A stretch of DNA of 36,791 nt. Origin: Gonapodya sp. JEL0774. Taxonomy: Eukaryota; Monoblepharomycota; Monoblepharidomycetes; Monoblepharidales; Gonapodyaceae. Positions within the stretch are counted from its first letter, which is position 1, and every line of letters begins with the position of its first letter. Location of the stretch: positions 1 through 36,791 of the forward strand of contig JADIIX010000180.1 of NCBI GenBank assembly GCA_027604505.1. The letters are read 5' to 3'. The notes beneath the pieces are model-generated. The model worked only from the letters and a program-made list of their open reading frames with translations, made no database searches and was not told the origin of the DNA. This document shows positions 1 to 36,791 of the stretch, one piece after another. The translations under genes were made by a program, and so were the position numbers.

Positions 1-7412: not shown

Positions 7413-10400
7413 TCACACCTCAATTGTGCGTCGAGTATTGGAAAGTGCCTTGAATGCTCTTTTACCAGCGTTATCTATGGAGTTCCCTGGAGGAGTGAGA
7501 GGAGAGAGAAGAGAATAGACCATGTGTGTGTGTGTGTATGACTCAGCGACTCTGAGCGAGAGGTCACACTCTGATACTCACCACTGACATTGAGCAACGT
7601 CAAGGTGGAGTTGCTCTTGAGGGCCTCAGCAAGCGCTCTGGCGCCAGCGTCGCCGATCTCGTTGGCTGGACGATGGCGAGAGGAGAGAGGAGAGAAGAGA
7701 CCATGTGTGGGTGTGTGAGTGACTCAGCGACTCTGAGCGAAAGGGAGGCCACACTCTGATACTCACATTCGACATCGAGCAACGTCAAGGTGGAGTTGGT
7801 CTTGAGGACCTCAGAAAGCGCTCTGGCGCCAGCATCACCGATCGAGTTGTCTGGAGTCGAGAGAGGAGAGAGAGACGAAGGATAGGAGAGAGGAGAGAGG
7901 AGACCGTGAGGGTGTGTGTGACTCTGCGAGTCTAAGTGAGAGTGAGCGGGAGGTCACACTCTGATGCTCACAATGAAGGTTAAGTGACGTCACGGTGGAG
8001 TTGGTCTTGAGGGCCTCAGCAAGCGCTCTGGCGCCAGCGTCACCGATGGAGTTGTCTGGAGTCGAGAGAGGAGAGAGGAGACCGTGAGGGTGTGTGTGAC
8101 TCTGCGAGTCTGAGTGAGAGGGAGCGGGAGGTCACACTCTGATACTCACAATGAAGGTTAAGTGACGTCACGGTGGAGTTGGTCTTGAGGACCTCAGCAA
8201 GCGCTCTGGCGCCAGCCTCACCGATCGAATTGGCTGGAGTCGAGAGAGGAGAGAGGAGACGGAGTGTGTGTTCATGTGTGTGACTGAGACTCAGCAACTC
8301 TTGAGCGAGAGGGAGCAGGAAATCACACTCTGATACTCACCACCGACATTGAGCGACGTCAAGGTGAAGTTGGTCTTGAGGGCCTCAGCAAGCGCTCTGG
8401 CGCCAGCCTCACCGAGCGAGTTCCCTGGAGTCAAGAGTGCAGAGAGAGGAGAGAGGAGACGGAGTGTGTGTTCATGTGTGTGACTGAGACTCAGCAACTC
8501 TGAAGTAAGAGCGAGAGGGAGGTCACACTCTGATACTCACTAGTAAGGTTGAGCGACGTCAAGGTGGAGTTGGTCTTGAGGGCCGCAGCAAGCGCTCTGC
8601 CGCCAGCATCACCGATCGAGTTCCCTGGAGTCAAGAGTGCAGAGAGAGGAGAGAGGAGACGGAGTGGGTGTTCATGTGTGTGTGGGGGTGACTCAGCGAC
8701 TCTGAAGCAAGAGCGAGAGGGAGCAGGAAATCACACTCTGAGATTCACTTTCGACATGGAGCGACGTCAAGGTGGAGTTGGTCTTGAGGGCCTCAGCAAG
8801 TGCTCTGCCGCCAGTCTCACCGATCGAGTTCACTGGAGTCAAGGGAGGAGAGAGAAGAGAGGAGACGGTAGGGGTGTTTGTGTGTGTGTGTGTGACTCAG
8901 TGACTCTGGAGCAAGAGCGAGCTCGAGGTCAAACTCTAATACTCACTATAAAGGTTGAGCGACGTCAAAGTGGAGTTGGTCTTGAGGGCCTCAGCAAGCG
9001 CTCTGCCGCCTGCCTCACCGATCGAGTTCCCTGTGGGTTCGGGTCGGCCGGGGTGGTGGTAAAATCATACGATCCAAGACACTTTAACATCACTATGCAT
9101 AACTCGCCATTAGCCTTGCTGGACTCACCCGTCAACGTTAGGGTCCGGACGGCACTATTGTTTTTGAGCGCGTGGGCGATCGCCCTTGCTCCAGCATCTC
9201 CAATTGACTTCCCTTTGGTGGAGGGACGACAGTTGGAGGAGGGGGAACAGGTAAGAAGGGAGTAGAGCGTCCATGTTTCGCGACTACTTGGTGAGAGTTG
9301 AAACCCGCAAATTGAGACACAACTCACACGACAGATCAGGCTTGGTTTCGTTGTTGGCTATGTCCTGCAGCACCTTGGTTAAAGCCCCTGCCCCGGTTCT
9401 TTCTGTGTTTCCGAAATCTTTAGCTAGTAGGTTCGCGATTGTGAAGGCTTCGCGTTAGTACCAAGTGATTTGGGTGGTGTATGCCAACTCACCCCATCTC
9501 CATGTCCCCAGGTCTTTCTCCGATAAAATTCTGGCAGGATCGTTTTTCGGCAGCGTCTTTACCCGGATATGGTGGACACTTTCCAGCAGGGTTTGTGCTA
9601 GTTTTTGCTGCCCTTGGGAATAGTACGCTCTTGCGAGTGCGTGCTGGGCCGCCAGCAGATCCGGATGGTCTTTTGATAGGACTCCTTTCCGAGCAGCAAC
9701 AACAAGCTCCAGCGTGTTCACTGCCTTGTCTACTTGTCCGGTATACTCGTATGCGAGGGCGAGCTCTTGCTGCGCCTCTAGCAGAGGAATGTCCTCTTGG
9801 GTAGAGGTTGGATGTAGAAGACGTCTGAATGTTCTATCCAGTTGGGCAAGCCAACCTCTCGCCAGTTGTTGTCTTCCAAAGACACATGCTTGAAGCCATA
9901 GAGCTGCTTCTGCGAATCTTCCGTCGGAGTTCAAGCACCGCCCAACCTGAAGACAGAGGTCGTATCTCGGTTCCAGCTCCATTCCTTCGCCACTTCCCAG
10001 TACCTTCACGGCGTGCGGGAGGTACTCCCTCCATCGCTCTCGATTGTCCCACTCGTTGGTTGGAAATATTGAGCTGATGTGTGTGATTGCCTCTTCCATC
10101 TTTTTCGACGCAAAGCGCTGGGTGCACAGCCAGTCCCATGCCGCCAGGTGCACAAGACGGTGGAGATCATACACTTCATCCTCTCTGTTGGTTTCCTCTG
10201 AGCGACGTGACACAAATGCGTACCCGATGAGGGTATTGATCGCTCCTTCCATTTTCACGGCACTCCCGGCGGTGGGCAGGATGGTTCGAGGGATGGACTT
10301 CCATTCAATACACGCCATGAAGGCCAAGATGTTTGCCGAGAGAGGATTTTCTTGATTGATCTGCTTGAACGAGACCACCCACGTTTTGGCCACTGCATTT

Positions 10401-11414
10401 TGGGATTCCTCGTAATGTGTTCGGTCACGGAAGTCTTCGCTTAGCAGTTCCATCTTATTTTCTTCCAGCAGTTCCCGATACCTTTTGATTGTAATTGCAT
10501 TAATATTCAGGTACGCTGCTGCTTGGGCGATTGCAAGCGGAAGGTTTGTGAGTTCCTTGAGGAGTTTCGCAGTGTTCAACTGATCCTCGAGCAATACTTT
10601 TCGTGTGAGGGACTTCTTAAACAACTCTGCCGCCTCCTGTCCACTCATCGCTTGCATATTGATGGTATCAACACCTGCGAGGTCCACTCCGACCTTCTGA
10701 GGGCGGGTTGTGAACAGTGTGAGTCCTTGTTCGCTCTGTGGAAGGTAGTAATCAATACCTCGTCCCTGCTTGGGGTGAAACACTACTTCTGCATCGTCGG
10801 CATTGTCTACGATCAAGAGCCACCGTCCGGCTGCGTCCTCGCTCAAATATCGCTTGACAACCTCCTTTATGTCTTCTGTTGCCCCTGTCGTAAGAGAGAT
10901 GCCAACTTTAATAGCCACCTCCTTGCACGCCTGCTCAAAGCTCTCCATGCTGAGTGCAGGAAACCAGAAGATTGAGTAGTCTTGATGTGTCCCCTTCACT
11001 CTGTACGCAAACTCGAGTGCAACTTGTGTCTTTCCCACTCCACCGAGTCCCACAAGAGCTGCCCTCTGACAATCCTCATCGTCAAAAAGTTTTCTGTTCA
11101 AGGTCGCGAGGACGTGATCCCGCCCCACAAACTGTTTGTTCCTTGAAAAGGGAATGTAGTAGTGGGGACGGGAGGAGCCGGGATTCGCATCAACTCTTGA
11201 TTGGGAAGCACTGATGACATTCATGATATTGCAGCGGTCACAGGTACGGAAAGGAAGCATGCGGACCCTTGAATGGTGGAGCTTACCTCGAGCCTTGGTT
11301 GTAAGAATTGCCGATCTGAGCGCGGCCACCTTCAATATGCTGGGAGTGTATTGTTATGTTGGTGACGTTACTCGTCGGTGCAAGCGAATTTGGAAAGGTT
11401 GTATCTCCCAGCAT
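7413..11414 (-). CDS. NLR: HET-s-type amyloid motif, NB-ARC, TPR, LRR
   Basis: The model has 13 exons and 923 aa, with no internal stop. Exon 1 (11414-11287) carries a HET-s-like motif, IEGGRAQIGNSYNQGS (about residues 28-43). The large exon 11210-9493 encodes NB-ARC: HYYIPFSRNKQFVGR, P-loop GLGGVGKT (97-104), Walker B LLIVDNADD (174-182), sensor FTTR (210-213), LPLA (266-269) and the MHD-like YDLHRLVHLA (about 390-399). Two TPR-like units follow (about 518-605). Then come 11 short exons: 9423-9328, nine of 84 bp (first 9212-9129, last 7665-7582), and 7486-7413. Each encodes one RI-type LRR with the theme GEAGARALAEALKTN. All LRR junctions are phase 1. By family analogy it is a STAND ATPase that oligomerises on ligand binding; the N-terminal motif would template amyloid folding in the neighbouring HeLo effector. 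LRRs on a fungal NLR are unusual. The acceptor near 9423 has an alternative at 9417. Confidence 0.9.
7582..9212 (-). repeat. tandem array of one-LRR exon plus intron units
   Basis: Nine 84-bp exons on the minus strand lie at 9129-9212, 8947-9030, 8749-8832, 8541-8624, 8341-8424, 8150-8233, 7972-8055, 7767-7850 and 7582-7665. Spacing is about 178-208 bp. The introns are homologous to each other as well: most begin GTGAGTATCAGAGTG and end with a pyrimidine tract and CCAG. They contain (GT)n and GA/CT-rich stretches. The array therefore grew by duplication of whole exon-intron units, not by exon gain alone. Each exon starts two bases into a codon and ends after the first base of one, so units can be added or lost without a frameshift. 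Confidence 0.9.
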
Positions 11415-11708
11415 GGGACCGATGGGATTGGGACTGGGACGGGGGTTGGGAGGTGCCAGAGAGGGAAGACAAGGATTTGTTGGGGAATTGAAAAGGCGCA
11501 CGGTCCACACAAGAGCAGAATGGCCGAACCAACAAGGATCAATGGTTTGGAGTCCTTGGAAAGGGTCACGCGACAGGAAACCTTGCTTCGGCCAGGCCTT
11601 GGGTGGCACAGCCACTATGGCACCCCCCCATCTAGCAGAGCAAACTGGACAGAACAACTTCAATCACCAGAGGATTATTATCGCCCTCCGTTTTCACCTC
11701 CCACACTC
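11415..11708. promoter_or_regulatory. divergent intergenic region between NLR and HeLo copy 2
   Basis: About 294 bp separate the NLR start codon from the HeLo start position, closely matching the 297 bp in module 1. A minus-strand frame stays open upstream of the chosen NLR ATG as far as 11663, so a longer N-terminus is possible. The ATG at 11414 was preferred because it sits just before the conserved motif region and because the paralogous stub has an in-frame ATG at a comparable place. Co-regulation of the pair is inferred from the layout. Confidence 0.45.
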
Positions 11709-12115
11709 GTGGCAGAGGTTTTCGGGATCGTCTGTGGCGCTGTCAGTATCGCCGCTACCTTCAGCACCTGTCACAAATGCTTCAACTACGTCCAAGTCGG
11801 TCGCGGTTTCGACAAGGACATCCAAACGGAGACGCTCAACCTCGCATTGCTCAGTCGCGGTTTCGACAAGGACATCCAAACGGAGACGCTCAACCTCGCA
11901 TTGCTCAAGCTTCGCCTTTCGCGTTGGGGTGAGGCTGTCCACATTTACGACAAAGGCGGTTCAAATTTCAGTACGGGCTCCGCAAAGCTGTTGGAGAGAC
12001 TGAACTTTTGATGCTATGTTTCGGCTCACGAAAGGGGTCAGCTGAGAGGAAAGACGTGCACGTAGTGAACGATTCACATATGGAAAGCGGAAGAGCCCAC
12101 GTCAACACTGCGTAC
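11709..12115 (+). pseudogene. HET-s-like HeLo effector, copy 2 (decayed)
   Basis: The frame from 11709 encodes the HeLo N-terminus: AEVFGIVCGAVSIAATF, CFNYVQVGR, and LKLRLSRWGEAVHIYDK. The start codon is GTG where copy 1 has ATG. A 54-bp in-frame tandem duplication repeats 18 residues (11800-11907). Most of the HeLo core is missing after GGSNFSTG, and the frame stops at 12009-12011. In another frame at 12050-12115 lies DVHVVNDSHMESGRAHVNTAY. This resembles R1 of copy 1 (VHIENTEVVDNAKMRL) and the NLR N-terminal motif (IHSQHIEGGRAQIGNSY). The gene therefore once linked HeLo to a HET-s-type motif and sits divergently beside the intact NLR. An undetected intron might rescue part of it, but start loss and core loss argue for a pseudogene. 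Confidence 0.8.
11800..11907 (+). repeat. 54-bp perfect tandem duplication
   Basis: The unit at 11800-11853 is repeated without change at 11854-11907. It is in frame with the HeLo coding sequence and duplicates SRGFDKDIQTETLNLALL. Perfect identity implies a recent event. It is absent from copy 1. Confidence 0.95.
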
Positions 12116-12360
12116 ATAAGAGGAAAGAAGATAAAGCAGAATGTGGAGCTGTTGGACATTAAACAACCACCGAGATTGGCTCACAAGAGCCCAAAGTGCA
12201 CGCACGAATGATACTGAGATCTCTGCGAGATACAGACTGGCCACCAAGGTTCGTAAACTACAATTACTATCCGAGATCAAGCACCCGATCGGTACGAAAA
12301 CACCATCCCGCCCCTCCTGGACTTCTCCTCCATCGGGTGAATTTTGTGTGCGAAGGCGTC

Positions 12361-12455
12361 GGGACCTCATTGGAGCGGAGGGAGTTGTGCGGAGACACTA
12401 TGCGATCGGGGTCGGTAGGATGTGGGAAGTAAGAGTAAACGGGCGAGTGGGATGA
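12361..12455 (+). other. conserved short reading frame, copy a
   Basis: The frame RRDLIGAEGVVRRHYAIGVG, continuing RMWEVR, is shared with the ORF ending at 28730. Sequence upstream of RRD differs between the copies, so this is a fragment. GTAAGAG directly after GRMWE could be a donor, with an acceptor TGTAAG or CAG near 12494. No known family was recognised. Confidence 0.25.
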
Positions 12456-12950
12456 ACGAATGGGGGACTTGGGACGCGCACTACTCCTTGTAAGATCCTC
12501 ACTTTATCCTTCTTGCTTGACATCTTCTCCTTCCTCCATTTTGTCGTCGAAGGGAGTGAGAAAGTTGCTGTGCATTGTCACAGAGGTGAACAGACAATGC
12601 AGACGTCGGTTTTTGGTAGGGGGTAGGGGCCGCAGGGGAAGCGGGGAGCAGGTGCAGACGGACTTTACTTCTTGTTCCACGTATACCATGCTACGTCTGC
12701 TCTCTCCCATTGCACTGCATTTTCCATCTCATGTTTCCTTCCCACCTCCCCACTTCTCCACTCAGACCATTGCCGTGCGTCCCGGAATCACTGATTACCT
12801 CCCAGAAACCCCTGATAAGCCGTATCATTATTCTGTGTAACTAGCCCAAGTATCCTACCAGATGTATCTGCCCTGGAGTCTGCCGGGAGGAGGATAGATG
12901 GGATGCAAAGTGCGGAATTGAAAACGGTGCGGGGTGGTGGGTATTTCACA

Positions 12951-12958
12951 TATAAAGG
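12951..12958 (+). promoter_or_regulatory. TATA box of accessory block, copy a
   Basis: TATAAAGG lies in TTTCACATATAAAGGCG. It is conserved at the same relative place in copy b (29219-29226) and in the collapsed copy c (about 4993-5000). A conserved leader follows. Confidence 0.5.
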
Positions 12959-13139
12959 CGTTGGATCTTCAAGATCACTTGGCAGTCGGCTGTTCTGAAC
13001 GTATTTCTCCACCGCTTCTTGCCCTTCAACATTCCACCCTCAATATTACCTGCTGAAGCCTACAACACACCCCTGTCAGTGAATAAACTGGGACTGGGGT
13101 CCCTGGTACTTACTTATCCTTCTCGGCATCCAGTCCCGG

Positions 13140-13220
13140 ATGACTAGTGCAGCCTCCACCATTCCTACGACTGACCTGCTCACATTGTTGCCAATAAATT
13201 CGGCACCTGCGGCTGCATGA
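13140..13220 (+). CDS. 26-codon ORF conserved between duplicates, copy a
   Basis: ATG at 13140 to TGA at 13218-13220 encodes 26 residues starting MTSAASTIPTTDLLTLLP. The equivalent ORF in copy b differs at two residues. It lies about 180 bp downstream of the conserved TATA box and is the first well-placed ATG seen there. It may be a small peptide, an upstream ORF or a first coding exon. Conservation between recent duplicates is weak evidence for translation. Confidence 0.25.
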   Translation: MTSAASTIPTTDLLTLLPINSAPAAA

Positions 13221-14488
13221 CGCCAGTCCTCAATGATCCAACCACCTTACCGCTGGACTTCGGGTACCCCCACCTGCACACTAAATTCATGATACATTAC
13301 TGATTGATTATGCTGTGGGAAGGAGGGCGACGTTGGTGCCCATGAACAGAAGAGATAAGTTTCAATGACTGCCGAAATTGAAAGAATGAAGAATCGCGGA
13401 TATTGGATGAATCAAGAACGGCTTTAAATAAGCGAGGATGAAGAGAGTGTGAACAGAGTGTGCGAAAGACGGAAAGGGAGGTCCTGAACTTCTTCATTAC
13501 ACAAGAGCGAAATCCCTAAACGGCAATCATGTATTGTTTGCCTTTCATCTCCTGATTTATTCCCTGATTTCACTGAAGACAGCAAAGAAGAAGGCCACCC
13601 CTTGTGACCATGATCCAGTGACAGTCACTCCACTTGGCCACACTGATGGCAGTCAGTCCAGATGAACTCGACCAGCAAGAAAAACATATAAATGTACGAA
13701 CCAGAATAGATAGGAATAGATATCCAGATACATTCACCACCCTCGCGTTCCAATGGTGATCCTCTGATTGAGCAACCAGCATGCCTTACGCATCCACCAT
13801 CGGAGGCCACCAGCGTACACTAATAAAATTAATGTATCACCAGGGCATTGACCGACTATATGAAGCAGAGTCCTGCTAGCCTCATCAAGTGGATACTTGT
13901 CAGCTGCTGGCCATCGTTGGGTGTCAGCTGAGGGCACATCACCCTATCCCGGATGACGTGCTCTCAAACGACATTGCCCACTCTTCAAGCAACCGAAAGC
14001 TATCGAAACTCATCCCTCTTGTGAATGAGTGTTCGAACACCGGAAAGCTCAACTCCGCCCCATACCAAAGGATAGGGTGATATGCTCTCAAAGGACAAAA
14101 CCCCATCACAAAAGATGGTGTGATATGTTCTGAAGTGACAATGCCCACTCTTCAAGCAAGGCAACGCATGCTGTTGGGACTCATCAGTCCCGCTGGCTGA
14201 GCGCCTGTGCCCCCCCACGCCGACGCAGCCGTAATAACGGAAGTGGCCTGACTATCAACCGGACTCGGGTCTCTCTTGATGGCGAAACTTGTTGGCGAGA
14301 CTTGTCCCCGACCAGTCACCACAGCTCAGTGAGAATCCAGATGGTGATGTAGCGGTACGGACGAGGTGTGGTGTTGCCCGTTGGAGAGGGGTCGTGGGAG
14401 CGAGGGAGGAAGGGCGAGAAGAGAGAACTGGTGGGGGTCGGCTCGCGCGGACGTGATGTGGGATGTGCTTCGGTGGGGGAACATATCA

Positions 14489-15720
14489 CTGGACGATGAA
14501 TGACACGACGACGTGCCCAAACGGCTGCGGGGAACTCACCAGCCGCCCCATCCTCCACCTCCTCCAGCTTGACGTCATCCCGTCCAGAAGATCAAGCCCT
14601 CCACCCTCCTTGTTCGATTCAGACTCGGCCACGAACCCCAAGAGCGAAGAGTCCAGCGAAGGGAATGGAAGAACGGTGAGCGCACCTGATACGGGGAACG
14701 GTGTTGGTCGGTGGAGCGGATGTTCGACATAGTCCCTGTCAGGATAAGTAAGTGTAGAATCTAAAAACATATCGGAGCAAAGAAAGCAACGCGGGAAAAT
14801 GAGTACTTCCAAAATCAGGTGTCAGCACAACAAGAACAGTCGCACGTACCATCGTCCTACGACTCCCTCCTTGTCCCTGACCACACCATGACGGAGTACC
14901 CACATGCCCATTCCCCGTTCCGCTGGCTTTGCTCTCATCCACCCCATCCTGCTCCATCATGTTCACACTCCCGTTACTCCCTGCTCCCCTGTTCGTGCTC
15001 TGCTTCCTCCCCGTCAACTTCGCAAACGTCCACTGAAGGAAGTTCCGTTTCGGGGGAGTACAATGCCCGGGATTGGAGGTGGAGGCGGCTGTGGGTGGCA
15101 CAGTTGTCGCCGATTGTGATGCTGCTCCAGCTCCCGACACCCCGGACAATTCCAACTCAGTCCGTCCAGTGTCCACACCGGCATCACCCTCCACACTTCT
15201 CTCCCCATCGCTCAACCTCGGACTCGGACGCGTCTTAGCCTCCGCAGTCTCCCCCGCTCACTCCATCTCACCCACTGGCCTTCTGCCGCTTGACCCCGCT
15301 CTCGTTCCACCCAGCCCCGAACCCCATCACCATCGTCAACGACATGGAACTGAAAGTGGACACTCCGAGCCCCAGCGTCCCGTACTCGCACGGACCATGA
15401 TGTTCCACTTGGTATGGTTCTGCAGGGACGTGGTCCGTCTCGGCATCGTGGCCGTGTCTTGGGGACCATCGCTGTTGCTCTGGGGGTGGTCGGCGCACTG
15501 GATGTGGACGTGCGCGATGGAGACGGCTACGGTTGTTTCAAATGCCCCGAAGCGCGGTCGGCGGTACGGGATCGGGGAGGGCAGTCTGACACCCCGCAGC
15601 CCGTGACCACTTGTGGGAGTAGGCGCTGACGCCACGGAGGCGTGCGACTCCTTGAACCGGCAGGGTTCGAGCTTGTTGAGGAGGGACTCGAGGATGGTGG
15701 TGCGAGCGGCGGTCGGGGTT
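14489..15720 (-). pseudogene. orphan gene Y, copy a (disrupted)
   Basis: Minus-strand coding-like segments match those of copy b. The upstream part (about 15720-15600) reads ARTTILESLLNKLE. A middle ORF (15215-14739) contains NFLQWTFAKLTGRKQS and RGAGSNGSVNMMEQDGV. It is followed by a donor-like GTACGTGC near 14850 and a further segment at about 14730-14540 (GFVAESESNKEGG). Compared with copy b, the segment after LLNKLE lacks a large internal part that contains the frame SFFQALAVDQAVSAASML, and the frames are not continuous. No known domain is seen. The gene diverges from gene X at about 16.0 kb. Function unknown. Confidence 0.3.
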
Positions 15721-16010
15721 TGTGCCGGACTGGGCGGCGTGGGTGTCTCCAGGCGTCAGTGTCAGTGTGAGATCGTCCACCCTGGCCAACTCCGCTTTAT
15801 CGTCGTCATCGTCCGTCGTGGTGGACTCCGACTTCGTGTCACTGCTCGCCACGTTGGCCATCTGCACCAACACCACCTGTACCAAACTGCTGAGCTGGTG
15901 CTGTGGTGCCGCTCCCCCACCTCCAACACCCGACACCGTCGACGCAGACACAATCGACACAGGCTTTCTGATCACGTTCCCGCCGCCGCCACTGTCGCAA
16001 TGGTGACCAT

Positions 16011-16660
16011 TGGGGCCGCTAGGGGGAACCTCGCTCCTGTGATCGTGTCTGTGTACGACGCACCCGACGGCGACGAGCCTGGCACACGCGATCGTGTCTG
16101 TGTACGACACACCCGACTACGACGAGCTTGTCGACATGGTCGAGAACGATGGACGACGACGAGCTTGTGCACACGGCCGAGGACGCTGAGGCCGTGGTGG
16201 CGAGCGAGGTGAGCGAGTGGGACGAGAGGAGGGAGGCGGAGGGGAAGCGGGTCCAGGTGTTGGAAGCGGGTCCTGGTGGTGGAAGCGGGTCGAGGTGGTG
16301 GCTTGGGTCAGGGACGCCGGGTCTGCATCATTTGAGGATGAGGAATCGGTTGGGTAAGTCGTACACATCCACCACCAACCTGACGCAGCCCACCAACTTA
16401 CGCGTGGTCGTCCAACTCCCTGCCTCATCCCCCCAATTTCGTGCCCATCCTTCCCCCTCCCCCCTCCGCAGGGGATGCGGCGGGTCAGGTGGTGACGGTG
16501 ATGAGTATGAACGGGACGTCGAAGGAGGAGGTGGTGGCGGTTAGGAAGGAGACGACGGATGTGGTGGGCCGAGGTTGGGGGAGGTGGGAGGTGGTCGGTG
16601 TACTTGGCGGCACGAAGTACGGAAGCGCCGAAGCGCCGCCGACATGTTGGACGCCAGGAA
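16011..16660 (+). pseudogene. orphan gene X, copy a (disrupted)
   Basis: The copy shares APVIVSVYDAPDGDE, DAEAVVASEVSEWDERREAE and DAGSASFEDEESVG with copy b, then a donor GTAAGT (about 16353) and an acceptor CCGCAG (about 16470). The next exon has the frame GQVVTVMSMNGTSKEEVVAV. A 19-bp unit present three times at 16244-16300 adds 38 bp and shifts the frame. A second partial duplication near 16038-16135 repeats the VIVSVYD coding region. It is therefore broken. No known domain; the segments look beta-rich. It is divergent from gene Y. Confidence 0.4.
16244..16300 (+). repeat. 19-bp unit in three tandem copies
   Basis: GAAGCGGGTCNNGGTGNTG-type units lie at 16244-16262, 16263-16281 and 16282-16300. 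Copies b and c have only one unit. The two extra units (38 bp) disrupt the gene X frame. Confidence 0.85.
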
Positions 16661-17440
16661 CCCGGGTCATTCCGATCCACAGGATGAGATGAGCTGGTCC
16701 CTGTCCCTATCCACCACAACCGCGGCGCCTGCCGGGGTGGACAACGACTTTCCTTGTTTTAGCAACCTCAGTTCCATCATGGCCATGCTCTAAAGGTTCG
16801 GACAACGATGGGAGGAGTACACGAGTGCTTTGGGTGGGGACAGCAGTACGCGGTGTTTGGGGTGTGGAGTGCGAGGTGGCTCGAGGACAGTGGTGTGGAT
16901 TCCGAGTGAGTGCACCAGGACAGGCAGGCGAGCGGGCAGCTGACATGTTGTATATTGAGCCATGACTGGCACCTGACATGTTGGATATTGAGCGATGAGC
17001 GGAGTCGGCCAAAAGTGGTGGTGGCTTTGGTAGCGGTGAGGGACGGAGGATTGGACGAGTGGGAACAGCTGCCCTTTCCGGACGAGTCGTGCCAGCGGTG
17101 GCGGGTGTGGGAGTGGGATGCAATGGGTGCGCCGGTTGGGTCGGTTTTGGGTCGGGGTTGATGATGCAACCCAATGAGGCGGGATCGGAAGTATGGTTGG
17201 AACAAGGCCACAGAGTGCAGAGTGCAGGAAGTCCAAACTCACGGAGCGATTCACGAGTGCGAGTTGCATGTACCAGAAGATGCCCGAGTCAAATACGAAC
17301 AGGCGTCTGCAGAGGAATAAGGGAGCGTTCGCACATGAAGCACCTCGGCATGTCCACATGCCAGCAAATGCTTACCAACAATCATAAGCCCCACGGAGTG
17401 AAGCGGCAACCGCCTCTACAGTCAGTCATTGGCGCACGCT

Positions 17441-18498
17441 TCATTGAAAGTGCGTCCAGCTTGCGATAAGCTTCGCGCGATCTGAAAGATTCGAGCTATG
17501 ACAAGTCCAGGTTGGTGCGACAAACCCGTCAGCAGAAGATATCTAAGAGTAAAAGAGCTGTGAAGAGAGGACGCGCTTCCACTGAATAAGGGAGGGAGAC
17601 TGACGATAAGCTACATGAAGGAAAGGCGGCATCAAGATGTTGGTTGGACCCAACGGCTCTTTGAGAAGAAAAGTCGATAAAACCCACCTGACACGTTGTA
17701 GCAGAGACTGTTGAATGTACAGAGTGCTGCCGGCGAACAAGTAATTTGAATGGCGTGCGTTCAGGTCGACTAATCAACCCCAGCAGACGGGATAACAAGT
17801 CTCAAGTCTGAACTCGGAATAGTGAATTTTCGAGCTTGTAATCACATGCCGTAGTGTGGATGGGCGACCTGTCAGCTTCGCATCCCAAATGCACCTCTTG
17901 CACAGCGTGGTACATCGTTGAGACATCTCAACATTTCGTGAGTTACGGTGACCACAGTACAGTCGGTTTGCCCGCTCCGCCCGCGCACATAAACGGCGAA
18001 GCCGACCTCTGCAGATATGGTATATCCAATTCAATAGACATTTCTACTGTATCCAAGTATGTATATCCAAGCAGGAACTGCTACATGAAGACGGATGGGA
18101 ATGCACCGCATCCCACCTCCCTCTGTATGCACTTGCGACAGTGCTACGCAGTCTGCAGGAAATCCCGCCCACCCTACCCCCTTTGTGAGTATAGCACCAT
18201 GCGCCTCGAGCGTGTGTATGGTAGGCACTTAACCTACGGTTGGTCCTCGAGCCAGAATTGCACTGATGGCGTGATCCCTGCCGCACAACGATCCGCTTCT
18301 CCCGATCGGCACCACGCCGGCTCTGGTGCGAACGACTGTGGAATATGAACGAGGACAACATCTCTGCAGAGATAAAAGGTGGGTGCAGCATGACCTCGTT
18401 CCGGCCCACCTTACTTGTCAATGTTCATGTGCTTGCCGGCTTGATTGATCGGGTGTGCCCCCGGCTGTGGCCAACCCCCCCCCCCCACTGCCTCCCAC
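17441..18498. other. no gene recognised, one 164-codon ORF
   Basis: An ORF at 17854-18348 (+, 164 codons, Cys/His/Ser-rich, ending GANDCGI) is the longest frame. Minus-strand frames overlap it and no domain or exon chain supports it. A run of 12 C lies at 18475-18486. Otherwise nothing was identified. Confidence 0.35.
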
Positions 18499-19118
18499 AT
18501 GGCATCAACCATCCCACCCACGCCTAAGGCCCTCTCTCTCTCTCTCATCACAGGGAAGAAATGCAACCGCCTCCCCACCTGCAGCTACAGCCACCCGGAC
18601 ACATCCTCGCTGACACCAGACAGGCAGATCACGGTACTCGGCGAGCAGTTCGTCAACCGCCTCAAACAATCTGACGACGGCGCCAAGGCGTCCTCCAGCA
18701 CTGGTACCAACGCCGCCAGCCACACCGAATCCCCTCACAAACGGCCCCGCACCGAAGGTGACCCTTCCCCTCACCACAGTGGCTCCTCGGCCGAATCAGC
18801 CTCACCAACATTCTCTCCAACCTCAACTCCGACCTCTCTCACCAAGTTACAAAGATGGGGGGTCAGCTAGTGAATCTGGAGCATAACATCAGCACCATTG
18901 CCTCCTCAGTCCATCCCATCGCCGTCACCCTTCCCAACCTCACCACCAAGCACGACGCCCTGAACGACGTGCTGCACAAGCTAGTTTACCGTCTGGATAC
19001 ACTGGAGGCGAACATGGTTACGCTAGGAGTAGAGGAAAACCCCAAGGACACAGATATTGGTCCTACACAGCGGAAGCACCGGTGGGAAGTGAAGCAGGAC
19101 TCTGTGGGAATCGAGTGA
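18499..19118 (+). CDS. hypothetical protein with probable coiled coil, frame interrupted
   Basis: The frame from the ATG at 18499 (MASTIPPTPK) runs through a (CT)n stretch into RQITVLGEQFVNRLKQSDDG, a low-complexity Ser/Thr/Pro part and a basic patch HKRPRTE, and stops at 18870. A second frame, entered near 18790, reads ISLTNILSNLNSDLSHQVTK, then VNLEHNISTIASSV and LNDVLHKLVYRLDTLEANMV, with leucine/valine heptads typical of a coiled coil. It ends at 19118. A small intron, an indel or a sequencing error must join the two; the CACAG at 18774-18778 could be an acceptor, but its donor is unclear. No family is recognised, and both parts look protein-like. Confidence 0.45.
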
Positions 19119-19503
19119 AGTTGGTTTTACTTCATGTTTAGACCCCCCTCCCCATTGGCAGAACCCCATCAGGACTCCCCCTTTGGACACTGGTTGGGCC
19201 AACGCTCTCGGTTTAACATAGTCTATTAGTCTTAGCCTTGTTTCTATTATCTGGCCAGCTCGGCCTTTGGAATACACAGGGGGCGGAAATGCCCCTCTTA
19301 CGAGCCTAACCTGAGCGAGTGCAGTGTGTGCCACGATCAACTCACGTTGAAGGTGCCTCCTCGTGGTTGATCCCTGATAGAACCCAAGCACACAGGGTGG
19401 ACACCTGTTCCTCAAAAGGATCTCGCAGAAGGCCAATTTGGAGATTCCTCGACCGAAAACTCCAGTGAAATCTCCCTATTTATACCTCAGAGAATTGAAT
19501 TAA
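19119..19503. promoter_or_regulatory. upstream region of the phosphorylase NLR
   Basis: No supported gene. CTATTTATACC at about 19477-19487 is a TATA-like element about 20 bp before the proposed ATG at 19504. The leader would be very short, so the real transcription start may lie further upstream. Confidence 0.3.
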
Positions 19504-21986
19504 ATGTCGGACGGGCGTGCCGGAGGTGATCCCTGAACACAGTGTTTCTCCGGATCACACTTGTCAACTTACCATCCACACCCCTCTACAACTCCAGATG
19601 GCTCCAAGGCAAGACGCCTGCGTTCCGACGAGTATACCGTTGGGTGGATATGCGCTCTGCCGACGGAGCTCGCGGCTGCCCGGGCAATGTTTGATGAGGA
19701 ATACCAACCACTCGACCGGGACATGAGGGACCCGAACATCTACTCTTTCGGACGGATGGGGGTTCACAATGTTGTCGTCGCTTGTCTTCCGGCCGGAAAT
19801 CGCGGGACAAACTCTGCCGCAGCGGTTGCGAACAACCTCGGCCGGACTTTCGATTCCCTCCAGTTCGGCCTCATGGTGGGCATCGGAGGCGGCGTTCCCA
19901 GCCCAGAAGCAGACATTCGTCTGGGAGACGTAGTTGTCAGTCAGCCCTTTGAAACCTACGGCGGCGTGGTGCAATACGACTTCGGGGAACACACTTGGGA
20001 GGGGTTCCGGCGAACGGGATATCTCAACAGTCCGCCGCGTTTGCTTCTCAATGCCGTTAGCCAACTTCAAGCCAATCATCTTGCTGGAGATATCCGCCTC
20101 GCGGAACACCTTGAGAAGCTTAGACGGCTTCCAGTCTTCCATCGCGAGAGTGCCGGTCCAGACATCTTATTCCATCCCACATACAATCACAAACGAGGGC
20201 TTTGGTGCGAATCGTGTAGAGTCGATATGCAGCTCCCTCGTCCCGCTCGATCTCATGTAGAGCCCGTGGTTCACTACGGTTTGATTGCATCCGGAAACCA
20301 GGACATGAAGGATGGGGTGCAGCGGGACAGGGTCAGCAAAGAGCTCGGAGGAGTCCTGTGTTTTGAAATGGAAGCGGCAGGACTTATGAATCATTTCCCA
20401 TGCCTCATCATCCGTGGTATCTCCGACTATGCGGACTCACACAAAAACACCAGGTGGCAAGGGTATTCAGCAGGCACAGCTGCAGCATGTGCCAAGGAAC
20501 TCCTGTTGATGATACCAAGGACTGATCCGGGAACACGAGGTACGCGCCTCTATTTTGCTGTCGTGCCTCGCACTGTATCATCCTTATCTGTTGTAACTAA
20601 ACTGATCACATCCTCACGGTCATTGATTCAACAGCCTACATCCCTTTTCCACGGAATCCCCGTTTTGTGGGCCGCACATCACAGCTCCAACAGCTGGCAC
20701 AGAAGCTGCTGCACAACGAGGAATGCCGGCAGATGGCGCTCGTCGGTCTCGGCGGAGTCGGGAAGACTCAAGTCGCTCTGGAGTTTGCTTACCAAGTGAA
20801 GCAAGAGCATGCCGAGAGAGGGCGCTCTGTGTTTTGGTTGCCCGCAGTCAGCATGGAAAGTTTCGAACAAGCATGCAGGGAAATTGCAAGAACACTGGGC
20901 ATACCTTCGGAAAAGGATGATGACATCAAGGTAGTGGTCAAGCAGCATCTGAGTACGAAGAAAGCCGGTGTCTGGCTCATCATCCTCGACAACGCAGACG
21001 ACATCGGGCTTCTGACTGGTTCCAAGGGATCTTGGGGTATTTTACACTACCTTCCGCAGAGCGAGGATGGGCTCTCTGTGTATACAACCCGCACTCGAGA
21101 TGTTCCCTTGTCACTTGGAGTGGCCAATGTTATTGATGTGGACGCCATGGACAAACAGGAAGCAAAAGAACTACTTCAAATGTCCCTCATGCGCAAGGAG
21201 CTGCTCAACGACGATGCAAGCGTGGACAAATTCCTGGACGAACTTACATATCTTCCATTGGCACTCTCTCAGGCAGCAGCATATCTCAACAAAATCGAGA
21301 AAATCTCTATTGCAGATTATCTCGGCATGCTGCAAAGCACACAGGTGGCCGACGTGCTGAGCAGGGAATTCGTCAACATCCAGCGTTACTCAGGATCGAG
21401 CAATGCTGTGGCAACAACGTGGCTGGTTTCATTCAACCAGATCCGCACAAACGATCTTCTAGCAGGGGATCTTCTGGCATTTATGTCGTGTATCGAGTCT
21501 AAGGCGATCCCTCGAGCTATCTTGCCTGCGTTGGAGTCAAGATTCAAAATGGAAGATGCTATTGGCACCCTTACTGACTACGCCTTTGTGTCGCCTCGGA
21601 AGGACCAGGACATGTACGACCTCCACCGGTTGGTGCATCTTGCGGCTGGAGACTGGCTCCGCATACAGGGCCTCACGGCAGAAAAGACAAGAGAAGCAAT
21701 CCAGCATATCGCGACAATTTTTCACACAGACAATTGGGACCAGAGGAATGTGTGGAGGGCGTACATCCCGCACGCCGTGAAAGTGCTGGGGAGCAGCGAA
21801 GGCAAGGAATTGGCGGAACGATACGAGCTTTGCCTGTGGATCGGGCGATGCTTGCAGACGGATGGCAGAGTGCCAGAAGCCGTGATGTGGCTCCAGAAAT
21901 GCGACATCGGAAGACGGGACGAGTTGAAACTGGCCAAGTACCACCCGGACCGTCTCACCTCGCAACTCAACCTCGCTTACGCATAG
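19504..21986 (+). CDS. PNP-type phosphorylase, NB-ARC, TPR NLR, truncated in the TPR array
   Basis: Three exons (19504-19525, 19598-20539, 20635-21986) with phase-1 introns of 72 and 95 bp give 771 aa. The tiny first exon (MSDGRAG) was chosen because its GTGATC donor and the CTCCAG acceptor restore an open frame into YTVGWICALPTELAAARAM. Residues 18-312 are a PNP/UDP-phosphorylase-like domain with VGIGGGVPS, LGDVVVSQP, the nucleosidase signature CFEMEAAG and IRGISDYADSHKN. NB-ARC follows: AYIPFPRNPRFVGR, P-loop GLGGVGKT (359-366), Walker B LIILDNADD (436-444), LPLALSQAAAYL and YDLHRLVHLA. The C-terminus enters TPR repeats. The family is a common fungal NLR type; the phosphorylase is thought to act on nucleosides or nucleotides as the effector. 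A TAG at 21984-21986 ends the frame in a TPR. The catalytic and ATPase motifs look intact. Confidence 0.88.
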
Positions 21987-22408
21987 CAGGCAAACGGGCA
22001 GGTGGGCAAGGCCGTCACGCTACTGGAGCACGTCGTCGCCGTCCGTGAGCGAGTTTTGGCCGAGGACCACCCGGACCGTCCCGCCTCCCAGAACAACCTC
22101 GCTTCCGCGTACCAGGCCAATGGGCAGGTGGGCAAGGCCGTCACGCTGCTGGAGCACGTCGTCGAGTCCATGAGCAGGTTTTGGCTGAGGACCACCCGTC
22201 CCGTCTCACCTCGCAGGCCAGCCTCGCATACGTCAAACAGGCCATGGCGGGGGCGGCTCTCTCGGCAGAAGCGGGTGCGGTCAATGGTGGTGAGGATGCA
22301 CGGCATGGGAGTGTGAGGTCCACAGTGGGTGGTAGTGGAAGCCAAGTGGCGTCGGCGCCCACTTGGTGGCGGACCATCACCACATCGGAAGAAGAGCAAG
22401 AGGAGTGA
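21987..22408 (+). pseudogene. stranded TPR repeats of the phosphorylase NLR
   Basis: The same frame continues straight after the TAG with QANGQVGKAVTLLEHVVAVR and AEDHPDRPASQNNLASAYQ, then a second near-identical unit. The repeat period is 126 bp (42 residues, as in TPR_10/kinesin light chain-type repeats). By comparison with the neighbouring unit, the stop stands where a Tyr codon (TAC) is expected. Near 22165 the frame shifts by one base, and the coding theme continues in another frame as AEDHPSRLTSQASLAYVKQA, ending at 22408 after an acidic tail. So one nonsense change and one frameshift separate this part from the gene. Confidence 0.8.
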
Positions 22409-22892
22409 CGGTATGTTGCAGAGAATGTGGAACAAATTAATTTGGAAATAGGATGGTGTTTATGTTATGACATTTTCTTTTATGGAGGTATAACGTGTCT
22501 TCTTGCTGATGTTGTTATAATATGTGTTACATACTATTGTAGATTATGTAACGCACACGAACATACCTATTAGTCTTTCAATCTTTTCTCTCTCTCTTTC
22601 TCTCCCTAGTGTATGAATTCTAATGCAGGATGCTGGGTTTTGACCACACATGTATATAAGATAGAGAGCCTGTTCTTGGACACAGGATACCAGGATACGA
22701 TTAAATCGTTCAACCCACTGTCCCAGCGGACATCGGTACAGATGACGACAAAAATAGAGATAGGTGGGAAGGGAAGTAGAAGAAGAAAAGAAGAGGTGGT
22801 GGCCGCCGTCAGGCTGGACAAGCAGACCTTATCCTGACGTCCTCCCTATCCTAGTCCCTGTGGTATGCCACACCTCATCGCACAACGAGGTC
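22409..22892. other. intergenic, no gene recognised
   Basis: AT-rich sequence (22430-22560) is followed by a (TC)n stretch near 22588-22608. A purine-rich part with a short ORF (22613-22837) ends the region. Nothing else is supported. Confidence 0.4.
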
Positions 22893-23998
22893 CTATCCTG
22901 TCATCCTGCTTATCCTAGTTCTTGCGGTATGGCACACCACACCGGACGAAAACGTCGTATCCTGCCGTCCTCGCTCACCTTGGCCTGTGCACTCACTCGC
23001 CCCCAGCACAGGTCCTGTAAAATCTGACGAGTTCCAGTCCACCAAAAACGCAACGGCGGACGATACCTCGGAGACCGTTGTGATGGCGTGGAGTGCTCGG
23101 CACCGCGGAAACGTCGGCTTTTCGGCTCTCAGTTGCTGATATTCTCGCTCGTCCCGCTCTCCACGGATCTCCACTGTCACTACAACCCGAGATCGAATGT
23201 CGCTCGCAGGATAGCTACGATACGATGTACCAGTCTGATCCACAGCACTCCAGATTTTTCCATACCGCGCAATCAGCCCTGTACGGCGACCAGCACATTG
23301 AAGATGAGACTAGCTGTCCTTGGCTCTCTTTCCAATCGTAACATTCTGCATCTCTGCCCGAAGCGCGGTGAAGAAAATATGCAAAGTGTTCTCGTAGCCA
23401 TGTGGAAAAAGCGGTCCAAAAGAGCTCTCTGGTTGAGTGACCGCGATTTAAACGTCTTGTCTGCTGCCCGAAGACGCTCCTCTACACCGAAGAAGACGCA
23501 AGCGTCACGAGCGAGACAATCCAGCCTGTAAGATGCGATCGCAGTCATGCATCCCGTGTTTCCATCCTCGTCCAAAGTAGCCATTGCTCCCCTCTTGCCC
23601 ATTTTCATTGCCGGTGACGCGTCTGACGCGTCGTGGTCCCCACACGCGAGGGTGAGAGCTCGTTCCAATCCATCGCGGTCCTTCTTGCCGAGACCAGGTG
23701 GCCGTCCCCCGCTCTTGATGTTTTGAAAGAACGTTTGGTGCAAACCGTGACCGCGCTGTTTCAGGTCGCGACGAATCGACGAATGATTTCGAGCTACAGA
23801 GCAGGCAGCAGCCCGTTTGTCCTGAGGGAAACGAGGTGGTGAAATCAGTATTGGTGCTGGAGCAACGCTGAAACGTGTATAAATGCTCACTTGCGTGTCA
23901 ATTGAGATACTCTGGCCCTTTGATTCATCCTTGGACTTCCGGAGGTAGGCAACGAAGACGGGAAGACCGGGTAGGGGAGCTGTGGATGATGATGCCAT
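22893..23998 (-). pseudogene. serine recombinase with an intron, frameshifted
   Basis: The ATG at 23998 opens exon 1 (23998-23891), with the resolvase catalytic region VAYLRKSKDESKGQSISIDT; Arg20 and Ser22 have the R-x-S spacing of the family. A 69-bp phase-0 intron (23890-23822, GTGAGC ... CCTCAG) leads to exon 2, with GGRPPGLGKKDRDGLERAL and SYRLDCLARDACVF, matching the family's DRLxR region. Near 23440-23450 the frame shifts. The next frame gives GYENTLHIFFTALRAEMQNV, like the conserved helix that precedes the DNA-binding part, then stops at 23310-23312. A last ORF (23243-22893) may be the C-terminal remnant. Serine recombinases cut and rejoin DNA through a Ser-phosphate link. I saw no Fanzor/TnpB-like partner nearby. 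The family is clear; activity is lost. Confidence 0.75.
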
Positions 23999-24697
23999 CC
24001 GAGTTGAAAGCTGAGTACGCGACAGGAAGGATTGAAACCAAAAATACGAAGTCCATCACTGATGCAGGTGTGCCGGCGAAGTGGGACAACTTATTCGTGT
24101 GCAATTGACAGGTTCCCGATTGCCATGGTAAAAATAACAGACGCTACCTGCGGGAGAGGAAACAGCTCTTTCCCTAGGGGCTAGGGTGACAGCAGAAACC
24201 TGGCGCGGGACGCGATGAGATTGACAGGGTCAAGCATTGTTGGTCTGAGCGCGAGGGAAACGGTAGCGGGGCGCGCGGTTTCAGGTGCGATAGAAAAGAC
24301 GATGGACGGTCGTAGGAGTAAAGCGGAGACGAGAAGTTCGCGAGAAGATGGTGCGTTTTGTCAATATGATGTTGTTCGACGTTGATCCGCTGGGTGTACG
24401 TACATCCGTGGTTATTGTGTTCTGCTACTCGCCGAGTTGATCGTACATGTGTTTCATGTCGCATCCAGGGCTTGTAATACTTGTACGTCTACGCCGCCGC
24501 CCTCACCGCGAGTGATACGTTATGAAGTTCTCGTGTATCTTCCTCAGTGTTCCCTGAGGGAATTGGACTACAACAGTCCGTAAACTGTAACGACTTTCAA
24601 ATGTTATCACATGACACGCACACATCTGAAATAATGCACTGGCAATTTGAGAACCTGAATAAACTTATCACGAGCAAATCCTCCCTTTTTGGGACCC
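23999..24697. other. intergenic, no gene recognised
   Basis: Short ORFs on both strands, none with a recognisable domain. The last part is probably the promoter and leader of the HMG-box gene. Confidence 0.4.
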
Positions 24698-26012
24698 ATG
24701 TTGAAGGGGCTCATGGGCGCACTGACTTCTTTCGAGCATCCCAAACCCGTGAACCCGTTCCCATCGATATCCGAGATACCCCCTCCATCCATGGAGGATA
24801 CCATCATTGTGGACTCGGACTCTGAGATATCGCTGGAGGTTCGTTCGCCCATCTGCGCGTTCGGTTCAATCCCTGAATTCTGTTTATGTATCCACTCTGT
24901 CCCCTCTCACAATCACATGTGTTATTGCGAGAATAGTGGTACGAAAAGCAATGTTCCCCGATAATAGACTATACTGAACTCAGCTCCAGGCCAAGTTACA
25001 TTCAGCTCGAACTACCGACATGCAAGGAACGTTTGCGGGAGTTCGTCGCCCGTCGTGATAATGGAAAGAGGCGTCACCGTCGTACTTCCAGGAGCGCACC
25101 TCGATGTGTCAGTATCAACACCAGATCGTTTTTTCTGGGGTGCTCATCCGTTAGGCTTGGGTGTCCCTTCTATAGGTCAACGCCTTTCTGCTCTACCGTC
25201 GTGCCCTTGATGTGGATACCAGGTACTATGGAATCGACGAGATTCCCTTTGCTCAGAAGTCTCGAATGCTAGCGACATGGTGGAAAAACGAGACCAAAGA
25301 GGTGAAGCAGGTTTTTAGAAACCTCTATAAAGAAGCGAAGAAGTTATCGTGCGTATTTTGTTTTTTGACTGCATTGGTGTGTCATTTCCCTGCCCTTCAA
25401 CCTCTCACTTAACAGTGCCAGAATTACGGAAGGCGTGTCCTCAATTGCTAAAGACTCCCTCGAGATGCAAATTAAGGAAGAGGATGAAGATGGAAACCGC
25501 TTTTCAGAGTGAGCCTCAGAGATTCCGTACCACTCTATCTCTCTGACGTGCATAATGTCTCAGATATCATGATGTCGGAATTGACGTATCACCTCAGGAT
25601 GCTTTTGATTCAACTGAAAAGGAAGAAAAGGAGAAGAAAGAAGAGTGCAAGTTAGTATTGAGACGCCTTAACAGCACAGTGGGATCTGAGTTCGACGTGG
25701 TTTTCAGCTCCAGATGCGATGACTTCCACTTCGACAATTCATCTTATGATATCTTGCAACCTGAAATAAAATACGAGGACTACATGTGAGTATCTAATTC
25801 TTGCTATCTAGGTGAATTCTCACACACTTCGCAGTCCCGAAAGTGTCACCCAAGATGACTCAGTAGCTCCGGTTTCCAATGATGACCCAAACTTTAAACC
25901 AATATCTAACGCCTGCATAGGCATGTTACATGTGGAAGAAGTTCTTCCTCCCACCCTCCAAATGGAATTGGAAGGCAATCCATTTGAGATCTCATCAAAC
26001 CTGATTTCGTGA
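24698..26012 (+). CDS. MATA-type HMG-box transcription factor
   Basis: Seven exons give a continuous 317-aa frame: 24698-24918, 24984-25107, 25176-25348, 25416-25508, 25564-25650, 25708-25785 and 25835-26012. Exons 2-7 fit well by splice sites and phase. The end of exon 1 is less sure (donor GTGTTA chosen for phase), and the exon 2 donor GTCAGT is weak. The HMG box spans about residues 112-172: APRC, then VNAFLLYRRA (the NAFxLYR signature of MATA_HMG), ATWWKNETKEVKQVFRN and YKEAKKLS. A basic GKRRHRR patch just before it could be a nuclear signal. The tail is acidic (QIKEEDEDG, EKEEKEKKEE). Such proteins bind DNA in the nucleus; members include mating-type and sex-locus regulators, but many are not. 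No mating-locus partner gene is visible, so a mating role is only a possibility. No damage is seen. Confidence 0.85.
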
Positions 26013-26108
26013 TCCATTCGCGACGTGTTTGAACCCGATGTTAAACATATTGTTTACGTTGAGTGGATTTGTTTTGCTGACTTTATGATTTACAAAGAGA
26101 ACAATTTA

Positions 26109-26188
26109 TTTCCTGTTTGTATGATGCGAGAAGTCCGTTCAAAATTTGTTTCCTGTGTACATGATGCGAGATGTCTGTTTGAACATTG
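26109..26188 (+). repeat. 40-bp tandem duplication
   Basis: TTTCCTGTNTGTATGATGCG-type units start at 26109 and 26149, with a few differences. It lies just past the HMG-box gene stop, probably in its 3' region. Confidence 0.7.
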
Positions 26189-36756: not shown

Positions 36757-36791
36757 CGTGTTTTTGGTGTGGCCTGTTGAATATTCATCCA

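Follow-up and report, generated by a model that had tools for sequence, protein, structure and literature searches.

HRAM-like motifs on NB-ARC-TPR-LRR receptors of Gonapodya suggest HET-S/NWD2-type signalling outside Dikarya, beside a decayed HeLo gene

Reviews and surveys describe NLR amyloid signalling in Ascomycota and make a case for it in Basidiomycota; the excerpts on which we draw, here and for the papers cited below, do not report leucine-rich repeats (LRRs) on fungal NLRs. The closest described system is HET-S/NWD2 of Podospora anserina with its HRAM families, in which the two genes are laid out divergently (PMC3321046). In HRAM motifs, positions 5, 8, 10, 16 and 18 are hydrophobic, position 15 is R or K and position 19 is G, and in published repeat pairs the loop measures 6-18 residues and an aromatic end is frequent (PMC4518210). 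HeLo-type proteins also occur as partners of NB-ARC/TPR STAND proteins, the motifs there being PFD-like or PP (PMC3321046, PMC12881547). Outside Ascomycota, NACHT NLRs with HRAM-like motifs occur in Sphaerobolus stellatus, where the shortest NLR-HeLo distance is 95 kb (PMC9815663).

We analyzed a window of 36,791 nucleotides, contig C180 of Gonapodya sp. JEL0774. A sequence-only reading had proposed a homologous effector/receptor system in it, which would widen the known range of the system if the organism lay outside Dikarya; the host belongs to Monoblepharomycota and does lie outside. The NLR loci within the window are called W1, W2 and W3, and other labels in C denote further contigs of the same assembly. 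The HRAM-like motif of receptor exon 1 is r0, and the HRAM-like repeats of HeLo tails are r1 and r2. Two HET-s-type repeats of P0123, a Xylaria relative of HET-S, served as the external reference.

The W1 locus resembles HET-S/NWD2 in the single N-terminal HRAM-like repeat on the NLR and in its divergent HeLo neighbour, the sister pairs adding two C-terminal repeats, a linker and an aromatic end. It differs in that NB-ARC, TPR and LRR stand where NWD2 proper has NACHT and WD repeats, in a motif often off-consensus at position 8, in decayed effectors and in a zoosporic host. With the NB-ARC/TPR STAND-HeLo pairs it shares an NB-ARC-TPR receptor adjoining a HeLo-type effector, but the motif is HRAM-like (R15, G19) and LRRs follow the TPRs. 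The S. stellatus proteins likewise have HRAM-like NLR N-termini outside Ascomycota, although in a basidiomycete and hence still within Dikarya. Plant and animal NB-LRR and NOD-LRR receptors have the same order of nucleotide-binding switch and LRR array, whereas the Gonapodya receptors have TPRs between the two and an amyloid-type N-terminus; their LRR array was probably joined independently.

The W1 receptor gene lies on the minus strand. Exon 1 (11414-11287; translation MLGDTTFPNSLAPTSNVTNITIHSQHIEGGRAQIGNSYNQGS) contains r0 (NITIHSQHIEGGRAQIGNSY) at 11301-11360. Its donor, GTAAGC, is present in 6 of 6 aligned copies (W1, W2, C338, C374, C54 and C160), and the acceptor, ATCAG, is intact in five of these, C338 having ATCAT. 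Intron 1 (11211..11286; 76 nt, phase 2) takes its donor and acceptor from the alignment, with coordinates set by hand, and its predicted removal joins exon 1 in frame to exon 2, an open frame at 9493..11210 with Pfam matches to NB-ARC (3.4e-10) and TPR_12 (9.5e-10), whose 3' end was placed by hand after the model of paralogue P0002. The conserved donor and the in-frame predicted join support the earlier assignment of 11414-11287 to the NLR. For exon 2, dN/dS is 0.35 against C338 and 0.29 against C374; across comparisons the receptor body gives 0.19-0.35 and is, by this measure, under purifying selection. Exon 1 ranges from 0.27 to 1.45, so that purifying selection is inconsistent there.

The LRR exons (7582..9212, minus strand) were located by pattern search and tblastn, with ends set by hand, at about 9212-9129, 9030-8947, 8832-8749, 8624-8541, 8424-8341, 8233-8150, 8055-7972, 7848-7771 and 7665-7582. 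Each 84-nt exon encodes one LRR of 28 residues. The pattern search gave eight units, with a constant donor offset in seven, and tblastn gave the exon at 7848-7771. In the spliced paralogues P0002 and P0004, LRR_6 is matched at 2.5e-11 and 5.7e-23. NB-ARC together with superstructure-forming repeats (TPR, and LRR_6 in the spliced paralogues) places the protein among NLRs of the NB-ARC class. The earlier view that LRRs replace WD repeats was right about the LRRs and incomplete about the architecture, which is NB-ARC, TPR and LRR.

W1 is one of a family. Among the 14 NLR loci seen in the assembly, nine (W1 and eight others) have r0, and an r0-type exon also precedes a kinase on C322. The r0 loci total ten and are distributed over nine contigs, of which one reaches 146 kb; the paralogues are divergent. 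LRRs occur downstream of the TPRs in W1, C338, C374 and C171. At W2, NLR exon 1 with its r0 (NIIIHSQHIEGDRVHIGNSN) is found at 1811..1950 on the minus strand (similarity E 4.4e-15), and the NLR body persists only to about 1599.

Among 226,930 six-frame 10-mers compared with the two Xylaria repeats, the W1 r0 10-mer (11301-11330) ranked first, which supports the proposed NLR with a HET-s-like N-terminal motif. Six of the top seven were the exon-1 motifs of W1, C171, C322 and C54 together with W2 r2 and C338 r1; the remaining one was a chance match in L014. In a scan whose background left out proteins P0121-P0123, the C171 exon emerged unprompted, at rank 3 of 170,743. As judged from these ranks, the likeness of the exon-1 motif exceeds chance. 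Low scores against the Xylaria repeats were obtained for the r0 of C112a (4.0), W2 (9.5) and C160 (11.0).

All seven HRAM positions are fitted by r0 of C171 and C260, a fit found in 8.7e-5 of six-frame 19-mers and 1.0e-5 of protein 19-mers. Six are fitted in C322, C112a, C112b, C160 and C338 r1, and five, ungapped, in C338 r0, C54 and C338 r2. W1 r0 fits four ungapped and six with a one-residue gap. Position 8 is polar in eight of ten r0. The earlier reading had named the lack of a significant HET-s or HRAM profile score as grounds for its refutation, and the profile searches do not clear this hurdle outright. PF17108 ('N-terminal small S protein of HET') was the sole Pfam match for C160 (E 0.0061), W2 (0.026) and C338 (0.031) and the second match for C112b (0.26), in each case below its gathering cut-off; it did not match the other six of the ten r0 peptides scanned, W1 included. 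PF11558 was not among the Pfam matches listed for these peptides, and none of their profile scores reached a curated cut-off. Four of the seven best PF17108 places in the genome are r0 exons. Pairwise alignments of r0 with HeLo tails are weak: W1 r0 gives p 0.043 with the C338 tail and p 0.037 with the Xylaria tail, the latter compared with p 0.086 for C54 r0, 0.83 for C338 r0 and 0.93 for W2 r0. As to whether receptor and effector motifs share one HRAM group, C54 r0 aligns ungapped with C338 r1 at p 0.04 and C338 r0 with its own tail at p 0.42. The C338 tail aligns with the Xylaria tail at p 0.062.

Divergent from exon 1, as had been proposed, lies the N-terminal part of a HeLo gene (11709..11984, plus strand), delimited by Pfam, three-frame reading and comparison with P0123 (PF14479, E 7.4e-16; 59 bits, cut-off 23.2). 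It starts with GTG where the W2 equivalent has ATG, carries a 54-nt tandem duplication (11800-11853 and 11854-11907) and retains about 92 codons. Similarity to the sister copies ends at 11982-11986, and a dispersed repeat (11985..12361, plus strand) with copies at C171, C159, C247 and C332 follows. In C171 and C247 alike, the homology to it sets in precisely at 11985. The motif HVVNDSHMESGRAHVNTAY, taken earlier to lie downstream of the HeLo domain, does exist near 12050-12115, but it belongs to this repeat and is in a different frame from the HeLo gene, whose frame stops at 12009-12011; it can be rejected as a HeLo tail on these grounds and by the end of homology. Between W1 and C171, mismatches in the motif frame number 13/62, 12/62 and 14/62 at codon positions 1, 2 and 3, so that no coding constraint is visible, and the repeat is apparently non-coding. 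The 10-mer at 12086-12115 ranks eighth (tied) against the Xylaria repeats, among chance matches. With its tail made of repeat DNA, the W1 HeLo gene lacks two C-terminal HRAM repeats and, cut near 11984, can hardly work.

Better evidence on the effector side lies in the two-repeat HeLo tails of C338 and W2. The C338 tail (L012:4692-4883) has two HRAM-like repeats in the order r1, a 14-residue linker, r2 and VTFWN. The W2 HeLo relic (2248..3118, plus strand) begins with ATG at 2248 and has several frame changes and stops; its broken tail (2919-3118), 9 kb from the W1 pair, has two HRAM-like repeats, r1 from about 2922 and r2 at 3029-3094, and the r2 10-mer (3065-3094) ranks 2 of 226,930 against the Xylaria repeats. 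In searches against PDB, the HeLo tail had no sequence match to HET-s. The HeLo copies of W1, W2 and C338 all look broken, the best single-frame match spanning profile positions 7-94 of 205; C374 had no HeLo match, and no intact HeLo effector was found in the assembly searched, itself incomplete. Sequencing error is ruled out for lesions common to C338 and W2; it may account for those in single copies, and unmodelled introns are possible. Since every HeLo copy seen looks broken, the pair beside the W1 NLR is read as a fossil. The proposal of a homologous effector/receptor system is supported as regards the receptor with its HET-s-like motif, the divergent HeLo gene, the LRRs and a host outside Dikarya, and is not supported as regards the effector evidence, the W1 HeLo gene being truncated and the motif read there being repeat DNA.

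The explanation we favour, with moderate confidence, is that W1 represents HET-S/NWD2-type signalling outside Dikarya whose neighbouring effector is dead. Judged by its sister copies, the HeLo effector once arranged head to head with the W1 NLR would have carried two C-terminal HRAM-like repeats, a layout like that of het-S/nwd2. A ligand would be bound by the LRR/TPR end, the NB-ARC domains would oligomerise, the r0 strands would stack into a small beta-solenoid, and this would template the matching effector repeats, freeing the membrane-attacking helical domain. The sequence itself shows the exon and conserved splice signals around it, the domains of the receptor, HRAM-like tails on the HeLo relics of two sister pairs and purifying selection on the receptor body; splicing, amyloid formation, templating and cell death are inferences. 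If the W1 receptor still signals, it would act in trans, on an effector elsewhere or on another protein with an exon of this type, the C322 kinase for instance.

A working HeLo effector at 11.7-12.1 kb whose 12050-12115 motif pairs with the adjacent NLR is very improbable and is contradicted by the sequence data. The two window peptides, a pair chosen post hoc, do align with a score of 48, as high as none of 3000 shuffles, and C54 r0 aligns with the same stretch at p 0.0017; the C171 copy of the repeat, however, loses the likeness to the exon-1 motif (p 0.44), and the dispersed repeat, the other frame, the abrupt junction at 11985, the missing coding constraint, the short duplicated remnant and the lack of ATG at the start position all speak against such an effector. 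Less easily dismissed, though still rather unlikely, is that exon 1 is a conserved NLR leader with a role in localisation, translation or a different homotypic contact, and that its short G/R/N-rich peptides resemble HRAM by convergence. The sub-threshold profile scores, the weak r0-tail alignments, the four ungapped HRAM positions of W1 r0 and the inconsistent selection on exon 1 would fit a leader. A leader would not explain why the likeness recurs at the C-termini of the C338 and W2 HeLo genes, nor the full fit of C171 and C260, nor the adjacency to HeLo.

Transfer of the genes from Ascomycota, which would say little about the age of amyloid signalling and is compatible with the favoured explanation, is a real possibility, if not the one we would expect. 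Among the best 120 of 1774 NLR matches, the named relatives outside Gonapodya are all Ascomycota, and Xylaria is the only outside HeLo match (86 candidates). In an unrooted tree of 41 chosen sequences (7 Gonapodya bodies, 24 named-fungus and 10 metagenome proteins; the NLRs at C233, C247, C260, C380, C112 and C191 left out), however, the seven Gonapodya NLRs fall on one side of a branch (95/92), beside metagenome proteins and outside the named ascomycete groups. The ascomycete-like best matches could also mean contamination of the assembly, but we give this little credence: the r0 loci are spread over nine contigs as divergent paralogues, the dispersed repeat is common to several contigs, and identity to named ascomycetes is at most 48% among the matches listed.

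On C322, an r0-type exon is placed for a predicted in-frame splice to a helical-domain kinase. Its N-terminal part may resemble the four-helix bundle of MLKL and HeLo-type proteins; the predicted model is helical but of low confidence (pLDDT 50.5), and no MLKL chain was among the matches listed. In fungal HELL-kinase proteins and MLKL (PMC12881547), a helical N-terminal region likewise precedes the kinase, and C322 differs by the extra r0 exon in front. Speculatively, and against our own expectation, the single amyloid-motif exon might be a plug-in cassette, set on the NB-ARC-TPR-LRR receptors and the C322 kinase as it is, at the other end and in two copies, on HeLo, with NLR templating feeding directly into a RIPK/MLKL-like kinase. 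This cassette reading, if true, would amount to a circuit resembling the necrosome in an organism that is neither a dikaryan nor an animal, and its LRR receptors would be of the plant and animal kind.

LRR-bearing fungal receptors and a motif exon before the C322 kinase are new to us. Monoblepharomycota receptors with an HRAM-like motif would extend the known range of the system beyond Dikarya, and their LRRs would bring the plant and animal receptor layout into fungi. With such a family one could test whether fungi inherited amyloid templating from their ancestors or acquired it by transfer, and whether the C322 kinase represents a further type of downstream partner.

A third NLR in the window, W3 (19540..22316, plus strand), is of an all-in-one type, in which a PNP_UDP_1 ORF (1.2e-7) is followed by an NB-ARC ORF (4.2e-11) with a TPR-like end. 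No r0 was seen at W3. It resembles P0001 as far as 22250 and groups with Gonapodya sequences in the tree.

The window NLR protein (P0001) corresponds to HDU93_002786 of Gonapodya sp. JEL0774, which NCBI taxonomy places in Monoblepharomycota, within chytridiomyceta and outside Dikarya. A search of the 25.0-Mb genome, of which the window is one contig (C180, 36,791 bp), with another Gonapodya NLR (P0033) gave 15 matches at 14 NLR loci. The assembly searched is incomplete: P0033 itself, which comes from a contig of 9,776 bp, finds no identical counterpart there (59% at best), and absences in this genome are therefore limited in force. At nine of the 14 loci, an HRAM-like motif (r0) is encoded in the NLR: W1 and W2 in the window, C338, C374, C54, C171, C260, C112 and a relic on C160. 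In the C112 receptor, a single open frame holds two tandem r0-like motifs (L054, C112:66000-71000). An ORF with PNP_UDP_1 precedes NB-ARC at four loci, i.e., W3 (1.2e-7), C233 (9.9e-8), C380 (8.3e-9) and C247 (1.2e-7), and the broken C191 locus has neither r0 nor PNP_UDP_1. W3 (19540-22316, plus strand), an NLR of the all-in-one type with a PNP_UDP domain at its N-terminus, branches first within the Gonapodya group as the tree is drawn. That tree comprises 41 NB-ARC regions; the seven sequences from Gonapodya included in it all fall to one side of a branch (95/92), with metagenome proteins next to them.

The sequence-only reading had proposed a HET-s/NWD2-like pair, in which an NLR with its first exon at 11414-11287 (minus strand) stands beside a HeLo gene carrying a second copy of the motif. 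The receptor exon is borne out: its GTAAGC donor is present in all six aligned copies, and the ATCAG acceptor that follows is intact in five of six. One of these five is C54, where about 70% of synonymous sites in the NB-ARC exon differ. Exon 2 of W1 codes for NB-ARC and TPR by Pfam and is followed by LRR exons (7582-9212), in which every 28-residue repeat has a separate 84-nt exon and the splice sites are nearly identical, as also in paralogues L012, L014 and P0004. A pattern scan recognized eight 28-residue units, seven with the donor at a constant offset, and tblastn added one further exon. Scanned by themselves, the W1 LRR exon stretches were below the Pfam cut-off; LRR_6 was detected in database models of the spliced paralogues P0002 (2.5e-11) and P0004 (5.7e-23). 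Passages of PMC4986451 and PMC12881547 say that LRRs were not found on fungal NLRs. A survey that counted LRRs among repeats and included ten Chytridiomycota, some with NLRs, reports no LRR receptor in the parts consulted (PMC12258605). More LRR exons lie near the opposite end of the contig (34557-35150, minus strand), with no NB-ARC gene recognized ahead of them within the window.

The HeLo side of the proposed pair did not hold. The W1 HeLo N-terminus is readable from 11709 on the plus strand (59 bits), with GTG at the start position, which is ATG in W2; the gene contains a 54-nt duplication (11800-11853 and 11854-11907), and its frame reaches a stop at 12009. The sister HeLo copies are homologous as far as 11982-11986, and the DNA from 11985 is a dispersed repeat with copies on C171 (80% over 377 bp), C159, C247 and C332, whose left edge is identical in C171 and C247. 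The second motif, near 12050-12115, is located inside this repeat. In its frame, W1 and C171 differ at 13, 12 and 14 of 62 sites at codon positions 1, 2 and 3, an even distribution in which no coding constraint is visible, and we therefore rejected it as the effector's motif. Against this rejection, the two window peptides align well directly (score 48, reached in 0 of 3000 shuffles).

Candidate effector motifs are instead seen in sister HeLo copies. At the 3' end of the C338 HeLo gene, a single open frame reads KGIHIENTEVVDSAKMLLGNVF, GRGLQGHAVLPQGN, SSIDFGKQRVGFKAKVHMRDSF and VTFWN, and database protein P0121 has the same end. In our reading, this tail comprises a pair of repeats that follow the published HRAM register, a linker of 14 residues and an aromatic terminus; r1 fits six of seven HRAM positions, and r2 fits five and lacks G19. 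HeLo proteins with HRAM pairs described in part of PMC4518210 likewise have a repeat pair, linker and aromatic end. W2 has such a tail (2919-3118), in which r1 is disrupted by a single-base difference and r2 by a TAA; G19 is retained in r2. A stop and a frame change within the HeLo body are common to C338 and W2, and the gene was therefore probably dead before duplication, although hidden introns are possible. A genome search with the HeLo family gave five matches, spread over four loci, with none on C374; the longest spans positions 7-94 of the 205-position profile. C150 has a HeLo N-terminus only (5480-5665, minus strand), with no NLR match in the surrounding 10 kb.

The sole outside HeLo match is a "small s protein" of Xylaria telfairii (P0123), which has two repeats at its end, fitting 5 and 7 HRAM positions; the second can be aligned to the prion domain of HET-s in PDB 2kj3 (E 0.046). 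Positions 13-22 of both repeats, picked after the first alignments had been seen, were scored against 226,930 six-frame 10-mers from the window and 17 loci. The best seven were, in order, W1 r0, W2 HeLo r2, C171 NLR exon 1, a chance match in L014, C322 exon 1, C54 r0 and C338 HeLo r1; the motif in the dispersed repeat tied for eighth. The C171 motif had ranked third in a first run (170,743 10-mers) and was only later found to be exon 1 of an NLR. On the other side, the r0 motifs of C338 and C374 reached 16.5 (ranks 27-28), that of C260 15.0, C112b 13.0, C160 11.0, W2 9.5 and C112a 4.0. Judged by the HRAM positions in the literature, the fit is 7/7 for C171 and C260, 6/7 for C322, C112a, C112b and C160, and 5/7 for C54. 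W1 r0 fits 4/7, or 6/7 if one residue still present in C54 and C160 is assumed lost. As background, 7/7 is reached by 8.7e-5 of six-frame 19-mers and by 1.0e-5 of those from proteins. PF17108 matched four of ten r0 peptides, all under its 24.3-bit cut-off (C160, 0.0061; W2, 0.026; C338, 0.031; C112b, 0.26, behind another family), with no match at all in the other six; across the genome (E up to 10), r0 exons were four of its seven best places. Overall, the evidence for the receptor motif as an HRAM relative is good but not conclusive.

By analogy with the het-S/nwd2 model, as set out in parts of PMC3321046 and PMC10197012, we infer a mechanism in which ligand would bind the receptor, NB-ARC would oligomerize, r0 motifs would stack and template the effector, and the effector would damage the membrane. 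The protein sequence of the W1 receptor is conserved, as judged from its dN/dS (0.29-0.35), though its HeLo neighbor looks dead; the receptor therefore probably retains some function, which may involve a different partner. No report of HRAM or HeLo systems outside Dikarya was found in the portions of open-licence literature consulted. NLRs by themselves are already known there from some Chytridiomycota and Mucoromycota (PMC12258605) and from Mortierellomycota (PMC11291939), and homologues of the MLKL family have been reported from Glomeromycotina (PMC8778642).

One r0 exon has a different neighbor. An exon on C322 (8758-8880, minus strand; L065) that shares 80% identity with the r0 exon of C171 is followed by a putative 88-nt GC-AG intron, whose excision gives an in-frame join to a long ORF with 742 open codons; the exon would thus splice to a kinase ORF and not to an NLR. 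In this ORF, the N-terminal sequence is helical, and a protein kinase domain was recognized (1.6e-37) in which HRD and DFG motifs are present. The helical part has five other genome matches; of three looked at, two have kinase ORFs, and none has a convincing r0 within 1.5 kb upstream. A HeLo/MLKL bundle was sought in it and was not demonstrable.

Exon 1 of W1 (11287-11414), together with the first part of intron 1, is far closer to L016 (4916-5047) than the NB-ARC exon is at synonymous sites; between W1 and C54, about 7 of 26 synonymous sites differ in exon 1 vs 69% in exon 2 (p 1e-5), which suggests exchange of exon 1 between paralogues. Elsewhere in the window, blocks 12352-12500 and 28627-28775 are duplicates of about 96% identity, and the likeness of two ORF sets suggests that this duplication extends some kilobases further.
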